In this document: piece after piece, positions 1 to 64,000 of the stretch
Layout: the number at the start of each line of letters is the position of its first letter
Numbering within the stretch: position 1 is the first letter of the stretch
DNA from: Stenotrophomonas sp. 364
GTDB taxonomy: Bacteria > Pseudomonadota > Gammaproteobacteria > Xanthomonadales > Xanthomonadaceae
NCBI RefSeq assembly: GCF_009832905.1
Contig: NZ_CP047135.1
Coordinates: forward strand, 1,652,001-1,716,000
Direction: 5' to 3'
Length of the DNA: 64,000 nucleotides
Position numbers and translations under genes: made by a program
The notes under the pieces: generated by a model
The model's input: the letters and a program-made list of their open reading frames with translations, nothing else
What the model was told of the DNA's origin: nothing
Databases searched by the model: none

Positions 1-1725
1 CGCGCGCAGTTGGCGCGCGAGATGACGCTCGTTGTCGGGGAGAAGGGCAGCTACGAGCTGCTGGACGACGATGGCAACCGGCTCTTGAAAGGGCGTGTCG
101 GTGAGCCTGCAACCGGCGGTGGCGTGAAAATGCAGGTTGCCCTGCTCCGCGCGCATCCTGGCATGCGGTTTGACCTGATGCGTCAGCGCCATCTGACCGT
201 CGTCAATGATCTTCAGCGCGATATCGGCGTCAGCGAGTCCGGCAAGGACTCCGGCATCCTCACCCTCGCGTATGAGAGCGCCGATCCCGTACTGGCACAG
301 AGCTTCCTGCAGCAGGTCGCACAGGCGTACGTGCGCCAGAACGTTGAGCGCAACTCGGCCGAAGCGTCGGCCCAGCTGGCCTTCGTGAAAGAGCAGCTGC
401 CGAACGTTCGCAGCCAGGTGGATGCAGCACAGAAGGCACTGAGTGCTTACCAGACCAAGGCCAATTCGGTCGACCTTACCCTGCAGACCAAGGGCCTGCT
501 GGACCAGGAGGTTGCGGTCGAGACCAGCATCCAGCAACTGCGCCTGCAACAGGCCGAGATGGATCGAAAGTTCACCCGCGATCACCCGGCCTACCAGGCA
601 CTGATGCGCCAGGTGGGCGAGCTGGAAGGTCGCAAGAGCAATTTCCAGGGCCAGGTGAAGCAGTTGCCCGAAGCCCAGCAGCAGTTGCTGCGACTCACCC
701 GCGATCTGCAGGTGAGCAATGAGATGTACACGGGCATGCTCAATCAGGCGCAACAGCTGGATGTGGCGCGTGCAGGCACGGTCGGTAATGTGCGCATCAT
801 TGATGCCGCAGAAGTGGATGCAACCACGCCGGTGAAGCCACGCAAGGCGATCGTGGTGCTGATCGGTACGGCGTTCGGCGCCTTCCTCTCTGTTGCCATG
901 GTGTTGCTCAAGCAGTTGCTGAATCGCGGCGTGGAAGACCCGGCGCAGATCGAGGAGCTTGGGCTTCCCGTATACGCCTCCATCCCGGTCAGCGTGCAGC
1001 AGCAGGGTGACTCGGTGCGGGGCAAGTTCCGCGCGGATGGGAAGTTGCATCTGCTTGCGGTGAAGGATCCTGCCGACCTGGCCATCGAAGCCGTGCGCAG
1101 CCTGCGTACCAGCCTGCATTTCGCACGGCTGGAGGCCAAGAACAACATCGTCCTGATCTCCGGTGCCAGCCCGAATGCGGGCAAGACGTTTGTTTCCTCG
1201 AACCTCGCCGCTGTCATCGCGCAAGCCGGGCAGAAGGTCCTGGTGATCGACGCCGACATGCGCAAGGGCACCCTGCACAAGGCGCTTGGCACCACACAGA
1301 CGCCGGGCCTGTCGGATCTGCTGGTTGGGAAGGCCGAGCGTTCCGAGGTCATCCGCACGCTGCCCGGCTTGGACAACCTGAGCTATATCGCCCGAGGCGA
1401 CGTGCCGCCGAACCCGTCCGAGCTGTTGATGCATTCCAACTTCACGCGTCTGCTGGAAGAGCTGGCCCCGCAGTACGACATCGTCATTGTCGATACGCCG
1501 CCGATCCTGGCGGTGACCGATGCGGCAATCATTGCCCACCACGCTGGCACCTGCCTGATGGTGGCCCGTTTCGGGCTGAACCAGGCCAAGGAGCTTGCGC
1601 TGGCCAAGCGCCGCTTCGAGCAGAACAACGTCCGCATCAAGGGCGCGATCTTCAACGCAGTGCAGCGCCGCGCAACCGGGTACTACAGCTACGGGTACTA
1701 CGAGTACAAGTCCACCTCTTCCTGA
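1..1725 (+). CDS. Polysaccharide biosynthesis tyrosine autokinase (Wzc-like, 5' truncated by window)
   Basis: The frame is open from base 1, so the N-terminus and first membrane helix lie outside the window. What remains has a long coiled-coil periplasmic region, a proline-rich motif (TPVKP) before a membrane helix near 840-910, and a cytoplasmic BY-kinase domain. That domain shows Walker A (GASPNAGKT, about 1161-1187), Walker A' (VIDADMR) and Walker B (IVIVDTPP). The C-terminus carries a tyrosine cluster (YYSYGYYEY), the family's autophosphorylation tail. Such Wzz/BY-kinase fusions control chain length and export of capsule or exopolysaccharide with a Wza-type outer-membrane channel, and a wza-like gene lies at 13.1-14.2 kb. 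The family call is firm; the exact polymer is unknown. Confidence 0.93.
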   Translation, partial: RAQLAREMTLVVGEKGSYELLDDDGNRLLKGRVGEPATGGGVKMQVALLRAHPGMRFDLMRQRHLTVVNDLQRDIGVSESGKDSGILTLAYESADPVLAQSFLQQVAQAYVRQNVERNSAEASAQLAFVKEQLPNVRSQVDAAQKALSAYQTKANSVDLTLQTKGLLDQEVAVETSIQQLRLQQAEMDRKFTRDHPAYQALMRQVGELEGRKSNFQGQVKQLPEAQQQLLRLTRDLQVSNEMYTGMLNQAQQLDVARAGTVGNVRIIDAAEVDATTPVKPRKAIVVLIGTAFGAFLSVAMVLLKQLLNRGVEDPAQIEELGLPVYASIPVSVQQQGDSVRGKFRADGKLHLLAVKDPADLAIEAVRSLRTSLHFARLEAKNNIVLISGASPNAGKTFVSSNLAAVIAQAGQKVLVIDADMRKGTLHKALGTTQTPGLSDLLVGKAERSEVIRTLPGLDNLSYIARGDVPPNPSELLMHSNFTRLLEELAPQYDIVIVDTPPILAVTDAAIIAHHAGTCLMVARFGLNQAKELALAKRRFEQNNVRIKGAIFNAVQRRATGYYSYGYYEYKSTSS

Positions 1726-1739
1726 GGCGGTGGCGCGGG

Positions 1740-1762
1740 AGGCCGGGGTGCGCGCCCGGCCT
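1740..1762 (+). terminator. GC-rich hairpin after the autokinase gene
   Basis: An 8-bp perfect stem (AGGCCGGG with CCCGGCCT) lies 15 bases after the stop codon. No T-run follows, so it may be an mRNA-stabilising hairpin or a weak terminator rather than a classical intrinsic terminator. Confidence 0.35.
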
Positions 1763-1917
1763 GACCCACGCTGTGTCCGGCCCCGTTGCTGAGGCGATGG
1801 CGTTTCATCGGCGGCGGCCGGTACTGAACCAGGCAACTGCATGTCTGCGCGTTAGTCGCGGCATCCTCTCTGGCAGGGCCTTGCCCCGCACGCATACGCG
1901 GTTTGAAGTCATACACA

Positions 1918-3198
1918 ATGAAACGTTCCATCCAGCACGTTTCCGTCATCGGTCTGTTCACCATCGTGGGCGCCGGGCTGACGTTCCTCACCCAGATACT
2001 CGCCGCGCGCGTATTGGGGCCGCGGGAGTACGGCATCTTCATGGCGGCGTTCACAACGATCAACATCGTCTCACCGTTGACTGCCTTTGGCCTCCAAGCG
2101 TTCTGGTTGAAGGTATTCGGGCGCGAAGGTTGGCATGCCATGCGCTGGATCCGCCCCACCTTCATGTTCTGCGCGTTGAGCACGGTCATCACCATTGCCG
2201 GCGTGGCGGCTTGGGCGCTAGTCGGGCTGGGTGTTGAAGACCCGACGGCCTGGTGCCTGCTCATCCTGTCCACGAGTCTTCTGGCCGTGGCCAGCATCGA
2301 GGTCGTCACCACACGGTTCCTGCTTGAGGAAAAGCCTGTTCCGCTGATGGTCTGGCAGACGTTGCCGCAGGTGGTCAGGTTCCTCGTGGTGGTCGGCGTT
2401 CTGTTGGCAGGGCAAGGTCTGGATGCGGTTACCCTGGCGTGGTTGTACGCGCTGGTGGGCGGTTTGCTGGTACTCGCCGGCATTCCGAACATGGTCGCGC
2501 TTGCGACCGGACGCATGGGCGTGGTCGGGCACGAGCGACCCACCGACCCGGTGGTTCTGAAGCAGCCGGGCATTCTGGCCGTGGCATCGGAGACCTGGGC
2601 ATTCGGTCTGGGCAACCTGTTCTTCCTGGTCTACTTCCAGAGCAGCATTCTTTTCATCAGCCACCACCTGGGGCCCGAGGCTACTGCGACCTTTGGCGTA
2701 GCGGTCACCATCCTGGCCGCGCTGTACCTGCTGCCCACCACGATCTACCAGAAGCTGATGATGCCGCGCCTTCATCGCTGGGCATTCCAGGATCGGGCCG
2801 CGTTCCGCGCCGCTTATCGTGCCGGCAACAAGTACATGCTCCTTCTAGGGCTTGCCGCGGCGGCCTGTACGGCCCTGCTGGCTCAGTACCTGGTGCCCCT
2901 GTTGTTCGGCAAGGAATATGCGAAAGCCGCGTGGGTGCTCATGTGGCTTGCACCGTGCATTCCGATGCGCTTCGTTGCCACCAGTGCCGGTGCGATTCTC
3001 AGCACGGGCAACCTGATGCGGGTGAAGATCCGGATCATGGGGCTGGTAGCGGTCTGCAATCTCGTACTGAACCATCTTCTGATCAGCCGGTTTGGCATGC
3101 AGGGCGCAATCCAGGCTGCCATTGCGACCGAAGCACTGTTGGTGGGCCTGTATTGCTACACCGCCCACCGTTCATTCAGCAAGAGCGAGCCCGCATGA
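1918..3198 (+). CDS. Polysaccharide flippase (Wzx-like, MATE/PST superfamily)
   Basis: A 426-residue, very hydrophobic protein with roughly 12 membrane segments and charged loops, the length and pattern of O-antigen/capsule repeat-unit flippases. It would flip lipid-linked repeat units across the inner membrane. ATG 1918 (MKRSIQHVSVIGLF) is preferred over TTG 1903; neither has a strong ribosome binding site. Its stop overlaps the next start (ATGA), so it is translationally coupled to the FrhB-like gene. Context between a Wzc-like kinase and several glycosyltransferases supports the role. Confidence 0.87.
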   Translation: MKRSIQHVSVIGLFTIVGAGLTFLTQILAARVLGPREYGIFMAAFTTINIVSPLTAFGLQAFWLKVFGREGWHAMRWIRPTFMFCALSTVITIAGVAAWALVGLGVEDPTAWCLLILSTSLLAVASIEVVTTRFLLEEKPVPLMVWQTLPQVVRFLVVVGVLLAGQGLDAVTLAWLYALVGGLLVLAGIPNMVALATGRMGVVGHERPTDPVVLKQPGILAVASETWAFGLGNLFFLVYFQSSILFISHHLGPEATATFGVAVTILAALYLLPTTIYQKLMMPRLHRWAFQDRAAFRAAYRAGNKYMLLLGLAAAACTALLAQYLVPLLFGKEYAKAAWVLMWLAPCIPMRFVATSAGAILSTGNLMRVKIRIMGLVAVCNLVLNHLLISRFGMQGAIQAAIATEALLVGLYCYTAHRSFSKSEPA

Positions 3199-4583
3199 GC
3201 CAGGCAATTACACTTGGGCAGATCGTCAAGGGCGGCTACTGCGTTGGCTGCGGCGGCTGCGCAAGGGCGGCTAGCGGTGTGCAGATGTCCATCAACGACG
3301 TTGGCATGCCACAACCGTCCCATGCGGCTCTGGAATCACTGTCTGCAGCAACGTGTCCGTTCGGGACCGACAGGAATGAGACGGTCCTGGCCGAGGAGCT
3401 GTTCGGCGGGCTGCAGGGCATCTCGCATCATCCTTCGACGGGCTTCTACTCGGATTTGCATGCCGGCCACGCGATCACCGGGCCGCATCGTCTTTCGGGC
3501 AGCTCCGGCGGTCTCACCTCCTGGGTGCTTGAAGAACTGCTCACTCGTGGTGAGGTCGATGCGGTCATCCACGTCGGGCGTGGCGCCAGCGACGGCATTT
3601 TCGAGTACCTGATTTCCAGTTCAGTGGATGAACTGCGGACGCGGGTCAAGTCGATCTACTACCCCACGGGGTTCCACGAGGTGCTGGAGCAGGTGCGCGC
3701 CGATACCACGCGGACGTTCGCCATTACCGGTGTTCCGTGCCACATCAAGGCGCTGCGCCTGGCTGCCGAGACCGATCCGCTGCTGCAGGGAAAGCTCAAG
3801 TACTTCGTGGGTATTTTCTGCGGTCATCTCAAGTCGCGAGGCTTTGTGGAGTCGTTCGGGTGGCAGTTGGGCATTCATCCCGACGCGGTGAGCGATGTGG
3901 ACTTCCGCGTCAAGGACACGTCCCGCCCGGCCAATGATTACTCGATCGAAGTACGGTCCAATACGAAGGTTGCGCGCACGGAGAACTTCCGGCTGTACGG
4001 CTCGGACTGGGGGCTGGGCCTGTTCAAGCCGCTGGCCTGCGATTTCTGTGATGACGTTGCCTGCGAGACCGCCGATGTTGTCATGGGCGATGCATGGCTG
4101 CCGGAGTATGTGAAGGACAGCCTCGGCACGAACGTGGTGATCGTGCGCCATCCTGTCATCGCAGCGCTGCTCGCGGGCGCGAGCGCACGGGGCGAAATTT
4201 CGCTTGATCCGATCGACCCCGGCAAGATCCACCAATCGCAGGCGGCAACCTTCCGTCATCGCAACGAAGGGCTCCAGGTTCGCCTTGCCCATATGGATTC
4301 GCGTGGCATCTGGCGTCCCCGTAAACGCGTCCAGGCCGGCGACGGTGGGTTGGAGCCCATGAGAAGGCGTCTTTACGTCACTCGCATGCGCCTTTCCCAG
4401 GTCTCCCACCGGGCCCTGAAGGAGGCCAAGCAAGGGGGCGGGCTTGGATGGTTCTTCCTGCGCCTGTTGCCTTACGACGTGCTTTACAACTATCAGAATG
4501 GCCAGCTTCTGCGCAGGACGTACCGTACGTTGCGGGCCATGCTGCAGTCCCTGGTCCTCCGACCCTTGAGGAAGAAATCATGA
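3195..4583 (+). CDS. Coenzyme F420 hydrogenase/dehydrogenase beta-subunit-like Fe-S protein
   Basis: A 462-residue protein. The N-terminus has CVGCGGC (Cys16, Cys19, Cys22), a ferredoxin-like cluster motif. A second cysteine set, CDFCDDVAC, lies near 4037-4065 and is followed by a GDAW motif typical of FrhB/FdhB C-terminal domains. Proteins of this family recur in exopolysaccharide clusters next to pyruvyl transferases, where their redox role is not established. F420 itself is not expected in this lineage, so a flavin-dependent redox step is only an inference. It overlaps both neighbours by ATGA. Confidence 0.82.
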   Translation: MSQAITLGQIVKGGYCVGCGGCARAASGVQMSINDVGMPQPSHAALESLSAATCPFGTDRNETVLAEELFGGLQGISHHPSTGFYSDLHAGHAITGPHRLSGSSGGLTSWVLEELLTRGEVDAVIHVGRGASDGIFEYLISSSVDELRTRVKSIYYPTGFHEVLEQVRADTTRTFAITGVPCHIKALRLAAETDPLLQGKLKYFVGIFCGHLKSRGFVESFGWQLGIHPDAVSDVDFRVKDTSRPANDYSIEVRSNTKVARTENFRLYGSDWGLGLFKPLACDFCDDVACETADVVMGDAWLPEYVKDSLGTNVVIVRHPVIAALLAGASARGEISLDPIDPGKIHQSQAATFRHRNEGLQVRLAHMDSRGIWRPRKRVQAGDGGLEPMRRRLYVTRMRLSQVSHRALKEAKQGGGLGWFFLRLLPYDVLYNYQNGQLLRRTYRTLRAMLQSLVLRPLRKKS

Positions 4584-5695
4584 CTCGCCGAATCGGCCTG
4601 CTCACCCTCCCGCTGCATTCCAACTACGGCGGTATCGTCCAAGTTGCGGCGCTGTATGCATTCCTGAGCGAGCAGGGATACCAGCCTATTCTGCTGCGCA
4701 AGGAGCATCACAAGGCGGCGTGGAAGTTGGCTGCCATAGCCGCATTGAAGCGCATTCCGGGCCAGAACATAGCCAACTATCGCAGCCAATTCCTCAAGCT
4801 GCGCAAGCACGCCGGCTTCATGCAGGCGTTCTTGCCGAACCAGTCCGGGGTCAGTCGTACCCCATCGCAGCTCGCTGCGGAAAGCGCGCGACTTGGTCTG
4901 GATGCCGTCATTGTGGGAAGCGACCAGGTGTGGCGATTGGATTACATCGACGACGGGGCTTACGACGCCTATTTTCTGTCGTTCCTGCAGAATTCGTCTG
5001 TGCGACGGATTTCATATGCCGCTTCGTTTGGTACGGACCAATGGGCCGATGATGGAAAGGTGGGGCAGGTTACACGGCTGCTTGGGGAGTTTGATTCGGT
5101 GTCGGTCCGTGAAGATTCGGGCGTCGCGCTTTGCGGGCAACGCTTCGCAAGGAAAGATGCGGTGCATGTGCTGGACCCGACGCTGCTTGTCGAGCGGGCG
5201 TTCCATGAACGTGTGATCCAGCAGTTGGCACCGGGAAACAGCGCTGGGGGCTTGTACGCCTATGTGCTTGATCGATCCGCAGCGAAGCAGGGCGTCATCG
5301 AGGCCGTCCAGCGGGCGCAGCAGCTGGCTACGGTGACCCTTGCCGAACCGGAGACGGATCTGGCCGGGTACGTGAATATCGGTCAATGGGCGCGCCGATT
5401 CCGTGACGCCGATTTTGTCGTGACCGATTCGTACCATGGCATGATCTTCTCGATCATCTTCGAAAAGCAGTTCGTTGCCATCGGCAACGCCGGACGTGGA
5501 CTTACGCGCTTCAAATCACTTCTGGCAATGCTCGGCCTTGAAGACAGGTTGTGCGACGCCTCGGTCAGCCCAGCCTTCGGGGCGGTTGAGCTTGAACCGA
5601 TCGACTACCAGCGTGTGAATCAGCGTGTCGTGGAGCTTCGGGAGCACTCGAAGGCGTTTCTGCTTGGGGCGCTAGCAAAGGAGCCCGTATCGTGA
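4580..5695 (+). CDS. Polysaccharide pyruvyl transferase family protein
   Basis: A 371-residue protein of the WcaK/CsaB type (PF04230). The N-terminal HSNYGGIVQVAALY motif, central GSDQVWR and C-terminal DSYHGMIFSIIF are family hallmarks. It should add a pyruvate ketal from phosphoenolpyruvate to a sugar of the repeat unit, making the polymer acidic. ATG 4580 overlaps the preceding stop and has GAGGAAG upstream as ribosome binding site. The gene immediately follows the FrhB-like gene, a recurrent pairing. Confidence 0.88.
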   Translation: MTRRIGLLTLPLHSNYGGIVQVAALYAFLSEQGYQPILLRKEHHKAAWKLAAIAALKRIPGQNIANYRSQFLKLRKHAGFMQAFLPNQSGVSRTPSQLAAESARLGLDAVIVGSDQVWRLDYIDDGAYDAYFLSFLQNSSVRRISYAASFGTDQWADDGKVGQVTRLLGEFDSVSVREDSGVALCGQRFARKDAVHVLDPTLLVERAFHERVIQQLAPGNSAGGLYAYVLDRSAAKQGVIEAVQRAQQLATVTLAEPETDLAGYVNIGQWARRFRDADFVVTDSYHGMIFSIIFEKQFVAIGNAGRGLTRFKSLLAMLGLEDRLCDASVSPAFGAVELEPIDYQRVNQRVVELREHSKAFLLGALAKEPVS

Positions 5696-6336
5696 TTCCA
5701 AAGACCATCCACTACTGTTGGTTCGGGGGCAATGCGTTGCCGCCGCTGTACAGCCGATGCATCGATACATGGGCGGAGAAGCTGCCGGGCTATCGCATCG
5801 TGCGTTGGGATGAGTCGTCCACGCAGTTCGACACCCCCTTCCTGCAGCACTGCCTGAAGAAGAAACAGTGGGCCTTTTTGTCGGACTATATCCGGCTGCG
5901 CGCCATCGCCGACGAGGGTGGCATCTACCTTGATGCAGATATTGAGGTTGTGAAGTCGTTCGATCCACTTCTGGGCCATGGCTGCTTCCTGGGTCTGGAG
6001 GCACCTGGCCGGCCCACCACCGGCGTCATCGGATCCGTCCCGGGGCACTGGTTGCCTCGTGAGTGCATGCGGCTGATCGATGAGCGCTTTGCTGCCCGAA
6101 AGCCTTACCTGATCGCCCCTGAAGTGGCGATGGCGTCCGTTGCTGCCGGTGATCCTTCGACAGTTTCGATCCTGTCAGAAGAGCACTTCTATCCCTACAA
6201 CCCATACGACGCCAGTCGTCCGGTCAAGGAGCTGATGTTCTCGAGCATCACCGAGAACACGTACGCAATCCATCACTGGGGCAAATCGTGGCGCCAGAGC
6301 TTTGCGTCCCGCGCCCTGAAGAAACTGGGATTCTGA
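5692..6336 (+). CDS. Family 32-type glycosyltransferase (DXD-containing)
   Basis: A 214-residue protein. It begins IPKTIHYCWFGG, the signature N-terminus of GT32/capsular glycosyltransferases with a DXD motif, and contains GGIYLDADIEVVKSFD, where Asp-Ala-Asp would bind the metal and nucleotide sugar. It starts with GTG overlapping the previous stop (GTGA). It probably adds one sugar of the exopolysaccharide repeat unit on the cytoplasmic face. The sugar donor cannot be told from sequence. Confidence 0.88.
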   Translation: MIPKTIHYCWFGGNALPPLYSRCIDTWAEKLPGYRIVRWDESSTQFDTPFLQHCLKKKQWAFLSDYIRLRAIADEGGIYLDADIEVVKSFDPLLGHGCFLGLEAPGRPTTGVIGSVPGHWLPRECMRLIDERFAARKPYLIAPEVAMASVAAGDPSTVSILSEEHFYPYNPYDASRPVKELMFSSITENTYAIHHWGKSWRQSFASRALKKLGF

Positions 6337-7115
6337 TGGCGGGCACCTCTGAAGCGGTCGCAGCGCTACAGCAGCTGACTGCCCTGTTGGGGCGGCGGCA
6401 CGATGACTGGCGTACGTTCAAGGCCTACGGCGAACGCGCGTTGTTGATCAGCTTCGTCAATCCTCATGCAGTCCGCATGACGATCGACCGGCCTGGCTAC
6501 GCCTCTGATCTGGCTGGCATGGATGTGCTGCTGCCCGATGGAAACCTGCTTGCAGCAAGTGCGAGCCGGCAACTTGGCCGCGTTATCGCCCGTGAGTCCT
6601 TCGATGGCAATTCCCTGGCCCCCGAAGTGTTTGCTTTCTGCCGCACGCATGCGCTCAAGGTTGCGCTCGTTGGGGGTGTGGATGGCGTCGCGGAACGAGC
6701 GGCGGCAGTCTTTGCAACAGAGTTTGACGTGGATGTCGCGTACGCGCGCTCCGGATTCTTCAATGGCGAGGGCGATGTCCATGCGTGCTACGACAGGCTG
6801 CGTGCGTTGAACGTGGATGTTGTGATCTGCGGCATGGGCGCGCCCCATCAGGAGCGTTTCCTTCTTGGCCTGAAGAACTCCGGATGGACGGGGCTAGGAT
6901 TCACGTGCGGAGGTTATCTGGACCAGGCCCTCGATGGCGGGGTGAAGTACTATCCGGAATGGGTGAACCGGTTCAATCTGCGTGCTCCCTACCGGCTGTT
7001 CCGTGAGCCGGGCCGCCTCTGGCGGCGGTACCTTATCGAGTACCTTCCCTTTGTTGTTGCGGATCTTCGCCTGCGCATGGCGCGCGGCCCCGCATTGCCT
7101 GGGGCTGAGCCGTGA
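6336..7115 (+). CDS. WecB/TagA/CpsF family glycosyltransferase (GT26)
   Basis: A 259-residue protein matching the usual GT26 length. Visible family features are LLPDGNLL, a central GGVDGVAERAA turn, VVICGMGAPHQERFL and the C-terminal YPEWVNRFNLRAPYRLFREP segment. Relatives include WecG/TagA and GumM, which add ManNAc(A) or GlcA to lipid-linked intermediates. The start at 6336 shares bases with the previous stop (TGATG), indicating coupling. The sugar specificity is unknown. Confidence 0.88.
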   Translation: MAGTSEAVAALQQLTALLGRRHDDWRTFKAYGERALLISFVNPHAVRMTIDRPGYASDLAGMDVLLPDGNLLAASASRQLGRVIARESFDGNSLAPEVFAFCRTHALKVALVGGVDGVAERAAAVFATEFDVDVAYARSGFFNGEGDVHACYDRLRALNVDVVICGMGAPHQERFLLGLKNSGWTGLGFTCGGYLDQALDGGVKYYPEWVNRFNLRAPYRLFREPGRLWRRYLIEYLPFVVADLRLRMARGPALPGAEP

Positions 7116-8104
7116 GCCTGCTGTCCATTGTTGTGCCCGTTTACAACGGTGAGGCATATCTCGACGCCTTCGTCTATTCGGTGGCGCCGTTGATTGCCAC
7201 CGGCCAGGTCGAGCTCCTCTTCGTGAATGACGGATCCACCGATCAGACCGGCCGCCTGCTGGATGAGATGGCGCTCCATCAGCCTTCCGTCGCGGTGCTG
7301 CATGTGCCCAATGGAGGCCAGGGCAGAGCCAAGAACATCGGCGCGCTGGCAGCTGTCGGGCAATATCTATGGTTTGTCGACGTCGACGACCTTCTCATCG
7401 TTGCATCCGCCCCTGCATTTCTCCTGCAGCTCGCGGGAGACGCCGACCTGGTGCTGGTTGGCTACGAACGTGTGGATGTGGACTCGGGGCGCTCCCTGGG
7501 CCAGTACCTGCCGGCCGTGCCCGGTATCGACGGCACGCCGGAGGAGATTGCGCGATTCGATGTCTATGGTCATAGCGCCTGGAACAAGATTGTCCGGCGC
7601 GAGCTGTATCTTCAATCCGGTCACGCGTTCCTTGAAGGTGTGATCCATGAGGATCTCGCGGTCGTGCCGCTTTGGCTGTCCCGCGCGAGGAAGATCACGT
7701 TTGACCGGCAGGTTCGCTACAGATACGGGGTGCGTGCATCGTCAAGCATCCACGGAAACTTCAGCCGCCACCCTGACCTGATCGTGGCACTGTCGCATCT
7801 GATGGACAATGGCGACCAGGATGATGCTCGCATCGGTCCCTCGATCATCAAAGAGCTGTTCTTCTACTCCTTGCCGCGCTATGCAGGTGGCTTGGGCAAG
7901 GGATGCTCCTGGGCGAGCTACATGCAGTGCTACAGGGATTCGATGACGATGTACCGTCGGATTCCGGCGGCGCGTCGCTCCCGGTTCACCGCCCAGTTTT
8001 CCCCGGCGTCCAGAATCTACATAGGTGCCACCGCGGCAGGCTGCTTCTTCCTGCCGCTGGTCGTTTCCCTGGCAAAGAGGGTGCGTGATGCGCGCAATGC
8101 CTGA
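7112..8104 (+). CDS. Family 2 glycosyltransferase
   Basis: A 330-residue GT-A enzyme. The N-terminus SIVVPVYNGEAYL is classical for GT2, FVNDGSTDQTG follows, and WFVDVDDLL supplies the DXD-type metal-binding site near residue 92. The C-terminal region is likely helical and membrane-associated. It starts with GTG overlapping the previous stop. It is the last glycosyltransferase before the polymerase and probably builds the lipid-linked repeat unit. Confidence 0.9.
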   Translation: MSLLSIVVPVYNGEAYLDAFVYSVAPLIATGQVELLFVNDGSTDQTGRLLDEMALHQPSVAVLHVPNGGQGRAKNIGALAAVGQYLWFVDVDDLLIVASAPAFLLQLAGDADLVLVGYERVDVDSGRSLGQYLPAVPGIDGTPEEIARFDVYGHSAWNKIVRRELYLQSGHAFLEGVIHEDLAVVPLWLSRARKITFDRQVRYRYGVRASSSIHGNFSRHPDLIVALSHLMDNGDQDDARIGPSIIKELFFYSLPRYAGGLGKGCSWASYMQCYRDSMTMYRRIPAARRSRFTAQFSPASRIYIGATAAGCFFLPLVVSLAKRVRDARNA

Positions 8105-8176
8105 CCGCTCGAGCGCGAGCCTGTTTCAATGCTGTTACGCCAGCCGTGTTGCTGAGCTGTATCCAGAGGGATTTGT

Positions 8177-9343
8177 ATGCGTACGTTGAGGGCGCGCTTG
8201 TCGGCGCGCGTATTCTTTTACTCTTTTCTGCTCATTGGGTTGGTCGGTCTATTCAGCCCGCTGTCCTACAACGTCCTTCCCGCGAACGCGATGTTTGAAT
8301 GCGTGCTGCTGGTGTGTGCCGCCCTGATCGTAAAGATACCAAAGCGTTCGGTGATCGCGTTCTTCATCGGCTCCGTCCTCTATGTCGGCATATCGTATGT
8401 ACTGATGCTGCTTTTCCAGCCGGCGCACATCCTCGATTTTGCCCAAGCCTACAAAGCGTTCTTCTACATCGCGCCGCTTTGCCTGTTCTTCGGTGCCAAT
8501 GTGTTTTCGCGCTCATCCGCGGTGAAACTGCTGAAGTGGCTGCTGGTGATGTTCCTGGCCAAGTACGCATACTCGATTGCGTTGGATCTCACGCCGCGCA
8601 TGGGGAGCAGGCCGGGTTTGTACGTTGAGAACAACTTCGAACTTATCTTCCTGATGCTGATGTTCTACATCCTCCGGAATGATCTCGGCCGACGGATGGT
8701 TCTCTGGTTTGCGGTGCTGGTGGCGATCATCGGCCTGTCCGGCTCCCGTAGCTCGGTGCTGGCGCTGCTGGTGCTTTTCTACGGCGTGTTCCTGAACCGC
8801 TTGACCCTGCGAACCTTCTTCTACATGGCCGGCCTGCTTGCGCTGGGAGGCGTGGCAGTGGCAATTTTTGTGCTTCGGTCCGACGGTGGGGGCATCCAGT
8901 CCATCGACCGCTACAACTTCATGATGGTGTTCTTGGGCGAGGTGGCGCATTGGCCCGCGTGGAAGTTCCTGCTGGGCAGCATGCCGCTGACCCCGCTGTC
9001 GAGCTATTCCTGTCAGAGCCTGTCCTACTATGAGGACCTGTTCAGTTTCTCCGGGGACGGCCACTGTTATTCGGTGATCCTGCACTCCTACTTCCTGAGA
9101 GCGGTGTTCGATCACGGCATTCTCGGCCTGCTGTTCCTGCTGACATTCATGGTGATGGCGCTGAAGAAAAGCGGCTACAGCCGTATCGAGGTGGTGGTCG
9201 TCCTCGGTATCGTATGCAGTTCGGCGTTGTCTGTTTCGGCGATGAACAGTGTGTTCGTCAGCCTGGCGCTCGCGCTCGCAATGGGCCTTCGCCGACCGAT
9301 GGAGGCGCAGCCCCATGATACTCAGCCACTGCAGACCCAATAA
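8177..9343 (+). CDS. O-antigen/exopolysaccharide polymerase-like membrane protein (Wzy-like)
   Basis: A 388-residue protein with about 10 predicted membrane helices and one larger periplasmic loop around 8880-9080, the layout of Wzy/O-antigen ligase-family polymerases. Sequence in this family is poorly conserved, so the call rests on topology and on the neighbouring flippase, glycosyltransferases and chain-length kinase, which together make a Wzx/Wzy-dependent set. ATG 8177 has AGAGGGA upstream. It is separated from the preceding gene by 72 bases, unlike the overlapping genes before it. Confidence 0.78.
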   Translation: MRTLRARLSARVFFYSFLLIGLVGLFSPLSYNVLPANAMFECVLLVCAALIVKIPKRSVIAFFIGSVLYVGISYVLMLLFQPAHILDFAQAYKAFFYIAPLCLFFGANVFSRSSAVKLLKWLLVMFLAKYAYSIALDLTPRMGSRPGLYVENNFELIFLMLMFYILRNDLGRRMVLWFAVLVAIIGLSGSRSSVLALLVLFYGVFLNRLTLRTFFYMAGLLALGGVAVAIFVLRSDGGGIQSIDRYNFMMVFLGEVAHWPAWKFLLGSMPLTPLSSYSCQSLSYYEDLFSFSGDGHCYSVILHSYFLRAVFDHGILGLLFLLTFMVMALKKSGYSRIEVVVVLGIVCSSALSVSAMNSVFVSLALALAMGLRRPMEAQPHDTQPLQTQ

Positions 9344-9388
9344 GCAGCTCGCTGGAGGCTGCGAGACTCGCGCCTGCCGCCAGTGGTT

Positions 9389-9418
9389 CGAGCGCCGGTC
9401 ACGCTATGCCGGCGCTCG
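9389..9418. terminator. Hairpin between convergent wzy-like and gfcD-like genes
   Basis: A 10-bp perfect inverted repeat (CGAGCGCCGG with CCGGCGCTCG) with a 10-base loop sits between the convergent genes. No T-run is seen on either strand, so a terminating function is plausible but not shown. Confidence 0.4.
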
Positions 9419-9500
9419 CTGAGTCCGTCGTTCGTGCGAAGGGTTGTGCTGTTGTTGCATGGCGCTGGGGCAGGGTGGGACTGCCCGCCATGCGGCCGAC

Positions 9501-11678
9501 TCAGTCGGCCGCCGACTTGATGTTGTCGTAGAAGAACCGCTCGTCCCGCTCGCCTGTCAGGTTGTACAGAGGGTACTTGCGATTGAGCATGGCGCCACCG
9601 TCGCGGATCAACGGAGCCCAGTTGATCGTGGCCTGAGAGCGCGTCGAACGGGGCAGTACCGTGTCGAGCGGAATGCTGAAGTAGATGCCCTTGTCGAAGC
9701 TGCCCTCGCCAAATTCGGCCGCCGACACGTTTGTCTTGGTCGCGTAAGCGCCCATGGTCATGCCATTGTCGAACACACGGGCCAGGTTGATCGTGGCGCC
9801 GTAGTCACCGGCCAGATAGCGCCCGGCCGAGAGCGATCCGACCACACGCTCCTTCGCGTCGAACGTGTAGTACAGCGTGGCATGGCCGGTGGTGATGCTG
9901 TAATCACGCAGTCCGAAATGCTGGTCATAGTCGCGCTGGCGCACGTAGTTCAGATTGCCGCCCACCGCCCAGCTTTCGCCCATGGGGCGGTAGAGCAGCT
10001 CACCGCCGACGCCCGCGTACATCCACTCCAGGTAGCCTGCATACGCCATGCCATAGATGTCGCGTCCGAGCCTGCGTGCAACATTGAGCTGCAGGTTCGG
10101 CATCATCACGTCCGACGTCGTGGAGTACTGGCGCAGGTCGGTGCGTACGCGCGGCAGGTTGCTGGGCGCGTCGAAGCGGAACTTGTCGTAGTTGTTGATG
10201 ATGTCCGCGCTGACGGTGCCGGTCAGCCAGACATTGGGCCGGAAGAACACGCTGCCGCTGAAATTCGCTGCGACCTGGTAGAGGATGAAGCCGTCGGGAC
10301 CGCCAAGGTTCTGGCGGTAGCCGATGCTGTAACCGCCGCCCCACGGCTTCTTGGCTTGGGTGTAGAGGACTTCGCGTTCAACATCGGCAGGCACGGAAAC
10401 CTCGGTGCTGCGGCGCAGATCATCTTCGGTTGCACGCCCGTCCAGGTAGGCTTCAAAGGTGTCTTGCTTCATCGACGCATCGATGATCGGCATGCCCAGT
10501 CGCGTAGTCCGGAAGGTATACCAGTCGTATTCGCTGCCCACCTCGTTGCCCAGGATGCGTGCGGCGCGCCCCATGCCTTTTGCGTTGTGGTAGTAGTTGG
10601 CCTGGTAGCCGTCGATGTACAGTTCACTGCCGCGACGCGAGATCTGCTCGATGCGGAGACCGGCATTCTGGCGCAGTTGGCGGGCGACGCTTTCCCAATC
10701 GACTTCGGTACCTTGCGCCTGCGCATTTGCCACCGCGGACTGCGGTAGCGCATCCGGCTGTGTCGGGACGCGCTGTTTCAGCTTGACCGGCGCAGGGTCG
10801 AATGGCTTCGCCGACGAAGCGGCCTGCCCTGGATTGCCCCGGAACGTCAGCGAGAACATGGCCGCATCGCCGCGTTCCCACGCGGCAGCCAGTTCGATGT
10901 TCCGGTTCGGAACATAGACCAGGCCGACGTTGATGGGCGTGGACTGATTCAGGTTGTTCCTGCGGGGCTCGCGCTTGTAGTCATTACCGTCGTACTCCAC
11001 CTTGAGCAGGAGCGCATCCCAGGGGGTTTGGTAGGTAATGCCGCCGAAGATGCCCACCGGCCCCTTGAACATGTTGCTGGCACCAAACTTGCCGGCGTCG
11101 TTGATGTTGCTGCCTGCGATGGGGCGGCGATCCTTGAAGCGATCATCAATCGCGCCAAGGGGGTTTGAGAAGTCCCCGCGGTTGCCGATGTAGCCGGTGG
11201 CCAAGCCGATGGAGGCATCCACCGGGCCAAAGTTCTTGCTGGCGACAAGATACTCACTGGAGAAGAAGCCGGTGCCGCCAAGGTCACGCACACCGAAGGC
11301 AAGGTCGGGTGTCCAGCGCGTTTCCTGCCAGAGACGGACCTTGAAATCGATCGACTTGTCCTTGTAGTTCTGGTCGCCGCTTATATCGGTTGAGCCGTAG
11401 CGGATGTTGGAGACGTTGATGTAGCGGAACGCACCCTCCAGCCAGGGAAAAGGCTGCATGGTTAGGTTGTAGCGGCTGTACGGTGAATTGTGCGAAGCAG
11501 TGAAGGCGATGTCGCCATCAGCCGCCATCCGTGCGGTGGGCGTCTGCAACAGTCCTACGCCGCCCCATTCACTCGCGGTGACGGGTGGTGCTTCCTGTGC
11601 ATGGAGGCTGGCCGACAGGGCCAGCGCAAGCATCGAGAATGCAAGCGTCGTCGGACGCGTCGTCTTACGGCAGATCAC
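9501..11678 (-). CDS. YjbH/GfcD-like outer-membrane exopolysaccharide protein
   Basis: A 725-residue protein with a signal peptide ending near LHAQ, then long beta-rich stretches with WGGVGLLQTPTARM and alternating aromatic strands. This is the pattern of YjbH-family outer-membrane lipoprotein/barrel proteins of the yjbEFGH and gfcABCD operons. The GTG start at 11678 overlaps the stop of the gfcC-like gene (GTGA), and a longer reading with a non-signal N-terminus is rejected. The family is tied to capsule or exopolysaccharide secretion. The stop codon lies in the loop of a 9-bp hairpin. Confidence 0.85.
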   Translation of the reverse strand: MICRKTTRPTTLAFSMLALALSASLHAQEAPPVTASEWGGVGLLQTPTARMAADGDIAFTASHNSPYSRYNLTMQPFPWLEGAFRYINVSNIRYGSTDISGDQNYKDKSIDFKVRLWQETRWTPDLAFGVRDLGGTGFFSSEYLVASKNFGPVDASIGLATGYIGNRGDFSNPLGAIDDRFKDRRPIAGSNINDAGKFGASNMFKGPVGIFGGITYQTPWDALLLKVEYDGNDYKREPRRNNLNQSTPINVGLVYVPNRNIELAAAWERGDAAMFSLTFRGNPGQAASSAKPFDPAPVKLKQRVPTQPDALPQSAVANAQAQGTEVDWESVARQLRQNAGLRIEQISRRGSELYIDGYQANYYHNAKGMGRAARILGNEVGSEYDWYTFRTTRLGMPIIDASMKQDTFEAYLDGRATEDDLRRSTEVSVPADVEREVLYTQAKKPWGGGYSIGYRQNLGGPDGFILYQVAANFSGSVFFRPNVWLTGTVSADIINNYDKFRFDAPSNLPRVRTDLRQYSTTSDVMMPNLQLNVARRLGRDIYGMAYAGYLEWMYAGVGGELLYRPMGESWAVGGNLNYVRQRDYDQHFGLRDYSITTGHATLYYTFDAKERVVGSLSAGRYLAGDYGATINLARVFDNGMTMGAYATKTNVSAAEFGEGSFDKGIYFSIPLDTVLPRSTRSQATINWAPLIRDGGAMLNRKYPLYNLTGERDERFFYDNIKSAAD

Positions 11679-12445
11679 GGTGTCAAAGCCTGTGTTGCGA
11701 TGAACGCAGCAAAATCGGTGTTGAATGACGGGTCGACCTTGTTGATCTCGCGCTCGCGCAGGGGCACGTAGATGACCCCGCCCGGTGCAACCGTCTGGGG
11801 GTCGGCGCGGTTCCAGAGCGCGATTCCGATCCGCTGGACGACCATGTCCGGCTGGATGACAAACAGGTCGCTGGGGTCGGCCGCCTTCGTGATGGAGCAA
11901 TCCCGAAGATAGTCGCGGGCATCGCGTTCGGGTTGGTGCGGCAACTCGCAGGCAGCGCCGACGGCACCCATAACGGTGATCGTCGTCGGACGGGGCGGAA
12001 AGTGTAGTTTGTCACCGGGCGCCAGCACCGGGTCTGCCATAGGTTGGACCTGCATCAGGCGTACATCCGTGGTTGCCAGAGGGACGCGCCCCGTGGCGTC
12101 GCGCGCGTCGATCCACTGCAGGAGTTGTTCGGCGACCTTCGCTATCTCCGGGCGTTTGTGGTCCTGGAGGTCGATGAGGTCGTGCTCGATACCCGCACGC
12201 AGACGCACCTGTTCAAGGCGATCGTGTTCGCGGAAAAGAGCGGCACCGGGCAGGTAGGCCTGGGTGCCAGGGCGCGCGGTTGCAAGCAGGCTCGAAACTC
12301 GCGCGCCTGTAGCGAGCGTGTAGTCGCCCGGTGCATGGACCTGTCCGTCGACACGGGCTATCAGTGATGCGGATTGTGCCATAGCCGTCCAGGTGGTGCA
12401 CGACCACACAAGCCCTGTCGCCAGGGCAAGGAAACGCAACTGCAT
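11675..12445 (-). CDS. GfcC/YjbG-like periplasmic capsule biosynthesis protein
   Basis: A 256-residue protein with a signal peptide (cleavage near AMAQ) followed by VDGQVHAPGDYTLATGARV, the ubiquitin-like/SLBB-resembling start of the GfcC N-terminal domain. A second related stretch (ITVMGAVG) lies near residue 155. GfcC is a periplasmic protein needed for group 4 capsule assembly in E. coli. The gene is 3 bases downstream of the lipoprotein gene and overlaps the YjbH-like gene by 4 bases, so all are in one transcript. Confidence 0.83.
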   Translation of the reverse strand: MQLRFLALATGLVWSCTTWTAMAQSASLIARVDGQVHAPGDYTLATGARVSSLLATARPGTQAYLPGAALFREHDRLEQVRLRAGIEHDLIDLQDHKRPEIAKVAEQLLQWIDARDATGRVPLATTDVRLMQVQPMADPVLAPGDKLHFPPRPTTITVMGAVGAACELPHQPERDARDYLRDCSITKAADPSDLFVIQPDMVVQRIGIALWNRADPQTVAPGGVIYVPLREREINKVDPSFNTDFAAFIATQALTP

Positions 12446-12448
12446 GTC

Positions 12449-13129
12449 TCAGTCCTTCGATGTCCGGTAGGGCTTGAGCTGAACCAGCTCAACCTCATAG
12501 TCCGGGCTCAGTTGTTGGCGGCTTTTCCAGATGAAGCCCGTCGCAGGATCGGCCCAGTAGATATTGTGGGCCCGCATGCCACCGTCGAGGCGTTCATCGA
12601 ATCGGATCAGGTCGCGCTTGCGGCCCAGGATCTCCACCGACTCCAGCGGACCTCGTTGGACGGTGCCATGCGCCTGGACACCCATCCGGTAGCCGGGGAT
12701 CCAGTCGTATTCACGCTGCACGGGCGCACTGCCTTGAAGGTGTGCAAGGTTGCTGAAAGGCGAGGGGCCAACGATACGCGAGTGGAGCTGGCGCCCATTG
12801 CCCGTTGTCCCCGTCAGCAGCCCGTTGGCATCGAGCTTGAACACGGCATGGTTGCCGGCATACCAGGTCTGCTGCCCTTCATCGACGAAGCCCAGCACCA
12901 TAACGGCCGCCATGTCCGGCGCCTTCAGCTGTGCCTGTGGATAGGGCGTGGCTGCCACCTGCGCGGGTGTTGCCTGTACCCGACCCTGGAACAGCAGGCG
13001 GAACGAATCACTGGTGGCGCGGCTGCCCGTGGTGCAGCTGGCCAGCAGCATTGTGCTGGCCAAGGCGATGCACGACATCAGCACCATGGGCGCCTTGTGG
13101 CGCCGTGCGTGCACGTCAAAGGCTGCCAT
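12449..13129 (-). CDS. GfcB/YjbF-like lipoprotein
   Basis: A 226-residue protein with an N-terminal hydrophobic segment and lipobox LLASC (Cys32 from the first ATG; an internal ATG at residue 15 would give a more typical short signal). The mature part, including DSFRLLFQG near its start, fits YjbF/GfcB lipoproteins. Position in the order wza-like, gfcB, gfcC, gfcD supports the call. It lies one base after the stop of the wza-like gene. Confidence 0.8.
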   Translation of the reverse strand: MAAFDVHARRHKAPMVLMSCIALASTMLLASCTTGSRATSDSFRLLFQGRVQATPAQVAATPYPQAQLKAPDMAAVMVLGFVDEGQQTWYAGNHAVFKLDANGLLTGTTGNGRQLHSRIVGPSPFSNLAHLQGSAPVQREYDWIPGYRMGVQAHGTVQRGPLESVEILGRKRDLIRFDERLDGGMRAHNIYWADPATGFIWKSRQQLSPDYEVELVQLKPYRTSKD

Positions 13130-13130
13130 G

Positions 13131-14240
13131 TCAGTTGTTCCCGACTTCGCTCTCCGTGCGCGCAGCGGTATACAGGATGTTGCTGAACGGCAACAGCTGG
13201 TTCACGAAGCGATTCCAGCGGGTCACGCCTGCGGCACCGACGAAGACCACATCGCCAGGCTGCAGCATGAACTGGCTGCCGACGGCGAAGGCGGTGGGGG
13301 AACGAGCCTCAAGCTGGAACACGCGCGAGGGTATCGTCTGCAGGTCCTTGCTGCCGCGGATCACATAGACCGCATTGCCGTTCGAGGTTTCCTGGGTCAG
13401 CCCGCGGGCGCGACCCAGTGCCTGGTTCAGCGATACGTCGCCTGTGCGGAAGCTGTAAGCGCCCGGCAGATTCACTTCGCCGACAACGAAGATTTCTTTT
13501 CGGTCAAGGTACGGAATGAAGATCGAATCACCGTCCTTCAGGTAGAGCTGCCGGCCGCCATACTGCGTGGCGAGCGTCTCCAGGTTGACAGTGAAGGTGG
13601 CACCGCCGCGGCTCAGCTTGACGCCCGACAGGTCGGCCTGACTCGGGTTGAGGCCCGCCTGGCTGATCGCATCGGACAAGGTGAGGGGAGAGGTGCCCAG
13701 GGCAATGGGTGCGGAACGTTCCGCAGCGCCGGTCACCCACACGCGTTGGCTGCCGTAGTTGAGGATCGAGACGTCGACCTGGGGCGATTCGATGTACTGC
13801 GCCAGGCGGCGGCTGATCTCTTCGCGCAGCGCCATCGGCGTCTTGCCGCGGGCCTGCACTTTGCCGATGTAGGGATAGAACAGGGCGCCGTCGCTCTGCA
13901 CCAGGCGGCCGGCAAGGTTGCCCTGCTGCTGGGAGCCGGCGGGGACGGTCAGCTCCGGGTGGTCCCAGACCGTGATGTACAGGACATCGCCCGTCCCGAC
14001 GGTGTAATCGGCAGGCTGGTAATCGAACAGTTCGGGCGGAAGGACCTGCTCATCCTGCGTCGCGCGATCCATCGCGATGAGTTTTGGAGTGATGGTGACC
14101 ATCTCCAGGGTGCGATCATCGCTTTGCCGGCCAGCCGATACATCGCTGTGACGCAGGTACTGTCCTGGCGCAAGCATGCAGCCGGACAGGGTGGCAGTCG
14201 CCAACAGGGCGACCGCAAGGCAGGTGAACTTCATGGTCAT
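13131..14240 (-). CDS. Wza-like polysaccharide export outer-membrane lipoprotein
   Basis: A 369-residue protein. Signal peptide and lipobox LSGC (Cys21) are followed by a poly-export domain (GDVLYITVWDHPEL, about residues 80-170) and SLBB-type repeats (VWVTGAAERSAPIAL; IFVVGEVNLPGAYSF). It should form the outer-membrane channel through which the polymer is secreted, partnering the tyrosine autokinase at the window start. ATG 14240 (MTMKF) is chosen; the longer frame from 14282 would begin inside a terminator. In the E. coli gfc operon wza (gfcE) follows gfcD; here it is second. Confidence 0.9.
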   Translation of the reverse strand: MTMKFTCLAVALLATATLSGCMLAPGQYLRHSDVSAGRQSDDRTLEMVTITPKLIAMDRATQDEQVLPPELFDYQPADYTVGTGDVLYITVWDHPELTVPAGSQQQGNLAGRLVQSDGALFYPYIGKVQARGKTPMALREEISRRLAQYIESPQVDVSILNYGSQRVWVTGAAERSAPIALGTSPLTLSDAISQAGLNPSQADLSGVKLSRGGATFTVNLETLATQYGGRQLYLKDGDSIFIPYLDRKEIFVVGEVNLPGAYSFRTGDVSLNQALGRARGLTQETSNGNAVYVIRGSKDLQTIPSRVFQLEARSPTAFAVGSQFMLQPGDVVFVGAAGVTRWNRFVNQLLPFSNILYTAARTESEVGNN

Positions 14241-14266
14241 GTAGAGTCTGATTTTTCGGCGGGCAT

Positions 14267-14299
14267 AAAAAACCCTCGCCAAGCATGGCCCGGCGAGGG
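14267..14299 (-). terminator. Intrinsic terminator (attenuating) after the gfcA-like gene
   Basis: On the minus strand, a perfect 8-bp stem (CCCTCGCC with GGCGAGGG) is followed at once by six T residues. It lies between the gfcA-like gene and the wza-like gene of the same orientation. It should make the first gene more abundant than the rest of the operon, unless the wza-like gene has its own promoter. Confidence 0.85.
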
Positions 14300-14322
14300 C
14301 ATGGATTCAGGCTTTGGCTAAA

Positions 14323-14667
14323 TCAGCCGCCGGTGCCGCCGGTGCCGCCGGTACCACCAGTGCCACCGGTACCGCCGGTGCCACCCGTACCCGGGCCGCC
14401 CGGATCGGTGCCGCCGTTGTTGCCGCCATCGTCGTTCGAGCCGCTGGAGCTGTCGCCGCCAATGCTGTAGAGCACGGCGCCGGTAGCGATCACGCCGACG
14501 GTGGTGCCGGCGATGGCAGCGGTCGAGTAACCGGCAGCTTCGGTGCCAGCGATTTCAGCAGAGGTCGTGGTTTCGGTAGCAGCACCCGTCTGCTCAACCT
14601 GAGCGTCCTGGGCGAAAGCCGGGGAGGACAGGCCTACCAGGGCGATTACGGCAAGCATCTTCTTCAT
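14323..14667 (-). CDS. Small secreted GfcA/YjbE-like protein with Gly-Gly-Thr repeat tail
   Basis: A 114-residue protein with a signal peptide (MKKMLAVIALVGLSSPAFAQ), an Ala/Thr-rich middle with a hydrophobic stretch (AAIAGTTVGVIATGAVLYS), and a low-complexity tail of about seven Thr-Gly-Gly units encoded by near-identical 9-base repeats. It resembles YjbE/GfcA, the small Thr/Ser-rich first product of the yjbEFGH and gfcABCD operons, whose role is unclear. GGAG lies 10 bases before the ATG. The tail sequence is unstable in principle, so its length may vary among strains. Confidence 0.78.
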   Translation of the reverse strand: MKKMLAVIALVGLSSPAFAQDAQVEQTGAATETTTSAEIAGTEAAGYSTAAIAGTTVGVIATGAVLYSIGGDSSSGSNDDGGNNGGTDPGGPGTGGTGGTGGTGGTGGTGGTGG

Positions 14668-14708
14668 AGAACGGGTTCTCCTACTCCGTTAGGGGGTAAT
14701 TCATCCCT

Positions 14709-14738
14709 ATGATCACGGCTGAGCGCTTTTGATGTCAA
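14709..14738 (-). promoter_or_regulatory. Sigma-70-type promoter of the gfc/yjb-like operon
   Basis: On the minus strand a perfect -35 TTGACA (14738-14733) is separated by 18 bases from a -10-like GATCAT (14714-14709). Transcription would start near 14702, giving about a 35-base leader before the gfcA-like ATG. Confidence 0.6.
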
Positions 14739-14766
14739 GTCGCTGTGTGACCAGGGGACGGGTGGT

Positions 14767-15327
14767 TCAGTGGGGCGGATGCCCGGTGGCAAGCAGTAAT
14801 AAGGTGTGTGGGCGCACAGTCCAAAGAAGGGTCAGGCAGACGCTGCCAACGGCCAGTGCGGCAGGGGTCCAGTACGGTCGGTGAAAATCGGCAGGAGCAG
14901 CGCCGCGGACTGCCCAGGCCGCGGCCAGCGCGCCCAACAGCCAGCCGGCGATGACTTCGGTCCAGGAGTGGGTATGCAGTGGCGGCCGGGATGCTGCTAT
15001 GAGCGCGGCAAGGATCAGGCCGGATGCAGCAGCCAAGCACGGTCGCCGAGGGGTTGCGGTGGCGAACAGAACGGGCCACACGGCGGCGGAAAATGCGGCA
15101 TGTCCGCTGAAGCCGGTGAACTGTGGTGACGTCAAGCCGATTCCCAGCCCCAGGAAGGCCAGCTTGCTCGTCAGCACAGCCGCACCGACAGCGCCAAGCC
15201 CCCATGACCATCGTCGATAGGGTGTCCTGCCATCCAGGTAACCAAGCAGCATCAACGTGACCGCAGCCGGAAGGAGCAATCGGCTGTCGCCAAGCAGGGA
15301 GAGGGCTCTCCAGAAGTAAGGATCCAT
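14767..15327 (-). CDS. PAP2-family membrane phosphatase
   Basis: A 186-residue membrane protein with about five helices. The phosphatase signature is present as FSGHAAFSAAVWPV and SRPPLHTHSWTEVIAGWLLG (SGH and SR...H motifs), with the usual first motif replaced by the short TSK segment. Such enzymes dephosphorylate lipid pyrophosphates (for example undecaprenyl pyrophosphate) or phosphatidic acid. ATG 15327 (MDPYFWRAL) is preferred to an upstream TTG at 15405. A carrier-recycling role for the adjacent polysaccharide locus is only an inference. Confidence 0.75.
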   Translation of the reverse strand: MDPYFWRALSLLGDSRLLLPAAVTLMLLGYLDGRTPYRRWSWGLGAVGAAVLTSKLAFLGLGIGLTSPQFTGFSGHAAFSAAVWPVLFATATPRRPCLAAASGLILAALIAASRPPLHTHSWTEVIAGWLLGALAAAWAVRGAAPADFHRPYWTPAALAVGSVCLTLLWTVRPHTLLLLATGHPPH

Positions 15328-15454
15328 GGACGGACAAATGCTGCGGGCAGGTGTGGGCACGGAAGGATAGGGGAGAAGCGGCCCCCCTACGTGTACGGTG
15401 GCCAAGCGGGATGGCCGCGTAGCCGATCACGCTGTATCCTTCACACCTCTTCCA

Positions 15455-15531
15455 GGCCCCGTAGCTCAGCTGGATAGAGCGTCCCCCTCCTAAGGGGAAG
15501 GTCGCCCGTTCGAATCGGGCCGGGGTCACCA
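15455..15531 (+). tRNA. tRNA-Arg (anticodon CCT)
   Basis: A 77-base cloverleaf. The acceptor GGCCCCG pairs with CGGGGTC (one G-T), the D-arm has GCTCAGC...GAGC, and the anticodon stem TCCCC/GGGGA encloses loop CTCCTAA with anticodon CCT (decodes AGG). The T-arm is CGCCC-GTTCGAAT-CGGGC, and A plus encoded CCA close the molecule. No second copy of the 3' end was noticed downstream, so no att site is claimed. Confidence 0.95.
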
Positions 15532-15974
15532 CAATCAAACGCTTGGGCCAGTGCATAGGGCGTTGTTGCTCTACATCGACAGATTCCCTTGTGATGTTGG
15601 CAAGGGCGCGCCTTTACGGTCGGGCCACGCGCAGGACACGTCAGACGACGTGGTGGAAAGTCAGATCAGGGCGGCACTGCAATGCCGTCATTCGTACGGT
15701 TCAGAGTGTGAGTTGACCCGCGCATCCGTCCGATACTCACATTCAATATCGCCCCCCCCAAAAAAACAATGAGTGGTCACCCGAAAGGAGCAAGGCCCAT
15801 GTTGCAGGCGCGATCGACGTACAGCCTTTGAGTCTGTGGAAGCGGGCAAGGGACGATTGGGCGTTGCGAGCGACGTACGACCGAGTGGAAGGGCGGAGTG
15901 CAATTTCATGAGGCTGTGATTGCGCGTGTGGCAATCGTGCTATAAGACCGGCCTTCAAATGGCGTGGGCAGGCT
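15532..15974 (+). other. Gene-free stretch between tRNA-Arg and the acyltransferase
   Basis: About 440 bases with lower GC than the surroundings and no credible gene. It contains a C8-A7 homopolymer tract at 15752-15766 and, near its end, an extended -10 promoter element. Short reading frames here have no ribosome binding site or recognisable product. Confidence 0.6.
15938..15946 (+). promoter_or_regulatory. Extended -10 promoter element for the acyltransferase
   Basis: TGCTATAAG matches an extended -10 (TGnTATAAT-like). Transcription would start about 20 bases before the GTG start at 15975. No good -35 is visible. Confidence 0.5.
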
Positions 15975-17012
15975 GTGAGGAATCTCTACTGGGACGTGTG
16001 GAAGGGGCTCGCGATCGTCGCGGTGGTCGCCATACATGCGTGCGGCAGCGCACTGGCTTTCCCAGATGGGAGCGGTAACCATACGTTTGGCATCGTGCTG
16101 AGGCAGTTCATCAATTTTCCGGTGGCGCTGTTTGTCTTCCTATCGGGCATGTTCGCCCTTCAGGGAACCGCTTCCAGGAATTGGGTGGCCGGCATTCAAA
16201 GCAGGGTGAGGCGCCTGCTGGTCCCGTATCTCGTGTGGGCGGCTGTTTACACCAGTGCGAAGGCGCTCACGGGCAAGCTGGCTGTTGCGGATTTACCAGA
16301 AATGCTCGCAACGGGCACTGTGATTTCCGTCGGCTACTACGTGATCGTGATGCTGCAGATAGCCGTCCTCTCCCCGGTTCTCGAACGCTTGTCGTCAAAC
16401 GCGCTCAAGCTGGCAATCCCGGTTTCCATCGTGGCGTCCGTCACGTTCACCTACGGTATCCGAACCATTGGATTTGATGGGGTTTGGTCGCAATTCCCCT
16501 ACAACGCGCTGCCATTCTTCCTCTGGCTGCCCTTCTATCTGGCTGGGTTGGCATTTGGCCGGAGCGGACCGGCATTGTCCTCCAGCAACTGGCCGCTTTT
16601 GCTTGTGATGGGGCTTGTGTCGGCGGCGGCTTCCGTTGCTGAGGCATTCGTGTGGATTCCTGGCGCGGCAGACTTGGCGATATCACAGTTGAAGCTCTCT
16701 TCGATGATCACGTCCTTGTGCGTGTGCGCTATTGCGATTGCGCTGGCTCGCACGTGGACGCGGGTGAGCGGTTGGCGACGCATGCTGAGCTGGCTGGGGG
16801 CACGCAGCTTCTATTTTTACCTTTCGCACATGCTCGTACTTGGCGTCGTTCAAGCGGGACTGCGTCGAATCCCCGGTATGGAAGCCATGCAGCCTGCATT
16901 CGTGAGTGCAACTGTGATCATCACCATCACGTTATGCGCAGCCGGGGCGATTGGCTTCGAGTTTTTGGTCAAAGGCCGCAGAAATGCTCTGCGCTGGGTG
17001 GGGATAGCTTGA
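15975..17012 (+). CDS. Acyltransferase 3 family membrane protein
   Basis: A 345-residue integral membrane protein with about ten helices. It opens with RNLYWDVWKGLAIVAVVAIHACG, where the early His is the conserved acyltransferase-3 active residue, and continues with FINFPVALFVFLSGMFAL and a late YFYLSHMLVLG segment. The family O-acetylates or acylates surface sugars. It starts with GTG. The gene has visibly lower GC and less biased codons than its neighbours and lies near a tRNA gene, hints of horizontal acquisition. Substrate unknown. Confidence 0.88.
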   Translation: MRNLYWDVWKGLAIVAVVAIHACGSALAFPDGSGNHTFGIVLRQFINFPVALFVFLSGMFALQGTASRNWVAGIQSRVRRLLVPYLVWAAVYTSAKALTGKLAVADLPEMLATGTVISVGYYVIVMLQIAVLSPVLERLSSNALKLAIPVSIVASVTFTYGIRTIGFDGVWSQFPYNALPFFLWLPFYLAGLAFGRSGPALSSSNWPLLLVMGLVSAAASVAEAFVWIPGAADLAISQLKLSSMITSLCVCAIAIALARTWTRVSGWRRMLSWLGARSFYFYLSHMLVLGVVQAGLRRIPGMEAMQPAFVSATVIITITLCAAGAIGFEFLVKGRRNALRWVGIA

Positions 17013-17172
17013 CGCCTGCAGAGTGTTTACGGCAGTGAAACGTCTCCCTTGACGAGCCCTCCTCACAGCCGGCTCGATGGCGATACAGGCGGGTGCTGCG
17101 ACTTGATAGCCAACGGACCCAAGTGCCCGCACCTTCCGTGAAAAGCTCGTTTCAACTGAAGACGGCGGGAGG

Positions 17173-17418
17173 CTATTCCCGCCTCCGCAAGATGTCCTCA
17201 AACACCACGCTGCTGATGGCCTGTCTCGCCTTGCAGCCTGGGCAGCGCATTGCAATGCCCCCGGGCACCGCCAGCAATGTTGATTCGTCCGCGGCAGTGA
17301 AGTGGTGGTTGCACTTGAGGCAAGACGCGGTCACGGACGTGACACGCGCTGCGCGATCGCTGGAGGGCTCGCGATCGCCAGCAACTTCAATCAGATGGAA
17401 GACACCGGTGGAGGACAT
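17173..17418 (-). CDS. Small zinc-ribbon hypothetical protein
   Basis: An 81-residue protein from ATG 17418 (MSSTGVFHLIEVAG). Two CxxC pairs, CLKC and CPGC, about 27 residues apart, would form a zinc ribbon of the rubredoxin-like/zf type. A longer frame from 17736 lacks support in its extra N-terminal part. No strong ribosome binding site is seen. Function unknown; the ribbon could bind nucleic acid or a partner protein. Confidence 0.6.
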   Translation of the reverse strand: MSSTGVFHLIEVAGDREPSSDRAARVTSVTASCLKCNHHFTAADESTLLAVPGGIAMRCPGCKARQAISSVVFEDILRRRE

Positions 17419-17457
17419 CGTTGACTGACCCGTTGTCTTGTGAAGGAGTGGGGCAAG

Positions 17458-17488
17458 TACACCAGCGCACGTGTACTGCGCCGGTGTA
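17458..17488. other. Imperfect hairpin between zinc-ribbon and esterase genes
   Basis: TACACC and GCGCA on the left pair with TGCGC and GGTGTA on the right around a 7-base loop, with one mismatch. It lies downstream of the leftward esterase gene in a 247-base gap that otherwise shows nothing recognisable. It could be a terminator without a T-run. Confidence 0.3.
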
Positions 17489-17665
17489 GCCATGGTCAAC
17501 GCCAGGTGTAGAGCGGAGTTCGCCCAGTTACCGCATCGAACGAATACCATGTTGCCCGCGTTGCAGCTCGCGGCCTGCCGGTATTCGCTGGCCGTCACGG
17601 CCCTGCGCTGACTACGACTTCTTCCTGCGCGCGGCGCGAACAGTCGTCGCCCATTGTCCTCGTGA

Positions 17666-18790
17666 TCATCTAGTCGCAGCCGCCGCTGCGGGGGCAGGGT
17701 GGCTGGCGGGCAGCGCCGTCCCCAGGTGCCGCGCAAAAAACCTCGCCATCACCCGATACGCCTGCTGGCTTTCCGGCAGCTTGGCATCCAGATGGAACGC
17801 GTGCCCCAGACCCTCCCACACATGCAGGTCCGACACGCGCTCCAGGTCCACCAGCCGGCTGTGCATGTAGGACACATTGCTCAGCTCCGCCGCGCGGGTG
17901 CCGGTGATGAACAGTGTGGGCGGAAACTGCGCCAGCAGCGGTTCGTAAAACACCGGCGAAACCAGCGGGTCGCGGAAGTCCACGTCGCCGTAGTAGAGGT
18001 CCTCCATGATGGGCAATGTGCCGTCGGCATGGGGTAGCAAGGCGTCGTTGATCGCGGCCATGACGTAGCGCGAGTCGCCGCCGTAACGCGCATCGCCGCC
18101 CGCGCAGAACAGGCCGGCAGCGCCGGGCATGGGCAGCTTCTCCTTGGCGAACCAGGCCAGTGATTCGCCGGTGAGCACGCCGCCGGCCGAGCAGCCGAAG
18201 ATGCCGATATGCGCGGCGGGCATCCGCGCCAACGCCGCCCGGTACACCGCTGCGACATCCTCGCTGGCGGCAGGGAAGCGGTGCTCGGGACCCTGGCGAT
18301 ACTCCACGGCAAGCACGGTCATGCCCGTCATCGCCGCCACCGGGATCGCCTCGAGCAGGCCCAGGCTGTCGGCGCGGCCGAACACGAAGGCGCCGCCATG
18401 CAGTTCGATCAGCAGGCGTCGGTTTGCGGGGTCAGCCGGTGCGCTCTGCGGCTGCACGCGCACCACCGGAATGCCGCCCCAGGTTTCGTGATGCAGCTCT
18501 ACCGCGAAACGCTTGCGCAGTTCGGCGATCTCGCCATACGCCCACTGGTCGGCACCCTTGCGGATACTGTCCAGCTGCGCAAGGACGGCCGCATTGTCCA
18601 GCTTGGCCGTGGGATCACCATGGATCACTGCGCCGCGTACGCTGTCCTGCGCCTGCGGGCTGAGGTAAGGCGACACGGGCAATGCGAAGCTGGGCACCTG
18701 GCGGACACCCTCGGCAGGTGTTTCGGCGTGCGCGCCGGCAGCCAGCAGCAGGCACAGCGGAAACGTTGACATCCATTTCGAAACAACCAT
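17666..18790 (-). CDS. Exported alpha/beta hydrolase (esterase/lipase, HSL-like)
   Basis: A 374-residue protein with an N-terminal signal peptide (cleavage near AHAE). The alpha/beta-hydrolase-3 domain shows the HGGAFVFG oxyanion-hole motif, the nucleophile elbow GCSAGG and a late GLGHAFHLD with the catalytic His. It probably hydrolyses short-chain esters in the periplasm. An internal ATG at 18772 (MSTFPLC) would give a more compact signal peptide. The gene stands alone; nothing nearby suggests its substrate. Confidence 0.87.
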   Translation of the reverse strand: MVVSKWMSTFPLCLLLAAGAHAETPAEGVRQVPSFALPVSPYLSPQAQDSVRGAVIHGDPTAKLDNAAVLAQLDSIRKGADQWAYGEIAELRKRFAVELHHETWGGIPVVRVQPQSAPADPANRRLLIELHGGAFVFGRADSLGLLEAIPVAAMTGMTVLAVEYRQGPEHRFPAASEDVAAVYRAALARMPAAHIGIFGCSAGGVLTGESLAWFAKEKLPMPGAAGLFCAGGDARYGGDSRYVMAAINDALLPHADGTLPIMEDLYYGDVDFRDPLVSPVFYEPLLAQFPPTLFITGTRAAELSNVSYMHSRLVDLERVSDLHVWEGLGHAFHLDAKLPESQQAYRVMARFFARHLGTALPASHPAPAAAAATR

Positions 18791-18942
18791 GTGCAGGGTC
18801 CACGCTGGGGGAATGCCGTACAGGATAGCGCCCGGCGTGGCCAGGTACTAAGGGTCACCCTCCCGATACGTGCACGGTGCCGTCGCCGGTTGTTTACGCG
18901 CCACCGGTGATGCTGTGTCACCCCATCCGTTGGAGCTACCCG

Positions 18943-19188
18943 ATGAGCGTATCGCCGCATTCGCCGCCCGGCGCGCCCACTACGCCCACGCCAGGGTCGC
19001 CTGTTGCGCCGCCCGTGGAAGTACCGGTAAGCCCGGAACCGCCGGTGCAGGAGCCACCGACCGAAGCGCCGCCGCAAGGCGATCCTCCCGCGCAAACCCC
19101 GCCGCTGGAGGCGCCGCCTGAAGGCGATCCGGCCCCTGCATCGCCACCGGTGGAAGCGCCGCCCGCGCCGCCGCCTGGGCAGCAGTAG
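18943..19188 (+). CDS. Proline-rich small hypothetical protein
   Basis: An 81-residue protein, roughly two fifths proline, from ATG 18943 with GGAG 8 bases upstream. It consists of repeating EAPP/PPVE-like blocks with Gln, Glu and Ala and has no signal peptide or membrane helix. Such sequences are usually extended and flexible. The good ribosome binding site favours a real gene, but high-GC DNA easily produces proline-rich frames. Function unknown. Confidence 0.5.
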   Translation: MSVSPHSPPGAPTTPTPGSPVAPPVEVPVSPEPPVQEPPTEAPPQGDPPAQTPPLEAPPEGDPAPASPPVEAPPAPPPGQQ

Positions 19189-19209
19189 GCGCACAACGGG
19201 TGCGTTGAC

Positions 19210-19380
19210 TCAGTCCCGCGACGGGGGCGCCTCATAGTCGGACGGGGTGACCTTGCCGTCGTCCTGTTCCGGCATGTCCTTGTCCTTCCACCGGGCGTCG
19301 TCATTGCGGACGGTGTCAGGCGTGAACGCCTTCTGCTGATCGTCTTCAGGCGTGCCGCGTGGGTGGGTGGGTGTGTTCAT
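19210..19380 (-). CDS. Small acidic hypothetical protein
   Basis: A 56-residue hydrophilic protein from ATG 19380 (MNTPTHPRGTPEDDQQKAF), rich in Asp, Glu, Lys and Pro, with no membrane segment. It converges with the proline-rich frame. The codon composition looks coding and the low-complexity charged sequence resembles small stress-type proteins, but no family is recognised. Confidence 0.45.
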   Translation of the reverse strand: MNTPTHPRGTPEDDQQKAFTPDTVRNDDARWKDKDMPEQDDGKVTPSDYEAPPSRD

Positions 19381-19528
19381 TCGCTGACGCCTGTGCGGGT
19401 GAAGTTGGAGCATCCTGCCGCCCGGGTGAACGTACCGTCGCTCCCCCTCAACATGGCGCACACGGTTGAGTCACCCCCCCCGTACGCGGTACGGCGTAGC
19501 AATGGTGCATCCCTCACTGGAGCAGCAT

Positions 19529-20692
19529 ATGCGCGCTTTGACCTACCACGGCAGCAAGGACGTCCGTGTCGACACCGTCCCCGATCCGGTGCTGGCGGCC
19601 CCCGACGACCTGATTCTGCGCGTGACCGCCACCGCGATCTGCGGCTCGGACCTGCATCTGTACCGCGGCAAGATCCCCGACCTGCACAGCGGCGACGTGC
19701 TGGGTCATGAGTTCATGGGCATTGTCGAAGAGGTTGGCAGCGGTGTGAGCGACCTTCGGCCGGGCGATCGGGTCGTGATTCCGTTCGTGATTGCCTGTGG
19801 CGCCTGCTTCCATTGCCGTCTTGCCGAATTTGCCGCATGCGAAACCACCAACAGCGGCAAGGGGGCGGCGATCAACCAGAAAGGTATCCGTCCGCCGGCG
19901 GCGCTGTTCGGCTATAGCCACCTGTATGGCGGCGTGTCGGGCGGGCAGGCAGAGTTCGTGCGCGTGCCCAAGGCCAATGTAGGGCCGTTGCGGATTCCTG
20001 ACGGGCTGTCCGACGAGCAGGTGCTGTTCCTGTCCGACATCCTGCCCACTGGCTACCAGGCGGCAATCAATGCCGGGGTCAAGCCCGGCTCCAGCGTGGC
20101 GATCTTCGGCGCAGGGCCGGTGGGCCTGATGAGCGCGGCGTGCTGTCGCCTGCTGGGGGCGGAGACCATTTTCATGGTCGACCACCTGGCGTATCGCCTC
20201 GACTTCGCGCAACGCACCTACGGGGTGACGCCGATCGACTTCACGCGTGTCGATGATCCGGCCGAGTACATCGTCACCCAGACCAACGGACGCGGCGTGG
20301 ATGCCACCATTGAGGCGGTTGGCTTTGAAGCCGAGGGCAGTGCGCTGGAAGCCGCGCTGACCACGCTGAAGGTGGAAGGCAGCAGTGGCGTGGCGATCCG
20401 CCAGTGCATCGCGGCCACGCGCCGCGGTGGCACGGTGAGCATTCCCGGGGTGTATGCCGGCTTCGTGCACGGCTTCCTGCTCGGCGATGCGTTCGACAAG
20501 GGCCTGACCTTCAAGATGGGGCAGACCCACGTGCAGAAATTGATGCCGGAGCTGCTCGACCATATCGCCGAAGGCAACCTGGACCCCGGGGTGATCGTCA
20601 CCCACCGGATGCCGCTGGAAGAGGCGGCCAAGGGTTACGAAATCTTCGACCGCAAGCAGGAGGATTGCCGCAAGGTGATCCTGACGCCCTGA
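19529..20692 (+). CDS. Zinc-dependent alcohol dehydrogenase (MDR family)
   Basis: A 387-residue medium-chain dehydrogenase. It has [10 protein letters not shown] (catalytic zinc Cys), [14 protein letters not shown], and the Rossmann motif [18 protein letters not shown]. The structural-zinc loop is reduced ([17 protein letters not shown]). It resembles glutathione-independent formaldehyde dehydrogenase-like enzymes. ATG 19529 (MRALTYHG) has GGAG 7 bases upstream and gives the canonical N-terminus. Only one base separates its stop from the next gene, so it may belong to the same operon. Confidence 0.88.
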
Positions 20693-20693
20693 G

Positions 20694-21671
20694 ATGGCCG
20701 CGAGGATGGAGAGGGCAATCCCCACTGCGGAATCACCCGCGTTGATACAGCAGGCGCGTGCATGGCTGGCCAGCCATCACGCATTGCCGCCACCGGGAGG
20801 AGGCGACACGCTGGAGCGCTGGCGGCACCTGGCGCACCTCGGCGCGCGGGACCTGTGCCTGGCCAAGGTGCTTGAAGCGCATCATGACGCCGAGGCGATT
20901 CTGCAGGAGCTGCAGGCGCCACCGTTGGCTGCAGGGCAGCTCGCTGCGGTATGGGCCGCCGAGGGGCCCGCGGCGACGCTGGCCTTCGATGCACGCAGCA
21001 GCACGTTGAGCGGCACCAAACCGTGGTGCTCGGGCGCCGGGTGGGTGGATACCGCGCTGGTGACGGTGCGGACAGACGGGAAATGCCGCCTGTACCGTGC
21101 AGATCTACGGGGTGCACGCATCCAAAGCGACGTGCAGGACTGGCAGGCCACCGGGATGGAGCGGATTCCCAGTGCCACCGCCCACCTTGACCAGGTGCCT
21201 GCCGTGGAAGTCGGCACCGCCGACGCCTACCTGCAACGACCGGGCTTCTGGCACGGCGGCGCGGGCATCGCCGCGTGCTGGTATGGGGCGGCGACGGCGC
21301 TGGCCGAGCCGCTGCGGTGCAGCGCCAAGGCAGCCGAACCGGGCGTGGTGGCTGCGTTGCTGGGGCAGGTCGATATGACCCTGTCTGCATGCGCGGCGCT
21401 GCTGCGTGAGCTGGCCGCCCGGATCGACGCGGACCCCACGCGCGCCCACATGACCGACGTGGTGAGGGTGCGCAGCGTGGTGGAGCGCGGCTGCGTGCAG
21501 ACCTTGGACCTGGTTGCGCGGGCGTTGGGACCGGGGCCCATGTGCATGGACCCGGCGCACGCCCGGCGCTGGAGCGACCTGACCGTGTTCATCCGGCAGA
21601 GCCATGCCGACCGCGACTGGCAGCAGCTGGGCATGGACTGTCACCGGGAGGGGCAGGGATGGACGCTGTAG
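20694..21671 (+). CDS. Acyl-CoA dehydrogenase-like flavoprotein
   Basis: A 325-residue protein, shorter than ordinary acyl-CoA dehydrogenases (about 380). It keeps an LSGTKPWCSGAGWVDTALV-type middle domain and a helical C-terminal domain, but lacks the clear catalytic Glu signature. Short homologues occur beside PIG-L deacetylase, NodS-like methyltransferase and glycosyltransferase genes, as here. It likely oxidises or binds a thioester or an acylated small molecule. ATG 20694 is taken; ATG 20706 is an alternative. It overlaps the next gene by 13 bases. Confidence 0.72.
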   Translation: MAARMERAIPTAESPALIQQARAWLASHHALPPPGGGDTLERWRHLAHLGARDLCLAKVLEAHHDAEAILQELQAPPLAAGQLAAVWAAEGPAATLAFDARSSTLSGTKPWCSGAGWVDTALVTVRTDGKCRLYRADLRGARIQSDVQDWQATGMERIPSATAHLDQVPAVEVGTADAYLQRPGFWHGGAGIAACWYGAATALAEPLRCSAKAAEPGVVAALLGQVDMTLSACAALLRELAARIDADPTRAHMTDVVRVRSVVERGCVQTLDLVARALGPGPMCMDPAHARRWSDLTVFIRQSHADRDWQQLGMDCHREGQGWTL

Positions 21672-22417
21672 CGCGCCACATCACCGGTGGCGGCGTCACC
21701 GAGGCCCAATGGATGGCGTGCGACTGGCTGGCTTCGCTGCCGGCATCCAATGTCGCGACGCTGCTTGCCGACCATGCACGGCTGGTGGTGGTGTCGCCGC
21801 ATCCCGATGACGAAGTGCTGGCCTGTGGTGGGCTGATGGCGCAAACGCAGGCGCTCGGGCTGCCGGTCGTGGTGATTTCCGTCACCGATGGTGAAGCCTG
21901 CTACCCCGGTCAGCCGGCGTGGCCGCCGCATCGGCTGCGCTGCGCGCGTCAGCAGGAGCTTGCGCGCGCACTGGGCTGCCTGGGTCTGGTCGATGTGGAT
22001 CATCAAGCCTGGCACATCGGCGACGGTGAGGTGACCGGCAGCGAAGCCGCGCTGGACGCGCGCCTGCACACCGTGCTGCGCCCCGGCGATCTGGTGCTGG
22101 GGCCGTGGCGCCTGGATGCGCATCCAGACCACGAAGCGGTGGGCCGTGCCTGCGCGCGGGCCGCAACGTCGCGTGGCTGCGCGCTGCGCGAGTACCCGGT
22201 GTGGGGCTGGCATTGGCTGGATCCGCGCGACGCGCCGGGCGTCTGGACACCGGCAACACGGTTCGCGCTGAGCCCGCAGGTCCTGCAGCGCAAGCGCGCA
22301 GCCATCGCGCAGTTTTCGACCCAGCTGGGTTCCGTGGACGGACTGGACTGCGACCCCATCCTGCCACCGGCGGTATTGCAGCGTTTCGAACGCGCCTACG
22401 AGGTCCTGATCGGATGA
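21659..22417 (+). CDS. PIG-L family deacetylase
   Basis: A 252-residue LmbE/PIG-L protein. The zinc site is seen as HPDDE (His48-Glu52) and a second AHPDHEAVG motif. Relatives remove the N-acetyl group from GlcNAc moieties of GPI, mycothiol and bacillithiol precursors or antibiotics. ATG 21659 has GGGAGGGG upstream and lies inside the end of the previous gene. The enzyme would expose a free amine for methylation or acylation by its neighbours; the substrate is unknown. Confidence 0.88.
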   Translation: MDAVARHITGGGVTEAQWMACDWLASLPASNVATLLADHARLVVVSPHPDDEVLACGGLMAQTQALGLPVVVISVTDGEACYPGQPAWPPHRLRCARQQELARALGCLGLVDVDHQAWHIGDGEVTGSEAALDARLHTVLRPGDLVLGPWRLDAHPDHEAVGRACARAATSRGCALREYPVWGWHWLDPRDAPGVWTPATRFALSPQVLQRKRAAIAQFSTQLGSVDGLDCDPILPPAVLQRFERAYEVLIG

Positions 22418-23001
22418 ACACAACCGCCTACTTCGACGCGCTCTACCAGCAGGAAGATCCGTTCGAGTACCGCACCCGCTGGTACGAGGCGCGCAAGCGT
22501 GCGCTGACCCTGGCCAGCCTGCCGCGGGACCACTACCTGCGGGGCTGGGAGCTGGGCTGCTCCAACGGGGTGCTTACCGCTGCGCTTGCGCCGCGCTGCG
22601 CGCAGTTGCTGGCCACCGACCTGAGCGAGCAGGCGGTGACGGCGGCGCGCCTTGCCTTGGCCAGGCACGTGCATGTGCGGGTCGAGCGCGCAGAGCATCC
22701 GCGGCAGTGGCCCGATGGCACCTTCGACCTGATCGTGTTCAGCGAGCTGGGCTACTACCTGGACCCGCCGACGATGCAGGCGATGGCGGCGCGGCTGGCT
22801 GCGTCGTTGGACACGCAGGGCGTGCTCGTCGCCTGTCATTGGCGTCCCGACTTCGCACAGGCGCGGTGCTCGGCGGAATTCGTGCACGCGCAGCTGGACG
22901 CGTTGCTGCCGCGAGCGTTCTCTTGGAGCGATGCCGACATGCTGCTGCAGGGCTGGTCGCGCGACCCCCGCTCGGTCGCCGCGCACGAGGGCCTGCGATG
23001 A
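22414..23001 (+). CDS. NodS-like SAM-dependent methyltransferase
   Basis: A 195-residue class I methyltransferase. Motif I is WELGCSNGVLTAAL (about residues 45-58), followed by LLATDLSEQAV and the FDLIVFSELGYYL motif. The N-terminal YFDALYQQEDPFEYRTRWYE stretch is typical of the NodS-like subgroup, N-methyltransferases acting on deacetylated amino sugars in the best-known case. ATGA overlap with the deacetylase gene suggests sequential action on one substrate; this is inference. Confidence 0.86.
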   Translation: MNTTAYFDALYQQEDPFEYRTRWYEARKRALTLASLPRDHYLRGWELGCSNGVLTAALAPRCAQLLATDLSEQAVTAARLALARHVHVRVERAEHPRQWPDGTFDLIVFSELGYYLDPPTMQAMAARLAASLDTQGVLVACHWRPDFAQARCSAEFVHAQLDALLPRAFSWSDADMLLQGWSRDPRSVAAHEGLR

Positions 23002-23720
23002 TCGCCGCAATCGTTCCGGCGCATAACGAGGAGCGTCTGATCGGCCCGTGCCTGCAGGCGCTGCAGTCCGCCGCGCGGCATCCCGGGCTGGCGGGCGAGG
23101 CGGTGGCGATCGTGGTGGCGCTGGATCGGTGCAGCGATGCGACGGCTGCGGTCTGCCGGCGCTTCGGCGTGCACGTGGTACGGGTGGAAGCCGGGTGCGT
23201 CGGCGTGGCCCGGGCCGTGGCCAGCGAGCATGCGCTGTCGCTGGGCGCGCGTTGGATCGGCTGCACCGATGCCGACAGCCGGGTGCCGGCCGACTGGCTG
23301 TGGCGGCAGGTGGCCTGCGAGGCCGGCGCCTTCTGCGGGGTGGTCAGCGTGGATGACTGGCTGGACTACGCGCCTTCGGTACGGCAGCAGTTCCTGCTTG
23401 GCGAGCGGGCGCAGGATGGACATCCCCATGTGCACGGCGCCAACATGGGATTCAGTGCAGCGGCGTACCGCGACAGCGGCGGCTTCCTGCCCCTGGCCAC
23501 CGGCGAGGACGTCGCGCTCATCGATGCAATCCAACGCAGCGGCGCGCGGGTGGCGCGGCTGGCAGCGCCCCAGGTGGTGACCAGTGCGCGTCGGCACGCG
23601 CGGGCAAGCCATGGCTTCAGCGATTTCCTCAAGCGCCTTGAGCGCAGCATCGGCGATGCACCCGCATCTTCCGGTCTGGCGGTGTGCGCCACGGGCACCA
23701 AACCGGCGGGGGCGTGCTGA
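22998..23720 (+). CDS. Family 2 glycosyltransferase of the PIG-L cluster
   Basis: A 240-residue GT-A glycosyltransferase beginning AAIVPAHNEERLIGPCL, with DADSR (residues 91-95) as metal site and GFLPLATGEDVAL in the acceptor region. It has no membrane helices. Its start overlaps the methyltransferase stop and its own stop overlaps the SemiSWEET start, so it is translated as part of one tight operon. The sugar moved is unknown. Confidence 0.87.
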   Translation: MIAAIVPAHNEERLIGPCLQALQSAARHPGLAGEAVAIVVALDRCSDATAAVCRRFGVHVVRVEAGCVGVARAVASEHALSLGARWIGCTDADSRVPADWLWRQVACEAGAFCGVVSVDDWLDYAPSVRQQFLLGERAQDGHPHVHGANMGFSAAAYRDSGGFLPLATGEDVALIDAIQRSGARVARLAAPQVVTSARRHARASHGFSDFLKRLERSIGDAPASSGLAVCATGTKPAGAC

Positions 23721-23989
23721 TGGCCGCTATCGATCTGCTGGGGTGGGCTGCGACGGCGGTGCTGGTGGCGACCTTGTGGCGCCAGATCTGGAAGCAGTGG
23801 CGCGCCGACGATGCCCAGGCGGTATCGACGTGGCTGTTCATTGGCCAGATGACCGCCTCGGTGCTGTTCATTGCCTACAGCATCGCGCTGCATTCCTGGG
23901 CATTCGTGGTGACCAACAGCCTGGTGCTGGCCACCGCGATTGCAGGGCAGTGCATGGCTTGGATGAAGCGCCGACGCGCGCTGTCGTGA
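23720..23989 (+). CDS. SemiSWEET/PQ-loop sugar transporter-like protein
   Basis: An 89-residue protein with three membrane helices, the exact size and topology of bacterial SemiSWEETs, which dimerise to pass small sugars. The PQ-loop position reads LWRQIWKQW, so the usual Pro is replaced by Arg. ATG 23720 shares its A with the preceding stop. An alternative upstream start at 23684 would add 12 non-conserved residues. It could move the product or substrate of the cluster. Confidence 0.75.
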   Translation: MAAIDLLGWAATAVLVATLWRQIWKQWRADDAQAVSTWLFIGQMTASVLFIAYSIALHSWAFVVTNSLVLATAIAGQCMAWMKRRRALS

Positions 23990-24165
23990 CGGAGCAATCG
24001 CGCATTGAACACGCCGAACAAACAACTGTATTTCGCCGTGCATACCTCGCTGAATCGTGTGTTTTCAGTGTCACGCCGACTTCATCGGCGATGCGGAAAA
24101 GTGGACCCACCCAAGCACGGGCACCCCGCAGAAGCGGGCATCCCGACACCACAGGAGCATCACCA

Positions 24166-24615
24166 GTGACTACCGAAACCAAGACCACCCACACCTTGAA
24201 CGACCTGATTGAAATCGCCCGCGACGGCAAGGATTTCTACACCGAAGCTGCGGGCAAGGTGAAGGATGCCGAACTGTCTGCGCTGTTCACCCGCATCGCC
24301 GGGGTGAAGGACGAACTCGTCCGCTCGCTCAGCGCCACGGTTCTGGCCGCCGGTGGCAAGCCGGCCGACCACGGCACGGTGGTGGGTTCGATGCAGCAGT
24401 TCTACGGCAAGGTCCGCGCCACCCTGGGCGACACTCAGTATGGCTATGTTGCCGAACTGGAAGAGTCTGAAGACCGTCTGCTGAAGGCGTTCAAGGACAC
24501 CCTCACCGACAGCGACACCACCCCGGCTGCCCGCCAGGAAGTGCAGCGCTTGCTGCCGCAGGTGCAGGAATGCCATGCGGTGATGCGCGACCGCAAACAT
24601 GCGATGAAGCACTGA
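24166..24615 (+). CDS. PA2169 family four-helix-bundle protein (DUF2383)
   Basis: A 149-residue soluble, helix-rich protein with the ferritin-like TLNDLIEIARDGKDFY start and the repeated Glu/His-bearing helices of DUF2383. Start GTG 24166 has AGGAG 9 bases upstream. Members are often stress-associated; a metal-binding or stress role is inferred from fold only. A strong hairpin follows the gene. Confidence 0.83.
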   Translation: MTTETKTTHTLNDLIEIARDGKDFYTEAAGKVKDAELSALFTRIAGVKDELVRSLSATVLAAGGKPADHGTVVGSMQQFYGKVRATLGDTQYGYVAELEESEDRLLKAFKDTLTDSDTTPAARQEVQRLLPQVQECHAVMRDRKHAMKH

Positions 24616-24663
24616 CACCTGGCAATACGGGCGCGTTGACCGGCGCCAGATGAACACGCGCAC

Positions 24664-24688
24664 ACAGCCCCGGGATTCCCGGGGCTGT
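24664..24688 (+). terminator. Hairpin terminator after the DUF2383 gene
   Basis: An 11-bp perfect stem (ACAGCCCCGGG with CCCGGGGCTGT) with a 3-base loop lies about 50 bases after the stop. The T-tail is short (TCT), so termination may be partial. Confidence 0.6.
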
Positions 24689-24769
24689 CTGCGTAAGGGG
24701 GCCGGACGCCGCCGTACGGGGGGTGGGGATTTGGTGCATACTCGATCGAAAGGCCTGACTGGATCTGTT

Positions 24770-25057
24770 ATGGAACACATGCGTTGGCTGACACTTCGGC
24801 TTGGCAACAATCAATCCATCGGACCGAAGGTGCTGTCGGACCTGTGGTCCAATGCCTGTGAAACGAATCAGTCGTCGGTGACCCGCGATACGATGCCGGG
24901 CAAGTCCACGTCCTATGCGCTGCATGCGCCGCTGTCGCTGGCCTACCCGAAGCGCGCCGAACTACGCATGCGCAAGCTGCTGGAAGAGGCGGGCTACACG
25001 TTCACGCTGGGCTCGCTCGCCGACCGTCCCGCACCGCAGCCGGTGCGCGCGCGCTGA
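24770..25057 (+). CDS. Hypothetical protein, 95 aa
   Basis: A 95-residue basic protein from ATG 24770 (MEHMRWLTLRLGNN). It has no signal peptide, membrane helix or cysteine pattern. The middle (PGKSTSYALHAPLSLAYPKRAELRMRKLLEEAGYTF) reads as genuine coding sequence with a probable helix. A frame reaching upstream to 24650 includes the terminator region and is rejected. No family is recognised. Confidence 0.55.
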   Translation: MEHMRWLTLRLGNNQSIGPKVLSDLWSNACETNQSSVTRDTMPGKSTSYALHAPLSLAYPKRAELRMRKLLEEAGYTFTLGSLADRPAPQPVRAR

Positions 25058-25061
25058 CCCA

Positions 25062-25544
25062 TCACGGCGGCGAAAGCCGTCGCACCATGATGCGCACCGG
25101 AAACCCGCCGGCGTGCTGGATCGACTCCAGCGGTTCCCATCCCAGCCGGCGGTACAGGCCGCCATCGTCGGCTTCGGTCTGCAGGTACACCTCGCGCACG
25201 CCCTCGCTGGCGGCACGTGCCATCAGGTCGGCGATCAGCGCCTCGGCGATGCCCTTGCCGCGTTGCGTGGCATCCACGTACACGCCGCCCAGCCAGTGAA
25301 GACGTTCCGGGCGTTCCTCGCGTTCGTGGAACTTCAGCTGCGCGGCCGCGACAGGGCGGTCACCCTGCATCGCGATCAACAACATCGGCAGGGCGTCGGG
25401 CTGCAGGAATACCTCCAGCCGTTCGCATTCGTCGGCCAACGTCCTACCAGGCACGTGGTGTCCCCACTGCGCGAAGTACCAGGCCGCGACCTCCGGCAGC
25501 AGCTGGGGCCGGTCGCTCAACGTCACCCGGAGCAGGGCGGTCAC
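25062..25544 (-). CDS. GNAT family N-acetyltransferase
   Basis: A 160-residue acetyltransferase. The acetyl-CoA site is QRGKGIAEALIADLM, preceded by the strand LHWLGGVYVDATQ and followed by VYLQTEADDGGLYRRLGWE. It starts with GTG 25544 that overlaps the stop of the upstream secreted protein gene (GTGA), so the two are co-translated. It acetylates an amine on an unknown substrate. Confidence 0.87.
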   Translation of the reverse strand: MTALLRVTLSDRPQLLPEVAAWYFAQWGHHVPGRTLADECERLEVFLQPDALPMLLIAMQGDRPVAAAQLKFHEREERPERLHWLGGVYVDATQRGKGIAEALIADLMARAASEGVREVYLQTEADDGGLYRRLGWEPLESIQHAGGFPVRIMVRRLSPP

Positions 25545-26371
25545 GGCGCAGCCGGGTAGACGGCGAGGATCGCGCAACGCGACAGCGTGCGGTTGATGGG
25601 CGGTTCCGGCAGGGGCCCACGTTCGGAGATTGCGACCAGGATGGGGTCCACCGTGGGGATCACTTCCAGCCGGTCGCCCGGGTGCCCGCAGATGACGCCG
25701 GTATTGAAACCGGAATGGAAGCGTACCTGCGGCGAATGCACCAGCTCGCCGCAGGACGACGCCACTTCAATGACGTAGTGCCGGTGGCCACCGGAATAGC
25801 GCGGGTTGGTTTCCACGGTGAAGCCCTGCGGGCTTTCGCTCCAGCTGCGCACGTGGCGGGTGTTGAAGCAGTACGACGGTGAACCGCGGAAGGTGCGCCG
25901 ATGCTCGGTGACATTCACCGTGCCCAGCGTAACCGGGCGCGCAACGCCGCTCTGCTTTGCGTGCTGTGCGAATTCGCGGCGGCTGATCCGGTCCACCGCG
26001 GTGATGGGGCAGGCTGTGTCGCCGGCAACGACCCGTTCATTGCCGGTGCCACAGACCCAGCTGTCGACAGCGGCAATGCGCGGGTCTTCGGCGGCGAGCA
26101 GTCCCGGGCAGGCGGCGCTGAAGCGCAGCCGCCACGGTGACTGGTCGCGATCCAGCAAGGTGATGCTGTCAGGGCTGCTCTGGTTCATTTCCAGAAGGCC
26201 CTTGGCGTCCATGCAGTGCGGGCCCGGCGCAGTGCGCGCGACGGACACCGGGGCAGGGGATTCGGCGTGGGCGGTGGTCAAGGGAAGACCCACGGCCAGG
26301 AGCGTGAGCAGGGTCGGAAACCGGCGGCGCTGTCGCGTAGGCAGAGTGGAACGGGTCGTCACGGCATGCAC
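25541..26371 (-). CDS. Secreted hypothetical protein with two DUF6491-like modules
   Basis: A 276-residue protein with a signal peptide (cleavage near AHAE). Two similar Cys-containing modules are visible. The first has CMDAKGLLEM...WRLRFSAACPGL...VCGTGNERVV; the second has YCFNTRHVRSW...HYVIEVASSCGEL...VICGHPGDRLEV. The pattern (CxD/CxN, then R/Y-x-V-x-SSCxxL, then VCG) resembles the xanthomonad DUF6491 family, apparently duplicated. Function unknown; paired Cys suggest disulfides in the periplasm. It is the first gene of a pair with the GNAT gene. Confidence 0.65.
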   Translation of the reverse strand: MHAVTTRSTLPTRQRRRFPTLLTLLAVGLPLTTAHAESPAPVSVARTAPGPHCMDAKGLLEMNQSSPDSITLLDRDQSPWRLRFSAACPGLLAAEDPRIAAVDSWVCGTGNERVVAGDTACPITAVDRISRREFAQHAKQSGVARPVTLGTVNVTEHRRTFRGSPSYCFNTRHVRSWSESPQGFTVETNPRYSGGHRHYVIEVASSCGELVHSPQVRFHSGFNTGVICGHPGDRLEVIPTVDPILVAISERGPLPEPPINRTLSRCAILAVYPAAP

Positions 26372-26482
26372 TCCTTGCTGACTGGACGGTTCCGACTATA
26401 TCACCGGCCCGCACAGCCCTTGTTGCACCGGGGTCATGTGGCGCGCAGACTGCTTGTTTCCCGGTTCCGCGCGCTTATCGCC

Positions 26483-27205
26483 ATGTTCACCGCTGCCTTC
26501 AACCTGCGTCGCTACGGTCGCACGTCCAGCGTGGACCGGCATGACTTCGCGCAATGGGTGGTGCCGCTGCAGGGCGAACTGGCCTTCGAGCTGGAGGGGC
26601 GCGGCGCACGCCTGGACGTGTGGCAGGGCGCGTTCGTGGCGCCGTCGGCGGGGCACGCGCAAAGCGCGCTGCAGGATGACCGCTTCCTGATCGTGGATTG
26701 CCCGGCCGCGCTGCTGGATGACGACACTCTGCAGTGCCTGGCGCAGCAGCCGGTGTTGGCGCTGCCTGCGCCGGTACGTGCGATGGCGCGCCGGGTCTGC
26801 GTGGCGGGCGCCGGGCAGATCGACGCTGCGGTGGTGGCACGCGAAATGCCGCTGCTGCTGCACGCATTTTCGCTGGCCGGCAGTGCGACGCGCCTGCAGG
26901 CGGTATGCGCGCGCATTGAACGCCAACCAGGACACGCGTGGCCGGTGGAGCGCATCGCGGCCGAGGTGGGCGTCAGCGTCAGCCGCGCGCATGCCTTGTT
27001 CCGCCAGGCATTCGGGTTGAGCCCACAGGCCTGGCTGAGCAGCTGCCGGCTGCGCTGGGCGCGCGGGCAGTTGGCCACCACCGATGCGACCATCGCCCAG
27101 ATTGCCCAGCACGCTGGCTATTCCGAGCAGAGCGCACTGACCCGGGCGTTGCGTCGCGAATGGGGCATGAGTCCGGCCGAGTACCGGCGCCGCCAGCGGC
27201 AGTAG
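26483..27205 (+). CDS. AraC family transcriptional regulator
   Basis: A 240-residue protein with an N-terminal cupin-like sensor (HDFAQWVVPLQGELAFELEG) and a C-terminal double helix-turn-helix (about residues 150-240): VERIAAEVGVSVSRAHALFRQAFG and IAQIAQHAGYSEQSALTRALRREWGMSPAEYR. ATG 26483 gives a complete sensor domain. It lies 72 bases before an EamA exporter in the same direction and is likely its regulator, a common pairing. Confidence 0.88.
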   Translation: MFTAAFNLRRYGRTSSVDRHDFAQWVVPLQGELAFELEGRGARLDVWQGAFVAPSAGHAQSALQDDRFLIVDCPAALLDDDTLQCLAQQPVLALPAPVRAMARRVCVAGAGQIDAAVVAREMPLLLHAFSLAGSATRLQAVCARIERQPGHAWPVERIAAEVGVSVSRAHALFRQAFGLSPQAWLSSCRLRWARGQLATTDATIAQIAQHAGYSEQSALTRALRREWGMSPAEYRRRQRQ

Positions 27206-27277
27206 CCTGGGTCAAGATTGCTACCGCGCCGATGCCTACACTGGCGCCTTCTTTCCGGCAGCGGTGCACGCACGCAG

Positions 27278-28225
27278 ATGAATCGATCGATGGGAGTGGG
27301 CATCGCCAACGGGATTGCCGCCGGTGCGCTGTGGGGCGTGGTGTTCCTGGCCCCGGCGATGCTGAGCCAGTTTGGCGCGGTGCAGCTCTCGGCGGGCCGC
27401 TATCTGGTCTACGGCCTGATCGCCGTGGTGCTGCTGGCGCCGCGTTGGCGCGACCTGCGCACGCGTATCGGCATCGCCGAGTGGCGCGGCCTGCTCTGGC
27501 TGAGCCTGGCCGGCAATCTGGTGTATTTCGTGCTGCTGGCCAATGCCGTGCAGTGGGCCGGTGGCGCGGCGGCCTCACTGATCGTGGGCCTGATTCCGGT
27601 CGTGGTGACGCTGGCGGGCGTGCGCGAGAAGGGCGCCGTGCCGCTGCGCAAACTGGCGCCCGCGCTGCTGCTGTGCCTGGCCGGCGTGGCGTTGGTGGGT
27701 TACGAGGCGCTGCAGGCCGAGCACGCGCAGGGTTCCACCGGCCGCCGCCTGCTGGGCCTGCTGTGTGCGCTGGGCGCGCTGTTTTCGTGGGCGGTCTATT
27801 CGATCGGCAACAGCCGCTGGCTGGCGCGGCGGGCAGACCTGTCCGGGCACGACTGGTCGCTGCTGACCGGCGTGGCGACCGGCGCGCTGGCGCTGTTGTT
27901 GGTGCCCAGTGCCTTCCTGCTGCCGAACGCACCCCACGCCGTGGTGGACTGGGGCTGGTTCTGGCTGATCAGCGCCGGCGTGGCCGTGGTGGCGTCGGTG
28001 CTGGGCAACGCGTGCTGGAACCGGGCCAGCCGCAACCTGCCGCTGACCCTGACCGGGCAGATGATCGTGTTCGAGACCCTGTTCGCGCTGCTGTACGGGT
28101 TCGCCTGGCAACAGCGATGGCCCACGGCGATGGAGACGGTGGCGATCGTGTGCCTGGTTTCCGGGGTGCTGATGTGCGCCCATGCACACCGGCCCCCACG
28201 TGCAATCACCGAACATGCGGGCTGA
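27278..28225 (+). CDS. EamA/DMT family transporter
   Basis: A 315-residue protein with ten membrane helices arranged as two EamA repeats (ANGIAAGALWGVVFLAPAML near the start; LGLLCALGALFSWAVYSIGNSRW at mid-protein). Such exporters move amino acids or other small metabolites. ATG 27278 (MNRSMGVG) is chosen; the ATG four codons later is possible. The upstream AraC gene is a probable regulator. Substrate unknown; its position just before the threonine operon is noted but not proof. Confidence 0.87.
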   Translation: MNRSMGVGIANGIAAGALWGVVFLAPAMLSQFGAVQLSAGRYLVYGLIAVVLLAPRWRDLRTRIGIAEWRGLLWLSLAGNLVYFVLLANAVQWAGGAAASLIVGLIPVVVTLAGVREKGAVPLRKLAPALLLCLAGVALVGYEALQAEHAQGSTGRRLLGLLCALGALFSWAVYSIGNSRWLARRADLSGHDWSLLTGVATGALALLLVPSAFLLPNAPHAVVDWGWFWLISAGVAVVASVLGNACWNRASRNLPLTLTGQMIVFETLFALLYGFAWQQRWPTAMETVAIVCLVSGVLMCAHAHRPPRAITEHAG

Positions 28226-28315
28226 TCGCGTTGGCGCAGCTGCATGGTCTCATTCGCAACCTTTTTGCCGACGATGCAGGCCGATCGCCCCCAGGTTGAT
28301 TTTGCACTGCAACAC

Positions 28316-28342
28316 TTGACAAGCCCCCCGGCGGCGTAGTTT
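28316..28342 (+). promoter_or_regulatory. Probable threonine operon promoter
   Basis: A perfect -35 TTGACA (28316-28321) is followed after 15 bases by TAGTTT (28337-28342) as a weak -10. Transcription would start about 28350, almost at the leader ATG at 28352, giving a very short or absent 5' leader. Confidence 0.5.
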
Positions 28343-28351
28343 TCTTGCCCC

Positions 28352-28489
28352 ATGGTCTTCGTCCCCGCCACCGCCCAGCGCTGCACCTCCGCCCTCGCGG
28401 CCGGTCGAGCCGTGCCTGCGCAGACCACCGGTACCACCACCATTACCACCGTCACCACTCGCCTGGTGCGGCCCGTCGTCTTCGCGTAA
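28352..28489 (+). CDS. thrL: Threonine operon leader peptide
   Basis: A 45-codon frame starting ATG 28352. Residues 25-36 read TTGTTTITTVTT: nine Thr and one Ile in twelve residues, encoded almost wholly by ACC codons. This is the hallmark of a ribosome-sensing leader, as in E. coli thrL, where scarcity of charged tRNA-Thr or tRNA-Ile stalls the ribosome. It ends TAA, 89 bases before thrA, and is followed by mutually exclusive hairpins. No ribosome binding site is visible, fitting a near-leaderless message. Confidence 0.85.
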   Translation: MVFVPATAQRCTSALAAGRAVPAQTTGTTTITTVTTRLVRPVVFA

Positions 28490-28578
28490 TTTCCGAAAAC
28501 AACGGCCCCGCACCCGGAACAGGTTGCGGGGGAGCGCCTTCAACCTGACCCGATGCGGGGCCTCGAATCGAGGTCTTC
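28490..28578 (+). promoter_or_regulatory. thr leader RNA with alternative hairpins and SD-masking stem
   Basis: CCCCGCA (28506-28512) can pair with TGCGGGG at 28525-28531 or, extended to GGCCCCGCA (28504-28512), with TGCGGGGCC at 28554-28562. CAGGTTG (28520-28526) can pair with CAACCTG (28541-28547). CCTCG (28561-28565) pairs with CGAGG (28569-28573), covering the GAGG Shine-Dalgarno of thrA. These are mutually exclusive. No T-run follows any stem, so control of thrA translation is as plausible as transcription attenuation. Confidence 0.65.
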
Positions 28579-31095
28579 ATGTCATCCGTCGCCGTCCTGC
28601 CTGCTGTCGCTGAACCCGCTGCCCCCGGACTTCGGGCCGCCACCTCCACCATCGTGCATAAATTCGGCGGCACCTCGGTGGCCGATGCCGAGCGCTACCG
28701 CCATGTGGCCCAGCTGCTGCTGGCACGCGAGGAAGCGGTGCAGGTCACCGTGGTGTCGGCCATGAAGGGCGTCACCGATGCGCTGATCGCGGTGGCCGGT
28801 CTGGCGGCCGACGATGCGCCGCACTGGCGCGACGCGTGGCATGCATTGCGCGCACGTCATCGCGGTGCCGCGGTGGCGTTGCTGGGTGAGCACGCCGGCC
28901 TGACGGTGGAGTGGCTGGACGCCCGGTTCGACCACCTTGCCGAGGTTCTCGGTGCACTGGCGGTGATCGGCGAGCTGCCGGTGGAAGTGCTGGACCGGGT
29001 GCAGGGGCTGGGCGAGGTGTACTCGGCGCAGCTGCTTGGCCAGTACCTGCAGAGCCTGGGCGAGGAATGCGCCGTGCTCGACGCACGGGATGTACTGGTG
29101 GTGGATCGTGGCGAGCTGGGCGTGGACGTGGACTGGGTGCAGAGCGCACAGCGCCTCGCACGCTGGCGTGAGGCGCACCCGTCGCCGCGGGTGGTCGCCA
29201 CCGGTTTCGTGGCCCGCGACCGCCGCGACCGCATCACCACCCTGGGCCGCAACGGCAGCGACTATTCCGGCGCGATCTTCGCAGCGCTGTTCAACGCCGA
29301 CGAACTGCATATCTGGACCGATGTGGATGGCGTGCTCTCGGCCGACCCGCGCGTGGTGCCGGAGGCCGTGCAGCTGGACGCCCTCAGCTACGACGAGGCC
29401 TGCGAGCTGGCGTACTTCGGGGCGAAGGTGGTGCACCCGCAGACGATGTCGCCGGCGATCGAGCGCGGCCTGCCGATCATCATCCGCAACACCTTCAATC
29501 CCCTCCACCCGGGCACGCGCATCACCGCCGAACGGACCGTTGCCGGGCCGATCAAGGGCCTGACGCTGAGCCCGGACCTGGCCGTGCTGAACCTGGAGGG
29601 CACCGGTCTGATCGGCGTGCCGGGTACGGCCGAGCGGGTGTTCGCCTCGCTGCGCAACGCGCATGTGTCGGTGGTGATGATCTCGCAGGGATCGTCGGAG
29701 CATTCGATCTGCTGCGTGGTCAAGCAGGCCGAAGCGGCGCGCGCGCGCGATGCACTGCTGCAGGCGTTTGCCCATGAACTCAACCTTGGCCAGGTGCAGC
29801 GCGTGCAGCTCACCGACAACGTCAGCGTGCTGGCGGCAGTGGGCGATGGCATGGCCGGGCAGCCGGGCGTGGCCGCACGCCTGTTTGAATCGCTGGGGCG
29901 GGCGCAGGTCAACATCCTGGCGATCGCGCAGGGCTCGTCCGAGCGCAACATCTCGGTCGCCGTCGACAGCCGGCACGCCACCAAGGCGCTGCGCGCCGCC
30001 CATGCCGGGTTCTGGCTGTCACCGCAGACCTTCTCGGTGGGCGTGATCGGGCCGGGCAACGTCGGCGCGGCGCTGCTGGACCAGCTGCAGGCGGCGCAGT
30101 CGCAGCTGCTCGGGCGTGCCAACGTCGACCTGCGTCTGCGCGCGGTGGCCTCGCGCAGCCGCATGGTGCTCGATCAGCGCGGCCTGCATGGCGACTGGCG
30201 CAGCGCGCTGGCCGCATCGTCCGAAGCCACCGACCTGGACGCCTTTACCGAACACCTGTTGTCGGCCCACCTGCCGCATGCGCTGGTCATCGACTGCAGC
30301 GGCAGCGCCGAGGTGGCCGACCGCTACGCCGGGTGGCTGGCGGCCGGCATCCATGTGGTAACCCCGAACAAACAGGCCGGCGCAGGCCCGCTGCCGCGCT
30401 ACCAGGCCATCCGCGAGGCGGCCGCCGCCAGCGGTGCGCGTTTCCGCTACGAAGCCACGGTGGGAGCCGGCCTGCCGGTGATCACCACGTTGCGCGACCT
30501 GGTCGATACCGGCGACGAAGTGCTGGCCATTGACGGCATCTTCTCCGGCACGCTGGCGTGGCTGTTCAACAAGTACGACGGGCAGGTACCGTTCTCGCAG
30601 CTGGTGGCGCAGGCCCGCGGCATGGGCTATACCGAGCCGGACCCGCGCGATGACCTGTCAGGCGTGGATGTGGCGCGCAAACTGGTGATCCTCGCGCGCG
30701 AGGCCGGGCGTGGCCTGAGCCTGGAGCAGGTGCAGGTGGAGAGCCTGGTGCCCGAGGCGCTGCGTCAGGCCGGGGTGGAGGAGTTCATGGCCGGGCTGGA
30801 TGCGGTGGATGCGGTCTTCGCCGAGCGCCTGGCCGCGGCCCAGGCGCGGGGCGCGGTGTTGCGTTACGTGGCACGGCTGTCGCCCGAGGGTGCGCAGGTG
30901 GGGCTGGTTGAGCTGCCGGCCGGGCACGCGTTCGCGAACCTGCGCCTGACCGACAACGTGGTGCAGTTCACCACGCGACGCTACTGCGACAACCCGCTTG
31001 TGGTGCAGGGCCCGGGTGCGGGCCCCGAAGTGACCGCCGCTGGCGTATTCGCCGATGTGCTGCGGGTGGCGGTGGGCGAAGGAGCGCGCCTGTGA
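28579..31095 (+). CDS. thrA: Bifunctional aspartate kinase/homoserine dehydrogenase I
   Basis: An 838-residue fusion. The aspartate kinase part begins at [14 protein letters not shown] (about residue 28) and includes [14 protein letters not shown]. Two ACT regulatory repeats ([21 protein letters not shown] and [21 protein letters not shown]) lie about residues 335-475. The homoserine dehydrogenase part has the NAD(P) motif [15 protein letters not shown] and TPNKQAGAG. It catalyses the first and third steps from aspartate to threonine/methionine and should be feedback-inhibited by threonine. GAGG lies before the ATG. It is the first structural gene of thrABC behind the leader. Confidence 0.96.
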
Positions 31096-32024
31096 GTCGT
31101 GGTGATGACAACGTGGCACGGGCGTTCTCGCCAGCTTCGGTGGGCAACGCCGCGGTGGGCTTCGACATCTTGGGACATGCCATCGCCGGTGTTGGCGACA
31201 CGGTGACGGTGCGCCGTATCGACGCGCCGGAGGTGCGCATTGCGGCCATCCGCGGCACCCCGTTCGCGCTGCCGCTGCACGCGCCGGACAATACCGCAGG
31301 TGCGGCGTTGATCGCGCTGCGCGAGGCGCTGGCCTTGCCGTTCGGATTCGAGGTGGAGATCGACAAGGGCATCGCGCTGGGGTCGGGCATGGGCGGATCG
31401 GCGGCGTCCTGCGTGGCCGCGCTGGTGGCGGCCAATGCGCTGCTGGACGCGCCGCTGTCGCGCAAGGCGCTGTATCCGTTCGCGCTGGAGGGCGAGGCGG
31501 TGGCCAGCGGCGGGCGGCACGGCGACAACCTGGGCCCGATGCTGCTGGGCGGGCTGGTGTTGAGCACGGCCGAGCGGCTGGTGCCGATTCCCGTGCCCGA
31601 CGCCTGGCACAGCCTGCTGGTGCATCCGGAGGCCGTGCTGGAAACGCGCCGTGCCCGCGCGGCGCTGCAGGGCAGCTACGCGCTGGGCGAGTTCGTTGAA
31701 CAGAGTGCCAACCTCGCGCTGGTGCTGAGCGGCTGCTTCACCGCCGATGCGTCGCTGGTGCGTGCCGGGCTGCGCGACGTGCTGGTGGAGCCGCGCCGCG
31801 CGGGATTGATTGGGGGCTTCCATACCGCACGTGATGCGGCGCTGGCAGCCGGTGCGATGGGGGCCAGCATTTCCGGTGCCGGGCCGAGCCTGTTCGCCTG
31901 GTTCGAGCGGCGCGACGCCGCGCTGGCGGCGCAGGCGGCGGTGCAGCAGGCCTTCGCCGACGCCGGGTTCGACAGCCAGGGGTGGGTCTCGCCCTTGAAC
32001 GCGCCGGGCGCGCAGTTGCTGTGA
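31092..32024 (+). CDS. thrB: Homoserine kinase
   Basis: A 310-residue GHMP kinase. The ATP-binding motif is [14 protein letters not shown] (about residues 96-109), with [17 protein letters not shown] at the N-terminus and [12 protein letters not shown] near the C-terminus. It phosphorylates homoserine for threonine synthase. GTG 31092 overlaps the thrA stop (GTGA), giving translational coupling. Confidence 0.96.
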
Positions 32025-32058
32025 GTGTGGTGTTTATTACTTTCTTCCAGGATGACCG

Positions 32059-33348
32059 ATGAATTTCGTTTCCACCCGTCACACCGCACCGCCCGCCACG
32101 CTCAGCCAAGCCATTGCCGCCGGGCTGGCTCCCGACGGCGGCCTGTATGTTCCGGCGCAGCGCCCGCAGGCGTCAGCGTGGCAGCCGCAGGGCTCGCTGG
32201 CCCTGGATGCCGCCGCGGTGCTGGCACCGTACTTCGAAGGCGATGCGCTGGCACCGTACCTGTCCAAGCTGTGCGCCGACGCCTTTGATTTCCCCGCGCC
32301 GCTGCGCGCCCTGAGCACCCCTGGCGACCATGTGCTGGAGCTGTTCCATGGTCCCACCGCAGCGTTCAAGGATTTCGGTGCGCGCTTCCTGGCGGCCAGC
32401 CTGGCCGAGTTGCAGCGCGACCGCGAGCAACCGCTGACGATCGTGGTGGCCACCTCCGGCGATACCGGCGCGGCGGTAGCGGCGGCCTTCCACGGCCAAC
32501 CGGGCATCCGCGTGATGGTGCTGTACCCGGATGGGCGCGTGTCGCCCCGGCAGGCGCACCAGCTGGGGTGCTTCGGCGACAACATCCACACGCTGCGCGT
32601 GGCCGGCTCATTCGATGACTGCCAGGCGATGGTGAAGCAGGCCTTGGGCGACCGCGAGCTGCAGGCCCGCGTGCCACTGAGTTCGGCCAACAGCATCAGC
32701 CTGGGGCGCTGGCTGCCGCAGATGAGTTACTACGCCCATGCCGCGTTGGAACACCACGCCCGTACCGGCAACGTGCTCAACCTGGTGGTCCCCACCGGCA
32801 ACCTGGGCAATGCGATGGCCGCGCTGCTGGCCCGGGCGATGGGCCTGCCATTGGGGCAGGTCGCACTGGCCACCAACGCCAACGACGTGCTGCCGCGCTT
32901 CTTCCAGGGTGGCGCGTACCAGCCGGCGACCAGCGTGGCGACCCTGGCCAATGCGATGGACGTGGGCGCGCCGAGCAACTTCGAGCGGCTGCGCTGGCTG
33001 TATGCCGGCGACGATGCGGCGCTGCGCGCGGACCTGCACGTGGAGGCGGTGGACGATGCGGCGATCCGTGCAGTGATCGTGCGGCGCTGGGCACAGGCAG
33101 GTGAAGTGTTCTGCCCGCATACCGCCACCGCGGTGGCGGTGCTGGAGGCGTTGCGTGCCGATGGCATGCAGGGGGATTGGGCGGTCGCGGCGACGGCGCA
33201 CCCGGCCAAGTTCGAATCGGTGGTGGAACCGTTGATCGGCCGGGCGCTGGACGTGCCGCCGTCGCTGTCGGCGCTGCTGCAGCGGCCGGCGCACGCGCAG
33301 CCGTGCGCGCCGGAATACGCAGCGTTACGCGAACGGCTGCTCACGTAG
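32059..33348 (+). CDS. thrC: Threonine synthase
   Basis: A 429-residue PLP enzyme. The PLP lysine is in HGPTAAFKDFGARF, and a serine/glycine phosphate-binding loop (ATSGDTGAA) follows; NLGNAMAALLARAMG is also typical. It converts O-phosphohomoserine to threonine and ends the thrLABC operon. The TAG stop is supplied by the GTAG head of the first unit of a palindromic repeat array. A 34-base gap separates it from thrB. Confidence 0.96.
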   Translation: MNFVSTRHTAPPATLSQAIAAGLAPDGGLYVPAQRPQASAWQPQGSLALDAAAVLAPYFEGDALAPYLSKLCADAFDFPAPLRALSTPGDHVLELFHGPTAAFKDFGARFLAASLAELQRDREQPLTIVVATSGDTGAAVAAAFHGQPGIRVMVLYPDGRVSPRQAHQLGCFGDNIHTLRVAGSFDDCQAMVKQALGDRELQARVPLSSANSISLGRWLPQMSYYAHAALEHHARTGNVLNLVVPTGNLGNAMAALLARAMGLPLGQVALATNANDVLPRFFQGGAYQPATSVATLANAMDVGAPSNFERLRWLYAGDDAALRADLHVEAVDDAAIRAVIVRRWAQAGEVFCPHTATAVAVLEALRADGMQGDWAVAATAHPAKFESVVEPLIGRALDVPPSLSALLQRPAHAQPCAPEYAALRERLLT

Positions 33349-33850
33349 CGCCGGGCTCTGCCCGGCTGCTGTTCGTTCCGGGGTCATGATGTCTGATACA
33401 AGCCGGGCAGAGCCCGGCTCTACGCGCCAATCGCCGCAGTGGCTGCTCACGTAGCGCCGGGCTCTGCCCGGCTGCCGTTCGTTTCGGAGGTCATGATGTC
33501 TGATACAAGCCGGGCAGAGCCCGGCTCTACGCGCCAATCGCCGCAGTGGCTGCTCACGTAGCGCCGGGCTCTGCCCGGCTGCCGTTCGTTACGGGTGTCA
33601 TGACGTCTGATGCAAGCCGGGCAGAGCCCGGCTCTACGCGCCAATCGCCGGAGTGGCTGCTCACGTAGCGCCGGGCTCTGCCCGGCTGCTGTTCGTTCCG
33701 GGGTCATGATGTCTGATACAAGCCGGGCAGAGCCCGGTTCCACGCGCCAATCGCCGGAGGGGCCGCTCACGTAGCGCCGGGCTCTGCCCGGCTGCCGTTC
33801 GTTCCGGGGTCATGATGTCTGATGCAAGCCGGGCAGAGCCCGGTGCTACC
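33345..33850. repeat. Tandem array of five GTAG-headed REP (SMAG-like) pairs
   Basis: Five units of 106-107 bases begin at 33345, 33451, 33558, 33665 and 33771 (the last lacks its trailing spacer). Each unit has GTAGCGCCGGGCTCTGCCCG, a short spacer, then an inverted copy (AGCCGGGCAGAGCCCGG, then CTAC or a variant), and a trailing spacer ending GGCTGCTCAC or GGCCGCTCAC. Spacers are nearly identical, unlike a CRISPR. The array fills the whole gap between convergent thrC and the FNR-type gene, where its hairpins could stop or stabilise both messages. GTAG heads are typical of Stenotrophomonas. Confidence 0.92.
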
Positions 33851-33852
33851 AG

Positions 33853-34605
33853 TTACTCGCCGGAAAGCGTCTGCAGTGCGGCTTCGTCGAGGATCTCGAC
33901 GGTGTTCAGGTGGGGCAGGGCGATCAGGCCCTGCTGGCGAAGCTTGGTGAACGTGCGGCTCACCGTTTCCATGGTCAGCCCAAGGTGGTCGGCGATGTCG
34001 CCGCGGCCCATGGGCAAGGTCACGCGCAGGCCGTTGCCACCCAGGCGGGCTTCGCGGGCAGCCAGGCGGAGCAGGAAATCGGCCAGCTTTTCCGCCGGTT
34101 GCAGGCGGGCCAGCGACATGGCCGCGTCCTGCGCCGCGTCCAGTTCCTGGCAGGCGCGCTGCAGCAGCTTGCGCTCCAGGTGCGGGTAACGCGCACGCAG
34201 CTCTTTCATCTGTGGCAGCGCCACCCGGCAGACGCGGCTGTCGGCGATGGCTTCGATGTCGTAGCGATGGTGGTCGTTGCCACTCAGGCCCAGGTAATCG
34301 CCGGGCAGCACGAACCCACTGATCTGGCGGCGGCCGTCGGCCAGTGTCCGCACCAGGCGCAGCGCCCCGGCGGTCAACGTATAGACATGTAGGCGCGGTT
34401 CGCCGCTGCGGGCGAGGGTGGCGCCCAGCGCCAGCGGCTGGGACACGGTCACCCGTTCCAGCGCCAGCACTTCGTCGGGCGACAGCGCCGAGCACACGGC
34501 CAGATGACGTACCGAGCAGTGCAGGCAGTCGCGCAGCGGCGAGCAGCCCGGGCTGGCGGGATCTTCAACGGCGGAAAGGGCGGTACCGGAGTGGGGCCGG
34601 GTCAT
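33853..34605 (-). CDS. FNR-type (Crp/Fnr family) oxygen-responsive regulator
   Basis: A 250-residue protein. Cysteines at 21, 27, 30 and 38 (C-x2-C-x7-C core) plus Cys126 (SRVCRV) match the four-Cys [4Fe-4S] ligation of FnrL-like regulators. A cyclic-nucleotide-like sensor and dimer helix follow. The HTH ([19 protein letters not shown]) keeps the Glu, Ser and Arg that read TTGAT half-sites. It likely controls genes for low-oxygen growth. It is convergent with thrC and divergent from hisS. The protein differs from the xanthomonad cAMP-independent Clp by its Cys set. Confidence 0.88.
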
Positions 34606-34744
34606 GTCGAACCAGGGAGCGGGGCCTGCTTATGATACTTCATGCGGCCATTGGCCCGGACCGGCGCGATCAGCGCAGCCCGGCGCGCCGGCTGCGGCTA
34701 GAATATGCACCACGCTCATCCCCCGATTCGCAGGAGTCCCGCAA

Positions 34745-36142
34745 GTGATCAAGCCCCGTACGCCGCCCGGCATCATGGAATTGCTGCCGCGCGAGCAGAT
34801 CGCGTTCCAGCGCATGCTGGACGTCATCCGCCGCAACTATGAGCGGTTCGGGTTCCTGCCGGTGGAAACCCCGGTGTTCGAGCTGTCCGACGTGCTGCTG
34901 ACCAAGTCCGGCGGTGAAACCGAGCGCCAGGTCTATTTCGTGCAGTCCACCGGCGCGTTGGCCAACGCCGCCGAAGCCGGCGACAAGGCGCTGCCCGAGC
35001 TGGCCCTGCGCTTCGACCTCACCGTGCCGCTGGCCCGCTACGTGGCCGAACACGAGCACGACCTGACGTTCCCGTTCCGTCGTTACCAGATGCAGCGCGT
35101 GTACCGCGGCGAGCGTGCCCAGCGCGGCCGCTTCCGCGAGTTCTACCAGTGCGACATCGACGTGATCGGCAAGGACACCCTGAGCACCCGTTATGACGCC
35201 GAAGTCCTGGCGGTGATCCATGCGGTGTTCGCCGAGCTCAGCATCGGCGCCTTCAGCATCCAGCTGAACAACCGCAAGCTGCTGCGCGGCTTCTTCGAGA
35301 GCCTGGGCGTGGCCGATGGCGAGCGTCAGCTCGCGGTGCTGCGCGAAGTGGACAAGCTGGACAAGCGCGGGCCCGACTACGTGCGCGAGACGCTGGTGGG
35401 TGAGGGCTTCGCGATTCCGGCCGAGCAGGTCGAGCGGATCCTGGCTTTCGTGGCGGTGCGTTCCAGCAGCCACGCCGACGCGTTGGCGCAGCTGGACGCG
35501 CTGCTGGCCGATCCGGCCGCCAGTGACACGCTGAAGGTGGGCGTGGCCGAACTGCGCGAAGTGCTGGAGCTGGTCAAGGCGCTGGGCGTGCCGGAAACCG
35601 CGTACTGCCTCAACTTCTCCATTGCGCGCGGCCTGGATTACTACACCGGCACCGTGTACGAAACCACGCTGACCGACCACCCGCAGATCGGTTCGATCTG
35701 CTCCGGTGGCCGGTACGAAGACCTGGCCAGCCACTACAGCAAGTCCAAGCTGCCGGGCGTGGGTATTTCCATCGGCCTGACCCGCCTGTTCTGGCAGCTG
35801 CGCGAAGCCGGCCTGATCGCGGGGATCGAAGACAGCAGCGTGCACGCGCTGGTGGCGCTGATGGACGACGCCAGCCTGCCGCAGTCGCTGGACATCGCCC
35901 GTCGCCTGCGCGCCGGTGGCATCAACGCCGAAGTGCAGATGGAGCCGAAGAAGATCGGCAAGCAGTTCCAGTACGCGGCCAAGGCCGGGATTCGCTTCGT
36001 GGTGCTGGCCGGTGACGACGAGCTGGCCCGTGGCGTGGTAGCGGTGAAGGACCTGCTGCGCGAGCAGCAGTTCGAGGTGTCGCGCGAGGAACTGGCCAGC
36101 ACCCTGCAGGTGGAACTGGAGCAGGCCAAGGTCATGCCGTGA
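34745..36142 (+). CDS. hisS: Histidyl-tRNA synthetase
   Basis: A 465-residue class II synthetase. Motif 2 is [25 protein letters not shown], the histidine-binding [11 protein letters not shown] and motif 3 [13 protein letters not shown] are present, and an anticodon-binding domain forms the last 100 residues. GTG 34745 ([14 protein letters not shown] follows) has AGGAG 9 bases upstream, so the longer frame from 34604 is rejected. It charges tRNA-His and overlaps the next small lipoprotein gene by 4 bases. Confidence 0.95.
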
Positions 36143-36432
36143 GGCGGCTGGGGGCGGCGGCAACGCTGCTGCTCCTGCTGACCGCGTGCCGGACCGATCC
36201 TGCGCTGCATAGCCAGCGGATCGGTCCGGGCCAGTACCGGCTGACGGTCGACCGCTGCCACGTGATCGACCGGGAGCAGTTGCAGCATGACCTGCGCGGG
36301 TTGGCCGGGCAGAAGTGCCCGGACGGGGCAGGGGAGCTGCAAGCCATCCAGTCCATCCCGAGCCGCCAGGGCAGCCTGTTCGGCGAGTGCCTGCGCAGCG
36401 GCGCCCTCCGCGCCGAGGTCAGGTGCCCGTAG
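36139..36432 (+). CDS. Small lipoprotein, hypothetical
   Basis: A 97-residue protein starting GTG and overlapping the hisS stop (GTGA). It has a short signal and lipobox LLTAC (Cys17), then a hydrophilic domain with three further Cys. It is translationally coupled to hisS but no function follows from that. The TAG stop lies in the GTAG head of a REP palindrome. Confidence 0.75.
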
Positions 36433-36453
36433 GTACCGACCGCTGGTCGGTAC
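36429..36453. repeat. GTAG-headed REP palindrome
   Basis: GTAG followed by a 9-bp inverted repeat GTACCGACC/GGTCGGTAC around a 3-base loop. It begins inside the stop codon of the lipoprotein gene and is followed 30 bases later by an intrinsic terminator. Confidence 0.8.
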
Positions 36454-36482
36454 GCCCTTGAACGCCCCACACCCCAAACAAG

Positions 36483-36504
36483 CGCCCGCTCAGCGGGCGT
36501 TTTT
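36483..36504 (+). terminator. Intrinsic terminator of the hisS-lipoprotein operon
   Basis: A 7-bp stem CGCCCGC/GCGGGCG with loop TCA followed by five T residues. It isolates the upstream operon from the histidine regulator and his operon. Confidence 0.9.
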
Positions 36505-36546
36505 CGTTCCCGCCCTGAACCAACCCGATCCGGGCACCAATCCGGT

Positions 36547-36576
36547 TTGACCCTGCCCCTTCATTTGCGCTAATGT
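36547..36576 (+). promoter_or_regulatory. Promoter of the TrpR-family regulator and his operon
   Basis: A -35 TTGACC (36547-36552) is separated by 18 bases from -10 TAATGT (36571-36576). The start point would be near 36583, leaving a leader under 20 bases. The -10 lies inside the palindromic operator. Confidence 0.6.
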
Positions 36577-36595
36577 AATAGCACGCTATTACATT
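36572..36595. promoter_or_regulatory. Perfect 24-bp palindromic operator upstream of the his regulator
   Basis: AATGTAATAGC and GCTATTACATT form a perfect inverted repeat with a 2-base centre. It covers the -10 and start-point region and ends 6 bases before the ATG at 36602. Low GC and perfect symmetry in an otherwise GC-rich region mark it as a repressor site, most simply for the adjacent TrpR-family protein acting on its own operon. Confidence 0.82.
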
Positions 36596-36601
36596 GATAC
36601 G

Positions 36602-36928
36602 ATGAAACTACGTCCCGCCCCCCGAGAAAAAGACGCCCAGGCCGATCTGGCCTGCCTGGCGGCGGCCTTCGCCGCGCTGTCCAGCCCCGAGCAGGTCACC
36701 GCGTTCCTGCGCGACCTGTGCACCCCGGCCGAGCTGGAGGCGCTGTCGGACCGCTGGAAGGTGGTCCCGCTGCTGCAGCAGGGCGTGCCGTACCGCGAAA
36801 TCCACGAACTGACCGGCGTCAGCGTGACCACTACCGGGCGCGTGGCGCGTTCGCTGGAGCATGGCCACGGCGGCTATGCCGCCGCCATCGCCGTCACCGC
36901 CACGCCTACGCCCCCCGAATCCGAGTAA
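36602..36928 (+). CDS. TrpR-family regulator (YerC/YecD type), probable histidine operon repressor
   Basis: A 108-residue all-helical protein. The TrpR-like core [20 protein letters not shown] leads to the reading-head region [29 protein letters not shown], with VTTTGRVAR as recognition helix. It is the first gene before hisG with only 13 bases between, and a perfect palindrome overlaps its promoter. I recall regulon reconstructions proposing a TrpR-family histidine repressor (HisR) in xanthomonads; this arrangement fits. Histidine as co-repressor is inference. Confidence 0.82.
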
Positions 36929-36941
36929 GAGAGCCTCCCCC

Positions 36942-37849
36942 ATGAGTGCAACCCAGAACGCCCCGGCCCGTGACCGGCTGCGGATCGCCATCCAGAAGAA
37001 CGGGCGGCTGGCCGAGCCGGCGCGCAGCCTGCTCACCGCCTGCGGTCTGAGCTGGCGGCAGAGCCGCGACAAGCTGTTCTGCTACGGCGAATCGCTGCCG
37101 GTGGACCTGCTGCTGGTCCGCGATGACGACATCCCCGGGCTGATCGCCGACGGCGTCTGCGATTTCGGCATCGTCGGCCGCAACGAGCTGGACGAACAGG
37201 GCGCCGCGCGCCGCCGGATCGGCCTGCCGGACGCCTACCAGGCGCTGCGCGGCCTGAATTTCGGGCAATGCCGGTTGATGCTGGCGGTGCCCGAGGAATG
37301 GGAATGGACCGGCGTTGAGCAGCTGGCCGGCAAGCGCATCGCCACCAGCTACCCGGCAATCCTGGCCGACTGGCTGGCCGCGCGCGGCGTGGATGCGCAG
37401 GTGGTGGAACTGTCCGGGTCGGTGGAAATCGCGCCGCGCCTGGGCACCGCCGACCTGATCTGCGACCTGGTCTCGAGCGGTGCCACCCTGGCCGCCAACC
37501 AGCTCAAGCCGGTGGAAACGCTGCTGGAAAGCGAAGCGGTGCTGGCCGGCCCGGTGAAGACCCCCGACGACGCCCGCGCCGGCCTGATGGCGATGCTGCT
37601 GCGGCGGCTGGATGGCGTGGTCAAGGTGCAGGACAGCAAGCTGCTGATGTTCCGTGCCGCGCTGGACCGGGTGTCCGAACTGACCCGGCTGCTGCCCGAT
37701 GCCGACCCGCTGGTGCAGCTGCCCGACGACGGCGGCCACCTGCGCCTGCAGACCATGTGCCACGGCGCCTTGACCTGGCAGCGGCTGGAAGACCTGGAGC
37801 GCGCAGGCGCCCAGGGCCTGATGGTATTGAGCGTGGAGCGTTCGCTGGC

Positions 37850-37853
<4 letters not shown>
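36942..37853 (+). CDS. hisG: ATP phosphoribosyltransferase
   Basis: A 303-residue long-form HisG with the [18 protein letters not shown] start, [12 protein letters not shown] and a C-terminal regulatory ACT-like domain ([20 protein letters not shown]). It catalyses the first, feedback-inhibited step of histidine synthesis, joining ATP and PRPP. ATG 36942 (MSATQNAP) is chosen over an in-frame start inside the regulator gene. Confidence 0.95.
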
Positions 37854-39156
<1,303 letters not shown>

Positions 39157-39160
<4 letters not shown>

Positions 39161-40248
39161 GCGCGCCCGCTTCGGTGATGTCGCTGGTCCGTGCGGACCT
39201 GCAGGCCTTTGTGGGCTATTCGTCGGCGCGCAGCAGCGCGCTGGTGGGCGATGTATGGCTGAACGCCAACGAGTCGGCCTGGGCCAATCCGGCCGACAGC
39301 GAAGGTCGCGCGCGGCGCTACCCGGATCCGCAGCCGGCCGCGCTGCGTGCACGCTTGGCCGAGCTGTATGGCTGCGCGACCGAGCAGCTGCTGATCGGCC
39401 GCGGCAGCGACGAGGCGATCGACCTGCTGGTGCGCGCGCTGTGCGAGCCCGGCCGCGATGCGGTGCTGGTGACCCCGCCGGTATTTGGCATGTACGCGGT
39501 CTGCGCGCGGCTGCAGAACGCGCCTCTGCTGGAGGTGCCGCTGCGTGACGACGGCGATGCGCTCAATGCCGATATCGACGCGGTGATCGCCACCGCACTG
39601 GCCGGCAACGCCAAGCTGGTGTTCCTGTGTTCGCCTTCGAACCCGGCCGGCAGCGCGATCGCGCTGGAACAGGTGGAACGGGTAGCCACGGCGCTGCAGG
39701 GCAGGGCGCTGGTGGTGGTGGACGAGGCCTACGCCGAGTACGCCGCGCTGCCGTCGGCAGTCACGCTGCTGCCGCGTTACGACAATGTGGCCGTGCTGCG
39801 TACGCTGTCCAAGGCGCACGCGCTGGCCGCGGCGCGCATCGGCAGCCTGATTGCCGCGCCGGCGCTGATCGCGCTGCTGCGCCGCTGCCAGGCGCCGTAC
39901 CCGATTCCCGGCCCCTGCGCCGAGCTGGCCCTGGCGGGCTTGAGCGACAGCAACCTGCAGCTCACCGCCTCGCGCGTGGAGCGCATCAAGGCCGAGCGCG
40001 GACGCCTGCAGCAGGCCTTGGCGGTGTTGCCCGGTGTGCTGCGCGTATATCCCTCGCAGGGTAATTACCTGCTGGTGCGCTTCACTGATGCACAGCAGGC
40101 CTTCGATGCGCTGCTGGCAGCCGGCGTGGTGGTACGCGACCAGCGCGCCGCGCCACAGCTGCACGACGCCCTGCGCATCACCATCGGCAGCACCCTGGAG
40201 AACGACCGTGTGCTCAGTGCGCTGGCCGCGCGGAGGGTAGCGGCATGA
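39157..40248 (+). CDS. hisC: Histidinol-phosphate aminotransferase
   Basis: A 363-residue class I/II aminotransferase. [11 protein letters not shown] and the PLP lysine motif [14 protein letters not shown] are present, with [13 protein letters not shown] preceding and [10 protein letters not shown] between. It transaminates imidazole-acetol phosphate using glutamate. It overlaps hisD and hisB by ATGA at both ends. Confidence 0.95.
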
Positions 40249-41318
40249 CCCCCATCCTGTTCGTGGACCGCGACGGCACGCTGATTGAAGAGCCGGCCGA
40301 TTTCCAGATCGACGCCTATGAAAAGATCCGCTTCGTGCGCGATGTGATCCCGGCGATGCTCAAGCTGCGCGATGCCGGCTACCAGTTCGTGATCGTCAGC
40401 AACCAGGACGGCCTGGGCAGCGAAGGCTACCCGCAGGCCAGTTTCGACGGCCCCAATGACCTGATGCTGCAGATCTTCGCCAGCCAGGGCATCGTATTCC
40501 GTGACGTGCTGATCGACGGCACCTGGCCGCACGACAACGCGCCCACCCGCAAGCCGGGCATCGGCATGATGCTGCCCTACCTGCAGGACCGCAGCATCGA
40601 CTGGGCCCGATCGGGCATGGTCGGCGACCGTCCCACCGACATCCAGTTCGCCGAGAACATGAAGATCCGCGGCTTCCAGCTGCGCACCGAACAGTTCGGC
40701 GGGCAGTGGGACTGGAACGGCATCGCCCATGAACTGGCCGATGCACCGCGCCGCGCCACCGTGCAGCGCAACACCAAGGAAACCCGGATCCGCGTCGAGG
40801 TCGACCTGGACCGTACCGCCGAGCCGCAGACCCACACCGGGCTGCCGTTCTTCGACCACATGCTGGAGCAGATCGGCAAGCACGGCGGCTTCGCGCTGAG
40901 CGTGCAGGCCGAGGGCGACCTGCACATCGACGAACACCACACCATCGAAGACACCGGCCTGGCGCTGGGCCAGGCGCTGCGGGAAGCGCTGGGCGACAAG
41001 CGCGGCATCGGCCGCTACGGCTTCACCCTGCCGATGGATGAAACCCTGGCCAGCGCGGCGCTGGATTTCAGCGGCCGGCCGTATTTCGTGTTCGAAGGCG
41101 AGTTCAAGCGCGAGCGCGTGGGCGATATGCCCACCGAGCTGGTGCCGCACTTCTTCCGGTCGCTGTGCGACGCCGCCGGGCTCAACCTGCACCTGAGCGT
41201 GCGCGGCGACAACGACCACCACAAGGTAGAAGCGTGCTTCAAGGCACTGGCCCGCGCCCTGCGCCAGGCGCTGCCGCGCCAGGGCACCGCACTGCCCAGC
41301 ACCAAGGGGGCGCTGTGA
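40245..41318 (+). CDS. hisB: Bifunctional histidinol-phosphatase/imidazoleglycerol-phosphate dehydratase
   Basis: A 357-residue fusion. The N-terminal HAD phosphatase (residues 1-165) begins [15 protein letters not shown]. The C-terminal dehydratase (about residues 170-357) shows [32 protein letters not shown] and [16 protein letters not shown] with its metal-binding His/Glu. This is the enteric-type fusion, catalysing steps seven and nine of the pathway. Confidence 0.95.
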
Positions 41319-41917
41319 CCGAGGTTGCCCTGATCGATGCCGGCGGCGCCAACCTGGGCTCGGTGCGTTATGCACTGGAACGGCTGGGCGTGGAGGTGCG
41401 GCTGGTACGCGATGCGAAGGGCCTGCGGGGCGTGTCGCGGGTGATCCTGCCGGGCGTGGGCGCGGCCCCGCACGGCATGGCGCGCCTGCATGCGCAGGAC
41501 CTGGTGCAACCGCTGCGCGACCTGCAGGTGCCGTTGCTGGGCATCTGCCTGGGGATGCAGCTGTTGTTCGAGGGCTCCGAAGAGGGCCACGTGGAATGCC
41601 TGGGGCTGATGCCCGGGGTGGTCCGCCACCTGCACCCGGCCACCGGCATCCGCGTGCCGCACATGGGCTGGAACCGGCTGCGGCCGTTGCGCGAATCGAT
41701 GCTGCTGGACGGCGTGCCCGAGCGCGCCAGCGCCTACTTCGTGCACAGCTATGCGGCGCCACTGGGCGAGCACACCGTGGCCGCCTGCGACCATGGCGGC
41801 CTGTTCGCCGCAGTGGTACAGCGCGGCCTGCACAGCGGCGCCCAGTTCCACCCGGAGCGCTCGGCCGCCACCGGTGCCCGGATCCTGCGCAACTTCATCG
41901 AGAACGAACCGTCATGA
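41315..41917 (+). CDS. hisH: Imidazole glycerol phosphate synthase, glutaminase subunit
   Basis: A 200-residue class I amidotransferase. The catalytic Cys is in [17 protein letters not shown], and the His-Glu pair is in GAQFHPERS. It supplies ammonia to HisF. It starts GTG overlapping the hisB stop. Confidence 0.95.
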
Positions 41918-42648
41918 GTTTCACCGTCTATCCCGCCCTGGACATCCGCGAAGGCCGCGTGGTGCGCCTACTGCAGGGCGATTACGCGCAGCAGACCACC
42001 TATGGCGACGACCCGTTGCCGCGCGCGCAGGCATTCGCCGATGCCGGCGCCACCTGGATGCACCTGGTCGACCTGGATGCCGCACGCGCCGGCGGTTACA
42101 CGCTGGCCCCGCTGCTGTCGGCGATTGCCGGCCAGACCGGCTTGAAGGTGCAGACCGGCGGCGGCGTGCGCTCGCGCGACGACGTGGCGCGCATTCTCGA
42201 TGCCGGCGCTACCCGCGTGGTGGTCGGTTCGGTGTCGGTACGCGCGCCCGAGACGGTGATCGGCTGGCTGGCCGAGTTCGGCCCGGAGCGGCTGACCATC
42301 GCGCTGGATGCCCGCCAGGCCGACGACGGCCGCTGGCTGCTGCCCGTGCACGGCTGGACCGAGACCGCCGAAGACACCCTGGACGTGCTGGCAACGCGCT
42401 ATGCGCAGGCCGGCATGACCCACCTGCTGTGTACCGACATCGCCCGCGATGGCATGTTGTCCGGCCCCAACATCGACCTCTACCAGCACCTGGCCACTCT
42501 GCTGCCGGGCGTGGCGGTGCAGGCGTCCGGTGGCGTGCGCAGCGCTGCCGAAGTGGCCGAGGCCAGGGCGGTGGGCTGCGGCGGCGCGATCCTGGGCAAG
42601 GCGCTGCTGGAAGGCCGCATGACCCTGGCGGAGGCGCTGGCATGCTGA
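41914..42648 (+). CDS. hisA: ProFAR isomerase
   Basis: A 244-residue TIM-barrel with the two phosphate-binding halves typical of HisA. The catalytic Asp is in [14 protein letters not shown], and the second is in [20 protein letters not shown] and [10 protein letters not shown] are the two phosphate loops. It isomerises ProFAR to PRFAR. ATGA overlap with hisH. Confidence 0.95.
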
Positions 42649-43418
42649 GCCGTCGGCTGATTCCCTGCCTGGACGTGCGCGACGGCCGCGTGGTCAAGGG
42701 CGTGCGCTTCCGCGACCACGTCGACATGGGCGACATCGTCGAGTTGGCGCTGCGGTACCGCGACCAGGGCGCCGACGAGCTGGTGTTCTACGACATCGGC
42801 GCCAGCCCCGAAGGCCGTGCGGTGGACGTGGGCTGGATCGAGCGCATCGCGCGCCTGATCGACATTCCGTTCTGCGTGGCCGGCGGCATTTCCGACGTGG
42901 AGACCGCCCGCCGCGTGCTGTATGCCGGTGCCGACAAGATTTCGATCAACTCTCCGGCACTGGGACGCCCGGCGCTGATCGAGGAACTGGCCGACGCGTT
43001 CGGCGTGCAGTGCGTGGTGGTCGGCGTCGATTCGGTGCGCGAGGCCGACGGCGAATGGCGGGTGCGGCGCTTCAGCGGCGACCCGGACAAGACCCAGGCC
43101 GTGCCGGTGCGCACGCTGGACTGGCTGGTAGAGGCACAGCGTCGCGGCGCTGGCGAGATCGTGCTGAACTGCATGGACAGCGACGGTGTGCGCCGGGGCT
43201 ACGACGTAGCCCAGCTGCGCCAGGCGCGCGCGCTGTGCCATGTGCCGCTGATCGCCTCCGGCGGTGCCGGTGAGATGCAGCACTTCGCCGACGTGTTCGA
43301 CCAGGCCGATGTCGACGGTGCCCTGGCCGCCAGCGTTTTCCACAGTGGCGCCATTGCCATTCCCGCGCTCAAGCAGTTCCTGCGCGAGCAGCAGATCGAG
43401 GTTCGAGATGTCTATTGA
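42642..43418 (+). CDS. hisF: Imidazole glycerol phosphate synthase, cyclase subunit
   Basis: A 258-residue TIM barrel paralogous to HisA. Catalytic Asp residues lie in [15 protein letters not shown] and [24 protein letters not shown] and [13 protein letters not shown] are phosphate loops. With HisH it makes imidazole glycerol phosphate and AICAR. The start lies 7 bases inside the hisA end. Confidence 0.95.
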
Positions 43419-44031
43419 AGTACTGCCGTCGCGCGAGGCGCTGGACGGACTGGAGTGGAGCAAGGGCGACGGCCTGCTGCCGGTGGTCGTGCAGGACGCC
43501 GACAGCCTGACCGTATTGATGCTCGGCTACGCCAACGCCGAATCGCTGGAGCTGACCCTGGCCACCGGCCATATGACCTTCTACAGCCGCAGCAAGCAGC
43601 GCCTGTGGACCAAGGGCGAGTCGTCGGGCAACGTGCTGGCGGTGGTGGCGGTGCGCGTGGACTGCGACAACGACACCCTGCTGGTGAGTGCGCGCCCGGC
43701 GGGCCCGACCTGCCATACCGGCAGCGAAAGCTGCTTCGACCAGGCCCCGGGCAACTTCCTGGGCCGTCTTGATGCATTCGTGCGCCAGCGCGAGCAGCAG
43801 CGCCCGGTGGGCAGCTACACCACGTCGCTGTTCGACGGCGAGATCCGTCGCATCGCGCAGAAGGTGGGCGAGGAGGGCGTGGAAACCGCGCTGGCCGGGG
43901 TGGCGCAGGACGATGCGGCGCTGCTGGGCGAGTCGGCCGACTTGCTGTTCCATCTGATCGTGTTGCTGCGGGCGCGCGGCTTGTCGCTGGCCGACGCGGT
44001 GGCCGTGCTGGCGGCGCGCCACGCAGGGTGA
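43408..44031 (+). CDS. hisI: Bifunctional phosphoribosyl-AMP cyclohydrolase/phosphoribosyl-ATP pyrophosphatase
   Basis: A 207-residue fusion (HisIE). The cyclohydrolase half has [37 protein letters not shown] and metal-binding VDCDNDTLL and CHTGSESCF. The pyrophosphatase half (from about residue 115) has [15 protein letters not shown] and a helical Glu-rich core. It catalyses steps two and three and closes the operon. Confidence 0.95.
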
Positions 44032-44041
44032 GCGCATGAAT

Positions 44042-44065
44042 CGCGTTTAACGTCGGTGAAACGCG
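44042..44065 (+). other. Hairpin after the his operon
   Basis: A 7-bp stem CGCGTTT/AAACGCG with a 10-base loop lies 10 bases after the hisI stop. No T-run follows; it may mark the 3' end of the his message. Confidence 0.35.
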
Positions 44066-44119
44066 GCACAAGCGATGATGTGCCGCTTTACAATCACCCA
44101 CCCCGAACGGACCGTCCCG

Positions 44120-45718
44120 ATGACCCGCACTGCTGCCTGGCTGGCTTGCCTGCTGTTGACTACCGCACCCGCCCTGGCCGCCGAGGTGACCGTGACCGGC
44201 AAGGTCTACCAGGAACGCGACGGCAAGCCGGGGCGCGGACCGACCGACCCGGGCATGGCCGGGGTGCAGGTGTCCAACGGCGAGGTGATCGTGCGTACCG
44301 CCGCCGACGGCAGCTACAGCCTGCCGGTGCGCGACGGACAGACGGTGTTTGTGATCAAGCCCGATGAGTACCGTTTCCCGGCCGCCAGCAATGGGCTGCC
44401 GTCGTACTGGCGCCACTACGCACCGCAGGGCTCGCCGCGGCTGAAGTACGACGGTATCCGCGCCACCGGCAGCAACGTGCGCAACTGGGACTTCGCGCTG
44501 GAACCGGCCAAGGGCAGCGACGCCGCGCGCGCCGGGTTCGAGATGCTGGTCTTCACCGATTCGCAGACCGCCAGCCGGCAGGACATCGACTACTACCAGC
44601 GCGCCATCGTCGACCCCATCATCGGCAAGCATCCGGCACGGCTGGGCACCACGCTCGGCGATATCGTCAACGACGACCTGGACCTGTACCCGACCATCAA
44701 CAAGGCCACCGCGCTGCTGCAGGTGCCGTGGTTCCACGTGCCGGGCAACCATGACCTCGATTTTGACGCCGGCGATGACCGCCACTCGCTCGACAGCTGG
44801 CGCGCGGTGTACGGGCCCGATACCTACGCGGTGGAAGAGGGCGGGGCCAGCTTCGTGTTCCTCGACGACGTGGTCTACGACCCTGCCGCCAAGCCGAGCT
44901 ACGTGGGCGGGCTGCGCCCGGACCAGTTCACCTTCCTCGGCAACTACCTGAAGGGCCTGCCGCGCGACCGCCTGGTGGTGCTGGGCATGCACATTCCGCT
45001 GTTCGATGCCGCGCCCGGCCGCGAAACCTTCCGCCACGCCGACCGCACGCGCCTGTTCGAGATGCTCAAGGTGTTCCCCAACGTGCTGGTGCTCAGCGGC
45101 CACAGCCACACCCAGCAGCACTACTACCATGGCGCCGCCGAGGGCTGGCAGGGCAGCAAGCCGTTGCATGAGTACAACGTGGGCGCCGCCTGTGGCGCGT
45201 TCTGGTCGGGCGTGAAGGACAGCAGCGGCATTCCCGATGCCACCATGAGCGACGGCACGCCGAACGGCTATGCGGTGTTGTCGGTCAAGCCCGGCGGCGA
45301 CTACGGCCTGCGCTACTACGTGGCCCGCGCCCCGGACGACTACCAGATCGCCCTGCACGCGCCCAAGGTGCTGCGCAAGGATGCCTACCCGGCGTGGGGT
45401 GTGTACGCCAATGTGTTCATGGGCCAGGCCGACACGCTGGTGGAGTACCGCGTGGACAGTGGTGCCTGGCAGAGCATGAAGCGGGTGGAGCAGCCGGATC
45501 CGCGCCTGCTGGTGGAGAACGTGGCCGACGACCAGGCCGAGCGCCTGCGCGGTTTCGATCGCTCTCCCGAAGCGACGCCGTCGCCGCACCTGTGGCGCGG
45601 CGCGCTGCCCACCAACCTGGCGGCCGGCGAGCACAAGGTGGAAGTGCGCGCGGTTCACGCCGATGGCCCCACCGCCTCGGCCAGCACCAGCTACCGGCTG
45701 CAGGTCGGCAAGCCTTGA
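44120..45718 (+). CDS. Secreted calcineurin-like phosphoesterase
   Basis: A 532-residue protein with a signal peptide (cleavage near ALAAE). An N-terminal carboxypeptidase-regulatory-like beta domain (VTGKVYQERDG...DGSYSLPV) leads to a metallophosphoesterase core with GDIVND, VPGNHDLDFD, GMHIPLF and LSGHSHTQQH, the metal-binding motifs. A C-terminal domain follows. It hydrolyses a phosphoester in the periplasm; phosphorylated glycans are a plausible substrate given the locus, but this is inference. Start ATG 44120. Confidence 0.88.
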   Translation: MTRTAAWLACLLLTTAPALAAEVTVTGKVYQERDGKPGRGPTDPGMAGVQVSNGEVIVRTAADGSYSLPVRDGQTVFVIKPDEYRFPAASNGLPSYWRHYAPQGSPRLKYDGIRATGSNVRNWDFALEPAKGSDAARAGFEMLVFTDSQTASRQDIDYYQRAIVDPIIGKHPARLGTTLGDIVNDDLDLYPTINKATALLQVPWFHVPGNHDLDFDAGDDRHSLDSWRAVYGPDTYAVEEGGASFVFLDDVVYDPAAKPSYVGGLRPDQFTFLGNYLKGLPRDRLVVLGMHIPLFDAAPGRETFRHADRTRLFEMLKVFPNVLVLSGHSHTQQHYYHGAAEGWQGSKPLHEYNVGAACGAFWSGVKDSSGIPDATMSDGTPNGYAVLSVKPGGDYGLRYYVARAPDDYQIALHAPKVLRKDAYPAWGVYANVFMGQADTLVEYRVDSGAWQSMKRVEQPDPRLLVENVADDQAERLRGFDRSPEATPSPHLWRGALPTNLAAGEHKVEVRAVHADGPTASASTSYRLQVGKP

Positions 45719-45841
45719 CGAGGTGCCTGCCGCGCACCGTGCAGCAGCTGCATACGCTGCTGTACGGCGCTACGTGCTTTGCAAACCCGGGCGATCGCCG
45801 AAAATCGCACCGGGTTATTCGACCCCAGCCAAGGCCTGCGA

Positions 45842-46894
45842 GTGAGCGTTGCGGTACCGTTTCCGGAGCATCCTCCGGCCCCGTCCGATGTGTCCCTGCT
45901 GACACCCGGTCGGGCATCGTCTGTTGAAACGCTGCTTGTCGCCGACGTCGGGGGAACGTTCGCGCGCCTGGCCGTGGCCGAACTGCGTGCCGGTCAGCCG
46001 CCGCAGCTGGTTGGCCTGCGCCGTTACAGCTGCGCCGCGTTTGCCAGCCTGGCCGCTATCCTGGCCGATTTCATCGCCAGCGCCGGGCAGCCGCTGGACA
46101 ACGCCGTGGTGGCGATCGCCGGGCTGCTGGAAGGCGACCACCTGGTCAACACCAACCTGCCGTGGCCGGTGTCGGTGGCCGACACGCGCACCCAGGCCGG
46201 CCTGCGTTCGCTGGCGCTGATCAATGATTTCGAAGCGGTCGCCTACGCGATCCCGCATGTGCAGCCCGATACCTTGGTGCCGCTCAACGGCGAGCCCGAG
46301 GGCGGCTCGCGTTGGCCGGCGCTGGTGCTGGGCCCGGGCACCGGGCTGGGCGCGGCGCTGCGTTTCCAGGGCGGGCATCAACCGGTGCTGGCCAGCGAAG
46401 CGGGCCATGCCGCGCTTACGGCCGGCACGGAACTGGAACTGGAGATCCTGCGGCAGATGCAGCAGCGCTGGGCGCACGTGGACCAGGAGCGCATCCTGTC
46501 CGGCAGCGGCCTGATGAATCTGTATCCGTGTCTGTGCGGCCTTCGTGGCGTGGCACCCCAATGGAACACGCCCGAACAGCTGATCGCCGCGGCGCATCTG
46601 GGCGACGACCCGGTGGCGGTGGAAACGCTGGAGGTGTTCAGCGCATGGCTGGGCAGCCTCGCCGGCGACCTCGCCATTACCTTCGGTGCGCGTTCGGTGT
46701 ACCTGGTGGGCGGCATTCCGCCGCGCATCGCGCATTTCCTGCACGCGGGCGGCTTCCAGGCGCGGTTCCTGGCCAAGGGTGTGATGGGCCGGGTGCTGGC
46801 CCAGGTGCCGGTGTGGCGGGTGGAACATGGCGAACTGGGCATGCTGGGTGCGGCGGTCTGGCACGCCGCGCGCCACGGACGCGCCGTGGCATGA
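45842..46894 (+). CDS. glk: Glucokinase
   Basis: A 350-residue ROK-unrelated bacterial glucokinase. The ATP/phosphate motif LLVADVGGTFARLAVAEL lies near residues 31-48, with NTNLPWPVS, LINDFEAVAYA and PGTGLGAALRFQGGH further along, and YLVGGIPPRI near the end. It phosphorylates glucose released from host or plant glycans. GTG 45842 is chosen; an upstream frame start at 45779 adds 21 unsupported residues. Confidence 0.88.
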   Translation: MSVAVPFPEHPPAPSDVSLLTPGRASSVETLLVADVGGTFARLAVAELRAGQPPQLVGLRRYSCAAFASLAAILADFIASAGQPLDNAVVAIAGLLEGDHLVNTNLPWPVSVADTRTQAGLRSLALINDFEAVAYAIPHVQPDTLVPLNGEPEGGSRWPALVLGPGTGLGAALRFQGGHQPVLASEAGHAALTAGTELELEILRQMQQRWAHVDQERILSGSGLMNLYPCLCGLRGVAPQWNTPEQLIAAAHLGDDPVAVETLEVFSAWLGSLAGDLAITFGARSVYLVGGIPPRIAHFLHAGGFQARFLAKGVMGRVLAQVPVWRVEHGELGMLGAAVWHAARHGRAVA

Positions 46895-46950
46895 CGCTTC
46901 CGCCCGGTTGGCGGGCGGCTCGATGACAGATCTTGCAGGGAGTGGGTGGG

Positions 46951-47949
46951 ATGACCGATCGCAGGCAGTTCCTCCAGGCCGGTGTGCTGGCCGCAGGCGC
47001 GCTGGCCTTGCCGCGTGCGGGCGCGCGGGCGGCCAGTGGCGCGCGGGTGGTGTCCACCTGGGACTTTGGCGTGGGCGCCAACCAGGCGGCGTGGAAGGTC
47101 TTGGCGGGCGGCGGCAGCGCACTGGACGCGGTGGAAGCTGGCGCGCGCTGGGCTGAAAGCGAGTTGTGCAACCCCACCGTGGGCCGCTGCGGCAATCCCG
47201 ATCGCGACGGTGTGCTCAGCCTCGATGCCAGCATCATGGACGGCGATGGCCGCTGTGGATCGGTGGCGGCGCTGACCGACATCCTGCATCCGGTGTCAGT
47301 GGCACGCAAAGTCATGGAAAACACCCCGCACGTGATGCTGGTCGGGGAGGGAGCGCAGCAGTTCGCGGTGGCGCAGGGCTTCGAGCGCCAGAAGCTGCTC
47401 ACGCCCGCCGCCGAGAAGGCATGGCGCGACTGGTTGAGGACCGCGCAGTACACGCCGGAGATCAACGTCGAGCGCCGCGGGCGTCCGGGCGACAGCAGCA
47501 ACCACGACACCCTGGGCATGCTGGCCATCGACGCCAACGGCCGTCTGGCCGGTGCCTGCACCACCAGTGGCATGGCCTGGAAGCTGCACGGCCGCGTGGG
47601 CGACAGCCCGATCATCGGCGCTGGCCTGTACGTGGACAACGAGGTGGGCGGGGCGACGGCGTCGGGGGTGGGCGAAGAGATGATGCGCAACGCCGCCTCG
47701 TTCCTGGTGGTGGAGCTGATGCGCCAGGGGCGCTCGCCCGCCGAGGCCTGCCGCGAGGCGATTGCCCGGCTGGTACGCAAACGCCCCGAGGCCAGCAAGA
47801 CCCTGCAGGTGTGCTTCCTGGCGCTGGACAAGCAGGGCCAGGTCGGCGCGTATGCGTTGCACCGCGGCTTCGTCTATGCGGTCTGCGACACCGATCGCCA
47901 GGACGACCTGCGTGATTCCGCCTCGGTCTACGCCAGCGAGCAGACCTGA
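46951..47949 (+). CDS. Exported glycosylasparaginase (N4-(beta-N-acetylglucosaminyl)-L-asparaginase)
   Basis: A 332-residue Ntn-hydrolase with an apparent Tat-type signal (RRQFLQAGVLAAGALALP). The autocleavage/catalytic Thr is in HDTLGM (Thr187), with TTSGMAWKLHGRVGDSPIIG downstream, as in aspartylglucosaminidases. It cleaves the GlcNAc-Asn bond at the root of N-glycans after glycan trimming. ATG 46951 has GGGAGTGGG upstream. Its place beside mannosidases supports N-glycan breakdown. Confidence 0.9.
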   Translation: MTDRRQFLQAGVLAAGALALPRAGARAASGARVVSTWDFGVGANQAAWKVLAGGGSALDAVEAGARWAESELCNPTVGRCGNPDRDGVLSLDASIMDGDGRCGSVAALTDILHPVSVARKVMENTPHVMLVGEGAQQFAVAQGFERQKLLTPAAEKAWRDWLRTAQYTPEINVERRGRPGDSSNHDTLGMLAIDANGRLAGACTTSGMAWKLHGRVGDSPIIGAGLYVDNEVGGATASGVGEEMMRNAASFLVVELMRQGRSPAEACREAIARLVRKRPEASKTLQVCFLALDKQGQVGAYALHRGFVYAVCDTDRQDDLRDSASVYASEQT

Positions 47950-47951
47950 GC

Positions 47952-48683
47952 ATGGTGCGGCGGCTGCTGGAAATCGCCTCCAATTCGGTAGCCTCCGCGT
48001 TGGCCGCGCAGGCCGGCGGGGCCGATCGCATCGAGTTGTTCGACAACCTCGCCGAGGGCGGCACCACGCCGTCGTACGGCAGCATCGCCGTGGCCCGCGA
48101 GCGCCTGCGCATTCCGTTGTTCGTATTGATCCGCGCGCGCCCTGGTGACTTCCACTACGGGGCGCTCGAGGCGGAAATCATGCTGCGCGATATCGCCCAC
48201 TGCCGGCAGCTGGGCTGCGATGGCGTGGTGATCGGCGCGCTGGACGCCGACGGCAACGTGGATACGGTGCTGTGCCAGATGCTGGTGTCGGCTGCCGGGC
48301 CGCTGCAGGTGACGTTCCATCGCGCCTTCGATGCCGCGCGCGACCTGCCGGCCGCGTTGGAACAGGTGATCGCCCTGGGCTGCCAGCGGGTGCTGACCTC
48401 GGGTGGCCAGGCCAGCGCGGAAGCGGGCGCGGACACATTGGCCGCGCTGGTGGCGCAGTCGAACGCACGCATCAGCGTGATGGCCGGCGCAGGGCTCAAC
48501 GCACGCAACATCGCCGCGGTGGCCGCACGCACGGGGTGCGTCGAACTGCACGCGTCGGCCAAGGCCGCGCAACGTTCGGCGATGCGCCACCACAACCCGG
48601 CCCTGGTGGGTCTGTCGCCGGATTGGACCGTTACCGAAGCCGGCGAAGTCGCCGCGTTGCGCGCCGCGCTGGATGCGATCTGA
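47952..48683 (+). CDS. cutC: CutC family protein
   Basis: A 243-residue TIM-barrel with the CutC signatures EIASNSVASALAAQAGGADRIELFDNL, TPSYG, FVLIRARPGDFHY and VTFHRAFDAARD. The family was named for copper homeostasis, but a direct copper role is doubtful and CutC genes often sit in glycan utilisation loci, as here. It starts 2 bases after the glycosylasparaginase stop, so the two are co-transcribed. Confidence 0.9.
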   Translation: MVRRLLEIASNSVASALAAQAGGADRIELFDNLAEGGTTPSYGSIAVARERLRIPLFVLIRARPGDFHYGALEAEIMLRDIAHCRQLGCDGVVIGALDADGNVDTVLCQMLVSAAGPLQVTFHRAFDAARDLPAALEQVIALGCQRVLTSGGQASAEAGADTLAALVAQSNARISVMAGAGLNARNIAAVAARTGCVELHASAKAAQRSAMRHHNPALVGLSPDWTVTEAGEVAALRAALDAI

Positions 48684-48696
48684 CGAAGTGACGGGT

Positions 48697-48718
48697 GCAG
48701 CCACCCATGGGTGGCTGC
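48697..48718. repeat. 22-base perfect palindrome (REP-like) after cutC
   Basis: GCAGCCACCC/GGGTGGCTGC around a central AT is a perfect inverted repeat between convergent cutC and the TonB receptor gene. Its GTGCAGCCACC head resembles the REP family seen elsewhere in the window. It could help end the cutC message. Confidence 0.7.
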
Positions 48719-48767
48719 TCGGTAAACGTGCCCGCCGCGGGACGGAGTCGGCACTGTGCGCCACCAC

Positions 48768-48804
48768 AAAAAACGGCAGCCACCTGTACCAGCGCGGCTG
48801 CCGT
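48768..48804 (-). terminator. Intrinsic terminator of the TonB-dependent receptor gene
   Basis: On the minus strand a 9-bp stem (ACGGCAGCC with GGCTGCCGT) with a 14-base loop is followed by six T residues. It lies 42 bases past the receptor stop. Confidence 0.88.
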
Positions 48805-48845
48805 GGAGGACCGTTGCCCCGCCCGGAGGCGGGGGCGGGTGACGC

Positions 48846-51800
48846 CTAGAACTTGTAGTTCACGCCGAAGTACAACTGGCGACCGGTGTAGGTGTTGGAG
48901 ATCAGGCGCGCGGTGGTGTCGTTGCCCAGGTTGATGCGCTGCTCGGACTTGGTGGCATTGAGCACCGAAGCGGTGAAGGTCAGCGCATCGGTGAAGTTGT
49001 AGGCCACGTTGAGATCAAGCTGGTCGTAGGGTTCGAAGTACTGACTCATGCCGTTGACCGGACCGCCCACCACTTCGCCGCGCCGGTTGTAGGAGGCGCG
49101 TGCCAGGAACGTCTCGTTCTCGTAGAACACGGTGATATTGGCCTGGTTCTTGGCGCTGCCCACCAGCGGCGACTCGCCGATGTTCTCGCCGTCCAGCACG
49201 ATGGCGGCCAGGTTGGTGTCGTTGTAGGTGTAGTTGGCCTGGATGCCGAAGCCCCTGTCGAAGGTGTACTGGCCATACAGTTCCACGCCCTGCGAGACGC
49301 CGTCGCGGCCATTGGCCTGCGTTTCGTACTTCTGCACGGTGACCGTTTCGCCGCCCACGGTCATCTGCTGGTCGCGGATCACCGGCACGGTGAAGTTGTC
49401 GACGTTCTTGCGGAACAGACCGATGCCAGCCACCGCGCCGGGCTTGAAGTACCACTCCAGGCCGATGTCGACCTGGGTGGCCTCGAACGGTTCCAGGTTC
49501 TTGTTGCTGCCATGGCCGTACCAGCCGGGGGTGTCGGTGCCGCCGGCCACGCGGCGGTCGTTGCTGTACTCCTCGCTGATGTAGTTCAGCGCACCCGGTG
49601 CGGCGATGCTGGTGTAGCTGGGGCGGGCGATCACCTTGGAGGCCGCGCCACGCAGCACCAGGTTGTCGGTGATGTCCCAGGCGATGTTGAAGCTCGGCAG
49701 GATGTCGGTGTAGGTCTTCTCCAGCGAGGTGAACGCGTAGGTCTTCTCGCGCGCCAGGCCATCGGGCAGGCGCACGAAACCGCTCTGGCACACATACCCG
49801 GTATTGGAGCCGATCAGCGCACCAGCCGCCGGGTCATTGCAGTCCATCGGCGCGCCGGCTGCGTTGTCCTGGAAGTAGTCGTTGAACTTTTCCACCGAAT
49901 CGCTGGATTCTGCGAACTGCTTGGTCCTGACCACGCGCACGCCGACGTTGCCGCGCACGCGCTCGGTGCGGAAGTTGGCCTGGAAGTAACCGGCAAAGAC
50001 CTTCTCGTTGACGTTGTAGACGAAGTCGTCTTCCTTGCGGCTGTATGAGCCGCCGTACTTGTCGTTGAGGTAATCGATGTATGCCGGGTAGTTGATCCCC
50101 GGGAACACGTTGGCATTGAAGCCGCCGGTGATGTTGCTGATCGGGTTGGACAGGAAGAAGCCCGGCTGGGCGACACCGGCGGTGGCATCGCAGCCGGCCT
50201 GGTACCGGTTGTTGTCGTAGTCGGCCGGGTCCTTGCCCTGGCACACCCAGTAGGTGTTGCCGGTGTTGCGGTGCACGTCGCCATCGCGGTACTTGGCGCC
50301 GAACTGGATGGAGTCCAGCCAGCCGCTTTCAAACAGCTTGGTCACATCGGCCTGGAAGTAGCTCTGCTTGACCTCGGTCTGCATCCACGACGAACCGGTG
50401 GACCCGGTATCGATCTCGGCCACGCCGTTCATCAGCTGCTGCTGCAGGTCCGGCGAGAAGGTCACCGACGGAGTGCCACTGACATCCCACGCGGTGTACT
50501 GGTTGCCGGACTGCCACACGCCATCCACCTGGCGGCGCGGCTTGGCCGACATGCCGAAGTTCATCGACGGGCCGCCTTCGGACCAGGTGCGACCGCCGGT
50601 GAAGGAGGCCTTCCACAGCGGGCTGATGTCCCACTCAACGCTGAGGTCGGCGGTCTGCGAGAGTGCTTTTTCCTTGCTGTAGGTACCGGTCAGCTGCGGG
50701 GTGGGGATGGTGCAGTCATCCGGGCCCCAGCCACCCGGCGGCAGGCCGGCGGCCGCGGCCTGCTGTTCGCTGCAGTAATAGGTTTTGCCGGCCAGCTTTT
50801 CATACTCGGCACCGGTGACGATGCTGCCGCTGGGATCGAAGGTCAGCCCGTTGAGCAGGCGCCCGCCGGCCCAGTTGCCGTCCCCGTTGAAGCGGGCCAG
50901 GTTCCACTCGGGCACCTTGAGCATGTTCTGGGTGTAGTTGCCTTCCAGCTCGAAGCGGAAGTAGTTCGCGGTCAGGGTGAGGTTGTCGACCGGCTTGAAC
51001 TGGAAGGTGAACTGCCCGCCGGTACGCTGGCGGTCTTCTTCCTTCACCGCGAAGTTCACCGAGGTGGGCATGAAGAACTCGCTGTAGTTGCGCCCGCTCT
51101 GGTCATTGAAGCCCGACTGGCCCCACCAGTAGTGGATGCCGTCCTGCAACTGCGGGGTGCCATACGCATTCACCGCATCGGTGCCGTTGCCGTACCACTG
51201 GTAGTCTTCGGTACTGGCCTGCATGGTGCGGCTGGTGCGCTTCTGCTTGGTTGCGCCGACCAGCACGCCGAAGCGCTCGTCCTGGCTGTGCCAGGAGTAC
51301 AGCGCCGAGGCCTGGGGATCTACGTCGTGGCTGGTGTCCGAGGAGGTGCCTTCCAGGTTCACGTAGCCCGAGTTGGCTTCCATGTCCAGCGGCCGCCGCG
51401 TGTGCAGGATCACCGTGCCGCCGATGCCGCCTTCGTCCAGGCGCGCCTCGGGCGATTTGAACAGCTCGGCGCTGGACAGCATGTTGGCCGGCAGCAGGGT
51501 GTAGTTGAACGAACGGCTGGCTTCGTCGTTGGTCTCCGACGTGGCCACGTAGTTGCCGTTCAACTGGGTCAGGGTCAGGTCCGGATCCAGGCCGCGCACG
51601 CTCACGCTTTTGCCTTCGCCACCGCTGCGCTCGATGATCACGCCCGGCACGCGCTGCAGGGCATCGGCCACGTTTTTGTCGGGGAACTTGCCGACGTCTT
51701 CGGCGGTGATCACTTCGACAACGGCGTTGGCGTCGCGCTTCTGCTGCAGACTCTTTTCGATGGCGTAGCGATAGCCGGTGACGTTCACGCTGTCGAGCGT

Positions 51801-51935
51801 GGTGGCCTCCGGCGACGAAGCGGGGCTGGCCTGCTGTGCGAAGGCACTGGCGGGCACCATCGCGGCGGCGAACAGCGTGGCGGTAATGGCGGCCGACAGC
51901 GTGTCGCGGTTGCGCATGCGGGACATCTTGTTCAT
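48846..51935 (-). CDS. TonB-dependent outer-membrane receptor
   Basis: A 1029-residue protein with a signal peptide (cleavage near AFAQQ). The plug domain (about residues 45-180) has VNVTGYRYAIEKSLQQKRDA, ITAEDVGKFPDKNVADALQRVPGV and SVRGLDPDLTLTQLNG, and a long beta-barrel ends in the aromatic YFGVNYKF. This is the large carbohydrate-locus receptor type of xanthomonads. It should import mannose-rich oligosaccharides across the outer membrane. GGGAGAG lies upstream of ATG 51935. Two operator-like sites lie in its promoter region. Confidence 0.93.
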   Translation of the reverse strand: MNKMSRMRNRDTLSAAITATLFAAAMVPASAFAQQASPASSPEATTLDSVNVTGYRYAIEKSLQQKRDANAVVEVITAEDVGKFPDKNVADALQRVPGVIIERSGGEGKSVSVRGLDPDLTLTQLNGNYVATSETNDEASRSFNYTLLPANMLSSAELFKSPEARLDEGGIGGTVILHTRRPLDMEANSGYVNLEGTSSDTSHDVDPQASALYSWHSQDERFGVLVGATKQKRTSRTMQASTEDYQWYGNGTDAVNAYGTPQLQDGIHYWWGQSGFNDQSGRNYSEFFMPTSVNFAVKEEDRQRTGGQFTFQFKPVDNLTLTANYFRFELEGNYTQNMLKVPEWNLARFNGDGNWAGGRLLNGLTFDPSGSIVTGAEYEKLAGKTYYCSEQQAAAAGLPPGGWGPDDCTIPTPQLTGTYSKEKALSQTADLSVEWDISPLWKASFTGGRTWSEGGPSMNFGMSAKPRRQVDGVWQSGNQYTAWDVSGTPSVTFSPDLQQQLMNGVAEIDTGSTGSSWMQTEVKQSYFQADVTKLFESGWLDSIQFGAKYRDGDVHRNTGNTYWVCQGKDPADYDNNRYQAGCDATAGVAQPGFFLSNPISNITGGFNANVFPGINYPAYIDYLNDKYGGSYSRKEDDFVYNVNEKVFAGYFQANFRTERVRGNVGVRVVRTKQFAESSDSVEKFNDYFQDNAAGAPMDCNDPAAGALIGSNTGYVCQSGFVRLPDGLAREKTYAFTSLEKTYTDILPSFNIAWDITDNLVLRGAASKVIARPSYTSIAAPGALNYISEEYSNDRRVAGGTDTPGWYGHGSNKNLEPFEATQVDIGLEWYFKPGAVAGIGLFRKNVDNFTVPVIRDQQMTVGGETVTVQKYETQANGRDGVSQGVELYGQYTFDRGFGIQANYTYNDTNLAAIVLDGENIGESPLVGSAKNQANITVFYENETFLARASYNRRGEVVGGPVNGMSQYFEPYDQLDLNVAYNFTDALTFTASVLNATKSEQRINLGNDTTARLISNTYTGRQLYFGVNYKF

Positions 51936-51979
51936 TCCACTCTCTCCCTCTCCTGGATTGAAACGGTGGCGATACGTTG

Positions 51980-51993
51980 TTGAATCGATCTAA
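51980..51993. promoter_or_regulatory. LacI-type operator site 1 (receptor-proximal)
   Basis: TTGAATCGATCTAA, a near-palindrome around ATCGAT, 45 bases before the receptor ATG. Two more copies lie 113 and 440 bases away. It is the probable binding site of the LacI-family regulator encoded at 55.1 kb. Confidence 0.7.
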
Positions 51994-52092
51994 TGTTTTG
52001 GGAGAGCTGTTGCCAGCGCTGAGCTCCCGTGCGTCCCGCATGCAGCCTGGTGGGCCCCCACCCACCGCTCCGGCAATCGTGACCGTTTGAAG

Positions 52093-52106
52093 TTGGATCG
52101 ATCTAA
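52093..52106. promoter_or_regulatory. LacI-type operator site 2
   Basis: TTGGATCGATCTAA, differing from site 1 at one base. The 113-base spacing to site 1 would suit DNA looping by a regulator tetramer or two dimers. Confidence 0.7.
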
Positions 52107-52419
52107 ACGATTGGCGGGGAATTTTTAGCACGGGTTCGGCAGGGAAGCATGCTGCTCCGCAATATGGCCAAGGCCGGCAGGGAACCGGGCTAATGAGGTC
52201 GAAGGAGTGAAAACGTTTTCTTGCGCAGGACGGCGGAGGCGGGGCCGTTGGTCGATCCTCCCAACGTAAAAAACCGCTTCTGCTGGAACTGCAGGCGCCG
52301 GTGGAGGCGGGTTCTCGGCGCCAGGCTCTGCAACGACGGCCTTGGCCGCCCTCCTGGACGAAAAAACAGCTCGCCATGTTGCGCCGCAGAATGCATCCGC
52401 CGAAATCTCCGTGCTTTAC

Positions 52420-52433
52420 TTGAATCGATCTAA
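52420..52433. promoter_or_regulatory. LacI-type operator site 3 (GH92-proximal)
   Basis: TTGAATCGATCTAA, identical to site 1, lying 118 bases before the GH92 start. It would place the mannosidase operon under the same regulator as the receptor. Confidence 0.7.
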
Positions 52434-52551
52434 ATTCACGTCAACGTGGATCTGGACAGGTGCCAGCGGGGGAGTGGCTGGCACGCCATGGCGGGCATCC
52501 GCCGTGCCTTTTTCCGTCTGCCGTACCGACATCGACCCACAGGATCCACGC

Positions 52552-55017
52552 ATGCGCCGACTGCCGTCCGTCATCGCCGTTACCCCCTTGCGCCGCCCAC
52601 TGCCGCGCCTGGCTTGCCTGCTCGCGCTGGCCTTTGCGCCGGTACTGCAGGCCGCCGCCCCGGTCGCGCTGGAGCGCGAGGTCAACACCTTCATCGGCAG
52701 CAAGGATGACGGCAACACCTTCCCGGGGGCATCGGCACCGTTCGGCCTGATCCAGGTCAGCCCGATCGGCGAGCACTACGCCGGCTGGCGCTACGACGAC
52801 CCGAAGATCCGCGGGTTCGGCCATTCGTTCCTGTCCGGGGCCGGGTGCTGGGAGCAGGGCGGCCAGGTGTCGGTGCTGCCGGTCACCGGCAGCATCGGCA
52901 AGGGCGGCGACTTCAACACCGACGATGCCAAGAGCTTCGACCACAAGCGCTACGCGTCCCCGTACACCCACGATGGTGAGATCGGCCAGGCCGGCTACTA
53001 CAAGGTGCGCCTGACCGGCTACGGCGGCATCGATGCCGAAGCCACCGCGCGTACCCGTGCCGCCGCCGAGCGCTACACCTTCCCGGTCGACGCCGGCACC
53101 GGCCACGTGCTGGTCAACGTGGGCCAGGCCAACGAGCGCCATTCGGTGATCGGCAGCGTGATCGACGTGGTGGGCGATCGCGTGGTGGAAGGCAAGCTGG
53201 TTACCAAGAGCTTCTGCGGCGGCCACCAGTACACCACCTGGTTCCGTCTCGAGTTCGACCGCCCGTTCAAGGCGTTCGGCACCTGGGGCGAAGAAGGCGG
53301 CCTGGCCGGCGCGCGCCACCGCATGGAGGGCGAACAGAAGCCCAGCGGGGCCTGGTTGAGTTTCGATACCGGCAAGAACCGCACGGTTACCGCGATCAGC
53401 GCCATCTCGCACGTGGACGCAGAAGGCGCGCGCAACAACCTGCGCAGCGAGGGCATGCAGGGCGGCAAGCTGCTCGGCTTCGAGCAGATGCGCAGCCAGT
53501 CGCAGCAGCAGTGGCGCCGCGAGCTGGCCACGACGCGCGTGCAGGGCGGCACCCCTGACGACCGCACCGTGTTCTATTCGGCGCTGTACCACGCGCTGCT
53601 GCAGCCGCTGACCGGCAGCGATGCCGACGGGCGCTACCGTGGCTACGACGACGCGATCCATCGCGCCGACGGCTGGACCTACTACGAGTATTTCTCGCTG
53701 TGGGATACCTATCGCGCACAGAACCAGTGGCTGGCCCTGACCCGCCCGCAGGTGGCGCGCGACATCGGCCGCAGCCTGCTGGCCATCAACGAACAGGGTG
53801 GCTGGCTGCCGCGCTGGGGTTACGCCAATTTTGAAACCAACATCATGACCGGCGACCCGGTCACCCCGTTCCTGGTCGACCTGTGGCGCTTCGGCGCGCT
53901 GGCCGGGCGCGAGGGCGAGGCCTACACCGCGCTGCGTCGCAACGCCTTCGAGCAGCCGCCGCTGAACTCGCGGCATGCCGGCCGGTCGGGCAACCCCGGG
54001 TACGTGGACAACGGCTACGTCGCCTACGACCGCGCGTTCCCCTCCAAGGGCATGGACGTGGACCCGCACCACGGCGGCTCGGCCACGCTGGAATACGCAC
54101 TGGCCGACTGCGCGCTGGCGCAGATGGCCGATGGCCTGGGCCACGCCGACGATGCCAGCACGCTGCGCGCGAGGGGCGGCAACTGGCACAAGTTGTGGGA
54201 CCCGCAGGTGCGCGATGAGGAGACCGGCATGAGCGGCTTCCCGCGTCCGCGCATGGACGACGGCAAGTGGTACGTGCCGTCCGACGGCCTCTACAGCCCG
54301 CGCTCGCACCATGGCTTCCATGAGGGCACCGCGTGGCAGTACCAGTGGCTGGCGCAGCAGGACGTGCCGGGGCTGGTGCAGGCCATGCACGGCCGCGAAC
54401 AGGCCGGCAAGCGCCTGGATGCGTTCTTCGCCTACGACGCGCTGGTGCAGTCGCCGCTGACCGCCGCGCGCAAGGAATGGGTGGTGGGCCCGTACAGCTA
54501 CTACAACCAGTACCGCTACAACCCCAACAACGAACCGGACCTGCATGCGCCGTGGATGTACACGCTGATCGGCCAGCCGTGGAAGACCGCCACCGTGGTA
54601 CGTGCCGCGCAGCAGCTGTTCACCAACGCCCCCAACGGCGTCACCGGCAACGATGACCTGGGCACGATGTCGGCGTGGTACCTGTTCAGCGCGATCGGCC
54701 TGTACCCGGCGGTGCCGGGCAGTGGCCAGTTCCTGCTGCATACCCCGCGCTTCACCCAGGTGGAGGTGGACCTGGGCACCGGCCGCACGCTGACCTTGGC
54801 CGCCGACGGTGCCGATGGGCGCACGCTGCAGTATGTGCAGGGCGTGCGCGTGGACGGCAAAGACCATGCCCCGGTGTGGCTGGACTGGACCCGGCTGCAG
54901 CAGGGCGGTCGCATCGACTTCGCGCTGGCTGCGCAGGCGCCCACCCGTGGCTGGGGCACCCAGGTCGACGCGCTGCCGCGCTCGTTCTGCGCTACCCCGG
55001 GGGCGGTGCTGGAATGA
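52552..55017 (+). CDS. GH92 family alpha-mannosidase
   Basis: An 821-residue exported enzyme with a signal peptide (cleavage near LQAAA). The N-terminal beta domain starts VNTFIGSKDDGNTFPGASAPFG. The (alpha/alpha)6 domain includes EYFSLWDTYRAQNQWL and the C-terminal GNDDLGTMSAWYLFSAIGLYP (about residue 700), where the Asp pair is the catalytic base and the calcium-dependent mechanism is typical. It removes alpha-linked mannose from N-glycans or mannan. ATG 52552 has AGGA upstream; an in-frame extension to 52342 crosses operator 3 and is rejected. Confidence 0.94.
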   Translation: MRRLPSVIAVTPLRRPLPRLACLLALAFAPVLQAAAPVALEREVNTFIGSKDDGNTFPGASAPFGLIQVSPIGEHYAGWRYDDPKIRGFGHSFLSGAGCWEQGGQVSVLPVTGSIGKGGDFNTDDAKSFDHKRYASPYTHDGEIGQAGYYKVRLTGYGGIDAEATARTRAAAERYTFPVDAGTGHVLVNVGQANERHSVIGSVIDVVGDRVVEGKLVTKSFCGGHQYTTWFRLEFDRPFKAFGTWGEEGGLAGARHRMEGEQKPSGAWLSFDTGKNRTVTAISAISHVDAEGARNNLRSEGMQGGKLLGFEQMRSQSQQQWRRELATTRVQGGTPDDRTVFYSALYHALLQPLTGSDADGRYRGYDDAIHRADGWTYYEYFSLWDTYRAQNQWLALTRPQVARDIGRSLLAINEQGGWLPRWGYANFETNIMTGDPVTPFLVDLWRFGALAGREGEAYTALRRNAFEQPPLNSRHAGRSGNPGYVDNGYVAYDRAFPSKGMDVDPHHGGSATLEYALADCALAQMADGLGHADDASTLRARGGNWHKLWDPQVRDEETGMSGFPRPRMDDGKWYVPSDGLYSPRSHHGFHEGTAWQYQWLAQQDVPGLVQAMHGREQAGKRLDAFFAYDALVQSPLTAARKEWVVGPYSYYNQYRYNPNNEPDLHAPWMYTLIGQPWKTATVVRAAQQLFTNAPNGVTGNDDLGTMSAWYLFSAIGLYPAVPGSGQFLLHTPRFTQVEVDLGTGRTLTLAADGADGRTLQYVQGVRVDGKDHAPVWLDWTRLQQGGRIDFALAAQAPTRGWGTQVDALPRSFCATPGAVLE

Positions 55018-55122
55018 AGCGTTGCATCGGCGGCGGTCGCCATCCAGCTGCGTGCAGGGGCGCGGTCCGCTGGCCGATGCGATCGTTTACGCTTGCCGGA
55101 TGACAAGGACCGGGCAGACACC

Positions 55123-56169
55123 ATGAACGACAAGGTCAAACCAGCGGGCAAGGGCACGCGCGCCGTCACCGTGACCGATATCGCCGAAGCCATCGGCGTG
55201 TCGCGGGCGACCGTGTCGCTGGTGCTGCGTGGCAGCCCGTTGGTCAATGTCGACACCCGCGCCAAGGTCGAGGCCGAGCTTCGCCGCCAGCGCTATGTCT
55301 ACAACCGGGGCGCGGCCAACCTGCGCCGCCGCACCTCGTCCAGCGTGGCCCTGGTGATCAACGACCTGTCCAACCCGTTCTTCGCCGAATTCGCCTCCGG
55401 GGTGGACGAGGCCCTGGGTGCGAAGGGTTTCGTGACCCTCCTGGGCAGCACCGGCGAATCGCCGCAGCGGCAGCAGGCGGTGCTGACCACGTTGATGGAA
55501 CACACCCCGGCCGGATTGATCCTGTCGCCGGCCGAAGGCAGCGATGCAGCCGAACTGCGCCAGGTGCTGGGCTTCAACGCCAACGTCCTGCTGTTCAACC
55601 GCGAACCGCCGGGTGCCGACTGGGATTTCCTGACCCTGGACAACCAGCAGGGGGCCTACCTGGCCACCCGCCACCTGATCGAGCGCGGGCACGAGCGCAT
55701 CGCCTTCTTCGGTGGCCATGCCGATTCCAGCTCCTGCCACCAGCGCCGGTTGGGCTACGCGCAGGCACTGGCCGAAGCGGGCAGGGAGCTGCACCCGGAC
55801 TGGCTGATCGAGTCGGCCCCCAGCCGCCTGGAAGCGGCGGCGCGCAGCGAAGAACTGTTCGCGCGCGTGCCGGCACCGACCGCGGCGGTCTGCTACAACG
55901 ACAGCGTTGCACTCGGGCTGATGCTGGGCCTGGCCTCGCGCGGGGTGCGCCCCGGCGTGGACTTCGCCGTCACCGGTTTCGATGATATCTCCGAAGCGGC
56001 GGTGGCCTTGCCGCCGCTGACCACGCTCACCGTGAACCCGCGCGAGCGCGGCCGCCAGGCGGCCGAACTGCTGCTGCAGCGCCTGGACCACCCCGACGCC
56101 GCGCCACAACGCACCGTGGCGCCCGTACAACTGCGCATCCGCGCCAGCAGCGGCCCGGTGGCCGCGTGA
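55123..56169 (+). CDS. LacI family transcriptional regulator of the mannose locus
   Basis: A 348-residue regulator. The HTH TVTDIAEAIGVSRATVSLVLRG is followed by the hinge VYNRGAANLRRR and a periplasmic-binding-like sugar sensor (SSSVALVINDLSNPFFAEFA... FAVTGFDDISEAA). ATG 55123 is chosen over a TTG at 55093. Located between GH92 and the sugar transporter, it likely binds the ATCGAT-centred operators and responds to mannose or a mannose-derived sugar. Confidence 0.9.
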   Translation: MNDKVKPAGKGTRAVTVTDIAEAIGVSRATVSLVLRGSPLVNVDTRAKVEAELRRQRYVYNRGAANLRRRTSSSVALVINDLSNPFFAEFASGVDEALGAKGFVTLLGSTGESPQRQQAVLTTLMEHTPAGLILSPAEGSDAAELRQVLGFNANVLLFNREPPGADWDFLTLDNQQGAYLATRHLIERGHERIAFFGGHADSSSCHQRRLGYAQALAEAGRELHPDWLIESAPSRLEAAARSEELFARVPAPTAAVCYNDSVALGLMLGLASRGVRPGVDFAVTGFDDISEAAVALPPLTTLTVNPRERGRQAAELLLQRLDHPDAAPQRTVAPVQLRIRASSGPVAA

Positions 56170-56213
56170 TGGCGTTTCCCTTTACCTGCCCGCGCAACGA
56201 GGCGCGTACCTGA

Positions 56214-57524
56214 ATGCCCATTTCTCCAACGCCCCGACTGCCTGCCTCGTCTTCGTCCGCGCCCGTGGTCAACACGCGCATGGCCCTGGCCGTGGCCACC
56301 ACGATCTTCTTCATGTGGGGCTTTCTGACCTGCCTCAACGACATCCTGATCCCGCACCTGAAGGCGGTGTTCGAACTGAACTACGCCAAGGCGATGCTGG
56401 TGCAGTTCACCTTCTTCGGCACCTACTTCCTGATGTCGCTGCCGGCCGGGCGGCTGGTGGCGCACCTGGGCTACAAGAAGGGCATCGTGGCCGGCCTGGC
56501 CATCGCGGGCGTCGGCGCACTCGGCTTCTGGCCGGCCGCCGAACTGCGCGTGTATGAAGCCTTCCTGGGCGCACTGTTCGTGCTGGCCACCGGCATCACC
56601 GTGCTGCAGGTGGCGGCCAACCCGTACGTGGCGCTGCTGGGACCGGAACAGACCGCTTCGAGCCGGTTGACCCTGGCCCAAGCGTTGAACTCGCTGGGCA
56701 CGGCGATCGCGCCGATCTTCGGCGGGCTGCTGATCCTCGGCAACACGGTCAAGAGCGCCGATGAGATCGCCGCGCTGCCCTCGGCCGAGCAGATCGCGTA
56801 CCGCGTGCAGGAAGCGCAGTCGGTGCAGGGCCCGTACGTGGGCCTGGCGATCGCGCTGGCGCTGCTGGCCATCTTCGTTTACCTGTTCCGCCTGCCGGCG
56901 CTGACCGAAACCACCGAACAGGCCGACAGCGGCACGCATACCCTGATGGATGCGCTGCGCCACAAGCACGTGTTGTTCGGCGTGCTGGCGATCTTCTTCT
57001 ACGTGGGCGCCGAAGTGTCGATCGGCAGCTTCCTGGTGAACTACCTATCGATGCCGTCCATCGGCGGCTTCACCGAGCAGCAGGCCACCCATTACGTGTC
57101 GGCGTACTGGACGCTGGCGATGATCGGGCGTTTTGCCGGCTCGGCGATCATGACGCGGTTCTCGCCGCGCCTGCTGCTGACCCTGTTTGCGGTCGTCAAC
57201 GTGCTGCTGCTGGCACTGACCATGCTCGGCTCGGGTCACGTGTCGCTGTATTCGGTGGTAGCGGTCGGCCTGTTCAACTCGATCATGTTCCCGACCATCT
57301 TCGCGCTCAGCATCGAGCGCCTGGGACCGCTGACCAACAAGGCGTCCAGCCTGTTGATCATGGCCATCGTGGGCGGCGCCGTGGTGCCGTACCTGCAGGG
57401 CGTCCTGGCCGACCATATCGGGCTGCAGCCGTCCTTCATCCTGCCGCTGGTCTGCTACGGCTACATCATTTTCTATGGCCTGTCGGGTTCGCGCCCGAGC
57501 GCCGCATTCCGCCAGGGAGCCTGA
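56214..57524 (+). CDS. FucP/GluP-type sugar:proton symporter (MFS)
   Basis: A 436-residue, 12-helix major facilitator. The N-terminal FFMWGFLTCLNDILIPHLKAVFELNYAKAMLVQFTFFGTYF and SLPAGRLVAHLGYKKG segments are diagnostic of the FucP/GluP sugar symporter subfamily. In this operon it should carry mannose (or fructose/glucose) released in the periplasm into the cytoplasm. Confidence 0.9.
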   Translation: MPISPTPRLPASSSSAPVVNTRMALAVATTIFFMWGFLTCLNDILIPHLKAVFELNYAKAMLVQFTFFGTYFLMSLPAGRLVAHLGYKKGIVAGLAIAGVGALGFWPAAELRVYEAFLGALFVLATGITVLQVAANPYVALLGPEQTASSRLTLAQALNSLGTAIAPIFGGLLILGNTVKSADEIAALPSAEQIAYRVQEAQSVQGPYVGLAIALALLAIFVYLFRLPALTETTEQADSGTHTLMDALRHKHVLFGVLAIFFYVGAEVSIGSFLVNYLSMPSIGGFTEQQATHYVSAYWTLAMIGRFAGSAIMTRFSPRLLLTLFAVVNVLLLALTMLGSGHVSLYSVVAVGLFNSIMFPTIFALSIERLGPLTNKASSLLIMAIVGGAVVPYLQGVLADHIGLQPSFILPLVCYGYIIFYGLSGSRPSAAFRQGA

Positions 57525-57531
57525 GGCCCGA

Positions 57532-58527
57532 ATGAGCAAGATTGTCTGTTTCGGCGAGATTTTGATCGATCTACTTGCCCAGCCGCCGGCCACGCCGGAC
57601 ACGCCGCGTGCGTTCCTGCAATACGCCGGTGGTGCACCGGCCAATGTTGCCGTCGCGGCGGCACGGTTGGGGGCCGACACCCATTTCACCGGCATGCTCG
57701 GCCAGGACATGTTCGGTGACTTCCTCGCCGAAAGCCTGGCCGATGCGGGCGTGGCCACCGACTGCATCGTGCGCACCGACGCGGCCAAGACCGCGCTGGC
57801 GTTCGTGGCCCTGGACGCGCACGGCGAGCGCAGCTTCAGCTTCTACCGCCCGCCGGCGGCAGACCTGCTGTTCCGCAGCAGCCACTTCCATCCCAACTGC
57901 TTCGCCGGCACGCGCAGTTTCCATGTGTGTTCCAACAGCCTGACCGAAGCGGAGATCGCCGAAGCCACGCTGGACGGCATGCGCCGCGCGCGCGCCGCCG
58001 GCGCCATGGTCAGCATCGACCTCAACCTGCGCCCCGCGCTGTGGCCGGCCGGCGTGGACCCGCTGCCGCGGCTGTGGGAGGCCCTGCAGCTGGGCGAGCT
58101 GGTCAAGCTGTCGCGCGAGGAACTGGATTACCTGGCCGCCGCACACGCGGGTGGCGGCGACGCCGTCATTGCACGGCTGCTGGGCGCGCAGGCCCAGGCG
58201 GTGGTGATCACCGACGGCGCCGCCCCGATCCGCTGGCACACCCGCCATGCGGAGGGCGTGCTCACCGGCTTCCGCGTGCAGACGGTGGATTCCACCGCGG
58301 CAGGCGACGCGTTCGTGGGCGGTTTGCTGTTCGGCATCGGCGAGCGCGGTGGCGACGGCAGTGCCTTCGCCACGTTCTGCCAGGACCCGTCCGCCCTGAC
58401 TGGGGCCATCCGCTTCGGTGCGGCGGTGGGGGCACTGGCCGTGACCCGCAAGGGCGCGTTCGCCGCCATGCCCAGCCTTGATGAAGTCCACCAGCTGCTG
58501 CAGCAACAACAGGAAGACGCCGCATGA
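57532..58527 (+). CDS. Fructokinase (PfkB family)
   Basis: A 331-residue ribokinase-fold enzyme. Substrate motif GGAPANVAVAAARLGAD lies near residue 33, and the DSTAAGDAFVGGLL motif holds the catalytic base Asp259. It phosphorylates fructose to fructose 6-phosphate, matching the neighbouring mannose isomerase. Its codons 11-15 contain an operator-like sequence and an unusual CTA codon. ATGA-type overlap with the isomerase gene. Confidence 0.88.
   Translation: MSKIVCFGEILIDLLAQPPATPDTPRAFLQYAGGAPANVAVAAARLGADTHFTGMLGQDMFGDFLAESLADAGVATDCIVRTDAAKTALAFVALDAHGERSFSFYRPPAADLLFRSSHFHPNCFAGTRSFHVCSNSLTEAEIAEATLDGMRRARAAGAMVSIDLNLRPALWPAGVDPLPRLWEALQLGELVKLSREELDYLAAAHAGGGDAVIARLLGAQAQAVVITDGAAPIRWHTRHAEGVLTGFRVQTVDSTAAGDAFVGGLLFGIGERGGDGSAFATFCQDPSALTGAIRFGAAVGALAVTRKGAFAAMPSLDEVHQLLQQQQEDAA
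57561..57574. promoter_or_regulatory. Operator-like site within the fructokinase gene
   Basis: TTTGATCGATCTAC shares the ATCGAT core and most flanking bases with the three operators at 52 kb. It is built from codons ATT TTG ATC GAT CTA, which are uncommon in this GC-rich genome. It could act as an auxiliary LacI site; it may also be chance. Confidence 0.35.
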
Positions 58528-59717
58528 CCACGCCGGTTCCGCCGACCCCCGATTTCCGTTCGCCTGCGTTCCTGCGCGCCCATATCGCGCAGACCATGGC
58601 CTTCTACCAGCCGCATGAGATCGACCCTGACGGCGGCTTCTTCCACTACTACCGTGACGATGGCAGCGTGTACGACACCCGCCATCGCCACCTGGTAAGC
58701 AGCACCCGCTTCGTGTTCAACCACGCGATGGCCTACCGCGAATTCGGCAAGCCCGAGGATCTGGCGGCGGTCGAGCACGGCCTGCGCTACCTGCGCCAGG
58801 TGCACCGCAACCCGGCCACCGGCGGCTACGCCTGGACCCTGCGTGATGGCGTGGTCGAAGACGCCACCAACCACTGCTACGGCGTGGCGTTCGTGTTGCT
58901 GGCCTACAGCTGCGCGCTGAAGGCGGGCATCAGTGACGCGCGCGGCTGGATGGATGAAACCTGGCAGCTGCTGGAGCTGCGCTTCTGGGAGCCGTCGTTC
59001 GGCCTGTACAAGGACGAGGCAGACGCGAACTGGACCTTCAGCGACTACCGCGGCCAGAACGCCAACATGCACATGTGCGAAGCGATGCTGGCCGCCTTCG
59101 AAGCCAGCGGCGAACAGCGCTACCTGGAACGCGCGCTGCTGCTGGCCGACCACATGACCCGCCGCCAGGCCGCCCAGGCCGATGGGCTGGTGTGGGAGCA
59201 CTACGACCGCCAGTGGCAGATCGACTGGGACTACAACCGCGACAACCCCAAGCACCTGTTCCGCCCGTGGGGCTTCCAGCCCGGCCACCAGACCGAGTGG
59301 GCCAAGCTGCTGCTGATCCTGGACCGCCACGTGCAGGCCGACTGGCTGGTGCCCACCGCCCGCCACCTGTTCGACGTGGCCGTGGCGCGCAGCTGGGACG
59401 CCGAGCGCGGTGGCCTGTACTACGGCTTTGCGCCGGACGGCACTGTGTGCGACGGCGACAAGTACTTCTGGGTGCAGGCCGAGTCGCTGGCCACCGCGGC
59501 GCTGCTGGCCAAGCGGACCGGCGAGGCGCAGTACTGGGACTGGTACGACCGGCTGTGGGGCTATGCCTGGCAGCACATGATCGACCACCGTTACGGCGCC
59601 TGGTACCGCATCCTGGATGCGGACAACCGGTCCTACAGCGACGAGAAAAGCCCGGCGGGCAAGACCGATTACCACACCATGGGCGCGTGCTACGAAGTAC
59701 TCAACGTGGTCCGCTGA
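58524..59717 (+). CDS. AGE family epimerase/isomerase (probable D-mannose isomerase)
   Basis: A 397-residue (alpha/alpha)6-barrel protein of the N-acylglucosamine 2-epimerase superfamily. DGGFFHYYRDDGSVYD, HLVSSTRFVFNHAMAYREF, YGVAFVLLAYSCAL and the HxxE-type FQPGHQTEWAKLLL segment fit the mannose isomerase/YihS branch. It should convert mannose to fructose, feeding the fructokinase whose gene overlaps it by 4 bases. Specificity is inferred from neighbours. Confidence 0.87.
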   Translation: MTTPVPPTPDFRSPAFLRAHIAQTMAFYQPHEIDPDGGFFHYYRDDGSVYDTRHRHLVSSTRFVFNHAMAYREFGKPEDLAAVEHGLRYLRQVHRNPATGGYAWTLRDGVVEDATNHCYGVAFVLLAYSCALKAGISDARGWMDETWQLLELRFWEPSFGLYKDEADANWTFSDYRGQNANMHMCEAMLAAFEASGEQRYLERALLLADHMTRRQAAQADGLVWEHYDRQWQIDWDYNRDNPKHLFRPWGFQPGHQTEWAKLLLILDRHVQADWLVPTARHLFDVAVARSWDAERGGLYYGFAPDGTVCDGDKYFWVQAESLATAALLAKRTGEAQYWDWYDRLWGYAWQHMIDHRYGAWYRILDADNRSYSDEKSPAGKTDYHTMGACYEVLNVVR

Positions 59718-59721
59718 ATCG

Positions 59722-59785
59722 GCAGAGCCGACCGTCGGTCGGCTGCTCCAACACCCCGGTAGAGCCGACCGTTGGTCGGCTGCTC
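59722..59785. repeat. Pair of GTAG/GCAG-headed REP palindromes
   Basis: Two direct copies of an 8-bp palindrome, AGCCGACC/GGTCGGCT around 3-base loops (59726-59744 and 59763-59781), headed by GCAG and GTAG. They fill the gap between the isomerase stop and the beta-mannosidase start. Confidence 0.85.
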
Positions 59786-59805
59786 CCACAACCAGGCAGG
59801 CCACC

Positions 59806-62478
59806 ATGCGCGCGCACCGCCGTTTCCATGTCGTTGCACCGGCCCGCTGGCTGATGCTGGTTCTGCTGGCAGCATGGGCACTGCCCGTGGCTGCCGCGCC
59901 GTTGGCGGCGGACTGGTCATTCCGCCTGCTGCCCGGTGACGCGCGCGGTGCCGCGCATCCCGGCCTGCAGCAGTGGCGCCCGGCACAGGTGCCCGGGGCG
60001 GTGCACACCGACCTGCTTGCGCAGGGTCTGATCGCCGATCCCTACGTGGGCGCGCCGGAGGCAGGCCTGCAGTGGATCGGGCTGGCCGATTGGGAATACC
60101 GCGCCCGCTTCGACGTGGACGCGGCCACGCTGGCGCGTGCGCATGCCGAGCTGGCATTCGACGGCCTGGACACGTTCGCCACGCTGAGTTTGAACGGGCA
60201 GCCGCTGCTGCAGGCCAACAACAGCCACCGCACCTGGCGCGCGCGGGTGGACGGCCGGTTGCGTGCCACCGGCAATGAGCTGCGCATCGTGCTGCGGTCC
60301 CCGATCACCACGTTGCTGCCAGGCGTCCAGGCGATGCCGCACAAGATCGCCGGCAACTACCCCTCGCCGTACGGCGACGAGCCCAAGGACGCGATGGTCG
60401 GCAACTTCGTGCGCAAGCCCGGCTACCATTTCGGCTGGGACTGGGGCCCGCGTTACGTGACGGCCGGTATCTGGCGAGCGGTGCAGCTGGACAGCTGGAA
60501 CGGGCAGCGCCTGACCGACGTGGCCGTGCAGACCCGCGCGCTGGACGCCGCGCAGGCCGACCTGGCGATCACGGTGCAGGTGGACAGCGCCGCACGTGGC
60601 TCTGCCGCAGTGCGCGTGGAGGTGCTGGATCCGGACGGTGTATCGGTGGCCCGCATCGATCGTGACGCCGCGCTGCAGGCCGGCGACAACGCCATTACCG
60701 TGCCGGTCGCGTTGAAACAGCCACGCCGCTGGTGGCCGGCCGGGCAGGGCGAGCAGGCACGCTATACCGTGCGGGCCACGCTGGGGCCGGGCGGTGCGGA
60801 CGCGCGCCACATCGAACGGCGCATCGGCCTGCGTACCGTGGAGCTGCGCCGTGAGGTGGACCGCCAGGGCGGGCAGGGCTTTGCGTTCGTCATCAACGGC
60901 GTGCCGATTTTCGCCAAGGGCGCCAACGTGATTCCGTTCGACATGTTCCCGGCCCGCGTGGACGCCGCGCGGATCCGCCGCGAACTCACCGCCGCGCGCG
61001 ACGCCAACATGAACATGCTGCGCAACTGGGGCGGAGGGTACTACGAGGATGATGTGTTCTTCGACATCGCCGACGAACTGGGCCTGCTGGTCTGGCAGGA
61101 CTTCATGTTCGGCGGCGGCATGCAGCCCGGCTACGATCCGGCCTTCCGTGCCAACGTGGTGGCGGAGGCGCGCGACAACGTGCGCCGGCTGCGCCACCAC
61201 CCCAGCGTGGTGCTGTGGTGTGGCAACAACGAAGAAGAAACCGCCTGGAAGGACTGGGGCCACGGCCGTGACCTGACCGCTGCCGACCCGGCCTTCGCGG
61301 CGAAGGTATGGCAGGGCTACGTGGACCTGTTCGGCAACGACCTGCGCCAGGTGGTGGCCGACGAAGGTCTGGGCGTGCCGTACTGGTCCAGCTCGCCCAG
61401 CAACGATCTGGACGACAAGGCCAACGATTCCACCCGTGGCGACAAGCACTACTGGCAGGTATGGGGCAACCCGGCGCTGCCGGTGACCGCGTACCTGCGC
61501 GAGACCCCGCGCTTCATGTCCGAATACGGGCTGCAGGCATGGCCGTCGCTGCGCACGCTGGAGGGTATCATTCCGGCCGCCGAGCAGCAGGTGGACAGCG
61601 CCACGGTACGCGCCCACCAGAAGTTCATGGCGGGCGAGGGCAACCAGCGCCTGATGAAGTACATCGAAGAGGAGTACGGCACGCCACGCGATTTCCCGGC
61701 GTTCGTGTACCTCAGCCAGGTGATGCAGGCCGACGGCATCCAGCTGGCCGCGCTGCACCACCGCGCGTCGCGGCCGTACACCATGGGCTCGCTGTACTGG
61801 CAGCTCAACGACGTGTGGCCGGGGGCGTCGTGGTCCAGCATCGACTACGCGGGCCGCTGGAAGGCACTGCACTTCCATGCCAAGCGCTTCTTCGCGGACC
61901 AGGCCGTGGCCGCACTGCGCGACGACGGCGTAACCCGGGTCAGCCTGCTCAACGACCGTCAACACGGGCTGCAGGCGACGTGGCGGATGCGGGTGATGGA
62001 TCTCGATGGCGGGCTGCGCAGCGAGCAGCGGGATACCGTTGCGGTGCCGCCGTTGTCCGCGCTGGAGGTGGGCCGGTTCGCCGATGCGGACCTGTTGAAG
62101 GGGGCCGATCCCGCCGGCACGGTGGCGGTGGTCGAGTTGCTGGACGGCACGCAGGTGGTGTCGCGGCAGGTGGTCTATTTCGTGGCGGCCAAGGCGCTGG
62201 CGTTGTCGCCGGTGAAGATCGACAGCGCGCTGCGCGCGGACGGCGAGGGTGCCGTGCTGACGCTGCGTGCGCCGAAGCTGGTGCGTGCGCTGTGGATCGA
62301 CTTCGACGGCCTGGATGCCACCCTGGACGACAACGCGCTGGACCTGGTGCCGGGCGAGACGGTCACCATCCGCCTGCGCAGTGAGGCGGACCTGGACACG
62401 CTGCGTGATGCGCTGCGCTTTACCTCGCTTGCGGATGTAATGCGACGGGCGCCTGGCATGGCGCCAGCCGACCGGTAG
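59806..62478 (+). CDS. GH2 family beta-mannosidase, exported
   Basis: An 890-residue enzyme with an N-terminal signal peptide (cleavage near AAAP). Sugar-binding and immunoglobulin-like domains precede a TIM barrel with acid/base Glu in VLWCGNNEEETAWKDWG (about residue 472) and nucleophile Glu in FMSEYGLQAWPS (about residue 571). It cleaves the beta-mannosyl bond at the N-glycan core or in mannan. It starts at ATG 59806 and its TAG stop lies in a REP GTAG head. Confidence 0.93.
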   Translation: MRAHRRFHVVAPARWLMLVLLAAWALPVAAAPLAADWSFRLLPGDARGAAHPGLQQWRPAQVPGAVHTDLLAQGLIADPYVGAPEAGLQWIGLADWEYRARFDVDAATLARAHAELAFDGLDTFATLSLNGQPLLQANNSHRTWRARVDGRLRATGNELRIVLRSPITTLLPGVQAMPHKIAGNYPSPYGDEPKDAMVGNFVRKPGYHFGWDWGPRYVTAGIWRAVQLDSWNGQRLTDVAVQTRALDAAQADLAITVQVDSAARGSAAVRVEVLDPDGVSVARIDRDAALQAGDNAITVPVALKQPRRWWPAGQGEQARYTVRATLGPGGADARHIERRIGLRTVELRREVDRQGGQGFAFVINGVPIFAKGANVIPFDMFPARVDAARIRRELTAARDANMNMLRNWGGGYYEDDVFFDIADELGLLVWQDFMFGGGMQPGYDPAFRANVVAEARDNVRRLRHHPSVVLWCGNNEEETAWKDWGHGRDLTAADPAFAAKVWQGYVDLFGNDLRQVVADEGLGVPYWSSSPSNDLDDKANDSTRGDKHYWQVWGNPALPVTAYLRETPRFMSEYGLQAWPSLRTLEGIIPAAEQQVDSATVRAHQKFMAGEGNQRLMKYIEEEYGTPRDFPAFVYLSQVMQADGIQLAALHHRASRPYTMGSLYWQLNDVWPGASWSSIDYAGRWKALHFHAKRFFADQAVAALRDDGVTRVSLLNDRQHGLQATWRMRVMDLDGGLRSEQRDTVAVPPLSALEVGRFADADLLKGADPAGTVAVVELLDGTQVVSRQVVYFVAAKALALSPVKIDSALRADGEGAVLTLRAPKLVRALWIDFDGLDATLDDNALDLVPGETVTIRLRSEADLDTLRDALRFTSLADVMRRAPGMAPADR

Positions 62479-62572
62479 AGCCGATTCGGTAGAGGCGACC
62501 GGTAGAGCCGACTGTTAGTCGGCTGCTCTTCTTCGATCGGCATGGCGTCAGCCGACTAACAGTCGGCTCTAC
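62475..62572. repeat. GTAG-headed REP cluster after beta-mannosidase
   Basis: Three GTAG heads (62475, 62489, 62502) lead into the palindrome AGCCGACT/AGTCGGCT (62506-62524). An inverted copy (62550-62568) follows and ends CTAC. The set sits between the convergent beta-mannosidase and mtnC genes and provides the mannosidase stop codon. Confidence 0.85.
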
Positions 62573-62607
62573 CCGTCAGGTCTACCGGTCGGGTCTGCCC
62601 GTGCGCT

Positions 62608-63306
62608 CTACAGCGTAATCTGCTGGAAATTCTCGACGCGGTCGTGGCCGTGGGTCGCCTCGCCGCTGCGCGGCAGCGGGTAGTCGTCCAGGCGGTCGAG
62701 CAGACGGGTCTGCAGGCCGGCCTCGCGTGCGGCATCCAGCTCTTCGACCACGTCGGACAGGAACACGATCTGGCCCGCCGGTACCCCGATCGCCTTGACG
62801 ATGTGGCGGTAGCTGTCGGCGTCGCGCTTGCCGCCCACTTCGGTGTCGAACCAGCCCGACACCAGCCCGGTCAGGTCACCGGCCTCGCTGAAGCCGAAGA
62901 ACTGCTTCTGCGCCGGCACCGAGCCGGACGAGTACACGTACAGCGGCTTGCCTTCGGCATGCCAGCCCTTCAGCACCGCTGCCACTTCCGGGTAGAAGTG
63001 CGCCTTGTAGTCGCCGTTGCGGTAGCCGCTTTCCCAGATCATGCCCTGCAGCGCCTTCAGCGCGGTGTGCTTGCGGTCCTGGTCGATCCAGCCCTGCAGC
63101 GTCTCCACGATCAGGCTGTCCTGGCAGGCGCCGCCGATCTCCGCGGCCACCGCGTCCAGCCAGCGGCGCACCTCCGGCTGCTGGCCATGGGCGGCGACGA
63201 ACGCCGGCAGGGCCTTGCGCGCATACGGGAACAGCACATTCTTGACGAACGAAATGCTGCTGGTGGTGCCCTCGATATCGGTGAGGATGACGGTCGGATG
63301 CGGCAT
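62608..63306 (-). CDS. mtnC: Acireductone synthase (enolase-phosphatase E1)
   Basis: A 232-residue HAD phosphatase. The nucleophile motif is [16 protein letters not shown], with [16 protein letters not shown] (Ser/Lys) and [16 protein letters not shown] as later HAD motifs. It acts in the methionine salvage pathway on 2,3-diketo-5-methylthiopentyl-1-phosphate. It lies 3 bases after mtnD in one operon. Confidence 0.94.
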
Positions 63307-63309
63307 GGA

Positions 63310-63873
63310 TCAGTCGGCCTGGTGCTGTGCGGGGTGGTAACGCGGGAACTGCTGGGCGATGTCGCTGCCGGTGAAATGGCCCACCCAGCCGTCGGCTTCG
63401 GTGAAGAAGCGGATCGCCACGAAGCTGGGCTCTTCGCCCATGTCGAACCAGTGGGTGATGCCATCGGGCACGGCGATCAGGTCGTCCTTGACGCACTCGA
63501 TCTCGTAGACCTTGCCGTCCAGGTGCAGCGTGAACAGGCCGGAGCCGGCCACGAAGAAGCGCACCTCGTCTTCCTTGTGGAAGTGTTCGTCGAGGAACTT
63601 CTTGCGCAGCTCGGCGCGGTTGGGGTTGTCCGGGGCAATCGAGGCCACGTCCACGCTCTTGAACCCATGCTCGGCGACCAGCCGGTCGATGTCGGCCTTG
63701 TAGGCGGCGAACACCTCCTCCTGGCTCGCGCCGGGCGCGACCTCCTGGGTGGCTTGCCAGCGCTCGAAGGTGACGCCGATCTGCTTGAGTTCGGCGGCGA
63801 TCGCCGCGCCTTCGCGGCTGTCGAACAGCGGGGCGTCCGGGGCGGTGTCGTCAAAAATGCGGAGTCGGCTCAT
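63310..63873 (-). CDS. mtnD: Acireductone dioxygenase
   Basis: A 187-residue cupin. The metal-binding [16 protein letters not shown] motif and [16 protein letters not shown] carry the His/Glu ligands for Fe or Ni. It oxidises the acireductone to formate and the methionine keto-acid precursor. mtnB, often upstream, is not seen before the window ends. Confidence 0.94.
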
Positions 63874-64000
63874 GGCGGCGGCAGTGAGGCGGAGAAAGGG
63901 GGAAGGAAAGGGTACCAGCGCAGCGCCGGGGAAGGGGCCGCAGGCTGATGGTGAAGGGCAGAATACAGATTCCCTTCAGGAATCTGCATGGACCCGTGGC
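63874..64000. other. Upstream region of mtnD with inverted repeat and possible divergent start
   Basis: An 8-bp inverted repeat CAGATTCC/GGAATCTG lies at 63966-63986. An ATG at 63988, preceded by CAGGAATCT, could begin a rightward gene that runs beyond the window; only four codons are visible, so this is not claimed as a gene. Confidence 0.3.

Follow-up and report, generated by a model that had tools for sequence, protein, structure and literature searches.

Nod factor tailoring combines the GT2 glycosyltransferase NodC, the GlcNAc N-deacetylase NodB and the N-methyltransferase NodS. Mycothiol and bacillithiol synthesis uses a glycosyltransferase and then PIG-L deacetylation of the GlcNAc glycoside. 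The locus analyzed here has a four-gene core in which a small GT2 glycosyltransferase, a PIG-L N-deacetylase and a NodS-like methyltransferase are accompanied by a protein with a predicted acyl-CoA dehydrogenase (ACAD) fold, and its resemblance to the Nod, mycothiol and bacillithiol systems is one of logic. Searches of the open-licence literature turned up no paper that describes this cassette or what it makes.

Locus layout and conservation of the four-gene core

An earlier note on this DNA had placed five overlapping genes at positions 20694-23989 of the window (the whole 64,000-nucleotide stretch analyzed), and all five are there, all on the + strand. Together with two flanking genes, they are as follows.

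19529..20692, + strand: zinc alcohol dehydrogenase (PF08240/PF00107; ATG at 19529), optional lineage extra, probable first gene of the operon
20694..21671, + strand: ACAD-fold protein, probable flavin monooxygenase, core
21659..22417, + strand: PIG-L N-deacetylase (PF02585), core
22414..23001, + strand: NodS-like SAM methyltransferase, core
22998..23720, + strand: small GT2 glycosyltransferase (PF00535), core
23720..23989, + strand: PQ-loop/SemiSWEET-like membrane protein (PF04193), lineage extra
24166..24615, + strand: DUF2383 protein (PF09537, 95.5 bits), downstream, of a family recurrent in cassette contexts

Consecutive genes from the ACAD-fold gene through the SemiSWEET-like gene overlap by 13, 4, 4 and 1 bases. 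Since the alcohol dehydrogenase gene ends 1 base before the ACAD-fold start, the operon probably starts upstream of 20694; the earlier note was silent on this gene at the head of the operon, as it was on the stress-gene context described below. A scan of window positions 19000-24900 for sigma-70 promoters and terminators found neither type. Genes of the capsule-export type are found in the same window, 7-11 kb upstream of the cassette. The whole 4.84-Mb single-contig genome, with its closest protein relatives in Stenotrophomonas, gave one PIG-L match, the cassette's own.

The main locus set consisted of the best 80 of 549 confirmed ACAD-fold matches, and since these were the best matches to the query, 40 of the 80 loci came from the query's own family. 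A second set of 21 loci and a third set of 20 are fairer samples. Among the best 80 of 549, a methyltransferase gene was no more than 6 kb away from ACAD at 78 loci, a PIG-L gene at 73 and a GT2 gene at 73; the corresponding counts were 21, 18 and 15 in the second set and 18, 19 and 18 in the third. The most frequent gene order in the best 80 was ACAD-PIGL-MT-GT2 (41 loci, and a further 12 with SemiSWEET added), followed by GT2-ACAD-PIGL-MT (12); rarer orders were ACAD-MT-GT2 (7), ACAD-PIGL-MT (5), ACAD-PIGL (2) and one other. Hosts among the 80 loci are of Gamma- and Betaproteobacteria-type genera and of Actinomycetota; they include Stenotrophomonas, Xanthomonas, Luteimonas, Pseudomonas, Halomonas and Burkholderiales, and in the Actinomycetota hosts Rhodococcus, Mycolicibacterium, Nocardia and Gordonia the GT2 gene mostly comes first. 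The check on conserved co-occurrence that the earlier note had proposed thus came out in favor of the ACAD, PIG-L, methyltransferase and GT2 families, which recur together in two phyla. The distribution of the ACAD-fold protein is sporadic, not universal: a profile search found relatives in 22 of 299 genomes sampled from the phylum, in 7 of 369 from the class (3 common to both), in 14 of 150 genomes of one family and in 24 of 119 of another.

The SemiSWEET gene was present at 12 of the best 80 of 549 loci, every one in Xanthomonadaceae/Lysobacteraceae, as judged by a one-sequence model that distant homologues can escape. An alcohol dehydrogenase gene stood upstream on the same strand at 11 of the 80 loci, and at any position within 6 kb at 13. 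Both genes are lineage extras to the four-gene core.

Whole-genome searches for split genes covered 3 of the 7 PIG-L gaps in the 80-locus set and all 3 in the second set, and 4 of the 7 and all 6 GT2 gaps, respectively. Of the 6 genomes searched that have no PIG-L at the locus, 4 carry a cassette-type copy at another site (158-317 bits); one of the remaining two had no match and the other a 70-bit match only. Where GT2 was absent, a copy was found elsewhere in 9 of the 10 genomes searched. In Caballeronia udeis (L133), PIG-L occupies the site at which three relatives carry ACAD-PIGL-MT genes. The pairwise distances of the four cassette proteins were correlated with r of 0.73-0.88, a range that includes a contribution from shared species history, and the largest permuted value was 0.23; this was computed over the 102 loci, out of 129, that have the complete set. 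Because of the conserved proximity, the split cassettes and the correlated divergence, a shared pathway is well supported, and the four core genes very probably serve one. The shared pathway of the earlier note is therefore strongly supported for ACAD, PIG-L, methyltransferase and GT2; SemiSWEET is not supported as a core member.

Stress-gene context and plasmid-borne copies

Trehalose-6-phosphate synthase, katE-type catalase, LigD and DUF2383 were recurrent neighbors of the cassette in an untargeted clustering that included antisense reading frames and served only for leads. At least one gene of an 11-family stress list occurred in 27 of 58 contexts and in 2 of 40 control regions, the list having been chosen from the neighbors of the same 58 contexts and including DUF421 and DUF72, which have no established stress tie. 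For single families, the counts were 6/58 versus 0/40 for otsA, 6/58 versus 1/40 for katE, 6/58 versus 0/40 for ligD and 4/58 versus 0/40 for DUF2383 (one-sided p from 0.038 to 0.14). Held-out contexts, with two incomplete cassettes (L195 and L196) among the 20, gave 5/20 versus 2/40 in controls (p 0.036), with katE in all five and ligD or DUF2383 in none. When the sets were pooled, katE occurred in 11/78 versus 1/40 (p 0.042) and otsA in 7/78 versus 0/40 (p 0.050); a crude even-density model makes the same counts far rarer (binomial about 1e-7). Around the cassette, otsA/otsB, katE and ligD are over-represented.

In Acinetobacter baumannii, Table 2 of PMC5660220 lists ACICU_02432-02435, four genes of one operon, as down 31-62 fold in both mutants, and otsA, otsB and a catalase stand in the same list of 33 genes. 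The four annotations and their order are the same as in the cassette; the likeness is drawn from annotation and order, and the table reports the genes only as differentially expressed (PMC5660220). An annotated Acinetobacter contig carries the same four genes in the same order. By annotation, order and this contig, ACICU_02432-02435 are apparently the cassette, switched together with trehalose and catalase genes. During desiccation of Acinetobacter sp. Tol 5, multiple acyl-CoA dehydrogenases fall, and a PIG-L or deacetylase goes unmentioned in the excerpted text (PMC13130816).

An EcfG promoter was considered for the Alphaproteobacteria-type loci and rejected, as 4 motifs in 141 kb (8 loci) versus 22 in 320 kb of control gave no enrichment. 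One of the 4 motifs precedes an ACAD gene by about 250 bases.

The ACAD-fold protein was also found on 31 of 72,556 plasmid records, 19 of the 31 being from Acinetobacter. An Acinetobacter soli plasmid carries the four genes in order with trehalose-6-phosphate synthase close by, and in Comamonas antarctica the four genes are flanked by trehalose-6-phosphate synthase and trehalose-phosphatase. In Cupriavidus basilensis, a catalase gene adjoins PIG-L and a PA2169-type protein is encoded ahead of ACAD, while Legionella lytica has trehalose-phosphatase and a GH65 gene followed by PIGL-MT-GT2-ACAD. Methylobacterium sp. FF17 has a solitary ACAD gene, a counter-example to cassette linkage. In Pandoraea vervacti, the GT2 match was spread over two frames.

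Predicted enzymes and proposed product

The PIG-L protein scored 78 bits in Pfam against a cut-off of 28.2, and its profile was nearest to TT1542 and diacetylchitobiose (GlcNAc) deacetylases. H48, D51, D157 and H158 were invariant in 26 of 26 rows, and P47, D50, E52 and H155 were conserved in at least 90%; these residues make up the HPDDE and HPDH motifs, which have zinc and base roles. For the methyltransferase, a class I enzyme, Pfam gave NodS at 37.4 bits (cut-off 24) and the generic Methyltransf_25 higher at 46.8, and the best NCBIfam match was NodS (51.2 bits), which missed the equivalog cut-off of 300. Searched against structures, its profile gave 233 bits for 4isc, 108 for NodS and 62.5 for the next. 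The solved protein 4isc belongs to the cassette methyltransferase family; it is a structure only, and the name given by its depositors, 'Methyltransferase', assigns no function. By profile score, NodS is the closest characterized structure. The GT2 protein scored 37.9 bits against Glycos_transf_2 (cut-off 23.3), and its model (pLDDT 91) is of the GT-A type, with fold matches that include WrtF (nearest), TarS and TarP. D91, D93, E170 and D171 of its DxD and ED motifs, residues presumably catalytic, were invariant both in 20 and in 47 rows. The catalytic motifs of PIG-L and GT2 are intact. The SemiSWEET-like protein met the PQ-loop cut-off in Pfam (26.6 bits against 22) and missed that of NCBIfam SemiSWEET_2 (25.6 bits against 80). 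The sequence of glycosylation, deacetylation and N-methylation suggested by the earlier note agrees with the closest solved relatives and with the intact PIG-L and GT2 motifs.

We propose that the GT2 protein would transfer an N-acetylhexosamine, most likely GlcNAc, from a sugar nucleotide to an acceptor, that PIG-L would remove the acetyl group and free the amine, that the NodS-like enzyme would place a methyl group on the freed amine, and that the ACAD-fold protein may carry out a flavin-dependent monooxygenation of the amine or of the acceptor. The product would serve survival under stress or in stationary phase, alongside trehalose and catalase. The order of the steps, the sugar, the acceptor, the oxygenase chemistry and the biological role are what we infer from the predicted enzymes and their context. 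We give this full mechanism, in which the cassette makes a small N-modified, oxidised amino-sugar glycoside by Nod-factor-like logic, a probability of about one half.

A single pathway could instead decorate a polymer or lipid (capsule, LPS or glycolipid), with a GlcNAc branch added, deacetylated and N-methylated in place, and we hold this to be possible, with roughly one chance in a few. The GT2 fold matches WrtF, TarS and TarP are LPS and wall-teichoic-acid glycosyltransferases, but such matches trace to the common GT-A fold, at 11-24% identity. Extra GT4 and GT2 genes recur beside split parts of the cassette in Alphaproteobacteria-type genomes, and the capsule-export type genes of this window also fit such a role; yet the untargeted clustering of contexts noted no recurrent polymerase, flippase or lipid carrier gene, and the recurrent surroundings are stress genes rather than envelope operons.

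The first core protein bears on both the oxidation step and the next alternative. Its 'acyl-CoA dehydrogenase' label is weak, since it scored 19.6 bits against Acyl-CoA_dh_M (PF02770), below the cut-off of 33.3; no Pfam ACAD domain was above cut-off. The AlphaFold2 model (pLDDT 91) predicted a full ACAD fold, and the nearest sequence-profile matches were TdsC/DszC-type flavin monooxygenases, with which the stretches GTKxxCSG and WxxxGM are held in common. In an alignment with a one-residue gap shortly before the column, Gln302 stood in 60 of 60 family rows, whereas 8 of 9 ordinary ACADs had Glu, the residue at the C-terminal YEGT position that we take to be the catalytic base of acyl-CoA dehydrogenases. 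The family also has the R-K-x-F-G stretch deleted and L-G-P-G-P in place of H-G-G-M-G, and E61, H63, Q302 and others were invariant over 30 diverse rows. An acyl-CoA dehydrogenase identity was rejected on the Gln at the catalytic Glu position and the low Pfam score, and an acyl-CoA step, as one form of the earlier note's redox or acyl step, is not supported on the Gln.

Judged from its sequence, the protein is a probable flavin-dependent monooxygenase. It has the class D feature of an ACAD fold without the dehydrogenase Glu, a fold common to DszC, TdsC, MsuC and the nitrososynthases DnmZ and KijD3, but it is about 325 aa long with a shortened N-terminal domain, whereas class D enzymes have roughly 390-400 aa, and the identity is 11-19%. 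The cassette contains no flavin reductase gene. No paper naming the catalytic residues of DszC was found in the open-licence literature, and the DszC residues were left out of the comparison. It is unlikely that the protein does no flavin chemistry and acts as a binding or scaffold subunit, which would leave glycosylation, deacetylation and methylation as the whole pathway: the lost Glu, the altered stretches and the short length would fit, but the many invariant residues are typical for enzymes, and the full predicted fold and the flavoenzyme profile matches also argue for catalysis.

Within the preferred reading of a small oxidised glycoside, a more specific product would be an undescribed stress protectant, a sugar betaine or sugar N-oxide formed by repeated methylation of the nitrogen followed by its oxidation, compatible-solute-like beside trehalose and encoded on plasmids and chromosomes of Pseudomonadota and Actinomycetota; we regard this form as unlikely. 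A four-enzyme pathway kept in two phyla and on plasmids would indicate a common but unrecognised stress metabolite. A function would also follow for 4isc and for thousands of entries annotated as acyl-CoA dehydrogenase, the ACAD-fold relatives numbering 5389 at E 1e-3, for all of which cassette membership need not hold.

Comparison with the thiol and Nod systems

A mycothiol/bacillithiol-type thiol cofactor bearing a methylated and oxidised group instead of ligated cysteine is very improbable: the glycosyltransferase and PIG-L logic is shared and BshB1 was the best NCBIfam match of PIG-L, but BshB1 (46.4 against 182.5 bits), MshB (22.7 against 224.35), BshB2 and Mca were all far under cut-off, the glycosyltransferase is GT2 in place of GT4 (MshA/BshA), and the untargeted clustering noted no cysteine ligase among the recurrent neighbors. 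Where the thiol pathways ligate cysteine, the cassette has the methyltransferase and the ACAD-fold protein.

For membership in the Nod, mycothiol or bacillithiol systems, the tested features failed. The earlier note had described a likeness to these systems without a match to any, and the missed equivalog cut-offs, a GT2 that is not GT4 and a PIG-L that is not NodB bear it out. The cassette shares with Nod factor tailoring a GT2, a GlcNAc N-deacetylase and an N-methyltransferase. It differs in having PIG-L for NodB (PF02585 being the sole deacetylase match), a small GT2 for NodC, a methyltransferase well below the NodS equivalog cut-off, no NodA among its proteins and the ACAD-fold protein added, and its hosts include Actinomycetota and non-rhizobial Pseudomonadota. 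Compared with the order of Nod factor tailoring, the proposed pathway would use a different deacetylase, omit acylation and add an oxidation.

Split cassettes and second clusters

The cassette of Caballeronia udeis is split in two places. A lone PIG-L gene (locus L222) lies in the neighborhood that holds the genes for the ACAD-fold protein (ACAD), PIG-L and the NodS-like methyltransferase (MT) in the relatives L106, L117 and L132, and the ACAD-MT-GT2 genes (L133) are located elsewhere in the same genome. Two other genomes, those of loci L220 and L221, have no PIG-L at the ACAD locus; a second cluster in each holds a cassette-type PIG-L and a cassette-type GT2. This cluster also encodes a GT4, a further GT2-like enzyme and a protein that is about 400 amino acids long and has no Pfam match (L220:3286-4485).

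Irregular genes and records

On the Pandoraea vervacti plasmid (L046), the GT2 match at 11239-11905 was spread over two overlapping frames, and the gene therefore looks broken or misread.

The cassette was also found in a record titled Bacillus subtilis strain SK7B5 (JAHREJ010000006.1), whose ACAD shares 73% identity with that of the window; this assembly is probably mislabelled or contaminated. In a phage-collection contig named Acinetobacter phage MD-2021a (CAKLQH020000004.1), the cassette is flanked by ordinary metabolic genes, and the contig looks like bacterial chromosomal DNA. NZ_CP077849.1 is filed as an A. baumannii plasmid and is 3.66 Mb long, the size of a chromosome; its annotation includes aph(3')-Ia, about 6.5 kb away from where the ACAD match ends.

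Capsule-type export genes in the window

Genes that belong to a capsule-type export cluster (group 4) are located 7-11 kb upstream:

11675-14282, minus strand: GfcC, YjbF/GfcB and Poly_export/SLBB
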